This document shows positions 1 through 44,056 of a stretch of DNA of 44,056 nucleotides, in pieces. Positions within the stretch are counted from its first letter, which is position 1. Each line of letters begins with the position of its first letter. The stretch spans positions 1 through 44,056 of the forward strand of contig CAMAPJ010000013.1 in the NCBI GenBank assembly GCA_945860085.1, written 5' to 3'. The notes beneath the pieces are model-generated. The model did no database searches. It was not told where the DNA came from and worked only from the letters and a program-made list of their open reading frames with translations. Origin of the DNA: Synechococcus sp. UW140 (GTDB taxonomy: Bacteria; Cyanobacteriota; Cyanobacteriia; PCC-6307; Cyanobiaceae). A program made the translations under genes and the position numbers.

Positions 1-966
1 CTGCTTGAGGCCAGGTTCCGCAGGCCGGCTTTTGGCGGCAGCTTCCTGGGCCAGCAACTGCTGAAGGCATTGCAAATACTGGGGATAACGGGGCCAGTCG
101 CTGCCAATGGCACAGCCAGGATCGCCCTGGTGTAGGCAATTAGTGAAGCGGCAACCACCGGCACTCAGGCGCCCTCTCACCTCCGGGAACAGGGTCACCA
201 GCGCCCCTGGATCGGCAGGGATCTCAGGCCGGTTGAAACCCGGGGTGTCCGCCAGCAAACCACCGGCACCGATCGCAAACAGCTCCACGTGGCGGGTGGT
301 GTGGCGGCCCCGCTGCAGGCGCCCTGACACCTCGCCGACCCGCAGGGCTAGCTGGGGCACCAGGGCATTGAGCAGGCTGCTCTTGCCCACTCCTGAGGGG
401 CCGCAGAGCACGGCTATCCCCGGCACAGCCAGGTGCTGGCGCAGGGGCTCGATCCCGGCGCCCGTCTGGGCCGACACCAGCCAGGGCCCATAGCCCCAGG
501 CGGCCAGGCGCTGACGCCACGCCTGCAGCGGCTCAGGCTCAAGCAGATCCGCCTTGGTGAGCACCAGATCCACCTGGACGCCAGTGGCTTCGGCGGTGAG
601 CAGGAAGCGGGTGAGCTGGATCGGGTCGAGGTCGGGCTGCACCAGAGCCATCACCACCACCACCCGGTTGCAGTTGGCCACCGCCGGCCGGGTCAGCAGG
701 CTGCTGCGCGGCGCCACCGCCGCCACGGCGCCACGCCGGGAGGTCCAGTCGACCCCCTCCACCCGAACTCGATCGCCCACACAGATCTGCTGGCCGGTCT
801 TGCCCAGGCGGGTGCGGCGTACGCAGAGCAAGTGGTCGACGCCTCCTGGGCCGATGCACTCGAGGGCCACCTGGCAGAAATTGGCCTCCAGGGCCACCAC
901 CAGCCCAGCCACGAACGGGCTGCCAAGGGTGGACTCAGCGCTTGAGTCCGGCCCCTCAGCCCCCAT
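1..966 (-). CDS. rsgA: Small ribosomal subunit biogenesis GTPase RsgA, C-terminus beyond window edge
   Basis: RsgA is a circularly permuted GTPase that binds the 30S subunit late in its maturation and is released on GTP hydrolysis. Reading the minus strand from the ATG at 966 gives 322 codons with no stop before base 1, so the 3' end is missing. An OB-fold-like N-terminal part is followed by the permuted GTPase motifs: G4 LTKADLLE (about residue 136), G1 GPSGVGKSSLLN (about 189-200) and G3 DTPG (about 240). A Cys/His cluster (GGCRFTNCLHQGDPGC) fits the C-terminal zinc-binding domain. The start overlaps the end of the upstream tusA-like gene by 11 bases, which suggests translational coupling. 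The G4-G1-G3 order makes the family call safe. Confidence 0.93.
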   Translation of the reverse strand, partial: MGAEGPDSSAESTLGSPFVAGLVVALEANFCQVALECIGPGGVDHLLCVRRTRLGKTGQQICVGDRVRVEGVDWTSRRGAVAAVAPRSSLLTRPAVANCNRVVVVMALVQPDLDPIQLTRFLLTAEATGVQVDLVLTKADLLEPEPLQAWRQRLAAWGYGPWLVSAQTGAGIEPLRQHLAVPGIAVLCGPSGVGKSSLLNALVPQLALRVGEVSGRLQRGRHTTRHVELFAIGAGGLLADTPGFNRPEIPADPGALVTLFPEVRGRLSAGGCRFTNCLHQGDPGCAIGSDWPRYPQYLQCLQQLLAQEAAAKSRPAEPGLKQ

Positions 967-1225
967 GGCGGCAGATCAGCAGGCGAACACCGTCCTCCAG
1001 GGACGTGATCTGCACACGGTGGCCGTCCTGGCGCAGGCCGTCGGCGACTAGGCGCTCCGGTTCACCGCCATCAAGGTCCACCTGCAACCAGGCACCGGGT
1101 TCGAGGGTCTCCAGGGCCAGGCGGGTGCGGATGAAGTTGACCGGACAGGCCGTGCCGCGCAGATCCAGGGCCAGTCTGGCCGCGACGCCGGCGTCATCAC
1201 CGGCCTGGGACGTCCTAACCACCAA
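956..1225 (-). CDS. TusA-family sulfurtransferase-like protein
   Basis: This 89-residue protein is the size of a TusA/SirA/YeeD-type single-domain protein. The segment [19 protein letters not shown] carries the Cys-Pro pair at the start of the first helix, where TusA proteins hold the persulfide-carrying Cys. The usual CPxP reads CPVN here, a form I associate with cyanobacterial homologues. In TusA the Cys relays sulfur for tRNA thiolation or molybdopterin synthesis; the actual partner in this organism is unknown. The gene starts inside the last codons of dnaJ and its stop lies inside rsgA, so it is almost certainly translated from the same message. Its place between dnaJ and rsgA could hint at a role in translation or tRNA modification, but that is inference. 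Confidence 0.82.
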
Positions 1226-2345
1226 ACAGGCCGCCGAATAGGCCGCTCTTGTGGGGATGCTTATGGCCCTTGGCGCTGTGGTGGCCGGCCAGCTCCTCCA
1301 GCAAGTTGCGCTCCTCGCTGTTGAGCTTGGTGGGCAACTGCACCTTGATGCTGATCAGGTGGTTGCCGCGGGCCACGGGATTGCCGAGCTTGGGCACCCC
1401 CTTGCCCATGAGGGTGAGCACGGCTCCGGGCTGGGTTCCCGCCGGCAGCTCCACCGCCAAGGGGCCATCCACGGTCTCGACCTCGATGTTGTCGCCCAGG
1501 ATTGCCTGCAGATAATTGACCGTGATCTCGGAATGGATCGTGATCCCATCGCGGCGCAGCTGCGGGTGGGGCTGGACAGAGAGAAACACATACAAATCTC
1601 CCGCTGGGCCGCCCCGCTGGCCGGCATTGCCTTCGTTGGAGACCCGCAGCCGGGTGCCCGTGTCGACCCCGGCGGGAATGTTGATGCGCAGCTTCTTGCG
1701 CACCTGTTGCAGCCCCTGGCCGCCACAGGCATTGCAGGGGTCGGCGATCACCTCACCCGTGCCCTCGCAGGTGGGGCAGGGAGCCACCTGGGTGAAGCTG
1801 CCGAAGGGGGTGCGGGTGGCGCGGCGCACCTGACCGGCACCGGAGCAGGTGCCACAAGTGGTCGGGCCACTACCGGCCTTGGCGCCGGAGCCCTTGCAGG
1901 TGATGCAGGTTTCCAGATGGCGAATCTGCACCTCCTTTTCCTGGCCGGCGATCGCCTCGCTGAAGCTGATCGTCAGGTCGAACCGCAGGTCGTCCCCCTG
2001 ACGGGGGCCCCGCCGGCGGGGGCCGCTACCCCCCTGACTGGCGCCACCACCGCCAAAGCCACTGAAGAAGGTTTCAAACAGGTCGGCGAAGCCCCCCATG
2101 TCGCCCATGTCGGGCACGCCGCCGCCACCGCCCAGCCCAGCCTCTCCGAATTGGTCGTAGCGGCCGCGGGTCTGGGGATCGCTCAGCACCCCATAGGCAC
2201 GACCGATCTCTTTGAATTTGTCTTCCGCCCCCGGATCCTTGTTGACGTCCGGGTGGTATTGCCGGGCCATGCGGCGATAGGCCCGCTTGAGGGTCTCGGG
2301 GTCCGCATCCCGGCTGACCCCCAAGAGGTCGTAGTAATCCGCCAT
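1215..2345 (-). CDS. dnaJ: Chaperone protein DnaJ (Hsp40), type I
   Basis: DnaJ is a co-chaperone that stimulates the ATPase of DnaK and hands over unfolded clients. All domains of a type I Hsp40 are present in 376 residues: J domain at the N-terminus ([12 protein letters not shown], with the HPD motif in [10 protein letters not shown] near residue 32); a Gly/Phe-rich linker (about 70-105); four zinc-binding repeats ([32 protein letters not shown]; about 147-212); and the C-terminal substrate-binding domain ending in a Gly-rich tail. It lies 41 bases downstream of grpE on the same strand, the classic chaperone pairing, and overlaps the tusA-like gene by 11 bases. No CIRCE element was seen upstream. 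Confidence 0.97.
1948..1955. repeat. HIP1 octamer (GCGATCGC), first of six found
   Basis: This is a copy of the highly iterated palindrome HIP1 that is over-represented in many cyanobacterial genomes. Other exact copies seen in this window start at 12242, 14330, 17408, 26557 and 30354. Roughly one copy would be expected by chance in 44 kb, so six is a moderate enrichment. All lie inside coding sequence, and none was seen in the AT-richer region after 37.9 kb. Confidence 0.8.
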
Positions 2346-2386
2346 CGCTCAGCTCTGTCAGTGGAAACCTAAAACCGTGGACTGGC

Positions 2387-3070
2387 TCAATCGCCTTCGC
2401 CGGAGCTGGGCGCCGCTGGGGCCGAAGGACCAGGCCCCATCGACACCTTCACCAAGGCATGGCGCAGGACCCGCCCGTCGAGGTGGTAGCCCCGCTGAAG
2501 CTCAGCGGTCACGACATCCTCGGGATAGGCGTCGCTGGGCTCGCGCAACACGGCCTCATGCAGGCTGGGATCAAAGGGCTCTCCCTCGACCCGCATCGGC
2601 GACACCCCCAGCTGCTTGAAGACGTCCACAAGCTGCTTGTAGAGCCCCTGATAGCTGCGGTGCAGCTCCTGGGCCTCCTCGTTCTGGGGGTCGAGCTGCT
2701 GGCGAGCCCGCTCGAAGTTGTCCACCACAGGCAGGATCTCGCTGAGGGTGGAGCAGGTGATCTGCAGGCGCTGGTCCTGCTGGTCGCGGGACTGGCGCTT
2801 GCGGAAGTTGTCGAAATCGGCGGCAATACGCATGTATTGGGAGCGCAGGCTCTCATGCTCGCTGCGCAGGGCCTTCAGCTCAGCCTCCAGTGGCTGCTCA
2901 CTTGAACCCGCGCCGGCCTCGCCGTCATCGGCCCCGACACTGGCAGTTCCAGGGGCGGGATTGGCCTCCAGGGTCGGGCTTTCGGCCCCAACCTCAGCTG
3001 GCTGGTCGGCCGGCTCCGTGCCGACGGCATCGGCAGCGGAGTCGTGGAGATGGTTGGCGTCGCCGCTCAT
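2387..3070 (-). CDS. grpE: Nucleotide exchange factor GrpE
   Basis: GrpE releases ADP from DnaK and so resets the chaperone cycle. The 227-residue product has an acidic, disordered N-terminus, a long helical coiled-coil segment ([20 protein letters not shown] then DFDNFRKR, about residues 83-115) and the C-terminal beta domain (ending in [20 protein letters not shown]), the signature order of the family. I chose the ATG at 3070 ([10 protein letters not shown]); a longer reading to 3229 would overlap the hairpin and run into pilB, and gives an atypical Gly/Arg-rich leader. It precedes dnaJ by 41 bases and is probably the first gene of a grpE-dnaJ-tusA-rsgA transcript. Confidence 0.95.
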
Positions 3071-3112
3071 GCTGACTGAAGCGAGGATCAGGCCTAGACA
3101 TGTTGGATTCTC

Positions 3113-3144
3113 GCGGGCTTTCCCCACAAGCGGGGGAAGCCCGC
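3113..3144. promoter_or_regulatory. GC-rich hairpin between divergent grpE and pilB
   Basis: Two 13-nt arms (GCGGGCTTTCCCC at 3113-3125 and its near-exact reverse complement at 3132-3144, one G:T pair) flank a 6-nt loop. It lies 43 bases upstream of the grpE start and 32 bases upstream of the pilB start, in the 105-base divergent gap. It lacks a T-run, so a terminator is unlikely. It may be an operator for either gene or part of a 5' UTR. Confidence 0.5.
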
Positions 3145-3175
3145 ACCTCCCCGGTCTGCAAGGCCCCCTAAAGCC

Positions 3176-4984
3176 ATGACCCTGACCCCCTCCAGGCCCG
3201 TGCCTGTAGCCAGCGATCCCCGCCAGCAAATGCTGGAAGTGGAGCTGCTACTGGGGGAACGGTTGCTGACCGCGGCCGAACTGAGCGAAGCCGGGCCGAT
3301 TCGTTGGAGCTGGAACCCGTCGCTCAGCCAGGCGCAATGCGAGGAATTCACCTGCTTGCCGGTAAAGCAGCACAACGGCTCCTTGGTGGTGGCGATCTCC
3401 AACAATTTGGACCGGGAGGAACGCAACCGACTCCAGGATGTCGCCCACAGTCAGGGCCTGACCCTGGAACTGCGTCTGGCGATGAAAACAGACATCGAAG
3501 CGATCCTGGAAGAAACCCATTCCAGCAACGCCGCGAATGAATCATTCGCAGCCGACTCCGACGATGCCGCAACCAGCAACGAGCCCTTTTCCTTGCTGGC
3601 TAACGTCAACTTGGCGGCCAGTCTTGAGGAAGCACCACAGGAGGACATCACCTCCAACATGGACCTGGAATCAACCAATTCCTCGCCCATCATCAAGCTG
3701 GTCGACAAGATTTTAATTCAAGCCTTGAGCAGCGGCACCAGCGACATCCATATTGAGCCCCAGGAAGACGGCCTGGTGATTCGCCTGCGCCATGATGGCG
3801 TGCTGGAACAGCTGGGAGTGTTACCCAAGAACATCATCCCAGCGATCACCTCCAGACTGAAGATCATGGCCGATCTCGATATTGCCGAACGGCGATTACC
3901 CCAGGACGGTCGCATTCGCCGCATGTTTCGGGGCCGTGTCTTCGATCTGCGCGTCAGCACCCTTCCGACCCGCTTTGGCGAAAAGGTCTGCCTGCGGCTA
4001 CTTGATAGCGGCTCCACCAAGCTTGGACTCGACAAACTGATTAGCAATCAGGATGCCTTAGCCATGGTGCGGGATATGGGATCAAAGCCCTACGGCATGA
4101 TCCTGGTAACAGGACCAACGGGATCGGGTAAATCAACAACCCTATATTCGCTACTCTCCGAGCGCAACAGTCCGACGATCAACATTTCCACGGTCGAAGA
4201 TCCAATTGAATACAGCCTCAAGGGGATCTCCCAAACCCAGGTGAACCGGGAAAAGGGCTACGACTTTGCCAGGGCCCTGAGGGCCTTCATGCGCCAAGAT
4301 CCCGACGTGTTGCTGGTCGGGGAGACTAGGGATCTGGAAACGGCTAAAACAGCCGTCGAAGCCGCCCTCACCGGTCACCTGGTTCTAACCACCCTGCATG
4401 CCAATGACGCCCCCAGTGCGATCGCCAGGCTGGCGGAAATGGGGGTGGAACCGTTTTTGGTGAGTGCCTCCTTAGTCGGCATCGTTTCGCAACGTTTGGT
4501 CAGACGCGTCTGCCCCACCTGCCGGGTGGCCTACCGTCCCAGCGAGCAGGAGCTTGGTCGCTTTGGTTTGCTTGCCAATAGCGAGACAAATATTACCTTC
4601 TACAAAGCGAAACGCTCGATCGAATCCAATGAAAAACCTTGCGCCACCTGTAAAGGCCTGGGCTACAAGGGTCGAATTGGTGTCTACGAAGTGCTGCGCC
4701 TCAATGATGCCTTGGCCACTGCCATTTCCCTGGAAGCCAGCACAGAACAGATCCGCAGACTAGCGTTAGAAAATGGCATGACCACCCTGCTGGGCTATGG
4801 CCTGGATCTAGTGCGCAACGGTTACACAACCCTGGAGGAAATTGGTCGGATGATTCTCACCGATGCGGGACTGGAATCGGAACGCAAAGCCAAGGCGTTA
4901 CATACGATCAGCTGCAAGGGCTGTGGCGCCGGCATGCAGGATGAATGGCTGGAATGTCCCTACTGTCTCACCCAGAGAGACTAG
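3176..4984 (+). CDS. pilB: Type IV pilus assembly ATPase PilB (GspE/PulE family)
   Basis: PilB is the hexameric cytoplasmic motor that powers pilin polymerisation in type IV pili, which in cyanobacteria drive twitching, phototaxis and DNA uptake. The 602-residue protein has a diverged N-terminal domain (1-165), the GspE N-core ([20 protein letters not shown], near 186-205), Walker [11 protein letters not shown] (313-322), an Asp/His box region ([10 protein letters not shown]) and Walker [15 protein letters not shown]. It also has the C-terminal tetracysteine metal site (CPTCRVAYR with [20 protein letters not shown]). A second CxxC pair (CKGCGAG, CPYC) forms a zinc-ribbon-like tail. It heads the plus-strand pilB-pilT-pilC cluster. 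No strong Shine-Dalgarno precedes the ATG. Confidence 0.96.
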
Positions 4985-5041
4985 AATGGAGTCCATCCCC
5001 CTCAGCTAACGCAGCAAGGAAGTTCGAAGGCGCTTACCTTG

Positions 5042-5155
5042 TTGGCTAACACGCAAAATGCCCTGGTAAAACTGTCCAATGGGCTTGCTGATTCATCCGA
5101 CTTGCTAGAGACTATTCACCATCTGTACCGGGAGTCACAGCCATGGAACTACTGA
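5042..5155 (+). CDS. Possible small ORF overlapping the pilT start
   Basis: In the 158-base gap between pilB and pilT one frame stays open from just after the pilB stop to a TGA at 5153-5155, inside pilT codons 4-5. There is no ATG, but two TTG codons at 5039 and 5042 follow a GAAGG stretch by about 8-11 bases. From 5042 the peptide is 37 residues, begins MANTQNALVK (if initiated with Met) and ends HHLYRESQPWNY, and could form an amphipathic helix. If real, its translation would couple to pilT. It could equally be chance openness in a GC-rich genome. Confidence 0.22.
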   Translation: MANTQNALVKLSNGLADSSDLLETIHHLYRESQPWNY

Positions 5156-6219
5156 TTGAAGACCTAATGGCCGAACTGGTTCAGCGGGGTGGTAGCGATC
5201 TGCACCTCTCCGTGGGCCAGCCTCCCTACGGGCGTTTTAACGGCAAGCTGACACCGATGCGCGAGGAAAAACTATCCGAACAGGAATGTAATCAATTAAT
5301 TTTTTCTTTAGTCAATAACTCTCAACGCAAACAACTGGAGCAAACCTGGGAACTGGACTGTGCCTATGGACTCAAGGGCATTGCCCGTTTCCGTGTCAAT
5401 GCCTACCGGCAGCGGGGCACCTATGCCGCTTGCCTGCGGGCCCTCAGCAGCCATATTCCCACCCCAGAAGATCTAGCCTTGCCACCGGTTGTCGTGGAAT
5501 CGTGCGACAAGCCTAGGGGGCTGATCCTGGTAACCGGCCCAACCGGCTCGGGCAAAACCACCACCTTGGCCTCGTTGATTAACCATATCAATCACAGCCG
5601 GGCTGAACATATTTTAACCATTGAAGATCCAATCGAATTTACCTATGCCAATGACCTTAGCCTGATCCATCAACGTCAAATCAACGAAGACACCAGGAGT
5701 TTCAGTGCCGCCCTGCGGGCGGCACTGCGGGAAGACCCAGATGTGATCCTGATCGGTGAAATGAGAGATCTGGAAACAATTCAGCTGGCGATCACCGCCG
5801 CTGAAACAGGTCACCTTGTCTTTGGCACCCTACACACCAGTTCAGCGCCCCAAACCATCGACCGCATCCTCGATGTTTTCCCCGCCGAACAAATGAATCA
5901 AGTTCGCACCCAACTTAGTAGCAGTCTGGTGGGAATCTTCTCCCAGACCCTGTGCCAAGCCCTCAATCCCTTACCCGGTCAGTACGCCCGGATTCTCGCC
6001 CAGGAAATCATGGTGACAACACCAGCCATTTCTAATTTAATCCGTGAAGGCAAAACCGCCCAACTCTATTCACAGATGCAAACAGGTGGTCAATTAGGTA
6101 TGCAAACCCTCGAAAAGGCCCTGGCCAACCTAGTTGAGAAGCAAATCATCAGCGTCAAAGAAGCTCTATCCAAAGCCAGTAAACCAGATGAATTGAACCG
6201 CATGCTGCAAACCACTTAG
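5143..6219 (+). CDS. pilT: Type IV pilus retraction ATPase PilT
   Basis: PilT depolymerises the pilus and generates retraction force. The 358-residue protein has the expected length and motifs: N-terminal PAS-like region with GGSDLHLSVGQPP (16-28), Walker A GPTGSGKTTT (132-141), the TIEDPIEF Asp box, Walker B LREDPDVILIGEMRD and the AxxAAxTGHLVFGTLHT His box that separates PilT from PilB. A canonical AIRNLIRE-like motif is represented by AISNLIREGK near residue 296. It lacks the tetracysteine metal site of PilB, as expected. It is preceded by pilB and followed 75 bases later by pilC on the same strand, so the three motor and platform genes are probably co-expressed. Confidence 0.96.
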   Translation: MELLIEDLMAELVQRGGSDLHLSVGQPPYGRFNGKLTPMREEKLSEQECNQLIFSLVNNSQRKQLEQTWELDCAYGLKGIARFRVNAYRQRGTYAACLRALSSHIPTPEDLALPPVVVESCDKPRGLILVTGPTGSGKTTTLASLINHINHSRAEHILTIEDPIEFTYANDLSLIHQRQINEDTRSFSAALRAALREDPDVILIGEMRDLETIQLAITAAETGHLVFGTLHTSSAPQTIDRILDVFPAEQMNQVRTQLSSSLVGIFSQTLCQALNPLPGQYARILAQEIMVTTPAISNLIREGKTAQLYSQMQTGGQLGMQTLEKALANLVEKQIISVKEALSKASKPDELNRMLQTT

Positions 6220-6294
6220 GCTGTAAACAGACCGGCGCTCTGAGCAACACAACATCCCCATCGCTTCAACCGTTCCCCCGCCTGCCTAAGCGCC

Positions 6295-7545
6295 ATGCCT
6301 GTTTTCATCGCCAACTACACAACCCGCCAGGGCGCTACCAAGGAAGTGCAGGTCACGGCAGCCAACATGGCCATGGCCAAGCGCGACCTACGGCGCTCCG
6401 GCAAGATCGCAACCTCGATCGTTCCCCAACCAACCAGTAGCAAGCCGACCAAGACGCGTGGACCCAGCATGGACCTGGGCCAGACCCTCTCCAAGCTGAT
6501 GGAGTCGCGGCCCGGGATTCGGGAAAAGGCGCTGTTCTCCAACAAGATGGCGGCCCTGATTGATGCCGGTGTGCCGATCGTGAGGGGGTTGGAAATGATG
6601 GCCAGCCAGCAAAAACAACCCCTCTTCAAACGGGCTCTTACGGCGATCTGTGTGGAAGTCAACCAGGGAACAAACCTCGGTACTGCCATGCGGCGCTGGC
6701 CGATGATCTTCGATCGTCTGATGATCTCGATGGTGGAAGCTGGTGAAGCAGGTGGTGTGCTCGATGAAACCCTCCGGCGACTTGCCAAGTTGCAGGAAGA
6801 TGTCGCCAAACTTCAAAACCAGATCAAGGGAGCCCTGGGCTATCCGGTTGCAGTTTTATTCATCGCTATTGCCGTTTTCCTGGGAATGACAATTTTCATC
6901 ATTCCCCAATTTGCTGATATTTTTAAGAGTCTTGGCGCTGAGTTGCCCGCCTTCACCCAGATGCTTGTTGATCTCAGTGGCCTGCTGCGTTCCACTTTCT
7001 CGCTTTATGCCGTGCTCGCCATTGCAGGTTCAAGCTATCTATTCTCACGCTATTACTCAACGGCGGCGGGTCGCATGAATGTTGATAAATTTCTTTTGAA
7101 GGTCCCCCTCTTCGGCGACCTGATCCTCAAAAGTGCAACTGCCCAGTTCTGCCGCACCTATAGCGCCCTAAGTCGGGCCGGGGTACCGATCCTGCAAGCT
7201 CTTGAGATCCTCAAACAAACCTCCGGCAATGCGGCCGTTCAGGAAGCCCTGGAAAAGGCAAGAAATGATGTGCAGGAAGGCATTAGCCTTAGCAAAAGCC
7301 TGCTGAGCAAACAAATTTTTCCTGACATGGCCCTGAGCATGTTGGCAATTGGCGAAGAAACCGGCGAGATGGACGCCATGCTCTCCAAAGTGGCCGATTT
7401 CTATGAGGAAGAGGTGTCGCTGATTGTCAAAAATCTCACAGCCATGCTGGAACCGGCCATGATCGTGTTGGTCGGGGGGATTGTGGGCGCGATTTTGGTG
7501 GCGATGTATCTACCGATGTTCAGTGTTTTTCAAAACATCAACTAG
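6295..7545 (+). CDS. pilC: Type IV pilus inner-membrane platform protein PilC (GspF family)
   Basis: PilC is the polytopic platform on which PilB and PilT act. The 416 residues contain two GspF/T2SSF repeats: the first around residues 75-200 (FSNKMAALIDAGVPIVRGLE) and the second around 275-400 (FCRTYSALSRAGVPILQALE). The three transmembrane segments sit where the family has them: about 182-205 (GYPVAVLFIAIAVFLGMTIF), 235-255 and 380-405 (AMIVLVGGIVGAILVAMYL). The N-terminal 60 residues are a soluble lead-in. The gene ends 8 bases into the convergent flavoprotein gene on the other strand, so no room remains for a separate terminator. Confidence 0.95.
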   Translation: MPVFIANYTTRQGATKEVQVTAANMAMAKRDLRRSGKIATSIVPQPTSSKPTKTRGPSMDLGQTLSKLMESRPGIREKALFSNKMAALIDAGVPIVRGLEMMASQQKQPLFKRALTAICVEVNQGTNLGTAMRRWPMIFDRLMISMVEAGEAGGVLDETLRRLAKLQEDVAKLQNQIKGALGYPVAVLFIAIAVFLGMTIFIIPQFADIFKSLGAELPAFTQMLVDLSGLLRSTFSLYAVLAIAGSSYLFSRYYSTAAGRMNVDKFLLKVPLFGDLILKSATAQFCRTYSALSRAGVPILQALEILKQTSGNAAVQEALEKARNDVQEGISLSKSLLSKQIFPDMALSMLAIGEETGEMDAMLSKVADFYEEEVSLIVKNLTAMLEPAMIVLVGGIVGAILVAMYLPMFSVFQNIN

Positions 7546-8905
7546 AAAAGCTTTCCTCCGCTGCCGACGCCGCTATCGCCCGGCCAGCTAGCCAACCGGA
7601 GGTCCAGCAATGTTGAAAGTTGAAGCCACCCGTTACCCCATCCACATCCAGAAGCTCTCCCACTAGATACAAACCGGCCTGCTTACGACTGGCCATCGTG
7701 GCCAGGTTCATCTCCGTCAGGGTCACCCCACCGGCGGTGACGAACTCCTCGCCAAAGGGACCACGGCCGCTGACCGGATAGCGACTGGCGCGTAATGCCT
7801 GGATCAACCGCTGTTGCTGCAGCCGGCTCAGATCAGCCCAGCGCTGCAGAGGATCAACCCCCTGTTGTTCTAACAGCACACTCCAGAGGCGCCGGGCTAA
7901 TTCAGGCCAGGGACGCCAGCCCCCGAGCTGTTTGCGGGCCTGGTCGCGACGCAGGCTGGCAAACAGAGCCTCCAGATCCGCCTGGGAGCGGCCCCCGCTC
8001 CAATCCACGCCCAGCTCGCAGCGGTAGGACACCGCCTTGAGACTGCGGGCCGCAAAGGCCGTAAGCCGTAACACCGCCGGGCCACTCAGGCCCCGGTGGG
8101 TGAACAGCACCGGGCCGGACTGGCGAAACCGGCCCTCCGCCAACTCCAGGCTCAACTCCACCGGATCCATCACCAAACCGGCCAGCTCGCCCATCCCCGC
8201 CCCGGCCAGGGCCAGGGTGAACAGGGACGGCACCGGCGGCACCAAGCCATGGCCCAGGTCCGCAGCCAGGCGCCGGCCACTGGGGTGGCTACCGGTGGCG
8301 AGCACCAACTGACGGGCCTGCAGCCGTTCCTGCGCCCCCCCAGGCCCCCGCAGAGCCAGTCGGAAGCCCCCTCCCTGGATTGGTTCGGCCGCCTGCAGGG
8401 CCACGGCGGTGCGCAGGGTCACCCCAGCGGCCTGGGCAGCGGTACGCAGGCTGGCTGCCACCGAACTGGCGCGATTACTGGTGGGGAATAGGCGGCCGTC
8501 GTCTTCTTCCACCAGGGAGAGGCCGCGCTCGGCAAACCAAGACACCGTGTCGCCGGGCGCAAAACGGCTGAAAGGGCCAAGCAGAGCTTTGCCACCCCGG
8601 GGGTAATGGCCCACCAGGCTGCGGGGGTCCCAGCAGGCATGGGTGACATTGCAGCGTCCACCACCACTGATAAGAACCTTGCCCAGGGGCGTTGGTGTGG
8701 ACTCCAGCAGCAACACCCGCCGCAGGCCTGCCTCCGCAGCCGTGATCGCCGCCATGAAGCCGGCCGGGCCGCCGCCGGCCACCACGAGGTCCCAGAGGGG
8801 CAGGCCTGCAGGGTCAGTTACGGACTCAGCTGCAAGCTCGGCGTCCGGCTCGGCGTCGATCTGGGGCAAGAGGGGGGGCCGCTGGGGCAAGGCAGGGGGC
8901 AGCAT
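7538..8905 (-). CDS. HI0933/YhiN-family FAD-dependent oxidoreductase
   Basis: A flavoprotein of the HI0933 family, whose substrate is not established. After a short linker the FAD Rossmann motif LVVAGGGPAGFMAAITAAEAG is followed by LGKVLISGGGRCNVTH, the family-specific block with its conserved Arg-Cys-Asn. Near the C-terminus, the GGV-TEMNLATMASR block and a second FAD-contact segment (GLYLVGELLDVDG, GGFNFQHCWTSG) match the family end. I chose the ATG at 8905 (MLPPALPQRP), giving 455 residues; a longer frame to 9097 would run antisense through the core of dusA. The 3' end overlaps pilC by 8 bases, tail to tail. The divergent neighbour is dusA, 6 bases away. Confidence 0.88.
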   Translation of the reverse strand: MLPPALPQRPPLLPQIDAEPDAELAAESVTDPAGLPLWDLVVAGGGPAGFMAAITAAEAGLRRVLLLESTPTPLGKVLISGGGRCNVTHACWDPRSLVGHYPRGGKALLGPFSRFAPGDTVSWFAERGLSLVEEDDGRLFPTSNRASSVAASLRTAAQAAGVTLRTAVALQAAEPIQGGGFRLALRGPGGAQERLQARQLVLATGSHPSGRRLAADLGHGLVPPVPSLFTLALAGAGMGELAGLVMDPVELSLELAEGRFRQSGPVLFTHRGLSGPAVLRLTAFAARSLKAVSYRCELGVDWSGGRSQADLEALFASLRRDQARKQLGGWRPWPELARRLWSVLLEQQGVDPLQRWADLSRLQQQRLIQALRASRYPVSGRGPFGEEFVTAGGVTLTEMNLATMASRKQAGLYLVGELLDVDGVTGGFNFQHCWTSGWLAGRAIAASAAEESFSS

Positions 8906-8911
8906 GGGGAG

Positions 8912-9964
8912 ATGGCAGATGGGCCCAACCAACACGACCCCGCGGCGGTGGCGTCCACCGCCGCGGGGTCGTCCTACCGCTTCAGTGTGGCGCCGATGCT
9001 GGACTACACGGATCGGCACTTCCGGGTGCTGATGCGTCAAATCACGCGCCGCAGCCTGCTCTACAGCGAAATGGTGGTGGCCCAGGCCATTCACCACTGC
9101 AATACGCCTGGCCAGCAGGAGCGCCTGGGGCGCCTGCTCGACTTTGATCCCGTTGAAAAACCCCTGGCCCTACAGCTGGGCGGCGACGATCCTGGGCTGC
9201 TGGCAGCCGCGGCCCAGCTGGCGGCCGCCTGGGGCTACGACGAGGTCAACCTCAATGTGGGCTGTCCCAGCGAGAAGGTACAAAAGGGCCGCTTCGGCGC
9301 CTGCCTGATGGCGGAACCTGGCCGGGTGGCCGATTGTGTCGCCGCCATGGGCAGCGCCTCGGGCCTGCCGGTCAGCGTCAAACATCGGATCGGTATTGAT
9401 GCACGCGATTCCTACGCCGAACTGCTCGACTTCATCGACACCGTGGCCGCCGCCGGCGCCTGCCGCTTCAGCGTGCACGCCCGCAAGGCCTGGCTAGAGG
9501 GCCTGGATCCCAAACAGAACCGCAGCGTGCCGCCCTTGCGCTACGAGCTGGTGCACCAGCTCAAACGGGAGCGACCGCAACTGCAGATCGAACTCAACGG
9601 CGGTCTGGAGGATCTGCTCGCCTGCCAGATCCAACTAGAACAGGTTGATGCAGTGATGGTGGGCCGGGCCGCCTACAGCCATCCCCTGCGCTGGGCCCCG
9701 GTGGACCGGGAGTTGTTCGGCGACGACGCTTCGACCGCAGCCAGTGCTTCCAGCGTGGTGCGGGGACTGGTCCCCTATGCCGAGCGCTGGTGTGCCAGTG
9801 GCCGTCGCCTCTGGCCGATCGCCAGGCACCTGGTGCAGGTGGTGGAGGGGGTCAACGGCGCCCGCCAGTGGCGGCGGCGACTGGGAGAAGCTGCCGGCGA
9901 GCGCAGCGCCGGGGCGACAGTGCTGGACAGGGCCGCCCAGGAGCTAGAAGCCCAAGGTCTCTGA
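8912..9964 (+). CDS. dusA: tRNA-dihydrouridine synthase, DusA type
   Basis: Dus enzymes use FMN and NADPH to reduce specific uridines in tRNA to dihydrouridine; the DusA branch modifies positions 20/20a in well-studied bacteria. The 350-residue product shows FSVAPMLDYTDRHFR at the start of the TIM barrel, the catalytic Cys motif NVGCPSEKVQKGRFGACLM, the FMN and substrate block SVKHRIGID, and the DusA-type HARKAWLEGLDPKQNR. ELNGGLED and DAVMVGRAAYSHP form the phosphate-binding end. The ATG at 8912 is the best start, but it places a perfect 18-bp palindrome inside codons 8-20; a later start would leave the palindrome in the 5' UTR. An open frame continues further upstream without family homology. 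Confidence 0.92.
   Translation: MADGPNQHDPAAVASTAAGSSYRFSVAPMLDYTDRHFRVLMRQITRRSLLYSEMVVAQAIHHCNTPGQQERLGRLLDFDPVEKPLALQLGGDDPGLLAAAAQLAAAWGYDEVNLNVGCPSEKVQKGRFGACLMAEPGRVADCVAAMGSASGLPVSVKHRIGIDARDSYAELLDFIDTVAAAGACRFSVHARKAWLEGLDPKQNRSVPPLRYELVHQLKRERPQLQIELNGGLEDLLACQIQLEQVDAVMVGRAAYSHPLRWAPVDRELFGDDASTAASASSVVRGLVPYAERWCASGRRLWPIARHLVQVVEGVNGARQWRRRLGEAAGERSAGATVLDRAAQELEAQGL
8934..8972. repeat. Perfect 18-bp inverted repeat with 3-nt loop at the dusA 5' end
   Basis: Arms 8934-8951 and 8955-8972 are perfect reverse complements (left arm ACGACCCCGCGGCGGTGG) around the loop CGT. It begins 29 bases from the start of the divergent flavoprotein gene and lies in the first codons of dusA. With 18 GC-rich pairs it would be very stable in RNA. 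There is no T-run on either side, so it is not an ordinary terminator. Confidence 0.85.
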
Positions 9965-9983
9965 GCCACGGCCAGGCCGGAAC

Positions 9984-10502
9984 TCAGACCTCGGCGCCGC
10001 CGTAATCGTCGTTGCCGGATTGGGGCCCGGCCTGGGAGCTGCGCCGCCGCCGGCTGCGCCCCTCGCCAAAGCTGTCGCCGCCGACGCCATAGCTGCGATC
10101 TTCCCAACCGCTGGCCCCGGACGACCGTTCAGCCCCGGCGCCCGCACCGCCATAGCCGCCACCAGTGCCGCCATAGCCACCTGCTGGGGCGCCACCACCG
10201 CCGTAGCCGCCCCCATAACCAGCGCCAGCGTTAGGAACGCGGCGCGGCGCGCCAGCAGCTCCCTTGGGTTCGGCTTTATTGATCCGCAGGGGCCGACCCA
10301 TCAGCTCGGTGCCCTGCAGGGCCTCGATCGCCCGGCCTTCGCTTTCGGCATCGGCCATCTCCACAAAGGCAAAGCCGCGCTTGCGCCCCGTATCCCGTTC
10401 CAGGGGCAGGGAACAGTTGGCCACCTCACCGAAGGGGGCAAACAATTCAGCGATGTCTTCCTGTTCCGCGCGGAAGGGAAGGTTGCCAACAAAAATGCTC
10501 AC
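9984..10502 (-). CDS. RNA-binding protein with one RRM and a Gly-rich tail
   Basis: This resembles the cyanobacterial Rbp proteins, small single-RRM proteins linked to cold response and RNA handling. Residues 1-80 form one RRM: RNP2 is SIFVGNLPF (2-10) and RNP1 is RKRGFAFVEM (near 40-49). The remaining 90 residues are low complexity, with GYGG/GGYGG repeats (about 93-122) followed by an Arg/Ser-rich segment (RSRRRRSS), a layout typical of Gly-rich RNA-binding proteins. It is convergent with dusA (19 bases apart) and sits downstream of argH-oriented genes in the same minus-strand cluster. Its RNA targets cannot be read from sequence. Confidence 0.9.
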   Translation of the reverse strand: MSIFVGNLPFRAEQEDIAELFAPFGEVANCSLPLERDTGRKRGFAFVEMADAESEGRAIEALQGTELMGRPLRINKAEPKGAAGAPRRVPNAGAGYGGGYGGGGAPAGGYGGTGGGYGGAGAGAERSSGASGWEDRSYGVGGDSFGEGRSRRRRSSQAGPQSGNDDYGGAEV

Positions 10503-10662
10503 AGGCCTGGGGGGCCAAAAAGGCAGAGATCCGACCCTCCAAATCTAAACCCGACGCTCCAATCCAATCGGTCCCTCAGAACACCTCGGCCAAGCCGGCT
10601 CCTGGGCCGCCCAAGGTGAAAGACCGGCCCGGGCCGAACAGGGAGCCAAGCGACGGACGTAC

Positions 10663-12144
10663 TCAGCCATACAGGCGGCTGCGGGTGCGGGCCAGCTGGA
10701 GGTTCACCTGGTCAAACCCCGTACCGCCCTCACTGCGGCGGGCGGCCACCACCTGGCGAGGAGCGATGGCGGCATAGATATCTTGCTCAAAGGCGGGATG
10801 GAGCTGCTGCCAGCGCTCTAGGGGCAGATCCCGCAGCAAAATCGACTCCTTCAGGCAGGCTTTCACCAGACCGCCCACCAACTGATAGGCCTCACGGAAG
10901 GGCACCCCTTTGGCCACCAAATAGTCAGCGACATCGGTGGCATTGGAGAAATCGGATCCAACTGCCGCCTCCAGCCGCTCAGGCCGGAATTGAATGCCCT
11001 CCTCCAGCAGGATTGCCATCGCCTCGAGGCAATCGAGACTGGTGCGTACCGTGTCGAACAGGGCTTCTTTGTCTTCCTGGAAATCCTTGTTGTAGGCAAG
11101 CGGCAGGCCCTTGATCATCACCAGCAGCCCCTGCAGATGGCCAAAGACCCGGCCGCATTTACCGCGCACCAGTTCGGGCACATCGGGGTTTTTTTTCTGG
11201 GGCATCAGGCTGCTGCCCGTGGCGCAGCGATCGGTGAGGCGAATGAAGCCAAACTCCTCACTCGCCCAGAGGATCACCTCCTCGGCTAAACGGCTGAGGT
11301 GAACCATGATCAAGCTGGCGGCGGAGCAGAATTCCACGGCGAAATCCCGATCACTGACAGCATCGAGGCTGTTGGCGTAGACCGTTTCAAAACCCAGGGC
11401 CGCCGCGGTCTGGCGCCGATCGATCGGAACCGGCGTGCCGGCCAGGGCCGCCGCGCCCAGGGGGCAGGTATTGACGCGATGACGCAGGTCCCGCAGGCGG
11501 TCCCGGTCCCGTTCCGCCATCTCGACATAGGCGAGCAGGTGGTGGGCCAGGCAGACCGGCTGGGCCCGCTGCAGGTGGGTGTAGCCGGGAATCAGGGTGT
11601 CGGCCTGGGCCTCGGCCTGGGCCAGCAGGGCCCGCTCGAAGCGCAGCAGACCGCCATCGATCAGGTCGATCTTCTGGCGCAACCAGAGGCGCAGGTCGGT
11701 GCCCACCTGGTCGTTGCGACTGCGGCCCGTATGCAGGGTCTTGCCGACCGGACCGAGCAGCTCAATCAGCCGCCGCTCGACCGCAAAATGGACGTCCTCG
11801 GCCTCCAGGCCAGGGCGAAAATCGCCAGCAGCCGCCTCCTGACGCACCTGCTCCAACCCGGCCACCAGCTGCTGCGCTTCGGCGGCGGTGATCACACCAC
11901 AGCTGCCCAGCATGGTGGCGTGGGCGATCGAGCCATCGAGGTCCTGTTGCAGCAGCTCGATGTCGAAACCGATTGAGGCATTGAAACGCTCAATCGCCGG
12001 ATGGAGCCCCTCCTCGAAGCGGTCGCTCCAGCCGGTCGCCCCACCGCCGGTGACGCCGCTGCTGGCCCCTGTGATAGCCCCATAACTGGCCCCGCCGGCA
12101 AGGGAGTCAGGGCCAGGGACGGTCTCGGAGTTAGGGGCTGCCAT
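10663..12144 (-). CDS. argH: Argininosuccinate lyase
   Basis: ArgH splits argininosuccinate into arginine and fumarate, the last step of arginine synthesis. It belongs to the fumarase/aspartase superfamily, and the signature loop [20 protein letters not shown] carries the catalytic Ser. Other family blocks visible are [46 protein letters not shown] and [15 protein letters not shown] chose the ATG at 12144 (MAAPNSET, 493 residues); a TTG at 12165 is in frame. The first 45 residues are Gly/Ser-rich, non-conserved and longer than in most homologues. The gene follows the SpoIIE phosphatase gene by 22 bases. Confidence 0.96.
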
Positions 12145-12166
12145 CGGGCCTAGATGCCGCAACAAG

Positions 12167-13609
12167 TCAGCTTGGCAGGCTGGGCAGCCTGGGCGGCTCC
12201 TTCACCTTGAGCACCACAAGAGAGGCGTCATCCTCTAAAGGGCGATCGCTACCAACAAAGCGATCCAAGCGGGCAAACAGCTGATCCAGGATCGCCTGGG
12301 CACCCAGGCCGGCAAGACAGGCCTCCTGCAGGCTGGTGAGCAGCCGGTGTTCCTCAAAGCGTTCGCCGCTAATGCCGGCGGCCTCGGTGACGCCATCGGT
12401 GTAACAGAGGAGCACATCGCCCGGCTCCAGCACGGTCTGCTCACAGCCGTACTCGGCCTCCGCCTGTAGGCCGATCAGCAGCCCGGGCGCATCAAGCCGC
12501 TCCACCTGCTGGCGCTGACCTCGCCAGATCATGGGCGGATTGTGGGCGGCATTGGCGTAACGCAGCACGCGGCTGGGTGGATCGAAGTCGGAATAGAAGA
12601 GGGTGACGAAGCGGTGGGAGTGGGCCAGATCCTCCTGGGCCAGCTGGTTGAGGTCATGCAGGATGCGATCGGGGGGCAGGCCACTGAGCACCTCGGCCCG
12701 CAACATGCCCCGCAGCAGGCTCATCAGCAGGCTGGCGGGCACGCCCTTGCCCATCACATCGCCCATCACTAGGGCCCAGCGGCCCTGCTCACGGCAAGGG
12801 CCTTGCAGCTGGGGCCGGGTGGGAATGAAGTCGTAGTAGTCGCCCCCCACCAGATAGGCCGGCCGGCAACGGGCCGCTAAATCCACCCCGTCAATCACAG
12901 GGCAATGGTCCGGCAGCAGCTGGGCCTGGATCTCGGCGCCGGTGCTGAGCTGGCGATCGAGGCGCTCATGGCGGCGCCGCTCCTGCAGCAGCTGATCATT
13001 TTCAAGCGCCACCCCGGTGAGATCGGCCACCAGCTGGCCATGGCGGCGATGCACATCGCTCCACTCCGAGCCCCCCGATGGGCCGAAGACATAGAGGCGC
13101 CCCCGCTGGCGACTGCGGGCTACCACCGAGGTGCCGACTAAGGGCGCCTCGCCCCACTGCTGGGCCACCAGCTGATCGAGACGGGCCACTAGGCCGGCCT
13201 CACCCGAGCTGGCCAGCAAGCTGCCATCGTCGAGGCTCGCCAGCTGGCGCAGCAGGTCCCGGTGACGCTCCAGCGGAGTGGCCTGGAACTGCTCGCGCCA
13301 GAGGCGGCCATTGGTCTGGAAGGGCAGCAGCAACGCCCCCTCCGCCTCCATCAGGCGCGCCGCCACTAGGGGCACCAACTCCAGAAAGCGGTTGAGATTG
13401 GTGAAACTGCGCAGGACAAAAGCCAGGGACGCCAGCAGCTCCTGGTTGCGGCGTTGTTCCCGGCTGAGGCTGTCGAGCAGCTGGCGCAGGGAGGCTGTCG
13501 CCGAGGCGGTCTGGGGAACGGGATGGGGCGGGGGTTGAATCCGCGGCGGCTTGCTGCCCAAGGAGGGGCCGCAATGGGATCCGCAAAGTAGCAGCGGAGC
13601 GCAATTCAC
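12167..13609 (-). CDS. GAF-SpoIIE type serine phosphatase (PP2C superfamily, RsbU-like)
   Basis: Such proteins dephosphorylate anti-sigma-factor antagonists or related STAS proteins. In the 480-residue protein, residues about 40-215 form a GAF-like sensor region that includes a helical stretch. The C-terminal SpoIIE/PP2C domain starts around [18 protein letters not shown] and contains the metal-binding Asp sites [24 protein letters not shown] and [11 protein letters not shown], plus the final [10 protein letters not shown]. The start is a GTG at 13609; the first 30 residues look non-conserved, so translation may begin later. No kinase (RsbW-like) or STAS partner lies nearby, so the target is unknown. 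It lies between ftsY and argH in this clade's conserved order. Confidence 0.85.
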
Positions 13610-13610
13610 C

Positions 13611-13637
13611 CGGCCCGCTCAGCAACTCAGCGGGCCG
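13611..13637. repeat. 9-bp inverted repeat between ftsY and the SpoIIE phosphatase gene
   Basis: Arms CGGCCCGCT (13611-13619) and AGCGGGCCG (13629-13637) flank a 9-nt loop in the 105-base gap after the ftsY stop and immediately before the GTG start of the phosphatase gene. There is no T-run in minus-strand direction. It may be a weak attenuator or a sign that the true start is further downstream. Confidence 0.45.
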
Positions 13638-13714
13638 TGCGTGCCGCAATTGGTCCCACTCAAGTTGGAACCCGCTTAACAACCCCGACGGGCTGACCGG
13701 CTAGCCGGAAACGA

Positions 13715-15589
13715 TCAAGCGTCGAGCAAGGCTTCGACGAATTCGAAGCTGTTGAACGGACGCAGATCGCGAATGCCTTCGCCAGCCCCGATGAACCGGA
13801 TCGGCAGGCCCGCTTCCGAGGCCACTGCCAGGGCCACACCGCCGCGGGCACTGCCATCGAGCTTGGTCAACACCACGCCAGTGAGGCGGGCCGCCTTAGC
13901 AAAGGCCATGGCCTGGCGCAGGCCGTTTTGACCCTGGCTGGCATCGAGCACTAGCAGGGATTCGATGGCCGCCTCGGGGGCGAGGCGATCGACGATGCGA
14001 CGCACCTTGGCCAGCTCTTCCATCAGGTTGTGCTTCGTTTGCAGGCGGCCTGCGGTATCGACCAGCACGAGGTCCAGGCCCTTGGATTGGGCGGCGCCGA
14101 TCGCATCGAACACCACCGCCGCCGGATCGGCATTGGCGGAGGGATTGGACACAACGGCGACGCCGCTGCGGTCGCCCCAGACCCGCACCTGCTCAACGGC
14201 AGCAGCCCGAAAGGTATCGGCGGCGGCGATCAGGCAGCTATAGCCACTGCGGGTGGCCAGGTTGGCCAGCTTGCCCAGGGTGGTGGTTTTACCGACCCCA
14301 TTGACCCCGACCAGCAACCAGACGTTGAGGCGATCGCGCTGGGGAGCGAGCAAGGCGCTACCACTGGCGCGAATCGGCGCCTCCAGCAACTCCTTGAGCT
14401 GGTCCTTGAGAAAGCGAATCCCTTCGCTGGGTTCCACTACCTCCACATTGAGGCGCTCGCGCAGGGCCCCTAGGGCCTGATCCGTGGCCTTAACACCGAC
14501 ATCGGCCCGCAGCAAAAGGGTTTCCAGCTCGTCTAGCACCTCCGGGGTGAGCGGATCGTCGCCCAGGTTGGTGAGCAGCTGGGTGACGAAATTGCGGCGG
14601 GTTTTCTCTAACCCGCGGCGCAGCCGTCCCAGCCAATCGATTTCTTCGAGAGACACCTGATCGGCGCGCCGGCCCTGGGCCGCCAGCACCTCCGCCGACC
14701 AGGTGAAATCGGCATCAAAGTCGCCGAGCTGGGGTTCGGCGTCGCCAGCTGTTGGGGCCTGGGGAGCAGGCACCACCGGGGCGCTGCTGGCGATCGTGGC
14801 GGTCCAGCCGCCAGCGGCTGGAGGCTCTGGAAGCGCCGCTGGGATTGCACTGGCCGCTGGAGCGGCCTGGGACGCCGGTTCCTCGATCGCCAGGGCCAGC
14901 AGTTGGCGCTGGCGATCGGCCCGCTGGGCCGCGGCCTGCTCGAGCAAGGACAACCCCGGCGCCGGACTGGCCGCCGTCAACTCCTCAGGCCCCTCTACCG
15001 CCGGAGCGGGCTCGGGACGCTGGGGCTTTTGGGACGGCGGGATGGCTGGGGTCGGTAGGAGCGGTTCGCCAGCGAAACCAGCGGCTTGCGGCTCAAGGGC
15101 CAGGACCGGTTGGCGCGGCTCAGAACTCAGAGACTGGGGCTGGGCCGCGGGCGGCTCAGGGGCGGGAGCTGGATCGGCGGCCGCTGACGACTCAGCCGGG
15201 ACAGTGGGCTCAGCCAGGACAGGGGGCTCAGCCAGGGCAGCTGGCCGGGGGGCTTGCTCTTGGGAAGCGGCTTGGGCCTGCTGGCGGCTGGCTTCCTGCT
15301 GGGCCTTGAGCCGGGCGTAGGCCTGGCGCGCCCATTCCAGGGCCTCCCCGTCCACCCCCGGCGGCGCCGGAGCTGGGGTAGGCAGGGACTCCTGTGTGTC
15401 AGCACCAGAACCGGCGGGCGATTCCGCCGCAGCGGGCGAGCCGGATTGGGAGAGCCCCGGGGATTCGGCGGCTTCCGAGGCCGAGGCCGCAGCCTCCTGG
15501 CCGGCCGGGGGCGGCCCAGTCACCGGTTCGGGCTGGTCCCCCGGTTGGCCCTGGGGGGCGGAACTGCGCTGAAACCAGTCGAACACCAT
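13715..15589 (-). CDS. ftsY: Signal recognition particle receptor FtsY
   Basis: FtsY docks the SRP-ribosome complex at the membrane; it and Ffh hydrolyse GTP together. The C-terminal half (about residues 310-624) is a standard NG domain: N-domain WLGRLRRGLEKTRRNF, G1 GVNGVGKTTTLGKLA, the SRP-GTPase-specific DTFRAAAVEQ, G3 LVDTAGRLQTKHNLM, G4 LTKLDGSARGG and the closing GAGEGIRDLRPFNSFEFVEALL. The first 310 residues are an Ala/Pro/Glu/Gln-rich, acidic, low-complexity region, longer than the A domain of E. coli FtsY, probably disordered and membrane-proximal. It follows nusB by 6 bases, so the two are co-transcribed. Confidence 0.96.
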   Translation of the reverse strand: MVFDWFQRSSAPQGQPGDQPEPVTGPPPAGQEAAASASEAAESPGLSQSGSPAAAESPAGSGADTQESLPTPAPAPPGVDGEALEWARQAYARLKAQQEASRQQAQAASQEQAPRPAALAEPPVLAEPTVPAESSAAADPAPAPEPPAAQPQSLSSEPRQPVLALEPQAAGFAGEPLLPTPAIPPSQKPQRPEPAPAVEGPEELTAASPAPGLSLLEQAAAQRADRQRQLLALAIEEPASQAAPAASAIPAALPEPPAAGGWTATIASSAPVVPAPQAPTAGDAEPQLGDFDADFTWSAEVLAAQGRRADQVSLEEIDWLGRLRRGLEKTRRNFVTQLLTNLGDDPLTPEVLDELETLLLRADVGVKATDQALGALRERLNVEVVEPSEGIRFLKDQLKELLEAPIRASGSALLAPQRDRLNVWLLVGVNGVGKTTTLGKLANLATRSGYSCLIAAADTFRAAAVEQVRVWGDRSGVAVVSNPSANADPAAVVFDAIGAAQSKGLDLVLVDTAGRLQTKHNLMEELAKVRRIVDRLAPEAAIESLLVLDASQGQNGLRQAMAFAKAARLTGVVLTKLDGSARGGVALAVASEAGLPIRFIGAGEGIRDLRPFNSFEFVEALLDA

Positions 15590-15595
15590 CAGCCG

Positions 15596-16225
15596 TCAGC
15601 CAGGAAGACTTGTGAGGCGCCGCAGCACCCCGTTGATCATGCGACGGCCCTGCTCGTCGCTATAGCGATTGGCCAGTTCGACCGCTTCATTGCAGGCCAC
15701 CGCAGGAGGAGTGCCGAAATCCTCCATGTCCGTGGCGGCCAGGCGCAGGATGTCGCGATCAATGCGGGGCAGCCGGGTGAGCCGCCAGCCCTCCATCACG
15801 CCATCAAGACGCTCATCCAGCTCCTGGCGGCGACTGACCACGGCGCGGGTGCGCTCCAGGGCGCCCTTACGCACCTCCTCCTGGTTGGCGAGCAGCAGCA
15901 ACCGCGGCAGCTCCAGGCTGGCGGAGATGCGATTGAGGGCCTGTTCGGCGTGGGAGAGGCCCTGTTGCAGGTGGATGCGCACCTGGGGCAGGCTGTCGCC
16001 GCCATTATCGACCAGCTCACTATCGAGGAGCTGTTGCTGGGCCTGCTCTAGGTCGGTAGCGGATTGGTCGAGGGCCTCGCGCACATGCTGGCTGAGGCTG
16101 GCGAGGGCCTGCAGCAGCAGCGCATCGAGGGGTGTTGTGCGGGAGAGATCGCTGGCCGGCTGGCGATCACTGATCTGGCCGAGCATCAGCAGGGCCAATT
16201 CTCTGGCTACGGAACGACTCTGCAT
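15596..16225 (-). CDS. nusB: Transcription antitermination factor NusB
   Basis: NusB is an RNA-binding helical protein that, with NusE (S10), assembles the rRNA antitermination complex on boxA. The 209-residue sequence begins with the family motif SVARELALLMLGQISD and ends with the conserved block LPRIDRDILRLAATDMEDFG, then VACNEAVELANRYSDEQGRRMINGVLRRL. A middle helical insertion makes it longer than the roughly 140-residue E. coli protein, which is usual for cyanobacteria. It sits directly upstream of ftsY and 21 bases downstream of the DUF502 gene. Confidence 0.94.
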   Translation of the reverse strand: MQSRSVARELALLMLGQISDRQPASDLSRTTPLDALLLQALASLSQHVREALDQSATDLEQAQQQLLDSELVDNGGDSLPQVRIHLQQGLSHAEQALNRISASLELPRLLLLANQEEVRKGALERTRAVVSRRQELDERLDGVMEGWRLTRLPRIDRDILRLAATDMEDFGTPPAVACNEAVELANRYSDEQGRRMINGVLRRLTSLPG

Positions 16226-16246
16226 GGGAAGCGCACTCAGGACCGA

Positions 16247-17023
16247 TCAGGCCTTATTGGGGGGAACGGGGGCATAGGCCGGAGCCCGCAGCTGGGCCAG
16301 CAGACTAGAAAAACTGCGACTGGCGGGGGTTTCGCGCTCATCGGGGCTGACGATGCCAGCCGAGATGATCGTGCGGAAGGCATCTTCCACCGACAGGTCG
16401 AGATCGCGTACCGAGGTTTCCGGAACCACCGCATACCAGCCGGTGGTGGGGTTCGGCGCCGTGGGAATGAAGACACTGAGCATGGGCTGGTCAAAGCCCG
16501 CCTGCAGGGAGGAACCCAGCACCCCGGTCACGAATCCGAGCGCAAACAGACCCTGACGCGGATATTCCACCAACACGACCCGCCGAAAACGAGAGGAGTT
16601 ATCTCGCAGGAAGGTCTCAAGCAGTTGCTTGAGGGTCTTGTAGACCGATCCCGCTAAGGGGATGCGCTGCAGGGTGCCCTCGCCGAATTCGAGCAACCAG
16701 CGGCCGACGATGTTGCGGGCCATCAGGCCGATCAGCAGGATCGCCAGCAATGGCACTAGCAGACCCACCCCCAGATTGATCAGCTCCTGGAGGAGCGGAT
16801 TGAGGGTGTTGAACGGATTGACCTGCTTGGGTATGGAGGTCAGGAAAGCCAGCACGAAACGGCTGACCGTGGTCGCCAACCAGATGGTCGTGGCCAGCGG
16901 AATGACCACCAGCAGGCCGGCGATCAGATCGTTCTTAAGATCCTGCTGGAGGCGGTCGCCAAGCGGCTGATCAGGTCTGGGACTGGATTGCACCAACTGG
17001 CCCCCCGGTGATCCGGTCTGCAC
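16247..17023 (-). CDS. DUF502 family membrane protein
   Basis: Function is unknown. The 258-residue protein has two transmembrane segments: about 33-55 (LIAGLLVVIPLATTIWLATT) and about 90-112 (LGVGLLVPLLAILLIGLM). Then follow the DUF502 hallmark ARNIVGRWLLEFGEGTLQRIPLAGSVYKTLKQL and a soluble C-terminal beta-rich part containing LVEYPRQGLFALGFVTG and VFIPTAPNPTTGW. The family occurs in many bacteria and in plant chloroplast-related lineages (LCV/COV-like proteins), generally without assigned activity. It shares a minus-strand run with nusB and ftsY. Confidence 0.88.
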   Translation of the reverse strand: MQTGSPGGQLVQSSPRPDQPLGDRLQQDLKNDLIAGLLVVIPLATTIWLATTVSRFVLAFLTSIPKQVNPFNTLNPLLQELINLGVGLLVPLLAILLIGLMARNIVGRWLLEFGEGTLQRIPLAGSVYKTLKQLLETFLRDNSSRFRRVVLVEYPRQGLFALGFVTGVLGSSLQAGFDQPMLSVFIPTAPNPTTGWYAVVPETSVRDLDLSVEDAFRTIISAGIVSPDERETPASRSFSSLLAQLRAPAYAPVPPNKA

Positions 17024-17077
17024 ATCGCTGTGGGCAACTTAGCCAGCCGCCAGGCCCGACCCGCTTGAAGACCCGGT

Positions 17078-17728
17078 TCAGAGAACCGAAGCCAAGGCCA
17101 ACAGGGTGAAGGCGATTGCCAAAACCAGGTTGGTGCCGGTGCCGCCGATGGTGCGTTGGTTCTTGGCGAGATCCCGAGCCCGTTCAGCTTGCTTGACCTG
17201 GTTTTCGGCCTGCTTGAGCTGGGTCTCAATGAAGCGCGTTGCCACCTGCTTCTTTTGCTCGGCAGGAGCCTCCAAAGGAATCTGGCCGGCCCGCTCCCCG
17301 TGCTGAATCACCTGATCGATCACCTGGGGATTCTTGCTCTGGCTGCGGGCCATGGCGATCTGTCCCTGCTTTGTGGTGAGTTCCTGGTCCGCCTGGGCGG
17401 TGAGGGTGCGATCGCTGCTGATCGTCACAGGAATCGACAACAGCAAGCAAATGGCCAGCAAGGCACTGAGGCCGCAAACCACCCAGCGCAGGGGGGTCTG
17501 GCGGGCCTCAGGGTGGTCCAGCCGCGAGCCGAACAGCATCAACAGCAGGCCAACCAACGCCATCGGCGACTGGTTGACCAGTCGCTCCACCAGCATCTGA
17601 GTAAAGCTCTCCTCACTCCAGCCGTTCACCGCCAGCAGGGCCAGAATCTGGAGCCCCAGCAACAGCACCAGGGTCAGCCCCAACCAGCGCAGCAGTGTGC
17701 TGAAACGGCCCAAGGATGCGGTGGTCAA
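17078..17728 (-). CDS. HpsJ-like membrane protein
   Basis: A 216-residue protein with hydrophobic segments near residues 14-36 (LTLVLLLGLQILALLAVNGW), 50-70, 80-105 (WVVCGLSALLAICLLLSIPV) and at the extreme C-terminus (NLVLAIAFTLLALASVL). Between the third and fourth lies a long charged helix (about 110-195: QTKQGQ-like Gln/Lys-rich with AEQKKQVATRFIETQLKQAE), likely coiled coil on one side of the membrane. This layout matches cyanobacterial HpsJ-like proteins, named after a hormogonium polysaccharide locus; the role in a unicellular species is unknown. The start is uncertain: TTG at 17728 is used because upstream frame sequence overlaps queG and lacks homology. It is divergent from queG. Confidence 0.7.
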   Translation of the reverse strand: MTTASLGRFSTLLRWLGLTLVLLLGLQILALLAVNGWSEESFTQMLVERLVNQSPMALVGLLLMLFGSRLDHPEARQTPLRWVVCGLSALLAICLLLSIPVTISSDRTLTAQADQELTTKQGQIAMARSQSKNPQVIDQVIQHGERAGQIPLEAPAEQKKQVATRFIETQLKQAENQVKQAERARDLAKNQRTIGGTGTNLVLAIAFTLLALASVL

Positions 17729-17759
17729 AGCAAGATGGCGGAATCGAGCGACTTTAGGG

Positions 17760-18782
17760 GTGGAAACGCAGACCTCCCAGCTAGCTGCGCAGTTGAAGCA
17801 GCAGGCCCGGACTCTGGGATTTGGCCCAGTGGGCATCGCCGCACTGCCGGGCAGCCCGCGGATCGGCCTGCGCACCGCCGCCCTAGAGCGCTGGCTGGCG
17901 GCCGGCCACCAGGCCGACATGGCCTGGATGGCCGACCCCCGGCGCCGGGCCGCAGAGACTTTGCTTCCCGGCGCCCGCAGCCTGCTGGCCGTGGGTCTCA
18001 ATTACTACGTGGCCGCCGACCGCCAACCGGGCAGCCTCAAGGTGGCGCGCTACGGCTGGGGCCGGGATTACCACCGGGTGATCGATGGCCGCCTTCGCCA
18101 GCTCGGCCGCTGGCTGGAGCAGGCGGTGCCCGGTGTGAGCTGGCGGGCCTGCGTCGACAGCGCTCCTTTGCTGGACAAGGTCTGGGCGGAAGAAGCGGGG
18201 CTGGGCTGGATCGGCAAAAACGGCAACCTGATCCATCCCCGCCAGGGGTCCTGGTTGCTGCTGGGTCACCTGCTCACCAGCCTGGAGCTGCCAGCGGATC
18301 AGCCCGCCGAACCCCTGTGTGGCCGCTGCAGCCGCTGCATCGAGGCCTGCCCAACCGGCGCAATCACCGAGCCATTTGTGGTCGATGCTCGCCGCTGCAT
18401 CGCCTTTCACACGATCGAAAACCGGGACGCTGAGCTGCCCGACATGATCGAGGCGGGGCTGGGCGGCTGGGTAGCCGGCTGCGACATCTGCCAAGACGTC
18501 TGTCCCTGGAATCAGCAGGACCTTGAAAGCAGTTCCGAGCCTGATCTGCAACCGCGCGACTGGCTGTTGAACCTGCAGGCAGACCACATCCAGACCTGGA
18601 GCGAAGCGGACTGGGACGAACGACTGCGGGCCTCGGCCCTGCGGCGCATCAAGCCTTGGATGTGGCGGCGCAACGCCACTGCTGCCGCAGGAGTTGCGAC
18701 AGACAAGCCCGTCAAGGTCACCCCGGCACCCACCGCCAACACCCAGCAATCTGGGCCGACCGGTCATCAGGCCCAAACCTGA
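17760..18782 (+). CDS. queG: Epoxyqueuosine reductase QueG
   Basis: QueG is the cobalamin and iron-sulfur dependent enzyme that reduces epoxyqueuosine to queuosine in tRNA. Two 4Fe-4S cluster motifs are visible: CGRCSRCIEACPTGAI and CDICQDVCPWN. Other family blocks are GFGPVGIAALPG near the N-terminus, the catalytic-region VDSAPLLDKVWAEEAGLGWIGKNG, and RRCIAFHTIENRD. A GTG at 17760 gives 340 residues and removes a basic leader that does not look conserved; a start at 17697 is also in frame. The C-terminal 40 residues after the RRIKPWMWRRNA block are a non-conserved tail. The gene is divergent from the HpsJ-like gene and precedes a secreted TPR protein by 62 bases. Confidence 0.93.
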   Translation: METQTSQLAAQLKQQARTLGFGPVGIAALPGSPRIGLRTAALERWLAAGHQADMAWMADPRRRAAETLLPGARSLLAVGLNYYVAADRQPGSLKVARYGWGRDYHRVIDGRLRQLGRWLEQAVPGVSWRACVDSAPLLDKVWAEEAGLGWIGKNGNLIHPRQGSWLLLGHLLTSLELPADQPAEPLCGRCSRCIEACPTGAITEPFVVDARRCIAFHTIENRDAELPDMIEAGLGGWVAGCDICQDVCPWNQQDLESSSEPDLQPRDWLLNLQADHIQTWSEADWDERLRASALRRIKPWMWRRNATAAAGVATDKPVKVTPAPTANTQQSGPTGHQAQT

Positions 18783-18844
18783 GCCCAAGCCTCTCAGCTG
18801 TCTGAGAACAGGCTCCTAGGCTGAGGACTGGAACGAACGCCACC

Positions 18845-19741
18845 ATGGCACCGCGTTGGTTGAGGTCCCTGGTTGCTCTCCCCCTGGTGATGGGGGTTGG
18901 ACTCGGATCCACGCCAGCAGCCCAGGCCCTGGTTCCCTATGTGGTTCTGCCCGTTCAGCAGGACCTGGAAGCCGCTGGCCTGGGGATTGCCCAGGCCGCC
19001 GCCCGCCTGCTGCGCCTAGGCCAGGCCGAGGAAGCGGCCCGGCTGGCGGCCCTGACCGTGCAACTGGTACCCAATGACCCCCGGGGCTGGATCCTGCTGG
19101 CCGAAGCCCAACTACGCAGCAAGCAGCCCAAGTTAGCGGCCATGGCCCTGGGCCAGGCCAAACGGCTCGATCCCAAAAATCCCGGCATCTGGTTTGCCGA
19201 AGGGTCCCTAGCCCTGCATGACAACCAGCCCCAGCGGGCGATCCAGCTACTCGAACAGGGCCTGAAACTGGATGGCAAGAACCCAGGCGCCTACTTCGAT
19301 CTCGGCAATGCCCAGATCATGCTGGCCAAACTCAGACCGGCCCTGGCTGCCTTTGAAAAGGCAGCCTCCCTACGCCCCAATTTCTGGGAAGCAATCAACA
19401 ACCAGGCCCTAGTGCTGTTTGAGCTGGGCAAACCGGCCGAAGCGATCAGTCGTTGGCGCCAGGTGCTGCGGATCAAGGCCGATGCGGCCGAACCGAGCCT
19501 GGCCCTGGCCGCCGCCCTCAATGGGCTCAAGCCTGGCAACCAGGAGGCGATTGAGCTGGCCAATCGGGCCCTGGCGGCGGAGCCCAACTACGTGCTCGAG
19601 AGTTACCAAAAAGACCAGCTCTGGGGGCCTCGCCTGCGCGCCGCCACCCACAGGCTGGTGCACCGCAACGAGCTCAAGGCCAGCCTGGAACGGGCCCAGG
19701 CCAACGCCGGTGGCAGTGTCGACGGTCAGGACGACCAGTAG
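18845..19741 (+). CDS. Secreted tetratricopeptide-repeat protein
   Basis: The 298-residue protein starts with a typical Sec signal peptide (basic MAPRWLRS, hydrophobic core LVALPLVMGVGLGS, cleavage near PAAQA at about 28-30), so it is probably periplasmic or lumenal. It contains at least five TPR-like 34-residue units, for example RGWILLAEAQLRSKQPKLAA, PGIWFAEGSLALHDNQPQRA, PGAYFDLGNAQIMLAKLRPA and WEAINNQALVLFELGKPAEA (about 75-225). TPR solenoids bind other proteins; the partner is unknown. It sits between queG and the topoisomerase A subunit, a position kept in related picocyanobacteria. Confidence 0.85.
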   Translation: MAPRWLRSLVALPLVMGVGLGSTPAAQALVPYVVLPVQQDLEAAGLGIAQAAARLLRLGQAEEAARLAALTVQLVPNDPRGWILLAEAQLRSKQPKLAAMALGQAKRLDPKNPGIWFAEGSLALHDNQPQRAIQLLEQGLKLDGKNPGAYFDLGNAQIMLAKLRPALAAFEKAASLRPNFWEAINNQALVLFELGKPAEAISRWRQVLRIKADAAEPSLALAAALNGLKPGNQEAIELANRALAAEPNYVLESYQKDQLWGPRLRAATHRLVHRNELKASLERAQANAGGSVDGQDDQ

Positions 19742-19820
19742 CTCCGCGAGGGGCGAACCACGACCAGCAGCGACAGGATCTGTAGGCTGAGCCCCGATAG
19801 CCCTCAGACACCAGCAGCGG

Positions 19821-22298
19821 ATGGCCGAGGAGCAGAACGGGCAGCGAATCCAACCGATCGCCCTGCATCAAGAGATGCAGCGTTCCTACCTCGAATACGC
19901 GATGAGCGTGATCGTGGGAAGGGCCCTTCCCGATGTGCGAGACGGCCTCAAGCCGGTGCAGCGCCGCATCCTGTTTGCCATGCAGGAGCTGGGGCTCACC
20001 CCCGATCGGCCCTATCGCAAGTGCGCCCGCGTCGTTGGAGATGTACTCGGCAAGTACCACCCCCATGGCGACCAAGCGGTTTACGACGCCCTAGTTCGGC
20101 TGGTCCAAACCTTCGCTAGCCGCCATCCCCTGCTCGATGGCCACGGCAATTTCGGCTCAGTGGACGACGATCCACCGGCAGCCATGCGTTACACAGAAAC
20201 GCGGCTGTCCCCGATCGCCAACGAAGCCATGTTGGATGAGATCGGCAGCGACACAGTTGATTTCGCACCTAATTTCGATTCTTCCCAGCAGGAACCCACG
20301 GTCTTACCGGCCCAGTTACCCTTTCTGATCCTGAACGGCTGCACTGGCATCGCCGTGGGCATGGCCACCAGCATTCCACCCCATAACCTCGGCGAGGTGG
20401 TGGATGCCCTGATCGCCCTAATCCGCAAACCAGAACTGAGCGATGAGAAATTGCTTGAGCTGGTTCCCGGGCCTGATTTTCCCACCGGCGGTGAAGTGCT
20501 GATCAGCAGCGGCCTGCGCGATACCTACCTGCTTGGTCGCGGCAGTATCGCCATGCGCGGTGTCGCCCACATTGAAGATGTGCAACCCGGCAAGGGGCGC
20601 CATCGCCGCAGCGCCGTGATTATCACCGAACTGCCCTATCAATTGAGCAAGGCGGGCTGGATTGAAAAGCTCGCTGAACAGGTGAATGACGGCAAGATCA
20701 CTGGCATCGCCGACATCCGCGATGAGAGTGACCGCGATGGCATGCGGGTGGTGATCGAACTACGGCGCGATTCGGACCCGGAGAAGGTGTTAACCGAACT
20801 GCAACGACGCACCGCCCTTCAAAGTAATTTCGGCGCCATTCTGCTGGCCTTAGTCAATGGAAAACCGCTGCAACTCTCCCTGCGGCAGATGTTGCACCAT
20901 TTTCTCGACTATCGCGAGCTCACGATCATCCGTCGCACCCGCCATGCCCTCAAGCGCGCCGAGGATCGGCTGGAGGTGGTTGAAGGGTTAATCATTGCTC
21001 TTGATGCCCTGCCCCAGGTGATCGCGATGATCAGTGGCGCCGCCGATGCCGGCAGTGCCAAGGCCAGCCTGCAGGTTCATCTCAACCTCAACGAACGCCA
21101 GGCCGATGCGGTGTTAGCGATGCCGCTGCGCCGCCTCACCGGCCTTGAGCAAACCAGCCTGCGCAACGAAGCCGCTGATCTGGGTCAGGAACGGGGCCGC
21201 CTACGCCACCTGCTCGATGACCGCAGCAGCCTGCTTGACACGATGGTGAGCGAATTTAAGGGGCTGAAAAAGCGCTACTCAACGCCAAGGCGCACGCGCT
21301 TGATCGAAGGGGGCGATGCCCTAGTGGCCGAACGGGCGGCTGCCGGCCGGCCCACGGCAGAACTGCAACGGCAAAAAGCCCTGGAAGGTCTTCCCAGCGA
21401 CGGCAAGTTACTGATCCAAGCCGATGGCCAAGTAAAAATCGTGGCGCCCCAATTACTGGGCCGTCTCCATCTCGACGAAGCCATTGAGGCGGGTGACCAC
21501 CCAGCTCCAGCCCGGTTGATCCTGCCAGTGAACGAAAAACCGGCATTATTGGCCTTTACCAGCAGTGGTCGGGTGGCCCTATTGCGCTGGGAATTTGCCG
21601 GCCAGAACTCCGGAGCCTTGGAGCAATTCCTGCCCGACGGCCTATTGGGCGAGCGGGTGGTTCAGCTGCTGCCATTGCCCAGCGATGGGGCGGCCGGCCT
21701 GGGGCTTCTGACCAGTGATGGTCGGTTAAAGCGACTGGCCCTGCAGGAGTTCCAGGAACTTTCAGGGCGGGCCACCACAGTGCTCAAACTCAAGGATGGG
21801 GTGGAGCTGCGGAGGGTAGTGACCTGCCGTGATGGCGACGCGCTGGTGGTAGGCACCAGCACAGGCCGCCTGTTGCGCCTTCTGGTCGATGACACCGCTA
21901 TCCCCACCATGGGGCGCACAGCCCAGGGACCGGTGTTGCTGCGGCTGTTGCCCGGGGAAACGGTGGTGGGCGCCGCCTGCGGACCAGCCGATGGCGATGT
22001 GTTGCTGGCCAGCCGCCAAGGCCAGATCAAACGGCTGCACATTGCCAGCCTGCGACCCGGGCAGCGGGGAGACCTGGGCCAGATCGGCCTGCGTTTTGAG
22101 CATCGCGACGACCAGCTCAGCGACCTGCAGGACGGCAGAGCCAAACTGCTTGCGATTGTGCTCAGGGAAGGCCGCAGCATCAGGCTCAAAACCCAGTCCC
22201 TGGAAACCCAGGATTGTGCTGGCGCCGGGGAAAGCCTGGCCCTGAAAGAGGGTGAGGCTATTAACGAACTGATCCCCCTGATTCAGGTCAACACCTAA
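19821..22298 (+). CDS. gyrA/parC: Type II DNA topoisomerase subunit A (gyrase/topo IV A)
   Basis: The A subunit cuts and rejoins DNA and acts with a GyrB/ParE ATPase to change supercoiling or unlink chromosomes. The 825-residue protein has the breakage-reunion domain: [20 protein letters not shown] (23-42), [18 protein letters not shown] (78-95) and the active-site Tyr124 in [12 protein letters not shown] coiled-coil arm (about 350-480) and a six-bladed beta-pinwheel C-terminal domain (about 520-815) follow. I do not see the canonical gyrase box QRRGGKG; the closest stretch is GQRGDLGQ near residue 750. By sequence it could therefore be ParC-like, and cyanobacteria often have two A-type paralogues. 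Confidence 0.92.
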
Positions 22299-22386
22299 TC
22301 AGTTCAATAGGAATGCTCATACAAGTATTAATCAATATTTTCAAGTAATTCAGCTTATCAAGGGCACTTAATTGGGCTTCCTATAA
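22299..22386. other. AT-rich gap between convergent topoisomerase A and purF
   Basis: An 88-base stretch, notably AT-rich against its neighbours, separates the two tail-to-tail genes. I see no convincing stem-loop with T-run on either strand. Confidence 0.5.
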
Positions 22387-23895
22387 TCAAGCCTTCGCCA
22401 CTAATTTTGGCTCTAGGGTGAGTTTGCTAGCACGCACACTCTCTTCCATGGGGATGGGATAGGCGCCGTCAAAACAAGCGGTGCAGAAATGATCAGAATT
22501 ATCATGGGCGGCTTCAACCATGCCCTGCTTGCTGAGATAGGCAAGGGAATCAACGCCGAGGTGACGTTCGATCTCGGCCAGAGTGAGGCGAGCCGCAATC
22601 AACTGGTCCTGGGTATCGGTATCAATGCCGTAGAAACAGGGATGGGTCACCGGAGGCGAGCTGATGCGCATGTGCACCTCGGTGGCGCCGGCCTCCCGCA
22701 GGGCGGCCACCAGCTTGCGGCTGGTCGTACCGCGCACAATCGAATCATCGATCACGACAACCCGCTTACCAGAAAGCACATCGGGCAGAGGGTTGAGTTT
22801 GACGCGGATGCCAGCCTCACGCATGGCTTGGGTGGGCTGGATGAAGGTGCGGCCGACATAACGGTTTTTAATCAGACCATCGGCAAAAGGGATACCGCTT
22901 TTCTGGGAATAGCCAATGGCTGCAGGAATACCTGAATCGGGAACCCCAATTACAATATCGGCCTCCAGTGGTGTTTCCCGCGCCAATATTTCACCAATCC
23001 TCACACGATAACTATAAAGTGATTCCCCGAAAAAGCGACTATCAGGCCTGGCAAAATAAATCATCTCGAAGATGCAGAGCTTGGCAGGCTGTTCACTCCA
23101 ACGCTGACGCAATGGAATTGGATTTCCAGCGCGAAAATGGATCAATTCACCAGGTTTAACATCATCGCAGTAGCTGGCGCCAATAATATCGAGTCCACAG
23201 CTTTCACTACTCGCGACCCACTGGCCCGATTCAGGCTCGCCTAAGCGACCAAAAACAAGGGGACGGATGCCATGGCCATCGCGCAGGGCAAACAGGCCCT
23301 CGGGAGTTCCGATCACCAGACTGAAGGCACCCTTGCAAAGGCCCGCGGCCGCCGCAATCGCCGCCATCCAGTCGAGGCCACCATCGACAGCCTGTTGCAG
23401 GGCAAAGGCAATCAGTTCCGAATCGGTAGTGGAGGTGTATTCCACAGCGGTGGCCGTGGCTAGGGCCGTGGCCGCAATCGCTCTGTTCAAGTCGGCCGCA
23501 TTGACCAAATTACCGTTATGGGCCAGGGCAAAGGGTCCGAGCCGGGTCATCAACACCACAGGCTGGGCATTGCAGACCTTGCTGCTGCCGGTGGTCGAAT
23601 AGCGGTTGTGACCGATGGCTAGATCGCCAGGCAGGCGCTCGAGCACCTCTTGGTCAAACACCTGGCTGACCAGGCCCATGTCCTTGTGCAGGCAAACCTT
23701 GGCGCCCTGGAAGGCGGCGATTCCCGCCGATTCCTGCCCCCGGTGCTGCAGGGCATAGAGGCCGAAATAGGTGAGGTTGGCCACCGCCTGACCGGGGGCC
23801 AGCACAGCAAACACCCCACAGGCTTCTTCTGGCTTATCAGGCCGTTCAGGCTGCTCGAACGGCACTGACAACTCGTCTTTCAGCAGGCGTTTCAT
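22387..23895 (-). CDS. purF: Amidophosphoribosyltransferase
   Basis: PurF makes phosphoribosylamine from PRPP and glutamine, the first committed step of purine synthesis. The 502-residue precursor has a short leader; the N-terminal nucleophile Cys follows EEA in EEACGVFAVL (about residue 27), so the leader is probably cleaved as in B. subtilis PurF. The glutaminase domain shows LQHRGQESAGI and GHNRYST. The PRPP site is KRVVVIDDSIVRGTTS. Four Cys in the right contexts (LCIFEMIYFARPDS, HPCFYGID, HFCTACFDG) match the structural 4Fe-4S cluster of the Bacillus-type enzyme. It follows purL by 6 bases, forming a purine operon. Confidence 0.97.
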   Translation of the reverse strand: MKRLLKDELSVPFEQPERPDKPEEACGVFAVLAPGQAVANLTYFGLYALQHRGQESAGIAAFQGAKVCLHKDMGLVSQVFDQEVLERLPGDLAIGHNRYSTTGSSKVCNAQPVVLMTRLGPFALAHNGNLVNAADLNRAIAATALATATAVEYTSTTDSELIAFALQQAVDGGLDWMAAIAAAAGLCKGAFSLVIGTPEGLFALRDGHGIRPLVFGRLGEPESGQWVASSESCGLDIIGASYCDDVKPGELIHFRAGNPIPLRQRWSEQPAKLCIFEMIYFARPDSRFFGESLYSYRVRIGEILARETPLEADIVIGVPDSGIPAAIGYSQKSGIPFADGLIKNRYVGRTFIQPTQAMREAGIRVKLNPLPDVLSGKRVVVIDDSIVRGTTSRKLVAALREAGATEVHMRISSPPVTHPCFYGIDTDTQDQLIAARLTLAEIERHLGVDSLAYLSKQGMVEAAHDNSDHFCTACFDGAYPIPMEESVRASKLTLEPKLVAKA

Positions 23896-23901
23896 TCTGC
23901 C

Positions 23902-26277
23902 TCAGACCCCGACCGCCATCCGCCTCGGGATCGCCTGCTCATAGCTCTGTTCAAGCTGGGTGATCGGCAGCTGCACCAGCGCTAAACCCGCCTGGCTAAT
24001 CAACAGCTCCGTACTCGCCTGCACCTGGCCCAGGGGCTGGGCGGGAATGGAGAGACCATCGGCTTCGGCCTGATCCAGGGCTTGCTGCCAGGCGTCAGCC
24101 TGCTCCGGGGCCACGCTCACCAAAATGCGGGCGCCCCCTTCGGCGAATAGGAGCCGGTCCTGGCGGATGCTGCCGGCCGGGACGGCCACACTGGCCCCCA
24201 GGCCCGAGGCCATAGAAGCTTCGGCTAGGGCCACGGCCAGGCCGCCATCGGCCAGGTCATGGGCACTGGCCACCAGACCTGCGCTGATCGCCTGGCGCAG
24301 GAAGGCCTGCACCGCCCTCTCCAAGGCCAGATCAATCTGGGGTGGCCGCCCGGTGAGCAGGCCATGGATGCACTCCAGGTAGCTGCTGCCCGCCAGGGTT
24401 AGCCGACCATCTAGGGCGGTGACCCCAGGCCCAGCTTGGGCAGCTTCAGAACCCTCCAGGGGCACCCCCAGCAGCCAAATGGCATCACCGGCCTGCTTCC
24501 AGGCCAGACCGGTGACGTGGCCGAGGTCGTGGACCAGGCCGACCATGCCCACCACGGGAGTGGGATGGATCGGCTGCATGCGGCCGTCGGGCAGACGGGT
24601 CTCGTTGTAGAGGGAAACGTTGCCGCCAGTTACGGGTGTGTCCAGGGCGCTGCAGGCCGCCGACAGGCCCTTGCAGGCCATGGCCAACTGCCAGTAGCCC
24701 GTCGGGGTCTCAGGCGAGGGGAAATTGAGGTTGTCGGTGACGGCCAGGGGTTCGGCGCCGACACAGCTGAGGTTGCGGGCTGCCTCAGCCACCGCCGCCA
24801 TGGCGCCTCGCTCCGGATCGAGGGCTACCCAGCGGTTCGGACAATCGACCACCGCCGCCACACCACGGGTGGCCTGCGCCAGAGCTCCAGCTCCCTGCTG
24901 GGGCCGCAGGCGCAGCACAGCTGCATCGGCGCCGCCAGGGGGCACCACCGTGTTGGCCTGCACCTGCTGGTCGTACTGGCGATAGACCCAGCGCTTACTG
25001 GCGATGGTGGGGTCATCGAGCAGGCTCAGCAGCACCTGGTTCCAGCTACGGGAATCGATCCCCTCAGGGCTGGCCGCGGGCAGCCGGTCTTCTAACCAGA
25101 GCCAGTGGGCCTGGATATCGGCTGGCGGTTCGCTGAGCAGGGTGTGCTGGTTGATCGGCGTGTCATCGGCTAGGGCATTGGCGGGCACCTCGGCCGCCAC
25201 CTCACCGTGCTGGAGCACCCGCACCACGTTCTCCGCCAAGACCCGACCCACCACGGCCGCCTGCAGGCCCCAGCGGCGGAAGCGCGCCATCAGGGCTTCC
25301 TCCCGGCCCTTGGCCACCACAAACAACATGCGCTCCTGGGATTCCGAGAGCAGGAACTCGTAGGCCGTCATGCCCTTTTCGCGGGCCGGCACCAAATCAA
25401 GATCCAGCTCCACGCCAACGCCGCCCTTGGCCGCCATCTCTGAGCAGCTACAGGTGAGGCCAGCGGCACCCATGTCCTGGGCCGCCACCACATCGCCGCT
25501 CTGGAAAGCCTCCAGGCAGGCCTCAATCAGCCCCTTCTCCAGAAAGGGATCGCCCACCTGGACGGCGGGCCGGTCATCGAGGGAGGCTTCGGTCAGTTCG
25601 GCGCTGGCAAAACTGGCGCCGCCCATGCCGTCGCGGCCGGTGGTGCTGCCCACGTACACCACCGGATTACCCACGCCGCTGGCACCGGAGCGCACGATCT
25701 CCTCGGTTTCCATCAGCCCTAGGGCCATGGCATTGACCAACGGATTGCCGCTGTAGCTGGGATCAAAGGCCACCTCGCCACCCACGGTCGGTACACCGAC
25801 GCAGTTGCCGTAATGGGCGATGCCGGCCACCACCCCTTCCATCAGGCCCACGTTGCGGCCCTCTTCAAGGGGGCCAAAACGCAACGCGTTGAGCAAGGCG
25901 ATCGGCCTGGCGCCCATGGTGAAGATGTCCCGCAGGATGCCGCCCACGCCCGTGGCAGCCCCTTGAAACGGTTCCACCGCCGAGGGGTGGTTGTGGCTTT
26001 CGATCTTGAAGGCGAGCCGCTGGCCTTCGCCCAGATCAACCACACCAGCGTTCTCACCCGGTCCCACCAGGATGCGCGGCCCGGTGGTGGGGAACTGGCC
26101 CAGCAGGGAGCGGGAGTTGCGATAACAGCAATGCTCCGACCACATCACCCCGAACATGCCGAGTTCAGCCCGGTTCGGCTCCCTCCCGAGACGGCGCACG
26201 ATTTCGTCGTAGTCGGCCCGGCTGAGGCCCTCCTTGCGCAGCGCCTCGGCAAGCGAAAAGGGGGGTGTGGCGACCAC
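23902..26277 (-). CDS. purL: Phosphoribosylformylglycinamidine synthase subunit PurL
   Basis: PurL, with PurQ and PurS, converts FGAR to FGAM in purine synthesis. The 791-residue length marks the small-PurL type. Family blocks: [23 protein letters not shown] near the N-terminus, the ATP/substrate region [80 protein letters not shown] and the C-terminal [15 protein letters not shown]. The start is GTG at 26277 ([17 protein letters not shown]). purF follows 6 bases downstream, so the two are co-transcribed. PurQ and PurS are not in this window. Confidence 0.97.
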
Positions 26278-26390
26278 AGCAACGAAGCAGATGGCCCCAC
26301 TTTGGCTGAGGGCCCTGCCGCTGGCCTGTCTGCTGCGGAAGGCCGCCTCAGCCTGATGGAATGATTTTCAACCAGATGAGCATCAACCTA

Positions 26391-26462
26391 GTCACCAGAA
26401 GACAAGTAACGAGCAGGCAAATAATCAGCAGACCAGTGACCAGAAGCCAGGGAGCGAGCAGG
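26391..26462. repeat. Imperfect 27-nt direct repeat (45-nt period) upstream of purL
   Basis: Two copies, 26391-26417 and 26436-26462, match at 22 of 27 positions (each starts GTSACCAGAAG and ends CGAGCAGG). They lie in the 198-base gap between the PRC-barrel gene and purL, in the probable purL leader. They may be a spacer duplication or tandem regulatory sites. Confidence 0.6.
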
Positions 26463-26475
26463 GCCTGACCCGTCC

Positions 26476-27306
26476 CTAGACCCAAGGATCCTCTTCGGAG
26501 TCCTGATCCCGGGCAAGGCCGGGCGATTGGCGCGGATCTGGTCGGGCCCTGGAACGGCGATCGCCGGGTGGCTCGTAACGGCTGGAATCGGGATTGGGCT
26601 CCCCCCCCCAGCTCTCCCAGGCCTCAGGACCATCAACCGACGGGCTCCGCCGGGGCGGATTCAGCCCATCGGGCTCCTCCAGCCAGCCCTCGAGCCGCTC
26701 CTCAAAACGACCACCCACATCCTGAAACTGGTCGCGCAGGCGGGAGGTTTCCTCGCCGATCTGGTCGCGCCAGCGGCGCGACCGGCGCAGGAATTCCTGG
26801 CGCACACTGGCCCGGGCCAGGGGCAATTCATCCAACTGGCTCAAGGCGGTCACCACCTGACCGGGTTGTTGATCGAGCAGGCGATCGGGCGTCAGGCGCC
26901 AGCGGCTGCTGCCCGGCAGGCGGGGATCACTGCGGGCCACCAAGTAGTGGAGGATACGGCCGCTGCTGAGCTCTACGGCCGCATCGGCGACGCTGCCCAG
27001 CACCTGCCCCTGTTGCCCCACTAGGGCGGCATCAATCAGGGTTGGCAGCCGTTCAACCGTGAGCTGGTCGGTGTCGGCCCCCTCCCCCTGCACAAACAGC
27101 TCCAGTTCGCCTAGGCCGCGTAACTGGTTCAGGCGCCAGGCCAGGCGCTTGGAACCGAAACTGCTGGGTTTGCTGATCCAGCCCAACAGGCGATGCACCG
27201 GCGGATGCATCCAGGCCAGCGCGCCAACGCCGTGTTCATGGCCGGCATCGCAACGCACCTGGCGCCGCAACAGGTCACTGAGCAGCAAATGGTCCGGCAA
27301 GGGCAT
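26476..27306 (-). CDS. PRC-barrel domain protein between dnaN and purL
   Basis: A conserved protein of unknown function occupying the slot between dnaN and purL in this clade. The 276 residues contain two PRC-barrel-like units: LLSDLLRRQVRCDAGHEHG with ALAWMHPPVHRLLGWISKP (about 7-50), and AALVGQQGQVLGSVADAAVE with RILHYLVARSDPR (about 90-130), followed by SRWRLTPDRL. The C-terminal 90 residues are charged, Arg/Asp/Pro-rich and probably disordered. PRC barrels occur in RNA-processing proteins (RimM) and in photosynthetic reaction centre subunit H; neither link can be claimed here. It lies 49 bases downstream of dnaN on the same strand. Confidence 0.75.
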   Translation of the reverse strand: MPLPDHLLLSDLLRRQVRCDAGHEHGVGALAWMHPPVHRLLGWISKPSSFGSKRLAWRLNQLRGLGELELFVQGEGADTDQLTVERLPTLIDAALVGQQGQVLGSVADAAVELSSGRILHYLVARSDPRLPGSSRWRLTPDRLLDQQPGQVVTALSQLDELPLARASVRQEFLRRSRRWRDQIGEETSRLRDQFQDVGGRFEERLEGWLEEPDGLNPPRRSPSVDGPEAWESWGGEPNPDSSRYEPPGDRRSRARPDPRQSPGLARDQDSEEDPWV

Positions 27307-27355
27307 GGAAGCAAGGACAGGGAATCGGCGAGGGCCTCTGGATCAGGGCAGGGCC

Positions 27356-28519
27356 TCAGCTGCGGATCTGAACCGGCATCACCAGGTAAGTGAAACCGGG
27401 TTCGGCCACGGGCACCAGGATTACCGGTGTGGTGGGAGCGTTGCAATGGAGCTCCACCTGGTCAGCCGAAATCGCCTTAAGGCCATCGAGCAAGTAGCGC
27501 ACGTTGAAGGCGATCTGGATCGCCTCGCCGCTCACCACCGCTGCCAGGCCCTCGGAGCCGCTGCCCACATCCTGGGCGTCGGCACTGATCAACAACTGGC
27601 CGGCGAGGGGATCACTGCTGATCTTGACGACGTTGTTGTGTTGATCAGCCAGCACCGCCACCCGTTCCAGGGCAGCGATCAGAGCGCGGCGATCAACCTG
27701 CAACTGGCGGGTGAAGCTCTCCGGGATCAGCTGGCGGTAGTTGGGATAGGTGCCATCGAGGCTGCGGCTGGTGAGCACCTGATCCGACCAGAGGAACACC
27801 ACCTGGCCGCGGTCACAGAACAGGCTCACCGGTTCGGTGGACTGACGGGCTGACAGTAGGCGCTCCAACTCCCGCAGGGAGCGGGCCGGCACGGTGACAT
27901 CCACGGTGCCGGCGGTCCCATCGGCGGCACTGACAGGAAGCCCCTGCTCGGGCAGGGCGTGATTGAGCTTGAGCACGGCCAAACGGTGACCGTCCGTGGC
28001 GGCGCATTCCAACCCCTGGCTGTCGAGGCCTAGGTGAACACCGGTGAGGATCTGCTTGGCCTCATCGCTGCTGCTGGCAAACAGGGTGGCTCGCAGCCCC
28101 TTCACCAGGATCTCCGGATCGAGTCGAATCGGTTCGCCGCTTTGGACTAGGGGCAGGTCGGGGAAGTCTTCAGCTGGCATGCCGCGCATCTGGTAGGTGC
28201 CCGAGCTGCTGGTGAGATCCACCTGCTCGCTGCCCTCGTCGCTGCTGAGGGTGATCGGGCTATCAGCCGCCAGCCGGGACACGATCTCGCCAAACATTTT
28301 GGCGGGCAGGGTAATGGCGCCGCTGGTTTCGACCGCGGCGGCCAGGCTGGTCTGGATGCCCAGGCTGAGATCAAAGCCGGTGAGGCTGAGCCGGCCGGTG
28401 CCGGCATCGGCTGTCAGCAAGACGTTGGCCAGAACCGGGTGGGTCGGGCGACTGGCCACGGCGCGGCTAACCAGTTGCAGGCTGGAGCTGAGCTCAGCCT
28501 GGGAGCAAACCAGCTTCAT
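27356..28519 (-). CDS. dnaN: DNA polymerase III beta subunit (sliding clamp)
   Basis: DnaN forms the ring-shaped dimeric clamp that tethers the polymerase to DNA. The 387 residues start MKLVCSQAELSSSLQLVSRAVASRPTHPVL, a standard first domain, and include HLGLDSQGLECAATDGHRLAV, LDGTYPNYRQLIPESF and the C-terminal FNVRYLLDGLKAISADQVELH with the closing VILVPVAEPGFTYLVMPVQI that lines the client-binding pocket. It is the first minus-strand gene after the gap with DnaA-box-like sequences, and its transcription runs away from that gap, in line with being next to the origin. Confidence 0.97.
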   Translation of the reverse strand: MKLVCSQAELSSSLQLVSRAVASRPTHPVLANVLLTADAGTGRLSLTGFDLSLGIQTSLAAAVETSGAITLPAKMFGEIVSRLAADSPITLSSDEGSEQVDLTSSSGTYQMRGMPAEDFPDLPLVQSGEPIRLDPEILVKGLRATLFASSSDEAKQILTGVHLGLDSQGLECAATDGHRLAVLKLNHALPEQGLPVSAADGTAGTVDVTVPARSLRELERLLSARQSTEPVSLFCDRGQVVFLWSDQVLTSRSLDGTYPNYRQLIPESFTRQLQVDRRALIAALERVAVLADQHNNVVKISSDPLAGQLLISADAQDVGSGSEGLAAVVSGEAIQIAFNVRYLLDGLKAISADQVELHCNAPTTPVILVPVAEPGFTYLVMPVQIRS

Positions 28520-28890
28520 GGGCCAGCCAAGGGGCCCCCCACGCTTCCACAGGCCCGGCCCAAGCGCAACGGTTCGAACTGCCGGCTTCCCGTCCCTTCT
28601 TCTGATTAGAGGATTGATTTCTAAGAGAAAGAAATAACCCAGTAGTAGTAGGGGCTGGGGAAAACGGGGAAAAGCCGAAATCTCTAGATGACCACTGCTG
28701 TTTTACCAATCAAGAGCGGGGAAATCAAAGCCAGATAATTGCAAAAACAGCAGTTTTCCACTGTTTCCAGAGCCTGGGGAAAACAATCCACGTGACCGGC
28801 CGCAGTCTCTCCTCTACTTTTCCCGGCGTAAGCGGCCCTAATCCCCAGCCTTTCCAGAGACCGGTTCTCCAGCTGGTTCACTTAAAAACA
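28520..28890. other. Candidate chromosomal replication origin (oriC) upstream of dnaN
   Basis: In several cyanobacteria oriC lies next to dnaN and uses DnaA boxes close to TTTTCCACA. This gap contains TTTTCCACT at 28754-28762 (one mismatch); TTTTCCCCA on the minus strand at 28656-28664 and 28775-28783; TTTTCCCCG (minus) at 28665-28673; TTTTCCCGG at 28818-28826; and GCTTCCACA at 28543-28551. An AT-rich stretch at about 28598-28640 could be the unwinding element. No gene is seen in it. Evidence is by motif and position only. Confidence 0.6.
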
Positions 28891-28891
28891 C

Positions 28892-28918
28892 AAAAAAAGG
28901 GCCACCAAACGGTGCCCC
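28892..28918 (-). terminator. Rho-independent terminator of thrC
   Basis: Read on the minus strand, arms pairing 28911-28918 with 28899-28906 (one mismatch, loop GTTT) are followed by seven T (28892-28898). It lies 108 bases past the thrC stop and would keep thrC transcription out of the candidate origin and dnaN. Confidence 0.8.
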
Positions 28919-29025
28919 TCCTGAATCAGTCCATGTTTTGCTTGAGCCCCTGTCTCCCTGAACCGATCACCAGCCTGGGGCGCCTGAACCGGGGAGCCCG
29001 GACCCGCCCTTTTGTCCCGGCTGGC

Positions 29026-30084
29026 TCAGAAGCCCAACACCTGGGCGACGGTGGCTGTGTCGGGATCGATGCCGGTGTGGAATTTTGAGTCGTTGTTTTC
29101 GATCGCCGTATCGGGATCCTTAAGGCCATTGCCCGTGAGCACACAGACCACCGTGGCGCCGATTGGCACCTCCTCGCGGCGCTTGATCAGGCCGGCCACC
29201 GAGGCGGCGCTGGCTGGTTCACAGAAGACGCCTTCGCCGCTACCGAGCAGCTTGTAGGCCTCAATGATTTCGGCGTCGGTGACAGCCATGAAGGCGCCCT
29301 GGCTTTCGCTCTGGGCCTTGAGGGCGTTCTCCTTGTTCACCGGGTTGCCGATTCGGATCGCCGTGGCGATTGTGTCGGGTTGCTCCACGGTGTGGCCGAG
29401 CACCATCGGCGCTGCCCCGGCGGCCTGGAAACCCATCATCCGCGGCAGGGTGCGGCTGCGGCCAGCTGCCTTGTACTCCTTGAAGCCCATCCAGTAGGCG
29501 CTGATGTTGCCGGCATTGCCGACGGGGATGCAGAGCCAGTCGGGTGCATCGCCCAAGGCATCGACGACCTCAAACGCGGCGGTTTTCTGGCCCTGGAGCC
29601 GGAAGGGATTGAGCGAGTTCACCAGGGTGATCGGGTACTTGTCCGCTACTTCGCGCACGATCGCCAGGGCTCGATCGAAGTTGCCCTTCACCGCCAGGAC
29701 CTCAGCGCCGTAGAGCAGGGCCTGGGCCAGCTTCCCCTGGGCCACATAGCCATCGGGAATCAGCACAAATGCCCGCATGCCGGCCCGGCGGGCATAGGCA
29801 GCCGCCGAGGCAGAGGTGTTGCCGGTGCTGGCGCAGATCACGGCCTCAGAGCCGGCTTCGCGGGCCTTGCTGATCGCCATAGTCATGCCCCGGTCCTTGA
29901 AGGAGCCAGTCGGGTTGAGACCGTCGTATTTGAGGAAGACCTTCACGCCCCGGCCGATCCGCTCAGACACCACGGGCGCGGGGATCAGGGGCGTCGCCCC
30001 TTCCCGCAGGGTGATCACCGGCGTGGCGGCCGACACGGGCAACCAGGACCGGTAGGCCTCGATCAGGCCTGGCCAGTCCTGCAT
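29026..30084 (-). CDS. thrC: Threonine synthase
   Basis: ThrC converts O-phosphohomoserine to threonine with pyridoxal phosphate. The 352-residue protein carries the PLP-lysine motif GLNPTGSFKDRGMTMAI, the phosphate-binding GNAGNISAYWMGF and ASTGNTSASAAAYARRAG, and the late TGNGLKDPDTA. I use the ATG at 30084 (MQDWPGLIEAYRSWLPV), the usual start of picocyanobacterial ThrC as I recall it; a GTG at 30129 would add 15 residues. The gene reads toward the candidate origin and is closed by its own terminator. Confidence 0.95.
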   Translation of the reverse strand: MQDWPGLIEAYRSWLPVSAATPVITLREGATPLIPAPVVSERIGRGVKVFLKYDGLNPTGSFKDRGMTMAISKAREAGSEAVICASTGNTSASAAAYARRAGMRAFVLIPDGYVAQGKLAQALLYGAEVLAVKGNFDRALAIVREVADKYPITLVNSLNPFRLQGQKTAAFEVVDALGDAPDWLCIPVGNAGNISAYWMGFKEYKAAGRSRTLPRMMGFQAAGAAPMVLGHTVEQPDTIATAIRIGNPVNKENALKAQSESQGAFMAVTDAEIIEAYKLLGSGEGVFCEPASAASVAGLIKRREEVPIGATVVCVLTGNGLKDPDTAIENNDSKFHTGIDPDTATVAQVLGF

Positions 30085-30155
30085 CACCGGCTTGGAACCC
30101 AGGCGCCGGAGGGCGGACAGCAGAGGCACGGGCAGCGACGGGAGGGTTGATCTGA

Positions 30156-30183
30156 ATCTACGGCTCAGGATCTACGGCTCAGG
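30156..30183. repeat. Perfect tandem duplication of a 14-mer upstream of thrC
   Basis: The 14-mer ATCTACGGCTCAGG occurs twice back to back (30156-30169, 30170-30183) in the gap between the DUF1400 gene and thrC. It is probably a small slippage or repair duplication and could be a strain marker. Confidence 0.8.
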
Positions 30184-30262
30184 GCCAAACCCTTGAAGGC
30201 AAGCCCTTTTCAGCCTGTTATCCCTCAGGGCTCCAGCTTGGCAAGGGAGTCCCTGACCAGGT

Positions 30263-30904
30263 TCACTTGCTGCTGCTGGTTTCGCCCTTGAGACCATCGA
30301 GCGGCGCATTCGAGAAGAAATTGACCAGATCGGCAATCGAGCTGGCTTTGCTGGCGATCGCCACTAGGGCCGGGATGCTCACTTCCATCTCGCTGGTGGG
30401 ATAGGCCTTCAGAAAGCTGATTGCCGAGAGGCTGCCCTTGCCCTGATCGAGGCCCAGGATCACACCAGCCTTGAGGGCCGGTACCCCAACAGACTTGGCC
30501 TTGAGCGGGAAGACGATCTGGGCGACCCGCGCCAGGATTGCTTCACCAATGCGGGTGTTCAGCAGCCGACTAGTCAGAACGATCGGCAGGGTGAGTTGCT
30601 GGTTGAGCAGTTTGGCGACATCAGCCGGTTTCTGTTTGCTGAGCCTAAGAACGTCGGCTAGCAGGCCCTTGGCCTGGCCGGTTTGGGCCAAGGTTTCCAG
30701 ATCCGCCACCGAAATCGAGCGCATGAAGGCGCCGCTGACGAACACCACATTGGTGGCCGCCTTGGCGGCGGGCACCAATGTGGTCAAACCCAGGCCCAGG
30801 AGGGCAGCCGCAATCTGTAGGCGTTTGCGGCCCTGTTGGCGCGGCTGGCTGGCGCCCTGGCGACGGAAAATGGGGCTCGAAAGACTCGGGGAGAGCTGCG
30901 TCAA
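30263..30904 (-). CDS. DUF1400-domain secreted protein
   Basis: DUF1400 is a mainly cyanobacterial domain usually attached to an alpha/beta hydrolase. Here a signal-peptide-like N-terminus (LQIAAALLGLGLTTLVPAAKA) leads into the DUF1400 block (VSGAFMRSISVADLETLAQTG), then helical sequence ending LKGETSSSK. There is no GxSxG nucleophile elbow, so the hydrolase domain is absent and this is a stand-alone DUF1400 protein of about 213 residues. The start is uncertain: TTG at 30904 is the first in-frame start outside the upstream gene's coding end; an internal start is possible. Function unknown. Confidence 0.68.
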   Translation of the reverse strand: MTQLSPSLSSPIFRRQGASQPRQQGRKRLQIAAALLGLGLTTLVPAAKAATNVVFVSGAFMRSISVADLETLAQTGQAKGLLADVLRLSKQKPADVAKLLNQQLTLPIVLTSRLLNTRIGEAILARVAQIVFPLKAKSVGVPALKAGVILGLDQGKGSLSAISFLKAYPTSEMEVSIPALVAIASKASSIADLVNFFSNAPLDGLKGETSSSK

Positions 30905-30935
30905 AACCGGATTGCCAAGGGATGTTGACTGAATT

Positions 30936-32960
30936 TTAGGCGCCGCCAGCCGTTGCCATCCCCAGGGCCCGGCGGTTCGACGGGGAGACCAGTACATCGC
31001 GCAGCAGCCGCACCACACCCCGCTCGGCTAGTCCCCGGGCCAGGTTCAGACCCATCTGGCGCAGGTCCGGTTCCTGCAGCAGACGCGGCAGGCGCTTGAG
31101 CAGCAGTTGGGGTTCAAAACCTGGCAGTTGCTGCAGGATCACCACCAGTCTCTGAATCGGCTCCAGCGAGAGCAGTTCCCAATCGCTAGCACTAATTGGA
31201 TCGCGGTCCCGCAGGCCAGGGGGTTGGAGCCGCCTTGGAAGCCGCTGGCTGAGCTGTACGGCCGCCTGCCAGCCCAGGGCATCCATCTGGTTGACCAGGC
31301 CATCCACCAGTTGCTGGCGCAGTAAGCCGGCATTGGCAGAGAAGAGGAAATCAAGCACCTGATCGAGTAGTCCATCGAGATCGAGTTCGGCGCCGCTGGC
31401 TGCACTGGTGATCAGGTTGTCGAGCCGTTGCCAGCGGAAGATCTCACCATCGAAGAGCATTTCCCGCAGGCTGTCGCGCAACTGGGGGTCGGGATCTTCC
31501 ATCAGGCGCCGGGCGAAGTAGGGATAGGCAGCGCCAAGGATCTTGAAGTTGGAATCCACGCTCAGGGCAATGCCCTCCAAGGTGACCAGTGAACGGATGA
31601 TCAGGGCGTAATAGGGGGGAACCCGGAAGGGGAATCGATACATCACGCCGGAGAGATCGTCGGTAACGGCTTTGAAATCCATGCGGCTGACCCCCATTTC
31701 CAGGGCCTGGCTGAACACACTTTCAAAGGCTGGAACGATCGGCTCTAGGTTTACATCGTTTGCCAGGAAGCCAAGGCTGACAAAATCCTTAGAGAGGGCA
31801 GGAAAATTACGATTAACCAGATGAACAACCGCCTGAATTAAGCCGGTGCGGGCCTCGCGGCTCACCTCGCTCATCATGCCGAAATCCAGGTAGGCCAACC
31901 GGCCATCGGCTAAGGCCAGCAGGTTGCCGGGGTGGGGATCGGCATGGAAGAAGCCATGTTCGAGCAGTTGCTGCAGGCTGCAGTTCACCCCCACCTGCAC
32001 CATGTCATCGGGATCGACACCGATCGAGCGGACCGCTTCCAGATTGGTGAGTTTTACTCCATCAATCCATTCCATTGTCAAAACCCGACGGCTGGTGGCC
32101 TGGTGATAGATGGCAGGCACGGCAATACGCAGATTGTGGCGATGCAAGGCCGCAAACTTCTCGGCGTTAGCGGCTTCATTGAGATAATCCATCTCCTCGA
32201 AAACCCGTTTTCCTAATTCATCGATCAGGGCAACAAGATCACTGCGGATCAGGCCGATATTCTGGTTCATCCAAGCAGCGATGTTGCGAACGATATAGAG
32301 ATCCAGGGTGATCTGCTCTCGCAGGCCGGGCCGTTGCACTTTCACGGCCACTCGTTCACCACTAAGCAAGACGCCGCGATGGACCTGGCCCAGGGAGGCG
32401 GCCGAAATCGGCTCCCGCTCCAGCTGGGCATAGATCTGCTCAATTGGAGCGCCGAGGTCCTCCTCGATGCAGGCCATGGCCAGGCCGCTGTCGAAGCCGG
32501 GCAGCTGGTCCTGCAGCTGGGCCAGTTCTTCCAGCAGCAAGGGCGGAATGATGTCAGGCCTGGTTGAAAGGGCCTGGCCCGCCTTGATAAAGGCCGGCCC
32601 CAGGGTGGCGAGCAGTTCGGCGCATTCCCGCGCCCGACTCCGGCCTCGATCGTTGTCTTTGAGTTGGCCTGTGAACCAATCAAAGCCCACCCCCAGCAGG
32701 TAAAGACCGATCGGTACCAGGGTTTGCCAGAGGCGCCGGATCAGCCGCTCGGGATGGCCGGCGTAGATGCGGGTGATCGTCGCTGGGTCGTAACTGAGCA
32801 GACCAGAGGCTTCGATGAAGTCGCCCAGGTCGTGGTTCTGGGGAAGGGGAGTGGCTTCGGGGGTCACCTGGGCCCGTTCGCCTGGATCGTTCTCGATCGC
32901 TTCTCCCGTCACAGCGCTGTCCATGGCGGCGACGGCGGCTTCAGCAGCGGTACGGACCAT
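30936..32960 (-). CDS. ABC1/AarF/UbiB-family kinase-like protein
   Basis: These atypical kinases support prenylquinone metabolism and stress tolerance in bacteria, mitochondria and plastids. Over 674 residues the family hallmarks are clear: the KxGQ motif FIKAGQALSTRPDIIP, the Ala-rich loop AASLGQVHRG, the lysine strand VAVKVQRPG, and the catalytic HADPHPGNLL with YLDFGMMSEV as the metal-binding DFG equivalent. A hydrophobic patch near residues 85-100 (LVPIGLYLLGVGF) may touch the membrane. The ATG at 32960 is chosen. It is divergent from recN, with about 100 bases between starts. Cyanobacterial genomes usually carry several ABC1 paralogues, so no symbol is given. Confidence 0.92.
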   Translation of the reverse strand: MVRTAAEAAVAAMDSAVTGEAIENDPGERAQVTPEATPLPQNHDLGDFIEASGLLSYDPATITRIYAGHPERLIRRLWQTLVPIGLYLLGVGFDWFTGQLKDNDRGRSRARECAELLATLGPAFIKAGQALSTRPDIIPPLLLEELAQLQDQLPGFDSGLAMACIEEDLGAPIEQIYAQLEREPISAASLGQVHRGVLLSGERVAVKVQRPGLREQITLDLYIVRNIAAWMNQNIGLIRSDLVALIDELGKRVFEEMDYLNEAANAEKFAALHRHNLRIAVPAIYHQATSRRVLTMEWIDGVKLTNLEAVRSIGVDPDDMVQVGVNCSLQQLLEHGFFHADPHPGNLLALADGRLAYLDFGMMSEVSREARTGLIQAVVHLVNRNFPALSKDFVSLGFLANDVNLEPIVPAFESVFSQALEMGVSRMDFKAVTDDLSGVMYRFPFRVPPYYALIIRSLVTLEGIALSVDSNFKILGAAYPYFARRLMEDPDPQLRDSLREMLFDGEIFRWQRLDNLITSAASGAELDLDGLLDQVLDFLFSANAGLLRQQLVDGLVNQMDALGWQAAVQLSQRLPRRLQPPGLRDRDPISASDWELLSLEPIQRLVVILQQLPGFEPQLLLKRLPRLLQEPDLRQMGLNLARGLAERGVVRLLRDVLVSPSNRRALGMATAGGA

Positions 32961-33058
32961 GGCAACAAAAGGTGGCGATCCAACGGGGTGGAGCTGGCCA
33001 GCCCCCTTCTAAACGAATCCCACAGCCGCTACGGTCGATCCGATCGCCTGGGGCCGGT

Positions 33059-34747
33059 TTGCTTACGGGTCTGCGTCTTGAAAATATTGCCCTGATCGAG
33101 AGCCTGGAGCTCGTCTTTAGTGGTGGCTTCACGGTGCTCACCGGCGAAACTGGGGCCGGCAAGTCGATTTTGCTTGATGCCCTCGATGCCTTACTGGGTG
33201 GTGCCCAGGGTGCGGCTGGGGCCAGGTTGCTGCGCCAGGGACAGCAGCGGGGCCGGATCGAGGCCAGTTTCAGCCTGACGCCGCCGCTGCAGAGCTGGCT
33301 GGAGCAACAGAGTTTTGGGTTGGAGGAGGACGAGCTGCTGGTCAGCCGCGAATGGCGCTTGCAGGAGGAGCGGCTCACCAGCCGGCATCGGCTCAATGGA
33401 GTGGTCGTCAGTCGCGCCCAGGTGCAGGAGCTCAGGCCCCTGTTGCTTGATCTCACTGTTCAGGGCCAGACCCAGCAACTCGGGCGGCCCGGCCAGCAGC
33501 GCCGCTGGCTCGATCGCTTTGGCGGGCCCGTTTTGGCCCAGGCCCTCGAGCCCGTGGCAGTGGCCTATCGCCACTGGAAACAGGCGGCCACGTCCTTTGA
33601 GACGGCCCGCCGCGACTGGCAGCGGCTGCAACAGGAACGGCACCAGCAGGAGCAAGTGCTGTTTGATCTGGAAGCCGCCCAACTCGAGGATCCCGAGGAG
33701 CGCCAGCAGCTGGATCTGGCCCAGGATCGGCTCGTCCATGGGGTGCGGCTGCAGGAGGGGGTGATGACCCTGCTGGGCCGGCTGATGGAGGGAGCTGACC
33801 AGGCCCCCTCAGCCCTGGACCATCTCGCCGCCTGCGAGCAGGAGCTGCTGCTGCTGGAGACGATTGACCCCAGCCTTCAGATCTTGCGCCAAGCCTGCAC
33901 CGATGGCCTGGCCCAACTCCAGGACCTGGCCCGGGATCTTGATCGCTATGGCGCCAGCCTGGAAAGTGATCCCGACACCCTGGCCTCGTTGCAGGAGCGC
34001 ATTGCCCAGCTCAAGGCCCTAGAGCGGCGCCATGGCCGCAGCCTGGGCGACTTGATCGTCAGGCGGGATGAGTTGCGCCTGCTGCTGGCCCCCGGCGGCG
34101 GCGAGGCGGCGCTCACCGATCTAGAAGCCCGCGAGCAGCAGACCCGCAGCCAGCGGGATCGCCTCAATGGCCAGCTCACGGAGGCCCGTCGAAAGGCGGC
34201 CTCGGCCCTGGAAGAGCAGTTGATGGAGGCCCTGCGGCCCATGGGTCTGGCCAATGTGCGTTTTGCTGTGGCGATCGGCGTAGCAGCGGCCGGCGAAGAG
34301 GGCGGTGATGGGGTGCAGTTCCTGTTCTCAGCCAACCCAGGCCAACCGCTGGCACCCCTGGCTGAGGTTGCCTCTGGTGGCGAGATGAGCCGCTTCCTGT
34401 TGGCCTTGAAAACTTGTCTAGCGGCGGCAGATCCCCACGTCACTCTGCTGTTTGACGAGATCGACAGCGGCGTTAGCGGCCGGGTCAGCGGAGCCATGGC
34501 GGCCCTGTTGCAGAAACTGGCCCAACGGCGACAGGTGTTCTGTGTCACCCACCAGCCCCTGGTGGCGGCCGCCGCCGAGCACCATTTCCTGGTATCCAAA
34601 TGGGTGGAAGCGGGCCAGACCCAAACGCGAGTGTCCCAACTGCGGGACACCCAGGCCCGTGAGCAGGAACTGGCAGAACTGGCCGGCGGCGATTCCGGCG
34701 GCGCCCGCAGTTATGCGGCCAGCCTGCTGGCCCCTCCACCCAGCTGA
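33059..34747 (+). CDS. recN: DNA repair protein RecN
   Basis: RecN is an SMC-like ATPase acting early in double-strand break repair. The product has Walker A GETGAGKSILLDALDALLGG near the N-terminus (about 30-49), two central coiled-coil arms rich in Gln/Leu/Glu (about 170-410), and at the C-terminus the ABC signature VASGGEMSRFLLALK, Walker B TLLFDEIDSGVSGRV and the VTHQP switch. I choose TTG at 33059 (MLTGLRLENIALIESLEL, 562 residues, usual family length) rather than the ATG at 32972, which adds a non-conserved 29-residue leader. uvrA follows 118 bases downstream on the same strand, pairing two DNA repair genes. Confidence 0.94.
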   Translation: MLTGLRLENIALIESLELVFSGGFTVLTGETGAGKSILLDALDALLGGAQGAAGARLLRQGQQRGRIEASFSLTPPLQSWLEQQSFGLEEDELLVSREWRLQEERLTSRHRLNGVVVSRAQVQELRPLLLDLTVQGQTQQLGRPGQQRRWLDRFGGPVLAQALEPVAVAYRHWKQAATSFETARRDWQRLQQERHQQEQVLFDLEAAQLEDPEERQQLDLAQDRLVHGVRLQEGVMTLLGRLMEGADQAPSALDHLAACEQELLLLETIDPSLQILRQACTDGLAQLQDLARDLDRYGASLESDPDTLASLQERIAQLKALERRHGRSLGDLIVRRDELRLLLAPGGGEAALTDLEAREQQTRSQRDRLNGQLTEARRKAASALEEQLMEALRPMGLANVRFAVAIGVAAAGEEGGDGVQFLFSANPGQPLAPLAEVASGGEMSRFLLALKTCLAAADPHVTLLFDEIDSGVSGRVSGAMAALLQKLAQRRQVFCVTHQPLVAAAAEHHFLVSKWVEAGQTQTRVSQLRDTQAREQELAELAGGDSGGARSYAASLLAPPPS

Positions 34748-34865
34748 GCCGCAGCGGCCCAGGGTGCACCAGGGGATTCAGTCCTGAATCGATAGCTGCT
34801 TCGTGCGATCTGACCCAAGCGGGCCCCAGGTCCCACCTAGAATCTCCCCTTATCGGATCCCATGG

Positions 34866-37800
34866 ATGGCTCGCGCGAGCGCCAGTTCTGATCGGCCTGA
34901 CAGCAGCTCCACCGCGCCAGCCCGCACCATCAATGAGAAGGCGGCCCAACTGAGCGCCAGCCGACTGCTCAATGGCGGCAATCTCGAAGATGTGATCCGG
35001 GTGCGCGGCGCCCGCCAGCACAACCTCAAAAATGTTGACCTAACGATTCCGCGCAATCGCCTGGTGGTGTTCACCGGCGTTAGTGGCAGCGGTAAGAGTT
35101 CCCTGGCTTTTGACACGATCTTCGCCGAGGGTCAGCGCCGCTACGTCGAGAGCCTTTCGGCCTATGCGCGCCAGTTTCTTGGCCAGGTTGATAAGCCTGA
35201 TGTTGATGCGATTGAGGGGCTTTCACCGGCGATTTCGATCGATCAGAAATCCACCAGCCATAACCCCCGCTCCACCGTCGGCACGGTGACGGAGATTCAG
35301 GACTACCTGCGGCTTCTCTACGGCCGCGCCGGCGAACCCCATTGCCCCCAATGTGACCGCTCGATCCGGCCCCAGACCATCGATGAGATGGTTGACCAAA
35401 TCAGCATCTTGCCGGAGGGAACCCGCTATCAACTGCTGGCGCCTGTGGTGCGTGGCAAGAAGGGCACCCATGTGAAATTGCTGGGCGGCCTTGTCGCCGA
35501 GGGCTTTGCCCGGGTGCGCATCAATGGCGAGGTGCGCGAACTCGCCGATAACATCGAACTCGATAAGAACCATGCCCATAATATTGAGGTGGTGGTCGAT
35601 CGTTTGGTGGCCCGTGAAGGCATCCAAGAACGGCTGACCGATTCCCTGCGTACGGCCCTAAAACGGGGTGATGGACTGGCTTTGGTGGAGGTGGTCCCCA
35701 AGGCCGACCAGCCTTTGCCCGACGGGGTGGAACGGGAACGGCTCTATTCAGAAAACTTTGCCTGTCCAGTCCATGGCGCCGTGATGGAGGAATTGTCGCC
35801 AAGACTGTTCTCCTTTAATAGTCCCTATGGGGCCTGCGCCGATTGCCATGGTATCGGCCATCTTCGCAAATTCACACCGGAACGGGTTGTGCCCGATCCA
35901 TCCTTGCCTGTATATGCTGCGATTGCGCCTTGGAGTGATAAGGATAATTCCTATTACTTCTCGATGATTTATAGTGTTGGCGAGGTATTTGGCTTCGAAA
36001 TTAAACTGCCATGGAACCAGCTGACAGAGGTTCAAAAGGATGTTCTGCTCAACGGTAGTACCGAAGAGATCGCAATTCAGGCCGATAGCCGCTATCGCAA
36101 GGGACAGGCCTATATGCGTCCGTTTGAGGGCATCCTGCCGATCCTGGAGCGGCAACTGCGCGATGCCAGTGGTGAGGCGGTACGCCAAAAATTAGAGAAA
36201 TTCCTGGAGATGGTTCCCTGCGCCACTTGCAAGGGTTTGCGCCTGCGCCCTGAGGCCCTAGCTGTGAAAGTGGGTCCCTATGGGATCCATGAACTCACGG
36301 CCGTGAGTGTGGGCGAAAGTTTGCAACGGATTGAGGCCCTGATGGGGGTGGGGGCCAGCGAAGGGGCCGATCCCCTGATCACGCCGCGCCAGATCCAGAT
36401 TGGCGATCTGGTGTTGCGTGAAGTGCGCATGCGGCTGAAGTTTCTGCTGGATGTGGGCCTCGATTATCTAAGCCTGGATCGGCCGGCCATGACCCTCTCC
36501 GGCGGCGAGGCCCAGAGGATTCGCTTAGCCACCCAGATCGGCGCCGGCCTGACCGGGGTGTTGTATGTGCTTGATGAACCGAGCATCGGCCTGCATCAAC
36601 GGGACAACGATCGCCTGCTGGCCACCCTGTTCAAGCTGCGGGATCTCGGCAACACTTTGATCGTCGTCGAACACGACGAAGACACGATCCGGGCTGCAGA
36701 TTATGTGGTGGACATCGGTCCGGGCGCTGGCGTCCATGGCGGCCACATTGTGGCCCAGGGCTCGCTGGAGAACCTGTTGACATCAGAAGAATCGTTGACC
36801 GGCGCCTATCTCAGTGGCCGCTTATCGATTCCCACCCCGGCCGAGCGGCGCAGCACTGGCAGTCGACGCATCAGCCTGGTGAATTGCCAGCGCAATAATC
36901 TCAACGGCTTTGATGTGGAGATTCCTCTAGGACGTTTGGTGTGTGTGACCGGCGTGAGCGGTAGCGGCAAGAGCACCCTGGTGAATGAGCTGCTGCATCC
37001 GGCCCTGGAACACAAACTCGGCATGAAGGTGCCGTTTCCTGCTGGCCTGGATGAACTAAAGGGCATCAAGGCGATCGATAAGGTGATCGTGATTGACCAA
37101 TCGCCGATCGGTCGCACGCCCCGCTCCAATCCGGCGACCTACACAGGAGCCTTCGATCCGATTCGCCAGGTGTTTGCGGCCACGGTGGAAGCCAAGGCGC
37201 GTGGCTATCAGGTGGGTCAGTTCAGTTTTAACGTCAAGGGAGGCCGTTGCGAGGCCTGCAGCGGCCAGGGCGTGAACGTGATCGAGATGAATTTCCTGCC
37301 CGATGTCTATGTGCAATGTGATGTGTGTAAGGGCGCTCGTTACAACCGCGAGACCCTGCAGGTCACCTATCGCGGCCATAACATTGCCGAAGTGCTGGAG
37401 ATGACCGTGGAGCAGGCCGCTGAGGTGTTCTCAGCCATTCCCCAGGCGGCCGATCGGCTGCGCACCCTGGTGGATGTGGGCCTGGGCTATGTGAAACTGG
37501 GCCAACCGGCCCCCACCCTCTCCGGCGGCGAAGCCCAGCGGGTCAAGCTGGCTACCGAACTCTCGAAACGGGCCACCGGCAAAACCCTGTACCTAATCGA
37601 TGAACCAACAACGGGCTTAAGTTTCTACGACGTCCATAAATTGATGGATGTGATGCAGCGTCTGGTCGACAAGGGAAATTCCATCCTGGTGATCGAGCAC
37701 AACCTCGATGTGATTCGCTGCGGCGATTGGGTGATCGACCTAGGACCAGAAGGCGGTGATAAGGGCGGCGAGATCGTGGTGGCGGGCACGCCTGAGGAGG

Positions 37801-37883
37801 TGGCGGAGCATCCCACTAGCCATACGGGGAGGTATCTGAAGCAGGTGTTGGCACAGCATCCGGCTGAAGTGGTGGCGGTTTGA
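34866..37883 (+). CDS. uvrA: Excinuclease ABC subunit A
   Basis: UvrA recognises bulky DNA damage and loads UvrB in nucleotide excision repair. From the ATG at 34866 (MARASASSDRP) the protein has 1005 residues; an upstream ATG at 34803 would add 21. Both ABC ATPase halves are intact: Walker A GVSGSGKSSLAFDT and GVSGSGKSTLVNEL, signature LSGGEAQRIRLA and LSGGEAQRVKLA, Walker B YVLDEPSIGLHQRD and YLIDEPTTGLSFYD. The first zinc module reads CPVH...CADC (one Cys replaced by His); the second is CEAC...CDVC with the DNA-binding loop between. It is the last clearly core gene before the AT-richer region. Confidence 0.97.
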   Translation: MARASASSDRPDSSSTAPARTINEKAAQLSASRLLNGGNLEDVIRVRGARQHNLKNVDLTIPRNRLVVFTGVSGSGKSSLAFDTIFAEGQRRYVESLSAYARQFLGQVDKPDVDAIEGLSPAISIDQKSTSHNPRSTVGTVTEIQDYLRLLYGRAGEPHCPQCDRSIRPQTIDEMVDQISILPEGTRYQLLAPVVRGKKGTHVKLLGGLVAEGFARVRINGEVRELADNIELDKNHAHNIEVVVDRLVAREGIQERLTDSLRTALKRGDGLALVEVVPKADQPLPDGVERERLYSENFACPVHGAVMEELSPRLFSFNSPYGACADCHGIGHLRKFTPERVVPDPSLPVYAAIAPWSDKDNSYYFSMIYSVGEVFGFEIKLPWNQLTEVQKDVLLNGSTEEIAIQADSRYRKGQAYMRPFEGILPILERQLRDASGEAVRQKLEKFLEMVPCATCKGLRLRPEALAVKVGPYGIHELTAVSVGESLQRIEALMGVGASEGADPLITPRQIQIGDLVLREVRMRLKFLLDVGLDYLSLDRPAMTLSGGEAQRIRLATQIGAGLTGVLYVLDEPSIGLHQRDNDRLLATLFKLRDLGNTLIVVEHDEDTIRAADYVVDIGPGAGVHGGHIVAQGSLENLLTSEESLTGAYLSGRLSIPTPAERRSTGSRRISLVNCQRNNLNGFDVEIPLGRLVCVTGVSGSGKSTLVNELLHPALEHKLGMKVPFPAGLDELKGIKAIDKVIVIDQSPIGRTPRSNPATYTGAFDPIRQVFAATVEAKARGYQVGQFSFNVKGGRCEACSGQGVNVIEMNFLPDVYVQCDVCKGARYNRETLQVTYRGHNIAEVLEMTVEQAAEVFSAIPQAADRLRTLVDVGLGYVKLGQPAPTLSGGEAQRVKLATELSKRATGKTLYLIDEPTTGLSFYDVHKLMDVMQRLVDKGNSILVIEHNLDVIRCGDWVIDLGPEGGDKGGEIVVAGTPEEVAEHPTSHTGRYLKQVLAQHPAEVVAV

Positions 37884-38155
37884 GGGCGCAGGGGAGGGTC
37901 TAGCAGATCTGAGAGGCCCGCCCATGCCGAAACCCCCCAGGCCCAACGCATCAAGGCATAGCCTGGATCACCCTGAGCTTCACCACCAGCAGCCGTATAC
38001 CCTACTTATGGAGAAAGGGTGAGTGGAAATACTTGATAAACGACAGGGGTTATAAATAAACTTTTGAAAGAAATCAATGATTTGAAAGTAATTCGAAATC
38101 TATAATGAGACAAGCGGGTTTGGATTGAATAAATTTACTCAAGTTCAGGGTGGCG
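37884..38155. other. Gap between uvrA and the IS element
   Basis: About 270 bases without a credible gene. The first 110 bases resemble the GC-rich core; from about 37990 the sequence turns AT-rich. No terminator with T-run is obvious after uvrA. Confidence 0.5.
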
Positions 38156-38251
38156 TGGACCCTATAAACTGAACCAATGCTTATGAGAGCTTCCCCACCA
38201 GCCAGACTTGGCAAGGAGAAGCCTCGATGAAAGCCAAACGCCACAGCCCCG

Positions 38252-38277
38252 TAGCCGAAGGCTTCTCCGCAGGAGTA
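38252..38277 (+). repeat. Mini double-hairpin element, family I, copy A
   Basis: Structure: outer GTA/TAC; hairpin GCC(GAA)GGC at 38254-38262; spacer TT; hairpin CTCC(GCA)GGAG at 38265-38275. It interrupts orfA between the codons for HSP and VQII, adding 24 bases in frame with a repeated GTA at both edges, so the transposase frame stays open across it. Confidence 0.75.
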
Positions 38278-38408
38278 CAGATCATCCGCAAGTTGCGCAC
38301 CGCTGAGCAGCTTTTGAGCCAGGGCCAGGCCGTCGCTGACGTCTGCCGAGCCCTGGAGGTATCCCCAGCGACTTATCACCGCTGGCAGCAGCTGTACGGG
38401 GGAATGTA

Positions 38409-38433
38409 GACGAAGTCGGCCGGAGGCCATGAG
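38409..38433 (+). repeat. Mini double-hairpin element, family II, copy F
   Basis: Two adjacent hairpins without spacer: GAC(GAA)GTC at 38409-38417 and GGCC(GGA)GGCC at 38418-38428, followed by ATGAG. It directly follows the orfA segment YGGM. A copy in the opposite orientation lies at 39293-39315. Confidence 0.72.
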
Positions 38434-38457
38434 CTAGTGAGGCATAACGCCTCTAGC
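38433..38457 (+). repeat. Single hairpin insertion G inside orfA remnant
   Basis: Arms GCTA + GAGGC (38433-38443, with a 2-nt bulge) pair with GCCTC + TAGC (38449-38457) around the loop ATAAC. It is sandwiched between elements F and B, sharing the TAG at its right edge with B, which suggests nested or adjacent insertion. Confidence 0.5.
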
Positions 38458-38480
38458 CGTAAGGATTCTCCGAAGGAGTA
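38454..38480 (+). repeat. Mini double-hairpin element, family I, copy B
   Basis: Outer CTA (38453-38455) and TAG (38479-38481); first hairpin weaker, CC(GTAA)GG at 38457-38464; spacer TT at 38466-38467; second hairpin CTCC(GAA)GGAG at 38468-38478. It ends directly before GAG-CTG of the orfA zipper region and contributes in-frame stops. Confidence 0.72.
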
Positions 38481-38550
38481 GGAGCTGGAACAGGAGAACA
38501 GCCGGCTAAAGCGGTTACTCGCTGATGCAGAGCTCGACAAGGCCATGCTC

Positions 38551-38576
38551 TAGCCGCAGGCTTCTGCGAAGCAGTA
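38551..38576 (+). repeat. Mini double-hairpin element, family I, copy C
   Basis: Outer CTA/TAG; hairpin GCC(GCA)GGC at 38553-38561; spacer TT; hairpin CTGC(GAA)GCAG at 38564-38574. Relative to copies A and B both sides of the second stem changed together (CTCC/GGAG to CTGC/GCAG). Inserted after the orfA segment DKAML. Confidence 0.75.
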
Positions 38577-38585
38577 GGAGCTTGT

Positions 38586-38611
38586 TGCGCCGCTAGGCGC
38601 ACCTGGCGGTG
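38586..38611 (+). repeat. Double-hairpin insertion E near orfA end
   Basis: TGCGCC(GCTA)GGCGCA at 38586-38601 is followed by a second short stem CC(TGGC)GG, extendable to CACC/GGTG by sharing two bases with the first. Deleting 24 bases here (flanked by TGCG on both sides) restores a normal orfA end, EL-VATGNY-stop. The loops are not GNA, so this is a different family. Confidence 0.55.
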
Positions 38612-38651
38612 CGACGGGAAACTACTGAGCCCGGAGCGTCGTCGCAGGGCC

Positions 38652-39486
38652 GTGATGGTTTTGCAGGATCGATTCCGGGTTTCTCAGCGGCGGGCTAGCC
38701 GTTTAGCGGGCCAGAACCGCAACACACAACGGCGGCCTACGCCTATTGCAGACATCGAGGAAGGGAAGCTGCGCAGCCGGATCAGGGAGCTGGCAAGGCG
38801 CCATGGACGCTGGGGCCGCCGCCTGGTTTACCGCCGGCTGCGGCTCGACGGCTGGAGCGTCAATCACAAGCGGGTACAAAGGATCTGGCGAGAAGAGGGG
38901 CTCCAGCGCGGCGCCTGCCGCGCAAGCGGAAGCGCTCTCGTCCCCCAGGCGGCTCAAGGGAGCTGCTTAGAGCCGAATATCCGCATCACGTGTGGGCGAT
39001 CGACTTCCAGTTCGACCAGACGATGGATGGACGCAGATTGAAATTCCTCAATGTTATCGATGAACTCAGTCGTGCTTGCTTGGCCATTCGTGTCGGCAGG
39101 CGCTGCAAGGCAGAGGATGTGGTTACCACCATTGAGCAACTGCTCAGTCAGCATCCAGCCCCCACCCATCTACGAATGGACAATGGTCCCGAATTCATTG
39201 CCAATGCCCTGCAAGAGTGGTGCATGGGCAATGGATCCGCCACTGCCTATATCCCGCCAGGGTCACCATGGGAGAATCCATTCGTGGAGTCATAAGAGCT
39301 CCGCTCGACTGCGTCGACAATGGTCGCTTAAGGGATGAGTTCTTAAATGTGGAACTGTTTGCATCACTGACTGAGGCCAAGGTGTTGGCAGAACAGCATC
39401 GGATCGAGTACAACGTCTACAGACCGCATTCGGCTCTCCAGGGGCATACGCCCCTGGAAGTCCTCCAGCAATGGAAGGCGGCCTGA
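38652..39486 (+). pseudogene. IS3 orfB (DDE integrase-type transposase), frameshifted
   Basis: OrfB is the catalytic part of the IS3 transposase. The first frame gives RFRVSQRRASRLAGQNRNTQR then RIRELARRHGRWGRRLVYRR (HTH_21 region) up to about 38915. It then shifts (an apparent extra two bases near CAGCGCGGCGCC) to a second frame with HHVWAIDFQFDQTMDGRRLK (first catalytic Asp in AIDF) and THLRMDNGPEFIANALQEW (second Asp in MDNGPEF). GSPWENPFVES is followed by a stop inside hairpin insertion D at 39296-39315. A third frame continues NGRLRDEFLNVELFASLTEA to YNVYRPHSALQGHTPLEVLQQ. All catalytic regions are recognisable, so the decay looks recent. Confidence 0.88.
39293..39315 (-). repeat. Mini double-hairpin element, family II, copy D (inverted)
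   Basis: On the minus strand: GAC(GCA)GTC (39315-39307) then GAGC(GGA)GCTC (39306-39296), followed by TTATGA. It matches copy F in layout and in most bases outside the stems. It splits orfB between the codons for NPFVES and NGRLRDEF, adding about 23 bases and a stop. Confidence 0.72.
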
Positions 39487-39613
39487 TCAACCCACTAGCT
39501 CTCATAAGGACTGAAGCAGCAGAGGGGGTCACGTCAGTATGAAATATGGTTGGAAGTATTTCAATGGAATAAAAATATAATAGGTAATTGATGGTGGCGA
39601 AAGAAGTAGTGGC

Positions 39614-40336
39614 TTAAGAAAACTTTCCTAATAATTGTTCTGGCAGCCCCATTGCAATTGGCAATAAGCTGTTTGATGAAAACATATAGCACCACATTCT
39701 CTCAAGATAGTGGCCTTCAACAGGGTTGGGGTGATGCGATACGGTGGTCAGTAATTCCTTGTAAAAATTGATAGGGCGCATGTGTACCGCTTTTCTGCTA
39801 ACAGCAAAACATCCGCACATACTCGTCACTGTTAATAGGGGAAGTGGGCCTAGGAATTTAGATGAATAGTCAATCAGACTGAGATTACTTCTTGCTAAAG
39901 AGCCATTATTCCAAGCCTCAGCGTATTTTGGATCGGCTTCAAAATTGATGTCCTGCCATTGGAGCGGGTTAAAGATCCCATAGGCAGAGGCTGAAAAGCC
40001 ATATTGGATGGCGCAAGGAAAGTAATCTTCGATATTTGTGTACACATTGTTGTCAAGATCATCAATTCTTCCCTGGAGAAAGACCGTAATATCTGGCAGT
40101 GTTGCGTATCTTGTAATGATGTGATTGAGCCAGGTATTGGACTCCCTTCCTACGTTGGGAAGGGCGATGATAGAACTGTAGCCTGCAGTATCAAGTGATT
40201 CTCCCTTGTTATAGACGTGAATAAGAATTTTTCCGATAATATTATCGAGCCACGAAATATTCTCATTGTATCTAGCAATTACCAATTCAGCTTTCATGAG
40301 CTGCACGATGATGAAAGATTTCCCTGCGTTCGTCAT
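39614..40336 (-). CDS. DUF3431 domain protein (glycosyltransferase-like)
   Basis: DUF3431 proteins are of unproven function and often occur with glycan-related genes. The 240-residue product contains AELVIARYNENISWLDNI, a typical opening of the family, then the central RESNTWLNHIITRYATLPDI segment and TVFLQGRIDDL, and the GCFAVSRKAVHMRP plus Glu/Trp-containing end (HYLERMWCYMF) reminiscent of a GT-A fold acceptor region. The ATG at 40336 is favoured because AGGAG lies 4 bases upstream; ATG at 40297 (MKAELVIARY) also fits. Base composition is far AT-richer than the core genes, which together with the adjacent dead IS suggests horizontal acquisition. Confidence 0.75.
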   Translation of the reverse strand: MTNAGKSFIIVQLMKAELVIARYNENISWLDNIIGKILIHVYNKGESLDTAGYSSIIALPNVGRESNTWLNHIITRYATLPDITVFLQGRIDDLDNNVYTNIEDYFPCAIQYGFSASAYGIFNPLQWQDINFEADPKYAEAWNNGSLARSNLSLIDYSSKFLGPLPLLTVTSMCGCFAVSRKAVHMRPINFYKELLTTVSHHPNPVEGHYLERMWCYMFSSNSLLPIAMGLPEQLLGKFS

Positions 40337-40425
40337 GTTACTCCTACGCTTGTCTAGAGGGGGATTGGCCGACATCGGCTAATTATTGATTCTCGCTGAG
40401 CTTGGGGTTTCCAGTTATTTCTTCC

Positions 40426-40454
40426 TTGTTTGTATTTTTAAATTCGTTTATAAT
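40426..40454 (+). promoter_or_regulatory. Sigma-70-like promoter
   Basis: TTGTTT (40426-40431), a 17-base spacer and a perfect TATAAT (40449-40454) form a near-consensus promoter in an AT-rich gap. The next plus-strand gene starts at 40658, which would give a leader of about 200 bases. Confidence 0.5.
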
Positions 40455-40657
40455 GGTGAAAGTGTCTGATTGCGTTGTTGATCTGTTTGGTGCACAAGGA
40501 CTCAAGATGATTTTGTGATTTCATTTCGCAGGGCGATTGTCATCATCTCGATTAATTGTCGTCAATACAGTCCATCCGATAAATTTGTAGAATCTCTTAT
40601 GGTGAGCCATGGCGAGCACTATGCTGTAAGCATTGGCCCAACCTTGGTGGGCGACCC

Positions 40658-41036
40658 TTGACCATCCTCCGTTCCCTTTTCGTAGTCTGCTTGGCGCTGG
40701 TATCCACGCCTGCTGCCCTAGCTGAAACCTGGACCACAGCGGGGCGTTGTTCTTTTAATGGGGCATCCCAGAATTGCACGGTGCGCGCTAGTGCCGATCT
40801 GAGCTTTCCAGCTTGGAACGCCCGTTATGTGCTGCTATGGGCCGATGGTATCCGTCAGACGATACTTGTGGGCAATGATGTTCGGGCTAAGGTCATCGTT
40901 GACGGTAAGAGTACCGCCGCCGAGCAATTGCCCCCCCGATCAGGCGGGCCATTGTGTGATTCGCACCGTCACTGGCAATGTGACCAAATTTGATTCCGGT
41001 CGCCTCAGGGTGGTTAAGGATCAGCCTGGCTGTTGA
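40658..41036 (+). pseudogene. Small secreted protein, frameshifted at a C7 tract
   Basis: From a TTG at 40658 the sequence begins with a clear signal peptide (TILRSLFVVCLALVSTPAALA, cleavage before ETW) and continues ETWTTAGRCSFNGASQNCTV through WNARYVLLWADGIRQTILVG. At seven C (40931-40937) the frame is lost: the original frame ends at 40993 in low-quality sequence. Dropping one C instead continues as DQAGHCVIRTVTGNVTKFDS, then GRLRVVKDQPGC and a stop at 41036. This restored version gives about 125 residues with four Cys. Family not recognised. It may be a true pseudogene, a phase-variable gene, or a sequencing error. Confidence 0.6.
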
Positions 41037-41212
41037 GCCCACCGCGTTGTTCTGGTGAGCCCCTTGGGGCTAGCAGGATTAGTCTTCTCAACTAGTTAGA
41101 GAGCATTTAAAAGTGAGTTTGCGTGTTGATCACTTTTCAGGCTCCAGAGTGGTGGCCGTCAAGGTCATAGGTTCAACGATGATTAGCCAGTTTGTGGTCG
41201 TGTCCTCGTTGA

Positions 41213-41232
41213 CACCAAACTTTTGGTGCTTT
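41213..41232 (+). terminator. Weak terminator-like hairpin
   Basis: CACCAAA (41213-41219) pairs with TTTGGTG (41222-41228) around a two-base loop, followed by CTTTT. A seven-pair stem with a short T-run could end a plus-strand transcript from the broken secreted gene. Confidence 0.4.
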
Positions 41233-41497
41233 TGTATCGACTACCTAGGCCGATGCAATGATGGGCACGGCCCTAACAGATATCCTTAGCTTTTATCTAT
41301 CCCTAATTTCTCAGCAAATTGCAAAGTCTTTCCTTCGGTTGCAACATTAAATGGAGGGCAGAGTGATCTGCTTGTAATTAGCAAAGCTGGGTTTGGTCCT
41401 TTGTCCATTTCTTTTTTCTAGCAAGTTGCATCGACAGCGGCTTTAAAGTCCTTTTTGGCGACTAAAACAAAGTGTGTGTATGAGCATTCACTAGGCC

Positions 41498-41516
41498 TTT
41501 TAGTTTCCAACTAAAA
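41498..41516. promoter_or_regulatory. AT-rich palindrome upstream of the alpha carbonic anhydrase
   Basis: TTTTAGTT (41498-41505) and AACTAAAA (41509-41516) are perfect complements around TCC. A further half-site-like ACTAAAAC starts at 41461. It lies about 195 bases before the gene and could be an operator for a dimeric regulator; this is inference only. Confidence 0.4.
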
Positions 41517-41710
41517 TGGTCGTGCCTCAGGCTTCGGTGCTGACGGCGTATTCGCTGTGCTTCAAAACCAGCCGTCCTTGGCTGCTGCTAATTTCCAGTT
41601 TGTTTAGATCTGTCTAGCTTTCGGTTGACGTAGATGTCTAGGAGCTGGGTAAGTCAGCTCAGCCATAATGGTGCTAATATGCGGCTGTTAATGTATTCAC
41701 AATCATTCGC

Positions 41711-42454
41711 ATGGTTTCCAAGGTTATCCCAGCCACTGCTCTGCTATTGAGCCTGGCCCTGCCGGCCGCGGGTCTCGCCAAGCCCAAATATGGTTATTCC
41801 GGTGACATTGCCCCTGAAAAGTGGGGAAAGCTCAGCCCTGATTATGCAGCCTGTTCCATTGGTACAAGTCAAGCCCCCCTAAATATCGTCACGGCGAAAA
41901 CTGTTAAGGATGCCAAGAGCCAAGCCCTAAAGCCTAATTACACTCCTGGCTCCGCCGATGTAATCAATACCGGCACTGGCATTCAAGTTAACCTTAAAGG
42001 TGATCTGAAGATCGGTTCGGCTGATTATAAGTTGTTGCAGTTCCACTTCCATGCCCATGGTGAGGAGGCGATTAATGGAGTTCATTACCCCTTAAATGCC
42101 CACCTAGTCCATGCCAACAGTGCCGGCAACCTTAAGGTGATTGGTGTGAATCTCAAGGTTGGGGCACCGAATGCCTATCTGGAGTCGTTCTGGAGCAAGC
42201 TGCCTGCTAAGAAGGATGGCACTTTGAAGGTTAACCTGCCTTCCCTAGCCGGTTTGCTGCCCAGCTCCCTTGCCTACTTCACCTACATCGGTTCCCTGAC
42301 CACCCCTCCTTGCACTGAGGGCGTTCAGTTCTTCATTCTTAAGGAGCCCGTGACGATTTCGGCCAAGCAACTAGACACCTTCTTGAAACTGTATCCAAAT
42401 AACGCCCGTCCTGTTCAGCCTTTGAATGGACGTGTGATTAAATCCAGCAACTGA
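41711..42454 (+). CDS. Alpha-class carbonic anhydrase, exported
   Basis: Carbonic anhydrases interconvert CO2 and bicarbonate; alpha-class enzymes of cyanobacteria (EcaA-like) are periplasmic or extracellular. A Sec signal peptide (VIPATALLLSLALPAAGLA, about residues 5-23) precedes KYGYSGDIAPEKWG. Zinc ligands are H112 and H114 in LQFHFHAHGEE and H131 in NAHLVHAN; a disulfide between C48 and C201 is likely. The conserved GSLTTPPCTEG is intact. Oddly, the proton-shuttle His (His64 of human CA II) is replaced: NTGTGIQV has Thr89 there. The residue matching Glu117 is Asn129. The gene is followed by a strong terminator. Confidence 0.92.
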   Translation: MVSKVIPATALLLSLALPAAGLAKPKYGYSGDIAPEKWGKLSPDYAACSIGTSQAPLNIVTAKTVKDAKSQALKPNYTPGSADVINTGTGIQVNLKGDLKIGSADYKLLQFHFHAHGEEAINGVHYPLNAHLVHANSAGNLKVIGVNLKVGAPNAYLESFWSKLPAKKDGTLKVNLPSLAGLLPSSLAYFTYIGSLTTPPCTEGVQFFILKEPVTISAKQLDTFLKLYPNNARPVQPLNGRVIKSSN

Positions 42455-42483
42455 TTGTTGCGCCCATTCTCAACTGTTTTATA

Positions 42484-42515
42484 GGGGCGTTTCTGATCAG
42501 GAACGCCCCTTTTTT
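42484..42515 (+). terminator. Rho-independent terminator of the alpha carbonic anhydrase
   Basis: GGGGCGTTTC (42484-42493) pairs with GGAACGCCCC (42500-42509, one G:U) around TGATCA, followed by six T. It lies 29 bases after the stop codon. Confidence 0.92.
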
Positions 42516-42612
42516 GCCTAAATATGAGCGATGACAATCCTCCCTAGCGGTTGATTATTAGCGCCCTACCCATCATTTGGGGATGGACTGTGGCCTGATC
42601 GGTTTTCAATCT

Positions 42613-42638
42613 GCCCATCACTTTCGATGGGCTTTTTT
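42613..42638 (+). terminator. Second rho-independent terminator, no gene in front of it
   Basis: GCCCATC (42613-42619) pairs perfectly with GATGGGC (42626-42632) around ACTTTC, followed by six T. It points in plus direction but starts about 100 bases after the previous terminator, with no coding sequence between. It could be a back-up terminator or the 3' end of a small RNA. For the minus-strand arfB it has no T-run. Confidence 0.85.
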
Positions 42639-42643
42639 AGCTC

Positions 42644-43039
42644 CTAGTCCTCGGCGGATCCTGATCGGCCCTGCCGTTTGCCCTTAATGGCGCTGCGCTG
42701 TTTTTTGGCCGCTAGCCGCCGCTCCACCGATCCCCGGGTTGGTTTTGTGCGTCGCCTGGGCGGCGCAGGAGGGGCGATGGCCCCCTGCAGCAGGTCCACC
42801 AAGCGCCGTTGGGCGGCGACCCTGTTTTGCCATTGGGAGCGGTGTTCCGAGGCCACAATCACAAGGGCTCCATCCACCAACCGTGGAGCCAACCGCTCCA
42901 GGGCTCGGGCCTTGAGCGCCGGTGGTAGGGCGGCAGAAGATGCCAGGTTAAAGAGCAACTCCACCCGGGTATCGGTGCTGTTGACGTTCTGACCGCCCGG
43001 ACCAGATGAGCGAGAAAAACGCCACCCCAACTCTGCCAC
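42644..43039 (-). CDS. arfB: Peptide-chain release factor-like ArfB (YaeJ), GGQ protein
   Basis: ArfB rescues stalled ribosomes by hydrolysing peptidyl-tRNA. The catalytic block is FSRSSGPGGQNVNSTDTRVEL, with GGQ at about residues 15-17. The basic tail (RRRTKPTRGSVERRLAAKKQRSAIKGKRQGR) matches the helix that enters the mRNA channel. The GTG at 43039 gives 131 residues, but the homologous N-terminus (DLTPGICIPVAELGW) continues 15-20 codons upstream with no ATG, GTG or TTG. A CTG at 43096, six bases after the beta-carbonic-anhydrase stop, could be the true start, so the gene is probably translated directly after that gene. Confidence 0.88.
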   Translation of the reverse strand: MAELGWRFSRSSGPGGQNVNSTDTRVELLFNLASSAALPPALKARALERLAPRLVDGALVIVASEHRSQWQNRVAAQRRLVDLLQGAIAPPAPPRRRTKPTRGSVERRLAAKKQRSAIKGKRQGRSGSAED

Positions 43040-43101
43040 GGGAATGCAAATTCCTGGGGTCAGGTCAAGGTGGTCGCTGCGTTGATCGATGGCCAGGGAC
43101 T

Positions 43102-43848
43102 TCAGATCACCGTCACTTTGCCAGTGCCGATGTCGAAATAGGCCGATTTGATCGATACCTTACCGCTGGCCTGGGCCTTCTTGAGCACTTCGCTGCGTTG
43201 GCTGAGCGTAGCGGTGGCATAGAGGGCATTGCCCTGAATGGCTTTGGTGAGATCGTCGCCTGGCTTAAGGGAGGCCCGGATCGGTTTCACCAAGTCCTCC
43301 AGGAGTGGGGTTAGGGGGTCAGATGCTATCGCTGCCTTGACGGCACCGCAGGCGCTATGGCCCATGACCAGGATTAGCGGCACTTCCAGCACGGCGACGG
43401 CGTACTCCATCGAGGCAATCGCATCGTCAAAGGCCGTATTACCGGCGCCGCGTACCTGGAAGAGTTCGCCGGAACCGGCAGCAAAGATCCATTCCGGGGC
43501 CACCCGGGCGTCGGCGCAGCTCAGCAGGGCGGCCCAGGGCTTCTGGCCTTCGGCTAAGGCGGCTGGGTTGATCTGACACCCAGCAGTAAAGATCGACTTA
43601 GTCAACTCCATGCGCTGGCTTGCTGTTGGTGCATTCACCGCTTGCTGCCAGGCCTTGCTGAATTTGCCGTTGCGACGCAACAGTTCCGCTAGGGGGTCAC
43701 TCGGTGGTGAACAGACGGTGAGATCCTTCGTTAGTTTCGAATCCACGGCGCCAGCCGCCTGGGCTGCCCCGCCGCTCAATTTGGGTAGTACAAGCCCACC
43801 AGCAACCAGGCCAGCCGCTTGGAGTATGTGACGCCTAGAAAATGCCAT
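43102..43848 (-). CDS. Beta-class carbonic anhydrase with Tat signal peptide
   Basis: The N-terminus MAFSRRHILQAAGLVAGGLV has the twin-arginine motif SRRxxL and a hydrophobic core ending near AQAAGA, so the protein is likely exported folded through Tat. The catalytic domain has the beta-class zinc residues C111, D113 and R115 in SCADARVAPEW, and H164 and C167 in MGHSACGAVKAAI. Also visible are AALAEGQKPWAALLS before the ligand, FQVRGAGNTAFDDAIASMEYAV between, and a C-terminal helical part. At 248 residues it is close to the usual length plus leader. It is convergent with the alpha-class enzyme across arfB. Confidence 0.93.
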   Translation of the reverse strand: MAFSRRHILQAAGLVAGGLVLPKLSGGAAQAAGAVDSKLTKDLTVCSPPSDPLAELLRRNGKFSKAWQQAVNAPTASQRMELTKSIFTAGCQINPAALAEGQKPWAALLSCADARVAPEWIFAAGSGELFQVRGAGNTAFDDAIASMEYAVAVLEVPLILVMGHSACGAVKAAIASDPLTPLLEDLVKPIRASLKPGDDLTKAIQGNALYATATLSQRSEVLKKAQASGKVSIKSAYFDIGTGKVTVI

Positions 43849-43990
43849 CAGAATTTCATTGAATGATCTGGCCGGGTAGGCCTTAGCCTTACCTTACGGG
43901 CAAATCTACAGGGCTGATTCAAAGTGTGTCACAGGCACTCTTGCCGCTCCTGTCAGCATGGGTTGAGGTTGGCGGAATCGCCTCCTCCTT
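43849..43990. other. Divergent gap between beta carbonic anhydrase and the terminal partial gene
   Basis: About 140 bases with no gene seen. It must hold the promoter of the minus-strand carbonic anhydrase; no near-consensus promoter stands out. Confidence 0.45.
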
Positions 43991-44056
43991 GTGTCTGACA
44001 GCGCTTTTGCTGCAACCGATCTCGATCTGATCAGCTATCTGAGGTCGATCCCGGAT
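43991..44056 (+). CDS. Partial reading frame at the right edge
   Basis: A GTG at 43991 opens a frame of 22 codons (begins VSDSAFAATDLDLISYLRSI) that runs off the window. It may be the start of a gene, but it is too short to assign. No good Shine-Dalgarno precedes it. Confidence 0.3.
   Translation, partial: MSDSAFAATDLDLISYLRSIPD

Follow-up and report, generated by a model that had tools for sequence, protein, structure and literature searches.

What are the short, hairpin-bearing segments that interrupt an IS3-family relic of Synechococcus sp. UW140, and how did they get there? The relic lies at 38151–39536 on the forward strand of the DNA stretch analysed (hereafter the window, 44,056 nucleotides), is recognisable by its orfA (HTH_Tnp_1) and orfB (HTH_21, rve and rve_3), and carries all of the hairpin insertions described below. 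Based on sequence comparisons, three of these segments (family I) are very probably (with a rough probability of 0.88) copies of a non-autonomous, non-coding 25-nt mobile element of the SDR type, which sits in numerous genes across freshwater picocyanobacteria and is among the smallest mobile elements known.

Hairpin segments in the IS3 relic

Element A (38252–38276, forward strand; 25 nt, TAGCCGAAGGCTTCTCCGCAGGAGTA) and element C (38551–38575, forward strand; 25 nt, TAGCCGCAGGCTTCTGCGAAGCAGTA) are followed by a target-derived A at 38277 and 38576, respectively. Element B (38454–38479, forward strand) is 26 nt long; its first loop has 4 nt, and one of its pairs has decayed. It reads TAGCCGTAAGGATTCTCCGAAGGAGTA when the target-derived A at 38480 is included (27 nt). 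The three copies were thus found where the initial annotation had placed them (38252–38277, 38454–38480 and 38551–38576), and its reading of five of the six loops as C(GNA)G agrees with the window sequence, the loops being GAA and GCA in A, GTAA and GAA in B, and GCA and GAA in C. The broken pair of B belongs to stem 1, in which GGC is intact in the B copy on contig C40 of the same genome. Compared with the pattern GCCGNAGGCTTCTSCGNAGSAG, B has one loop base extra; at up to 3 mismatches, this pattern is expected to match 0.05 times per window by chance, and two exact matches were seen.

As a reference for the IS3 we used L063, a nearly intact relative from Cyanobium sp. Morenito 9A2. Alignment revealed that A, B and the other hairpin insertions (two family II copies and a hairpin pair at about 38586–38612, see below) are absent from L063, and that the site of C is filled in it. 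Relative to L063, the net gain is 24 nt for A and about 25 nt for B; because C is filled in both the window IS3 and L063, its net gain of 24 nt was taken from the reading frame. These values bear out the earlier claim that the segments arrived as insertions of net 24–25 bases. The accompanying claim that each copy sits between segments of normal OrfA had to be corrected for C, which lies in the orfA/orfB overlap, outside orfA proper. The empty site corresponding to A reads CCCCCGAGCAG in L063 and CCCCACGCAG in an IS copy on contig C56 of the UW140 genome itself.

The nearly intact IS3 of Cyanobium sp. Morenito 9A2 (L063/L014) carries element C in the orfA/orfB overlap. The orfB frame of L063 stays open across C, and orfA reaches a TAG from C eight codons early; as orfB is open, the presence of C would not necessarily kill the IS. 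A truncated IS3 copy on contig C40 of the UW140 genome carries A, the family II element and B; it stops exactly at the right edge of B (G000:C40, around 2944) and is followed by unrelated sequence, so that the B edge may be either a breakpoint or a landing site. The window copies landed in the IS3, and some were later copied together with it.

Between A and B, at 38407–38430 (forward strand), lies a double mini-hairpin of a second family, TAGAC(GAA)GTC-GGCC(GGA)GGCC-AT, with a second copy at G000:C8:30643. Another family II copy of the window, GAC(GCA)GTC-GAGC(GGA)GCTC, occupies orfB (39294–39317, reverse strand; about +23 relative to L063), at a site that is also filled in L136. The general form of this family is TAGAC(GNA)GTC, then GGCC(GGA)GGCC or GAGC(GGA)GCTC, then AT; its second stem co-varies, and a few copies occur in several genomes (also at L001(-) 1732, L136 and L191(-)). 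Family II apparently obeys the same A-replacement rule as family I. A further 27-nt insertion at 38586–38612 (forward strand; borders approximate, one copy compared) consists of two hairpins with 4-nt loops, GCGCC(GCTA)GGCGC and CACC(TGGC)GGTG, and possibly represents a third family.

Covariation of the hairpin stems

The 25-nt consensus of the family I element, T-AGCC(GNA)GGCT-T-CTSC(GNA)GSAG-T, forms two adjacent mini-hairpins on one strand. Covariation was examined by searching the fetched loci with a fixed skeleton in which three stem pairs were left free, yielding 104 matches with distinct flanks. Pair 4:10 was found as C-G, A-T or G-C, pair 15:23 as T-A or C-G, and pair 16:22 as G-C or C-G. 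Watson-Crick pairing was seen at the three free positions in 104, 103 and 101 of the 104 matches (308/312 when pooled), against 80.6, 80.5 and 58.3 expected if columns were independent, these counts not being independent events because the matches are related copies. Nearly each variant stem arm has its matching partner among the 104 sites. GNA triloops with a C-G closing pair made up 198 of the 208 loops, on the TAG strand only, and belong to a class known to form very stable DNA mini-hairpins such as GCGAAGC (PMC10527192, PMC5430850).

A scan for structure only revealed 10 double hairpins in 396 kb of the UW140 genome (Markov control: 1) and, for the related genome G204, 17 in 400 kb (control: 0). 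The predicted folding energy of single copies was not exceptional compared with shuffles, so that the case for folding rests on covariation. The paired stem changes indicate that folding of the element is under selection, as the initial annotation had proposed from the window copies, and they hold in the unselected set of 104 sites. One of its arguments, the paired change of the outer stem from GTA/TAC to CTA/TAG, needs correcting: as the outermost pair includes a flanking target base, the change is no compensation internal to the element and by itself no evidence of selection.

Dispersal among picocyanobacteria

The UW140 genome (2.91 Mb in 162 contigs, about 85% complete) contains nine copies at up to 3 mismatches. 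A covariance-model search, which had been proposed for this genome and its relatives, was run with a model based on 20 variants. It returned 14 matches at E <= 0.05 in the UW140 genome and matches in at least 182 of 300 family genomes (no more than about 25 candidates per genome being scored), with counts in relatives ranging up to this limit of 25. The pattern itself, at up to 2 mismatches, occurred in 80 of the 300 family genomes, with zero reversed controls among the matches listed. Exact copies in GTDB species genomes amounted to 61 stretches, with titles naming Cyanobium, Synechococcus, Vulcanococcus, Synechococcaceae and, in one case, Microcystis elabens, next to cyanobacterial records without a genus name; apart from the last two kinds, all titles point to picocyanobacteria. 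The viral contigs searched held no exact element copies, the plasmid collection searched with element A yielded none either, and the Rfam 15 covariance models did not match the elements.

Insertion sites and the replaced adenine

Copies were grouped into 55 flank clusters, 48 of them without intron junctions, and for most of these 48 homologous empty sites were present in the fetched loci, supplying the empty-site counterparts that had been named earlier as evidence of mobility. In 15 of the 16 cases with an empty site of at least 88% identity, replacement began at an A, and the flanks mostly matched. The rule at these high-identity sites is that one A becomes T-N23-T, for a net gain of 24 nt, with the neighbouring bases kept and no target duplication. 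The target consensus over the 48 sites is Y(-2) S(-1) A A(+1) G(+2), i.e. YS|A|AG, with examples such as CTC|A|AGGAG, CCG|A|ACAG, CCA|A|TGCG (93%) and CCA|A|AGCCC (98%). Flank complementarity was seen at 30 of 48 sites versus 22.7 by chance, a level reached by 2 of 2000 shuffles, and is a target preference.

The clearest example comes from a multicopy group II intron, with the site empty in two copies (CTTTTCG|A|TGC) and filled in another two (CTTTTCG|TAGCCCTTGGGCTTCCGCGCAGCGGT|TGC). The insert is a 25-nt variant with a longer stem; its T-...-T takes the place of a single A, and the base that follows is retained. Recent movement is suggested by two IS copies that are 98% alike (L082 and L030), each of which lacks an element at the site where the other has one, and in L051 an element is nested in the GAA loop of another element. 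Host genes are mostly transposase or other accessory genes; among the interrupted ORFs are those of IS3, IS256 and IS66 transposases, nucleotidyltransferases, a restriction-type helicase and a UDP-sugar dehydrogenase. Both orientations relative to the gene occur, and G204 carries both element orientations within 2.50–2.52 Mb.

An intact IS with the same segments in place had been put forward as an observation that would speak against mobility; element C does sit in the IS3 of L063, but about 48 unrelated sites stay unexplained thereby. We also considered, and rejected, a MITE of a DDE transposon, since there is no target duplication and one A is lost at 15 of the 16 high-identity sites.

Group II introns at the element

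Five genomes (G204, G242, G167, G069 and G148) contain a group II intron lineage of about 1.9 kb with the 5′ end TTGTGCCACGAG, and matches to Rfam RF01999 and RF00029 were found in the copies scanned. All 13 distinct non-tandem 5′ ends seen in these genomes lie just outside an element, at a distance of 1 nt from its TAG edge and on the strand opposite to it. The corresponding junctions are located at L163 5112, L166 15470, L168 12309, L174 8463, L175(-) 14988, L178 18485 and L179 760, and further in L190(-), L192(-), L194, L196(-), L020 and L027; besides these 13 junctions, L194 holds one tandem intron pair. From these positions, the element appears to be the homing site of this intron lineage. 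G023 contains another intron, and this one makes no use of the element. In two intron copies of G204 (L195 and L196; C1, 2.40 Mb and 0.41 Mb), the flanks of a single nucleotidyltransferase gene are swapped, a pattern that recombination between the copies would produce.

Relation to known repeats

Beyond the family, model R1 found multicopy relatives of the element in large genomes of cyanobacteria, in the forms TAGC(TT)GC-TT-CTCC(GNA)GGAG-T or TAGCC(GAA)GGC-TT-CCC(GCA)GGG-TA. The former was present in 27 plasmid records, all from Nostocales; the Nostocales versions measure 22–24 nt, and the one Calothrix pair compared for empty sites of such a relative showed a larger nested deletion. These close structural relatives fit with the SDR kind and uphold the likeness to the small dispersed repeats of filamentous cyanobacteria that had been noted from the window.

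SDR4, SDR5 and SDR6 of Nostoc punctiforme and its relatives, reportedly described by Elhai et al. in 2008, are said to be 21–27 nt long, to have a structure backed by compensatory changes, and to occur as insertions and nested in themselves; SDRs in general are reported to be essentially limited to one cyanobacterial subgroup. The element resembles them in size class, in having several copies per cyanobacterial genome, in its predicted structure with compensatory changes, in its insertion at empty sites and in its self-nesting; it differs in its host group (picocyanobacteria) and in its full first hairpin, AGCC(GNA)GGCT. SDR5 has been reported between nucleotides 3 and 4 of HIP1 (PMC4390886). 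Whereas SDR5 lies within HIP1 (GCG^ATCGC), our element targets YS|A|AG and the A is lost, and an identity with an SDR5 confined to HIP1 was rejected on the Y-S-A-A-G consensus over 48 sites. The element seems to form a branch of the SDR kind in picocyanobacteria, a likeness drawn to the published description of SDRs rather than to their consensus sequences.

The double-hairpin elements of Allomyces mitochondria show no target duplication, and an RNA route has been suggested for them (PMC2800124). Together with the repetitive hairpin elements of sponges, they share with our element two adjacent hairpins, dispersal and the lack of target duplication, but they are mitochondrial, and the likeness is structural, with no sequence relation claimed. 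REPs and REPINs with a RAYT, of which the REP foot is GT[AG]G (PMC6006769), are likewise short strand-specific hairpins by a TAG foot and landing sites for mobile elements. In contrast to these, our element has no RAYT in most carriers, its hairpins are tandem rather than inverted, and it lies inside genes and replaces one A.

Possible routes of movement

Without coding capacity, the element must be moved in trans. Comparing Y1_Tnp and RVT_1 between 80 carriers and 220 non-carriers revealed no mobilising enzyme, and 1.6 Mb of fetched sequence contained no larger, autonomous form bounded by the two hairpins. We propose that the element would travel as a single strand in folded form, which an enzyme encoded elsewhere would make and insert in trans, with the single target A in YS|A|AG being exchanged for it. 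For a route through single-strand DNA alone we would offer slightly less than even odds, and with modest confidence DNA is likelier than RNA to be the moving form. The preference for DNA comes from the C(GNA)G triloops, a specialty of DNA, and is further supported by the copies in both orientations relative to genes and by the lack of an RVT_1 match in 67 of 80 carriers, including several single-contig genomes and the incomplete UW140 genome. More tentatively, movement might occur by an undescribed reaction in which one adenine is swapped for a folded strand and the target is not duplicated, with the group II intron lineage having specialised on the element as a landing site. The same orientations and missing reverse transcriptases make it rather unlikely that the element is instead transcribed, folded, joined to target nucleic acid and reverse-transcribed. 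Such an RNA route, which is said to have been suggested for the Nostoc SDRs as well, would nevertheless account for the lack of target duplication, an argument used for Allomyces (PMC2800124), and agrees with the location of the group II intron lineage at the elements. It is also kept open by the enrichment of reverse transcriptases in carriers (13/80 vs 5/220 non-carriers, p = 4e-5), which may merely reflect larger, repeat-rich genomes. Reverse transcriptases often misread 2′-5′ linked A as T, and the consistent replacement of the target A by T might, speculatively, be linked to such misreading.

The strand-specific hairpin after (C/G)TAG recalls the GTAG foot of REPs, but mobilisation of a REP-like repeat in trans by a Y1 HUH transposase (RAYT or IS200/IS605) is improbable. 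Neither the UW140 genome nor 71 of the 80 carriers has Y1_Tnp, and its presence is not associated with carriage (9/80 carriers vs 19/220 non-carriers, p = 0.50), leading us to reject a RAYT/IS200 derivative; moreover, the 1.6 Mb held no split-hairpin autonomous copy, and the A-replacement rule differs from that of IS200/IS605, which insert 3′ of a short motif without base loss. That the copies multiplied only as passengers of IS and other mobile genes would suit the C40 copy, which holds A, family II and B of the same IS, and the filled site C in L063. It is nonetheless very improbable, and already contradicted by the empty-site data, given the nested insertion, the insertion into a group II intron, and some 48 sites that are unrelated to one another, lie in different genes and mostly have an empty homologue. 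We regard as equally far-fetched a functional insert that is taken out of the RNA or the protein, or that ribosomes skip as they do the byp elements of Magnusiomyces mitochondria: the net gain of 24 nt keeps the frame in most copies and some ORFs read straight across the element (L091, L031 and L021), but many copies have a TAG in frame, B adds 25 nt and family II about 23 nt, and the hosts are mostly transposases or other dispensable genes.

Significance

With few copies, clean empty sites, a one-base rule and small genomes, this element makes the movement of ~25-nt repeats testable, and such tests are possible in strains with published genomes, e.g. Synechococcus sp. WH 5701. In addition, the insertion rule helps annotators to spot elements that break genes or add 8 codons to them.

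Follow-up and report, generated by a model that had tools for sequence, protein, structure and literature searches.

Stacked inserts in an IS3-type element of Synechococcus sp. UW140 point to very small hairpin elements that replace two target bases

The window analysed here, the whole stretch of 44,056 nt at positions 1 to 44,056 (forward strand) of contig CAMAPJ010000013.1 from Synechococcus sp. UW140 (assembly GCA_945860085.1), contains a broken insertion sequence (IS) of the IS3 type (Table 1), whose open pieces match the Pfam domains HTH_Tnp_1, HTH_21, rve and rve_3 and whose ends were set by aligning copies with differing outer flanks. Further along the window, two open reading frames (41711-42454 and 43102-43848) resemble carbonic anhydrases of two types, as judged by eye from their translations. 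OrfA of the IS was compared by alignment with ten further stretches, of which nine are clearly OrfA across the region or a part of it and one (L102) aligns at site A only. A preliminary description of this DNA had read positions 38407-38611 as five hairpin insertions (F, G, B, C and E) stacked almost end to end and to be placed against other IS copies. That comparison yields the targets, a partial order of insertion and four of the five units: compared with the other copies, F, B, C and E are additional DNA, as is A further upstream, and G is ordinary IS sequence. The net gains in length amount to +24 for A, +23 for F, +25 for B, +24 for C, +27 for E and +23 for H, the latter in OrfB. At G, relatives have GAG GCC AAA CGC CTC or near variants and the window has GAGGCATAACGCCTC; since these codons are kept in insert-free copies, the hairpin of G (z -4.19, the best of six tested) is discarded as a chance near-palindrome. 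The edge that G and B were thought to share is merely the junction of B, which abuts normal codons directly, and E, previously delimited as 24 bases between TGCG flanks, is the longer unit of Table 1, the TGCG copies being arms of its hairpins. Nor is OrfA restored simply by deleting the hairpins, as the bases lost at each site need to be counted too. Rfam gave nothing above the gathering score in 38100-39600.

Table 1. The IS3-type element of the window and the units discussed within it
Feature	Coordinates	Strand	Description	Ends or comparison
IS3-type insertion sequence	38151..39536	+	Broken; carries the mini-inserts	Ends TGGCGTGGACCC... and ...GGGGTCACGTCA
Insert A	38252..38277	+	26 nt, double GNA hairpin; open in frame and stop-free (VAEGFSAGV)	Empty CCC-GAG-CAG in L009; filled in own copy L002
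Insert F	38407..38431	+	25 nt for 2 nt; hairpins GAC-GAA-GTC and GGCC-GGA-GGCC	Alignment
Unit G	38439..38453	+	Ordinary OrfA codons, EAKRL in relatives; no insert	Present in insert-free OrfA copies
Insert B	38454..38480	+	27 nt for AA at CTC^AA^GGAG; first loop GTAA	Alignment
Insert C	38551..38576	+	26 nt for AA at CTC^AA^GGAG; two in-frame TAG	Empty CTTAAGGAG in L009
Insert E	38585..38615	+	Second family (TTGCGC-N6-GCGCACC-TNNC-GGTGCGA), 31 nt for 4 nt	Alignment
Insert H	39293..39317	-	25 nt, in OrfB	Absent from L118, L008 and L010

Inserts A, B and C belong to one main family of 26-nt units with the sequence TA-GCC-GNA-GGC-TT-CTSC-GNA-GSAG-T(A/G), in which two 4-bp hairpins with GNA loops are separated by a T, preceded by a T and followed by a T and a purine; in B the first loop is GTAA. 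With up to 3 mismatches allowed, the A/C motif has two matches in the window and none in each of 100 shuffles. A covariance model scored A at 44.6 bits and B with an E value of 2.8e-5, and found 8 matches with E < 0.001 in 437,014 bases of the window and further stretches of the same genome; all 8 are clumped in three places, the window and contigs C8 and C78, and the two contigs had entered the search because matches there were already known. B and H had been missed by our first structural scan, which demanded triloops. F and H follow the same double GNA-hairpin plan with other stems (in H, on the minus strand, CGAC-GCA-GTCG and GAGC-GGA-GCTC as read off the sequence); F is a variant of the main-family plan and H probably another. 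At the site of H, the copy L011 has a diverged insert of equal length. Insert E is a separate family with its own rule of replacement; its site is empty in six IS copies (L118, L132, L010, L153, L025 and L149) and filled in two (L009 and L017), and further E-type copies occur in four genomes (G000, G002, G005 and G034). In G002, a pair of E-type elements whose starts lie 57 bases apart occupies a single IS copy (L017, 478-564). The earlier estimate of at least three kinds of mini-element thus stands in the form of two sequence families, the A/B/C type and E, plus F and H.

The two hairpins are best supported by the way their stems vary. In a search in which, to avoid circularity, neither side of two stem pairs was fixed, in 42 genomes chosen because they have the core, 295 of the 300 free pair cells were Watson-Crick and one more was G-T (manual count over 150 listed rows of 155 hits), compared with about 25% expected for random pairing, the copies not being independent of one another. 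Pairing was broken in 5 of the 150 listed rows, in one of them as G-T. Three pair types occur at one of the free positions and two at the other, and the reversed pattern gave 0 hits. A second pairing analysis, its input partly picked by pairing, was concordant. Folding energy is weak evidence: the values for single elements A, B, C and F lie in the ordinary range (z -0.5 to -1.4), and for C the folding program favours a different hairpin.

The exact core occurs in 68 of 300 genomes of the taxonomic family, in low copy number (at most 8 per genome), and the reversed pattern had no hits in the genomes listed. Among 84,980 species genomes it was found in 70 stretches, all titled cyanobacteria, one of them under the name Microcystis elabens; the named carriers of the main family are picocyanobacteria. 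Viral contigs contained 0 exact-core matches, and a phage origin was set aside on this ground.

At C and B, as the preliminary description had suggested, the AA of a lysine codon is replaced and not duplicated, and this proves general. In a search that left the element ends free, we found 112 elements at 48 independent sites, 35 of them with an empty homologue; a 2-nt gap was seen at 34 of these 35, and after removal of three self-matches (L219, L274 and L299) the empty copy had 2 nt in place of the element's 26 nt at all of the 32 sites left. An earlier set, whose ends were partly forced by the search pattern, gave the same relation for 69 of the 72 elements whose empty homologue was confidently identified. 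The replaced bases were AA at 21 of the 32 sites, AG at 4, AC at 3, AT at 2, TA at 1 and CG at 1, so that A is the first base at 30 sites against a background of 18.2% (binomial p about 1e-20) and AA is replaced at 21 against a background of 3.3%; the TA and CG sites go against the A-first rule. Over the 48 sites, position -2 is a pyrimidine in 41, position -1 is C or G in 44 and position +1 is G in 35, where AA dinucleotides in general show these bases in 47%, 76% and 37% of cases, respectively. The main family therefore inserts at (C/T)(C/G)^AA^G with a net gain of 24 nt and without target-site duplication. F obeys the AA rule with 25 nt for 2 in two unrelated transposases of this genome, and H would obey it if read on the minus strand. 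Filled sites often look like TA-22 nt-TA (TA on the left at 36 of 48 and on the right at 26 of 48), as expected if ordinary transposition had duplicated a 2-bp TA target. MITEs and ISs are recognised by a direct repeat of which the empty site has one copy; here the empty site is TA in 1 of 32 cases and mostly AA, so the TA...TA appearance is not a target duplication and such transposition is extremely improbable. Nor is the second target base simply retained to the right of the element, as AA targets give TA or TG.

The same spots were hit repeatedly. OrfA site C (ATGCTC^AAGGAG) is filled by five elements that differ from one another, one being of 24 nt, in the window, L118, L132, L153 and L025, and is empty in L009, L010, L017 and L149; L009 is 95% identical to the window around this site. 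In a Mutator-type transposase, elements lie at CTC^AA^GGAG in three copies (L035, L214 and L030) and, with the register shifted by one base, at CTCA^AG^GAG in two others (L103 and L294). In this sense, the landing pad proposed in the preliminary description is supported, and the Mutator-type transposase L035 of the same genome, unrelated to the IS, is a second one: inside it (1200-1620), a span of about 260 bases holds F, an element of the C type and one of the E type in antisense, 24 letters of F recurring there after ATG and in place of AA. Some copies at one site may share a single event, given that copies are clumped in IS-rich stretches. True nesting, also suggested earlier, was not seen in the window and is found elsewhere, in L105 and L162, where one element lies within the loop (GAA) of another and has likewise taken the place of AA.

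Three IS copies with different outer flanks allow a partial order of insertion, taking the empty state as ancestral. A copy in a sister species (L009, genome G002) has F, B and E and lacks A and C, and the second copy of the Synechococcus genome itself (L002, contig C40), which stops shortly past B, contains A, F and B. F and B, and E by way of L009, would then precede A, because L009 has them without A; A would precede the separation of the two copies of this genome, which have it in common; and C is seen, among the three, in the window copy only. The end of L002 falls a few bases from insert B, as though the copy had broken at the element. The different outer flanks imply that the IS changed place later than the hits, presumably with the help of an intact transposase acting in trans. 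These shared inserts also bear on the idea that there were few real insertions, that old inserts were spread with ISs and by gene conversion and that the elements are now immobile relics. The clustering of copies (112 elements at 48 sites) and the presence of F and B in the window, L002 and L009 at different genomic places agree with it. Nevertheless, the 48 sites are distinct, elements also reside in non-transposase genes, differing element sequences occupy one site amid empty copies, two registers lie one base apart in the Mutator-type transposase, and filled and empty copies are 95-96% alike, all of which makes immobile relics unlikely. We consider it very probable that picocyanobacteria harbour non-autonomous mobile elements of very small size, of which the inserts are copies, the main 26-nt family replacing two bases of its target.

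What the elements do to genes was assessed at 49 sites, with one chosen frame per site. Transposases or integrases were matched at 15 sites (two of them below the Pfam cut-off), other genes at 7 sites above the cut-off (DUF3427 twice, AbrB-like, DUF4351, ResIII/HsdR, HNH_2 and DUF1651) and 2 below it, and nothing at 25. In two DUF3427 genes (L165 and L120), the element is antisense, in frame and stop-free. In L109 (2015-2040) and in L142 (minus strand), the element puts two TAG codons in frame into a cyAbrB-like regulator gene whose downstream part can still be recognised; we dropped read-through as an argument here, since cyAbrB-like genes are multi-copy. Inserts that are skipped in translation are known as byps in mitochondria. 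A comparable function within the gene, either by such skipping or as in-frame peptide inserts like the Rickettsia palindromic elements, would suit the 26-nt class, which preserves the frame (+24), the stop-free reading in DUF3427 and HsdR-like genes, and the cyAbrB-like gene of two genomes. We regard it as very unlikely all the same, as F, B and H shift the frame, removal of 24 nt still leaves a TAG at phase-0 sites, and one of the multi-copy cyAbrB-like genes may be dying.

Where Pfam placed a gene (22 sites), the elements are sense to it at 18, whereas the target motifs in coding-like ORFs are divided into 689 sense and 577 antisense (54% sense, n=1266), an excess with p 0.007. In this small sample, the excess may hint at a part played by transcription or RNA, because selection against stops would act in the opposite way. 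Insertion of a small hairpin RNA and its copying by reverse transcriptase is the route suggested for the small dispersed repeats (SDRs) of cyanobacteria. Besides the sense excess, right ends that resemble G-T wobbles (TG in 13 of 48) would fit such a route, which nonetheless seems improbable, given that the reverse transcriptase domain RVT_1 was found in only 10 of 42 carrier genomes and is absent from G098, a genome in one contig with 5 copies of the element. A Y1 HUH transposase that moves hairpins in single-stranded form, as in REP/RAYT or IS200/IS605 systems, could be read from the conserved feet of the hairpins and from GTAG at some element edges. Y1_Tnp is found in only 3 of the 42 carriers, though, and is absent from this genome, from all 7 carriers among the first 60 relatives and from G098; moreover, two target bases are lost, which is not the known outcome of IS608 movement, so that we give this possibility very little credence. 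The Resolvase-fold recombinase looked for as a sign of IS607-like serine recombinases occurs in 20 of the 42 carriers and is also missing from G098. Y1, reverse transcriptase and resolvase are thus not supported as required in-genome mobilisers, none being present in all 42 carriers.

For the small mobile elements that we favour, the following course is proposed. One strand of the unit can form two adjacent mini-hairpins with GNA loops; the target would be cut with a two-base stagger and lose those bases, and a copied hairpin unit would then be joined in their place by a factor acting in trans or by the replication and repair functions of the host, two sources favoured because no tested enzyme class is present in all carriers. 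A bolder and tentative version, possible in our opinion and clearly less secure than mobility itself, is that double GNA-hairpin units of 22-27 nt are exchanged for AA in a manner unlike that of known transposases, perhaps via single-stranded DNA or RNA copies on the coding strand and with host functions only.

By their described features, SDRs would be the nearest known kind. Elhai et al. are said to have reported them in 2008 in Genome Res from Nostoc punctiforme and relatives, a study to which PMC4390886 and PMC3733652 refer. They are dispersed repeats of 21-27 nt in eight families, with hairpins that show compensatory changes, nested insertions and a mobility inferred by comparison. The main family resembles them in its 26 nt and dispersal (48 independent sites, 68 of 300 genomes), in its hairpins with compensatory changes (295 of 300 cells in the listed rows), in the mobility indicated by 32 empty sites and in the nested insertions of L105 and L162; it comes from another cyanobacterial lineage, and the likeness lies in these described features. 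REP and GTAG-tagged repeats are linked to Y1-type RAYT proteins. The latter association sets them apart from our elements, with Y1 in 3 of 42 carriers. They are otherwise similar as hairpin repeats, of 20-40 bp and from cyanobacteria among others according to PMC3733652. The target of the main family differs from that of SDR5, which PMC4390886 places within HIP1, between its third and fourth bases, and not in exchange for AA. Mitochondrial double-hairpin elements and GC clusters are likewise short, mobile-looking hairpin units devoid of their own enzyme, although, in PMC4478555, GC42 has 42 nt and the GC clusters are flanked by AG or ACT direct repeats like target-site duplications, in contrast with the 26-nt picocyanobacterial unit, which lacks duplication. 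Rickettsia palindromic elements, also inserted inside protein genes and often in frame, belong to other bacteria, measure about 150 bp and are presented in the excerpt of PMC10969869 with no description of a two-base replacement. The literature searched, which did not include the original SDR study, contained no earlier description of such elements in picocyanobacteria.

Through these inserts, transposase genes and others acquire in-frame stops and frame shifts that can be taken for sequencing errors, which calls for care in annotation. For the question of how repeats of about 25 bases can move at all, this family supplies dozens of filled and empty pairs. Its sharp target motif and strict replacement rule make it possible to reject candidate mechanisms by sequence alone, as is largely the case for TA duplication, and the mechanisms can be tested in culturable picocyanobacteria.
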